In this document: piece by piece, positions 1 through 6,861 of the stretch
Position numbering within the stretch: position 1 is the stretch's first letter
How the letters are laid out: every line of letters begins with the position of its first letter
Source of the DNA: a bacterium
Lineage (GTDB): Bacteria > Blakebacterota > Blakebacteria > Blakebacterales > Blakebacteraceae
Reading direction: 5' to 3'
NCBI GenBank assembly: GCA_025774205.1
Contig: JALGWK010000168.1
Coordinates: 1 to 6,861, forward strand
Length of the DNA: 6,861 nucleotides
The notes under the pieces: generated by a model
Seen by the model: only the letters and a program-made list of their open reading frames with translations
Told to the model about the DNA's origin: nothing
Database searches by the model: none
Translations under genes and position numbers: made by a program

Positions 1-812
1 GTGACAGGATCGTAGATCTCAACCGAGGATAGATCACCGGTGTTATTGTTTCCGCCGGCGACGTAGAATTTGCCGTCGATGGCACCCCCGACCGCTCGGT
101 ATCTGGGAGTGGACATGGATGTGAGGATGTCAGTTACGCCAGTCTGGGGATCGAACACGACCAGCTCGTTTGTTCGGTTGCCGTTATCATACTGGCCACC
201 GGCGATGTAGAACTTGCCGTCAATAACGGCCGTGGCAGGATTGGAGACGTTAAGGCCACCTGCCATGTTCGTCCAGCTGGCGGCGTCAGGATCGTAGATA
301 TACATTTCGGCCGGTTCTCCACGCTGATTGACGTAGAGTTTGCCGCCTATTCCACGAGCAGTGGCATCCCAAGAAGCCGGAGTGATGGGTGGGGACGCCA
401 GTGAACTCCAGGAATTAGAGACTGGATCATACACATCGAATACGTCGAGTCGACCTCCCGCGTTATCCCCTGAGAGGACATATAACTTTCCACTCAGACC
501 GGCGACGACTGAGTAGGCGCGGGGCCCTGTCGCTGGATCGAACACCTCCAGTCGGTCGTAGTAGTTCGTGCCGTCGTGTCCTCCAACCACGTAGAGCTTG
601 CCGCCGAGTTCAGTAACTGAGGCGTTACCAACGGGGGTAATTCCCAGGGTATGGGACCGATCCCAGGTTTCATTAACGGAGATCGCGGCGATGCCGTAAC
701 CACCGGAAAGGGAGTAATTGGGTACCGCTACGGCGGTGGATTCCGGGACCGGCTCATTGAACCAGAAGGTGAAAGTGGTGTCGCCGCTGGCACCCTGGGC
801 GGTGATCGCGAT
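1..812 (-). repeat. Cassette 3: same architecture, partial, with degenerate propeller
   Basis: Residues 982 onward. The first Ig half (FWFNEPVPE, NYSLSGG) is about 982-1025, and the propeller opens at W1031. At least five blades are visible before the window edge. The junction of blades 1 and 2 is about ten residues short and lacks the usual W. Blade 2 has SG in place of GG and a small DVF-DVY duplication, and blade 3 has lost the GG. The second Ig half and the trailing domain would lie outside the window if the pattern holds. Confidence 0.72.
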
Positions 813-3755
813 CGGAGGCCGGTTGTCAATGTCGAGCAGGAGGGTGGCGGATTGACCGGAAGTGGTAGCGTTATCGTTCGGGGTAATCTTGATCCGGGTC
901 AGGCGGACCTCCTGGCCGTCCAGATCGCTGGCGGTCTTCCAGGTCAGACTCCCCTGATAGTCGGCAGGAAAGAGGTTGGTGATGGTTCCGGCCAGGGTGG
1001 CGGTCTGCCAGCTGTTCCCCCGGTCGGTTGAGTACTCACCGGTGAGGTTGATCGGATTGCCCTCGGGATCGGAGATCTCGTAGGGGATCGAAACGTCGCC
1101 TCTCTGGACTCCGATCGGGTAGTCGAGGGTAATGGAAGGCAACTGTCCGCTCTCGGGGTAGAAGTTCAGTTGGAGCGGGCCGCTGGTTGTGTTGCCGTAC
1201 CGGTCGGTGATGCCGGCATTGGCGGTAATGGTCAGCTGTGTTTCCGGTGAGGGGAGCACGTCGGTTCCGCTCAGCGACAGCTTGTACCCGATCCTCGGAT
1301 TGTAGATCCGGTGTACCCGGGTATAAGTCCCGTAAAATCCTCCGATGATGTGGAGGTTATCGCCGATCACTGTGGCCGTTGCTTTGAACCGGAGTTCGGG
1401 GGTTGTGGATTCGATCGACCAGCTGTCGGAAGCGGGGTCGTAGACGTAGAGCTTGTCGAGGAAATCGGTTCCGTTGTAGCCGCCAGCCACGTAGAGCTTC
1501 CCGTCGATCACACCGGAAGCGGCATTTGCCAGTGGCTCCGGCATCGGGGCTCTGGTCGCCCAGCTGTTGGTGGCCGGGTCGTAGACCTCCAGTACTGAGT
1601 AGTAGTTGCCTCCCCACTCCCCCCCGGCCACATAGAGCTTCTCATCAATGAGTCCGTAGCCGGCCGGCTGACGCGCCGTTGGCATGTTCGCTCTCGATGT
1701 CCAGGTGTTGGTCAGGGGATCGTACCGCCTGACCTCTGTATTGCCCCCCGCCCAGTAGATCTTGCCGCCGATCGCTGCGCCTGCCCCGGACTGACCCGTC
1801 TCCTGCTCCCACGCGCCCCCTGCCCATGTATCGGTCGCCGGATCGTAGATCTCGAGATCGTTGTTTCCTCCCACCGCGTAGATCTTTCCGTCCAATACAC
1901 AGAGCGTGAAACTCGATCGACCCTGGTTCAGTTGGGCCAGCTCAGTCCATGTATCGGTGTCCGGATCGTAGACATCCATCCGGTTCCAGTTATTCTCGCC
2001 CCCGACTACATAGACTTTGCCGTCATACGCTACGGCGGCGGAATTCGTGCGCTCCCCTGGTGCCTCGGCCCGGGTCTTCCATTTGTCGACCGAGATTGTG
2101 TCGGCCGACAGCCCTCCGCTCAGGGAGATTCTGGTGAGATTCGTGGCGGAGGTGTCCTCTACGGACTCGTTGAACCAGAAAGTAAGTGAAGTATATCCAG
2201 CATATGTGGAGACGTTGATGGACTCAGGCGGTTTGTTATCCAGCTGGAAAGAGACGGTTCTGGGCACTCCTGGCTCGGAATCGTTGTCCTTGGGAGTAAT
2301 ACGGACGACGACTTCAGCGTGTTCCTGATCGGGCAGATCGGTCCGGGATTGCCAGACCAGGGTATTCTGGTAATCGGTGGGGAAGATGCCACTCGTGGTC
2401 CCGCTCAGGGTGGCAGTACTCCAGTTGCTACCGGCATCGGTTGAATACTCTCCGGTGAGCCTGACCGGGTTGCCATCCGCATCGGAGATTATGTACGCAA
2501 CAGTGATGTCACCACCAAGAGTGCCTCCCAACGGATCGAGCACGAGCTCGGGAGCAGAACCAGTAGTAGGATAGAGGGCGGTCTCGAGCGGCGGGGAGGC
2601 GACATTGCCTGCCAGATCTTTGATATTGGAGGCCGTTAGGGTAACTTCTGTTTCGGCCGTGGGCAGAACCTGACTGCCGCTCAGGGTGATCATATATCCC
2701 TGCTGAGAGCGGTAGGTATCCAGCCGGTTTTCTCTAGCCCCATACCCCCCTACCTGGTAAAACCTGTCTCTGATAACCCCGCCGCGCGCGCCATCCCCAT
2801 TCCGTTGCATCACCGCTCCGACCGACCAGTTGTCTGAATTCGGATCGTATACATAGAGCGTGTCCGGTCCGACTCCGGTACCGCCTGCAATGAGCAGTTT
2901 TCCGTCAACAACTCCCGCGGCCGAGTTCCGGACTGTTTGGGGTAGGGAGGCCCCGGTCGACCAGGTATCGGTGGCTGGATCATACACCTCTAGAGTGGCA
3001 AGCTGGCTGCTGCTCCATTGACCCCCGGCGACGTACAACTTGTTTTCGATGACACCTGCCATTGCCTCGAATCGTGAGGTTGGCATAGCCGCGCCGGAGG
3101 ACCAGCTGTTGGCAACCGGATCGTAGATATCGATGTTGAGATCACCCCACTCACCCGGTGTCACGTAGATCTTGCCGTTAATGACACCCCCTGTAATCCA
3201 GTTCGGAATATCGCTTGGCGGGCTGGGGCCATCGGACCAGCTGTTGGTGGCCGGATCGTAGATCTCGAGTTTGGCGCCGTCCCCGCCGAAGACATAAAGC
3301 TTTCCACCCACGGCAGCGGCAAAACTGCCATGCTCATGAGGATGATTTGAATTGGCCTTTATGGTCCAGGAGCCCGTGGATGGATCGTACACTTCAAGTG
3401 AACCGTTGTTCGGACTTCCACCGATCGCGTACAGCTTCCCGTCCATAACCGCCACGGCCGGGTTGCCCCGATTCGATGGCAGACTGTTGGTGATCGCCCA
3501 GGTACTGATCGTATCGATGTGATCGACGGTCAATCCGCCAGAGAGGGAGAGATTGGCGGGATTGGTCGCTGTGGAGTCAGCAACGTCCTCGTTGAACCAG
3601 AAATCGATAGTGTTGTAACCGCTCCAGCCTCGGGCGTCGATCGACCCGGGCTGGGCACTGGCGGCCAGTGGAAAAGCACAGAGCAACAGTATGACAGCCA
3701 GGGGCTGACTGCAGCGGTGGATATAGTTCGAGCTCAATGAGATGTCTGCTTTCAT
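1..3755 (-). CDS. Giant exported kelch/Ig-like surface protein (C-terminus beyond window)
   Basis: I read one open frame of 1251 codons plus 2 bases with no stop; it runs off the left edge. The start ATG at 3755-3753 follows a weak AGG eight bases upstream. Residues 1-34 form a signal peptide (hydrophobic LAVILLLCAFPLAASA, likely cut after ASA). Then come three tandem cassettes, at residues 39-510, 511-981 and 982 onward. Each begins with half an Ig-like domain (FWFNE then LSGG), continues into a kelch propeller (repeated GKLYVxGG, YDPxT, W), returns to the second Ig half (SLSG, then DLAGN at 380-384 or DRYGN at 851-855), and ends with a ~110-residue domain containing ISDxxGNP and GEYSTD. Kelch propellers usually bind proteins or sugars; some are enzymes such as galactose oxidase, but no catalytic set is recognisable here. 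An adhesin or surface-binding role is inferred. The missing end may hold a sorting or dockerin domain. Confidence 0.93.
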   Translation of the reverse strand, partial: MKADISLSSNYIHRCSQPLAVILLLCAFPLAASAQPGSIDARGWSGYNTIDFWFNEDVADSTATNPANLSLSGGLTVDHIDTISTWAITNSLPSNRGNPAVAVMDGKLYAIGGSPNNGSLEVYDPSTGSWTIKANSNHPHEHGSFAAAVGGKLYVFGGDGAKLEIYDPATNSWSDGPSPPSDIPNWITGGVINGKIYVTPGEWGDLNIDIYDPVANSWSSGAAMPTSRFEAMAGVIENKLYVAGGQWSSSQLATLEVYDPATDTWSTGASLPQTVRNSAAGVVDGKLLIAGGTGVGPDTLYVYDPNSDNWSVGAVMQRNGDGARGGVIRDRFYQVGGYGARENRLDTYRSQQGYMITLSGSQVLPTAETEVTLTASNIKDLAGNVASPPLETALYPTTGSAPELVLDPLGGTLGGDITVAYIISDADGNPVRLTGEYSTDAGSNWSTATLSGTTSGIFPTDYQNTLVWQSRTDLPDQEHAEVVVRITPKDNDSEPGVPRTVSFQLDNKPPESINVSTYAGYTSLTFWFNESVEDTSATNLTRISLSGGLSADTISVDKWKTRAEAPGERTNSAAVAYDGKVYVVGGENNWNRMDVYDPDTDTWTELAQLNQGRSSFTLCVLDGKIYAVGGNNDLEIYDPATDTWAGGAWEQETGQSGAGAAIGGKIYWAGGNTEVRRYDPLTNTWTSRANMPTARQPAGYGLIDEKLYVAGGEWGGNYYSVLEVYDPATNSWATRAPMPEPLANAASGVIDGKLYVAGGYNGTDFLDKLYVYDPASDSWSIESTTPELRFKATATVIGDNLHIIGGFYGTYTRVHRIYNPRIGYKLSLSGTDVLPSPETQLTITANAGITDRYGNTTSGPLQLNFYPESGQLPSITLDYPIGVQRGDVSIPYEISDPEGNPINLTGEYSTDRGNSWQTATLAGTITNLFPADYQGSLTWKTASDLDGQEVRLTRIKITPNDNATTSGQSATLLLDIDNRPPIAITAQGASGDTTFTFWFNEPVPESTAVAVPNYSLSGGYGIAAISVNETWDRSHTLGITPVGNASVTELGGKLYVVGGHDGTNYYDRLEVFDPATGPRAYSVVAGLSGKLYVLSGDNAGGRLDVFDVYDPVSNSWSSLASPPITPASWDATARGIGGKLYVNQRGEPAEMYIYDPDAASWTNMAGGLNVSNPATAVIDGKFYIAGGQYDNGNRTNELVVFDPQTGVTDILTSMSTPRYRAVGGAIDGKFYVAGGNNNTGDLSSVEIYDPV
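813..2225 (-). repeat. Cassette 2: same nested architecture
   Basis: Residues 511-981, 471 residues against 472 for cassette 1. The first Ig half is about 511-554 (FWFNESVED, then SLSGGLSAD). The propeller, about 555-823, has six blades and opens at W559. The second Ig half is 824-867 with DRYGN at 851-855. The trailing beta domain is 872-981, ending in IDNRPP. It aligns with cassette 1 without large gaps, and blades at equal positions resemble each other best. For example, blade 4 in both carries YVAGG(Q/E)W and LEVYDPAT. This points to duplication of the whole cassette. Confidence 0.8.
2226..3641 (-). repeat. Cassette 1: split Ig-like domain with nested six-blade kelch propeller, plus beta domain
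   Basis: Residues 39-510 of the large protein. The first Ig half is about residues 39-80. The propeller, about 82-353, has six blades, each with a GKLY-like strand, a GG (PG in blade 3) and YDPxxxxW. Blade 6 lacks the closing DPxxxxW. The W86 segment ahead of blade 1 probably supplies its last strand, the usual velcro closure of a propeller. The second Ig half is 354-396 with DLAGN at 380-384. Residues 401-510 form a separate beta-rich domain ending in LDNKPP. Domain limits are by eye. Confidence 0.8.
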
Positions 3756-3763
3756 AGTAATCG

Positions 3764-3791
3764 CCTGCCCGATCCAGCCCGATCGGGCAGG
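3764..3791 (-). promoter_or_regulatory. Perfect 10-bp inverted repeat over the ribosome-binding site of the kelch gene
   Basis: CCTGCCCGAT at 3764-3773 and ATCGGGCAGG at 3782-3791 are exact inverse complements around an 8-base loop. The repeat ends nine bases upstream of the kelch start codon. In the mRNA, the strand nearest the start contains the only AGG at a suitable distance, so folding would hide it. A direct repeat GCCCGATC at 3767-3774 and 3777-3784, ten bases apart, overlaps it, so an operator for a DNA-binding protein is an alternative. There is no T run, so an intrinsic terminator is unlikely. The repeat is directly visible; its function is inferred. Confidence 0.5.
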
Positions 3792-3800
3792 TCCACCTGC
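3787..3800 (-). promoter_or_regulatory. Overlapping short inverted repeat, possible alternative stem
   Basis: GCAGG at 3787-3791 and CCTGC at 3796-3800 are inverse complements around a 4-base loop. The 3787-3791 bases are also part of the longer stem at 3764-3791, so the two stems exclude each other. The 5-bp stem would leave the AGG near the kelch start free, while the 10-bp stem would cover it. This is the geometry of a leader switch, but the short stem is much the weaker and may be chance. Confidence 0.3.
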
Positions 3801-3804
3801 TGTG

Positions 3805-3818
3805 TATTCGTTCGCTCC
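3805..3818 (-). promoter_or_regulatory. Shared 14-base motif upstream of the kelch gene
   Basis: On the minus strand this reads GGAGCGAACGAATA, fifty bases upstream of the kelch start. A copy with one mismatch, GGAGCGAATGAATA, lies at 6741-6754, upstream of the first gene of the locus. Neither sits in coding sequence. It could be a regulator site or part of a promoter. No good sigma-70 boxes are placed around it here. Confidence 0.3.
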
Positions 3819-3855
3819 CTACTTGATGTAGGTGAGTTTCTTCGATTGGCGATGC

Positions 3856-3906
3856 GGGCCGGATTTGATGAATTCCTGTCCAATGCGCGCATATCTGATC
3901 CGGCCC
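3856..3906 (-). other. Stem-loop directly after the lipoprotein stop codon
   Basis: GGGCCGGAT at 3856-3864 and ATCCGGCCC at 3898-3906 are perfect 9-bp inverse complements, and three more pairs follow inside after a 2-base mismatch. The outer base touches the TGA stop at 3909-3907. The loop is ~23 bases and holds the palindrome ATGCGCGCAT (3883-3892). No T run follows, so it is a poor intrinsic terminator. It may stabilise the 3' end of the upstream message or weaken read-through into the kelch gene. Confidence 0.4.
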
Positions 3907-4854
3907 TCATGGTACGATCACCGTGGCTGCGATGAGGCCAGTTGGACTGATCGTATTGTTGTTGTGATCTCTCAGTTCAGTGGGTTCTACGAAGGCGATA
4001 GCGTGTACACCGGTTCCGATGGCCCTGAAATGCAGAGTGGCGATGACGCCGGTGCCGGATACGCTGGCGGGAGATCCTCCGGCGATGCCTATGGCCAGTT
4101 CCCAGGCGCCCGAGGCCTCTTCACCCGTGGTGCCCAGGGTCAGGACATCACCTCCATTGGAACTCAGGAACGGACCCTGGTCCCACTCGGAGATGTGCTG
4201 GATCCTGGAGGGGTTCCAGACGATCCTGAGGTTCAGCATCGCCAGGTCGGTGACACCATCGGCGACGATGTCTATATCGAAGGTGCCGTTCAGAGCGATC
4301 GGTGTGACCCGCGGGCTTAAGCGCAGGGCAGGTCCGGAGACCGCGTTGACGGTAAAGCCGATGGTCTCGGGGGTGTCGTCCCACTCGGACGGATCACCTC
4401 CCGTCATATTCGACGGATAGCCGGCCCGCACCATGAAGGTGTACGTGAGTTCATCCAGAAAGTTGAGGGTCACCGAGGTGTCGGTGGTCCAGCTACTCCA
4501 CCCATTCGCGAACATCCCCGACCAGGCTGGCCAGTCGGTGCCGTAGGCGCCGCCGGAAACCCTGACCTGGAACATGGTGGCCCCGGTATTGCCCGACCAG
4601 CTGAAGGTCACCGATGATGATGTCACCGTGGAGCCGTCAGACGGTCCGCCTGAAATACTGGTCTGCGGGCTTACATGGTCCGGGGCGTCGGGGTCGATCG
4701 GGTTGTCGAAGACCGGATCATCCGGCTCTTCCGGTACCAGCAGCGTACCGCATCCTCCCGCGATCGTCACGATTCCCACTGTGAGCGCCACGCCAATGAG
4801 GGCGGTAACCAACCGGCGTCGAAGCCCCTGTTTCATCAGTCTGGATGCCATCAT
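3907..4854 (-). CDS. Cohesin-like domain lipoprotein with fibronectin/Ig-like domain
   Basis: 315 residues. A basic N-terminus (KQGLRRR) and hydrophobic segment 15-34 lead to IAGGC, with Cys35 as the likely lipidated residue. This suggests membrane anchoring through a lipoprotein signal peptide, although the lipobox is not a textbook one. An acidic, Pro-rich linker (41-62) is followed by an Ig/FN3-like domain at about 63-171 (VTFSWSGN, WSSWTTD, LTYTFMVRAGYP). Residues 176-315 match a cohesin fold by pattern: GTFDIDIVADGV, LNLRIVWNP, GPFLSSNGG, the VSGTGVIATLHFRAIGTG stretch and ELRDHNNNTI. Cohesins bind dockerins and hold secreted proteins on the cell surface, but no dockerin is visible in this window. 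The ATG overlaps the upstream TGA as ATGA (4851-4854), which indicates translational coupling. A GGTGG lies eight bases upstream. Met7 is a possible alternative start. Confidence 0.88.
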   Translation of the reverse strand: MMASRLMKQGLRRRLVTALIGVALTVGIVTIAGGCGTLLVPEEPDDPVFDNPIDPDAPDHVSPQTSISGGPSDGSTVTSSSVTFSWSGNTGATMFQVRVSGGAYGTDWPAWSGMFANGWSSWTTDTSVTLNFLDELTYTFMVRAGYPSNMTGGDPSEWDDTPETIGFTVNAVSGPALRLSPRVTPIALNGTFDIDIVADGVTDLAMLNLRIVWNPSRIQHISEWDQGPFLSSNGGDVLTLGTTGEEASGAWELAIGIAGGSPASVSGTGVIATLHFRAIGTGVHAIAFVEPTELRDHNNNTISPTGLIAATVIVP

Positions 4855-5204
4855 TTGAATGCCACCGAAAGAGAAAGGGTGAGTCGGCCTTGCTGCGTGC
4901 CCAGGTTGAGATCGCTCTGAACCCCGGCGCCGGGTATCGGCCGCAGACGCGGCAGGAGGGCGAAGGCATCAAGAACGCTTACCCCCCAGATGACGCTCAT
5001 GATCATGGCGGTATTATTCATGCTGTTGTGGCTGTCGATGCGTTCCTGATTCTTTACGATCATTCGATCGCGCCAGATATCGATCTGATCCGAAGTGGTA
5101 GCGTTCCTGTAAGACTGCACGATCCGGTCATATTCGTCGTTGAGTCTGTTTCTCCGAGAAGGTAGCCACCGCGGTGCCGGCCACACCGGCCAGGTAGAGG
5201 ACAC
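4851..5204 (-). CDS. Displaced C-terminal part of the CsgG/PEGA protein (DUF5683-like tail)
   Basis: The frame opens at a GTG (5204), but its first 18 residues look non-native. Coherent sequence begins at NRLNDEYDRIV near 5150. The meaningful ~99 residues contain a charged helical stretch, then a likely membrane helix (TAMIMSVIWGVSVLDAFALL), and end in a beta-like LTLSLSVAFK. A WxxxVLDA motif after a helix, together with the upstream PGFGHFYSGRGF, is what I expect in DUF5683-like membrane tails. This is therefore most likely the end of the gene at 5128-6588, separated by a one-base frameshift, and not a gene of its own. Its TGA overlaps the ATG of the lipoprotein, so in an intact gene the two would be translationally coupled. 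Confidence 0.75.
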   Translation of the reverse strand: MSSTWPVWPAPRWLPSRRNRLNDEYDRIVQSYRNATTSDQIDIWRDRMIVKNQERIDSHNSMNNTAMIMSVIWGVSVLDAFALLPRLRPIPGAGVQSDLNLGTQQGRLTLSLSVAFK

Positions 5205-6588
5205 CCATGAAGCCGCGGCCGGAGTAGAAGTGCCCGAATCCAGGGATGGCTGAAAGCAGTCCGGCTGCTACCCGAGACTTTCGCCTCAATACAATCGGGA
5301 ACGGCTTGTTGTCACCGTCGGCCAGCTGGACGGTCTCCCGCCAGGTTCTATAGCCCTTGGCCTTGATGGTGAGCGAGTAATTCCCGGGGGGGATGGGGAT
5401 ACTCACCTCGGCGTTATTGAGCCGGGCATCGCGCTCCTCGTCACCGGTGATGGTCAGCCGGGCTCCCGCCAGGGTGTTCTGAAAGGTGATCTGGGCGGCG
5501 CCGGCCCTGAGCATGGTCAGATCGACCCGATTGGTCTGACGGGCGGCGATATCGACCTGTTGGGTCTGGGGCTCATACCCGTCACGCCTCAACTCTACCT
5601 GATGGGGTCCTTCATTGAGTTTGTGCCGGGTAATGGGGGTGTTTCCGACCAGATTGCCGTCCACCAATACCTGGCACTGGCTGGGATCTGAAATGACGGT
5701 CAGGTAGCCCTTCGGCAGATCGACCAGGGCAATGTTCATGGTCTGTGGCTCTCCGGCCTTGACCTGGATGGTCTGCGAGGCCATCCCGTAGCCACTCAGG
5801 CTGACACGGATCTCATGATCACCCTCGGAAAGTGTCGTGGTCGCCGGCGTAGTCGAACCGAATACCTCACCGTCTATGGTAATGGTCGCTCCCGGAGGAT
5901 TTGACTGCACCGTGACCTGCGCGGTGGTCGGTACTGCCGGCTGGCCGGGATCGGTCGAGGGAGTGTAGGGCTGCCCGGTTACCCTGGCGGCCAGCTGGTT
6001 GGCGACATCCAATGTAGATGTCCTCAACACCTCTTCCAGACCACCGAGCGCATCCTTGAAGACCTGGTCGTCGATCCGGGCTGAGGCGATGTCGATCAGG
6101 CGGATCTGCAGTGTATAGAGTGTCCCGACCTTGGAGACACTGCCCGCCACCATCTTGCTGGCGCCCAGGACCTGACCGACCTGGACCACGCATTCATCAG
6201 TGTCGCAGGCGCCGCTGACCTGGAAGCCGATCTCGTTCATGATCTCTTCCATCTGGTTCCGCTCGATCACCTCGAAAGCGCCGGTGCGTGCCAGGTGGAG
6301 GCGCAGACGTTCACTGATGGCGCGCGCCTCGCTATCCTCGATGCCGTTGGCTTCCAGGTCCCACACACCGACCCTCAGTAATTCCTGGTCTCCCCCCTGT
6401 ATGAAAGATGCCTCAGCCGGCGCGGGCCCGGCAGACGAGGCCTGAGTAACAGGGCTCAGGAAGCAGATGGTGGAGATGGTCAGGAGGGTGAAGGTCAGTC
6501 GAAGGAAGAACCGGTGCGATCCAGCCCCGTGCCGGGCTGGCGGGCAGGAGACTCCGGTAACATGTGACAGCCTATTCTGATTAGCCAT
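5128..6588 (-). CDS. Exported CsgG-like / PEGA-repeat protein, frameshifted near its C-terminus
   Basis: 486 residues in this frame, starting at ATG 6588 with AGGA four bases upstream. A long n-region and hydrophobic stretch 27-47 form a signal peptide, probably cut after VTQA50 or SSA53. Residues 69-205 resemble CsgG-like envelope domains: LLRVGVWDLEA, ISERLRLHLARTGAFEVIER, a C128/C133 pair in CDTDEC, LGASKMVAGSVSKVG and LIDIASARI. Two PEGA repeats follow (about 224-290, PPGATITIDGEVFG...GYG; about 294-360, PSQCQVLVDGNLVG...RRDGYE), then a third PEGA-like unit at about 365-435 (PGNYSLTIKAKGY). A membrane segment starts at 440 (GLLSAIPGFGHFYSG). The last residues QTQRRI look foreign; the native continuation is in another frame from about 5150, giving ~579 residues if repaired. 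The protein probably sits in the periplasm or outer envelope; its exact role is unknown. Confidence 0.88.
   Translation of the reverse strand: MANQNRLSHVTGVSCPPARHGAGSHRFFLRLTFTLLTISTICFLSPVTQASSAGPAPAEASFIQGGDQELLRVGVWDLEANGIEDSEARAISERLRLHLARTGAFEVIERNQMEEIMNEIGFQVSGACDTDECVVQVGQVLGASKMVAGSVSKVGTLYTLQIRLIDIASARIDDQVFKDALGGLEEVLRTSTLDVANQLAARVTGQPYTPSTDPGQPAVPTTAQVTVQSNPPGATITIDGEVFGSTTPATTTLSEGDHEIRVSLSGYGMASQTIQVKAGEPQTMNIALVDLPKGYLTVISDPSQCQVLVDGNLVGNTPITRHKLNEGPHQVELRRDGYEPQTQQVDIAARQTNRVDLTMLRAGAAQITFQNTLAGARLTITGDEERDARLNNAEVSIPIPPGNYSLTIKAKGYRTWRETVQLADGDNKPFPIVLRRKSRVAAGLLSAIPGFGHFYSGRGFMGVLYLAGVAGTAVATFSEKQTQRRI
5148..5152 (-). other. Likely frameshift point in the CsgG/PEGA gene
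   Basis: The minus strand reads GAG AAA CAG here, leading to QTQRRI and a stop. Adding one A to the three-A run (5149-5151) would give GAG AAA AAC AGA CTC, that is EK-NRLNDEYDR, joining both halves smoothly. This suggests a lost base in a short homopolymer, either a real mutation or a read/assembly error. The exact base cannot be fixed; both frames are open from about 5128 to 5204. Confidence 0.65.
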
Positions 6589-6613
6589 ATCTTCCTGTGA
6601 GCAATGGTCATAA

Positions 6614-6632
6614 GACTACCTGGGCAGTAGTC
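6614..6632 (-). other. Short hairpin in the predicted leader of the CsgG/PEGA gene
   Basis: GACTAC at 6614-6619 and GTAGTC at 6627-6632 form a 6-bp stem with a 7-base loop, ending about 25 bases upstream of the start codon. It does not cover the AGGA ribosome-binding site. It is short and may have no function. Confidence 0.25.
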
Positions 6633-6673
6633 ATGAGACCGGTTGAAGGTATGTCCCTGCCGTAATCGGCCAG

Positions 6674-6701
6674 ATTATCAGACCGAAATGTCCTCATTCA
6701 A
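6674..6701 (-). promoter_or_regulatory. Candidate sigma-70-like promoter for the minus-strand locus
   Basis: On the minus strand, TTGAAT (6701-6696) and GATAAT (6679-6674) are separated by 16 bases. They match 4/6 and 5/6 of the sigma-70 consensus. Transcription would start near 6667, giving a leader of about 80 bases before the CsgG/PEGA start. Sigma consensus in this organism is unknown. Confidence 0.4.
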
Positions 6702-6740
6702 GGTGGTAGTGTGTCAATTGAACAATATCGGACCTCCAAC

Positions 6741-6754
6741 TATTCATTCGCTCC
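6741..6754 (-). promoter_or_regulatory. Shared 14-base motif upstream of the CsgG/PEGA gene
   Basis: The minus strand reads GGAGCGAATGAATA, one mismatch from the copy at 3805-3818 upstream of the kelch gene. Here it lies ~150 bases from the start codon and upstream of the candidate promoter. It may be a common regulator site; coincidence is not excluded. Confidence 0.3.
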
Positions 6755-6762
6755 GCGACGTC

Positions 6763-6777
6763 GGGGCCTGCAGCCCC
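6763..6777. other. GC-rich hairpin in the upstream region
   Basis: GGGGC (6763-6767) and GCCCC (6773-6777) flank CTGCA. The stem is 5 bp and no T run follows on either strand, so it is a weak terminator candidate at best. It lies just left of the plus-strand promoter candidate and could equally be an operator. Confidence 0.25.
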
Positions 6778-6781
6778 TCCG

Positions 6782-6810
6782 TTGACACCCCATCTGAACG
6801 GGGACATATT
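6782..6810 (+). promoter_or_regulatory. Candidate divergent sigma-70-like promoter
   Basis: A perfect TTGACA (6782-6787) is followed after 17 bases by CATATT (6805-6810), which matches 4/6 of the -10 consensus. It would transcribe rightward out of the window. No convincing start codon with a ribosome-binding site follows before the edge. Confidence 0.35.
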
Positions 6811-6861
6811 ACATTGCTTGAATGCGACGGCGGTTGCGTGACAGGGCACCAGGCTCAAGAT

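Follow-up and report, generated by a model that had tools for sequence, protein, structure and literature searches.

In kelch propellers the ring is closed by the N-terminal strand, which forms the outermost strand of the last blade, beside the C-terminal strand. Bacterial kelch proteins include the NanM/YjhT mutarotases and GlxA/galactose oxidase. Six-bladed kelch propellers are known from Keap1, NS1-BP and the designed SAKe proteins; the propellers described here share this fold (Z 33–35, about 28% identity), but their termini run into the two halves of another domain. This second domain is of the Pfam Big_5 type (PF13205). Its halves match the profile when joined, whereas in the chain the Ig domain is interrupted by the propeller at one hairpin. 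A beta-propeller inserted in a host fold also occurs in the prolyl oligopeptidase family, where the host is an alpha/beta hydrolase; unlike in the present protein this host is an enzyme, the insertion is found in a single copy and the propeller belongs to another family. In the V. cholerae sialidase another domain is inserted into the beta-propeller (PMC2716378). Propeller and other domain are thus nested in one chain in both proteins, but in the present one it is the propeller that is inserted. The open-licence literature searched gave no account of an Ig domain hosting a propeller, kelch or otherwise, in agreement with the earlier note on this DNA, which had not recognised the architecture as a described one. 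We are dealing very probably with an exported stalk of repeated cassettes in which kelch propellers are nested in the hairpins of Big_5-type Ig domains, most likely exported by the type IX system and serving in binding.

The window, i.e. the whole stretch of DNA analysed, is a complete contig of 6861 bases from a fragmented genome assembly (G000; 527 contigs, 86% complete). The giant gene occupies the minus strand from its start at 3755 down to base 3, where the contig end cuts it, leaving an open-ended frame of 1251 amino acids with kelch repeats across the protein (Pfam Kelch_1, E 8e-120). The frame comprises a signal peptide, two full cassettes and most of a third. Each cassette begins with the first half of an Ig domain, followed by a six-bladed kelch propeller, the second half of the Ig domain and a linker beta-sandwich. 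Kelch propellers nested in split Ig-like domains had been proposed in the earlier note for positions 1–3641, which is correct apart from the signal peptide. Two complete copies of the pattern FWFNE...LSGG / kelch / ...LSG...D-x-x-GN are indeed present, at residues about 36–397 and 509–868, and the third cassette ends inside its propeller at the contig end. The designation as a giant surface protein is plausible only, since the gene is cut by the contig end; the homologue of a relative has at least 2153 amino acids. The features of the gene are as follows:

3651–3755, minus strand: signal peptide, residues 1–35, read from the sequence as a hydrophobic stretch ending in ...LAASAQ, with the first Ig half directly after it
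3504–3650, minus strand: cassette 1, first half of the Big_5-type Ig domain, residues 36–84; joined-half Pfam match; model strands 4–9, 14–19, 34–36 and 42–48 (mean pLDDT 83)
2703–3503, minus strand: cassette 1, nested six-bladed kelch propeller, residues 85–351; Pfam kelch; Z 35 to the NS1-BP kelch domain over model residues 52–317
2565–2702, minus strand: cassette 1, second half of the Ig domain, residues 352–397; joined-half Pfam match; model strands 318–323, 336–340 and 355–359
2232–2564, minus strand: cassette 1, linker beta-sandwich with the Asp-box-like motif STDAGSNW, residues 398–508; own HMM, weak Pfam BNR/Asp-box match
2082–2231, minus strand: cassette 2, first half of the Ig domain, residues 509–558; joined-half Pfam match of 23.4 bits
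1293–2081, minus strand: cassette 2, nested kelch propeller, residues 559–821; Pfam kelch; 44% in the alignment with cassette 1
1152–1292, minus strand: cassette 2, second half of the Ig domain, residues 822–868; Pfam Big_5 at 837–865, 22.7 bits, below the cut-off
819–1151, minus strand: cassette 2, linker beta-sandwich, residues 869–979; placed by alignment
669–818, minus strand: cassette 3, first half of the Ig domain, residues 980–1029; own Ig HMM, i-E 1.1e-12
3–668, minus strand: cassette 3, kelch propeller cut by the contig end (base 1), residues 1030–1251; kelch repeats

Standard annotation of this protein shows only kelch, because each Ig half alone scores below threshold. On the whole protein the only Ig piece reported by Pfam is the Big_5 match in cassette 2, under the curated cut-off of 23.6 bits. 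Scanned singly, three of the four halves of cassettes 1 and 2 gave no match and one reached 14.9 bits. When the halves of cassette 1 were joined without the kelch part, Big_5 was matched with 29.1 bits, above the cut-off, over positions 21–97 of the 105 in the profile; the joined halves of cassette 2 scored just under the cut-off. This check had been proposed in the earlier note, and it came out positive in all six complete cassettes available from three genomes (E<1; profile positions 20–97 of 105), the best score being the 29.1 bits above the cut-off. Joining the halves in reverse order as a control yielded 18.8 and 19.5 bits, through the second half alone. The split lies at an identical point in the six cassettes of the three genomes and is therefore not due to chance. 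When the joined halves are aligned with intact Big_5 domains from these genomes, the junction lies at a hairpin, between a strand ending in ...VTYVWS and a strand starting with DGKQLTV, so that the predicted insertion at the canonical beta-hairpin turn holds. The interrupting propeller measures about 262–283 residues, and the Ig domain is non-contiguous in every cassette. Its halves diverge together across cassettes (r 0.86 for 15 pairs, which are non-independent). Profile-profile runs of the joined halves against single intact Ig domains were shallow, with few sequences, and uninformative, and no solved structure showed a recognisable sequence relationship to the joined Ig domain.

It is conceivable that the flanking pieces are loose edges of the propeller or a seventh blade and that there is no Ig domain. 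The near absence of profile matches for single halves would fit such an arrangement, as would the course of the flank strands near the propeller in the model described below. However, the joined halves match Big_5 in six of six cassettes, the six blades alone suffice for the match to six-bladed kelch structures (Z 35, 263 residues) and the flanks are predicted with a confidence equal to that of the propeller. We consider this arrangement very improbable.

An AlphaFold2 model of cassette 1 was calculated from an alignment of the five other cassettes. The model is confident throughout (mean pLDDT 84), with a pTM of 0.62 that makes the orientations of the domains uncertain, and shows Ig-like strands on both sides of a six-bladed propeller. 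The propeller resembles the kelch domain of NS1-BP (5yy8; Z 35.4, rmsd 2.0 over 263 residues); the structural matches listed for the cassette are kelch chains, and the comparison bears on the propeller part. Values of pLDDT were 83 for the first Ig half, 88 for the second and 84 for the linker. As a control we modelled residues 350–560, a fragment in which a second half and the first half of the following cassette enclose the linker; this is the sole alternative pairing of halves from neighbouring cassettes. Here pLDDT fell from 88 to 48 for the second half, from 83 to 35 for the first half and from 84 to 66 for the linker. Since the linker fell too, part of the drop reflects the smaller context; the halves are confidently predicted only in the nested context. 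The prediction of structure, which the earlier note had suggested, is thereby consistent with nesting, and the strands of the two halves, predicted with pLDDT 83–88, would pair in one sandwich.

The control bears on a further reading, in which the Ig domain combines the second half from one cassette with the first half from its successor, the linker is nested in this circularly permuted Ig domain and the propellers are free-standing. The order of the repeats alone permits this, and first and second halves are nearly equal in number. But Big_5 is matched only in the order first half to second half, the fragment corresponding to the permuted domain models poorly (pLDDT of the Ig halves 35 and 48), and the first cassette opens with a first half directly after the signal peptide. 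Moreover, a protein of another phylum (G004) has the linker followed by an intact Ig domain, which marks the two as successive domains. A permuted Ig domain is accordingly very unlikely.

Under the nested reading the six-bladed propeller would take the place of the beta-hairpin turn between the fourth and fifth strands of the Big_5-type Ig domain. Owing to the closure topology of kelch propellers, entry and exit are adjacent antiparallel strands, like the strands of the Ig hairpin. The argument of the earlier note that neighbouring propeller ends make insertion at a turn reasonable fits this topology, and also the model, in which only 2–3 residues separate Ig and propeller strands (48 to 51; 314 to 318). 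The entry and exit strands would continue straight into the hairpin strands of the Ig domain, and with so short a gap in the model a beta ribbon could span both domains. A separate beta-sandwich linker would connect each nested Ig domain with the next. The main chain of the stalk would then run Ig-linker-Ig-linker, and the propellers would probably project from it as side branches. On balance we favour the view that this is an undescribed construction of a giant stalk, with propellers set serially into Ig hairpin turns as side branches, their closing strands entering the Ig sheet, and that it spread by cassette duplication within one phylum. It suggests a way to hang many binding wheels on one filament outside the load-bearing chain, and offers a rule open to test: hairpin turns can accept a closed propeller, its entry and exit being neighbouring strands. 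Nesting of this kind may be overlooked by standard annotation, and may be of interest to protein designers and to students of type IX-secreted surface proteins.

The phylum was sampled with four genomes (G000, G001, G002 and G003), of which three have the nested order. In G001, from the same genus (also JALGVQ010000039), the homologue has at least 2153 amino acids, with a subtilase as its head and nested cassettes of which three are complete. G002, from the same family (JAGLTZ010000076, labelled Candidatus Latescibacterota), has a head consisting of a free-standing seven-repeat propeller and one nested cassette. From G003 (63% complete) only a C-terminal piece is available on a contig starting inside the gene; it contains the linker, a region with putative dockerin-like motifs and a type IX sorting tail. 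The first and second cassettes of G001, the most similar pair, are 81% identical in the Ig domain, 61% in the linker and 54% in the propeller. A conserved host with a diverging passenger is what would be expected if the propellers differ in binding specificity, and is suggestive only. Intact Big_5 domains are present in the same genomes as the nested cassettes; no uninterrupted Ig domain closely resembling the nested type was found in the phylum. The giant proteins at the same locus differ in their heads: none in the window (3–3755), a subtilase in G001 (L032:2060–8521) and the free-standing seven-repeat propeller in G002 (L033:4956–7832). The G001 homologue shifts frame by the contig end, near 8448–8521 of L032 (G001:C314 near 16447–16520), and a linker and a fourth Ig first half lie beyond this point in another frame.

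We also surveyed 386 genomes sampled across the domain, the split-Ig scan covering the loci retrieved from them. Strong matches to the cassette profile were obtained in 53 of the 386, mostly via the kelch part. A propeller and a split Ig domain together were not found outside the phylum among the loci scanned. The search of genomes for the nested order that the earlier note had called for therefore yielded two further genomes of the phylum and none elsewhere among the 386. In 14 arrays inspected in other genomes, the propellers are flanked by complete domains of the Ig or fibronectin III type, by signal peptides or by unrelated sequence. G357, G182, G333, G200, G331, G031 and others were rejected as nested candidates, as their flanking domains are complete or absent. 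Two proteins, G357:C167 (L078) and G200:C10 (L081), are similar to the giant protein in having several propellers that alternate with beta-sandwich domains, but there these domains (Ig or fibronectin III) are complete between the propellers, as beads on a string. In G357:C167 propellers of six to seven kelch repeats alternate with intact Ig-like domains, which makes it a clean non-nested counterpart. The nested architecture is real by every test run; it is built from known parts and confined so far to one small phylum.

The linker is distributed more widely. Our own HMM detected it in 14 of the 386 genomes, belonging to several phyla, and it has no good match in Pfam. G004 has an intact Big_5 domain (25.7 bits) directly after the linker, then a cohesin and a type IX tail, and one profile match there covers the linker together with the beginning of the Ig domain. 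Linker and intact Big_5 of G004 are the natural uninterrupted counterpart of the nested cassette. In a large protein of G123 (C106, L087) the linker domain alone is repeated in a long tandem array, with an Asp-box-like motif in each copy.

Outside the cell, the propellers would bind other molecules. They might, however, be enzymes of the mutarotase or copper-radical oxidase type, nested as described and strung on a scaffold. Bacterial kelch enzymes exist and weak matches to such families were found, but the scores of 95, 83 and 23 bits stand against cut-offs of 243, 256 and 800 (the NanM/YjhT mutarotase family being the one with 83 against 256) and are as expected from shared kelch repeats alone. 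We give this possibility little weight and retain propellers that bind as the preferred interpretation.

The giant protein would reach the cell surface or the medium by type IX secretion. All four genomes of the phylum encode SprA of the type IX translocon, which is absent from the 14 control genomes examined. A sister protein that shares the linker (G003:C173) ends in a Por_Secre_tail (31 bits). The sorting tail is known from this relative, the C-terminus of the giant gene lying beyond the contig end, and type IX secretion of the giant protein itself appears likely. Two genes are located upstream of it:

3907–4854, minus strand: lipoprotein-like gene, C-terminal domain cohesin-like; gene order shared by three genomes
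4851–6588, minus strand: CsgG/PEGA-domain gene (Pfam PEGA 3e-41, CsgG); same order in three genomes

The locus thus has the order CsgG/PEGA gene, cohesin-like lipoprotein gene and giant gene in three genomes. The lipoprotein-like protein has no direct Pfam match, and its C-terminal half aligns with a Pfam-recognised cohesin (hhalign probability 93.9, E 1.6e-7). Given the dockerin-like motifs in the C-terminus of the G003 sister protein, it may possibly pair with the giant protein. The CsgG/PEGA gene of the window is split over two frames near 5130–5200 (4851–5204 and 5128–6588, both minus strand), with its final portion in a different frame, and is continuous in G001 and G002; the split is either an assembly error or a sign of a broken gene.
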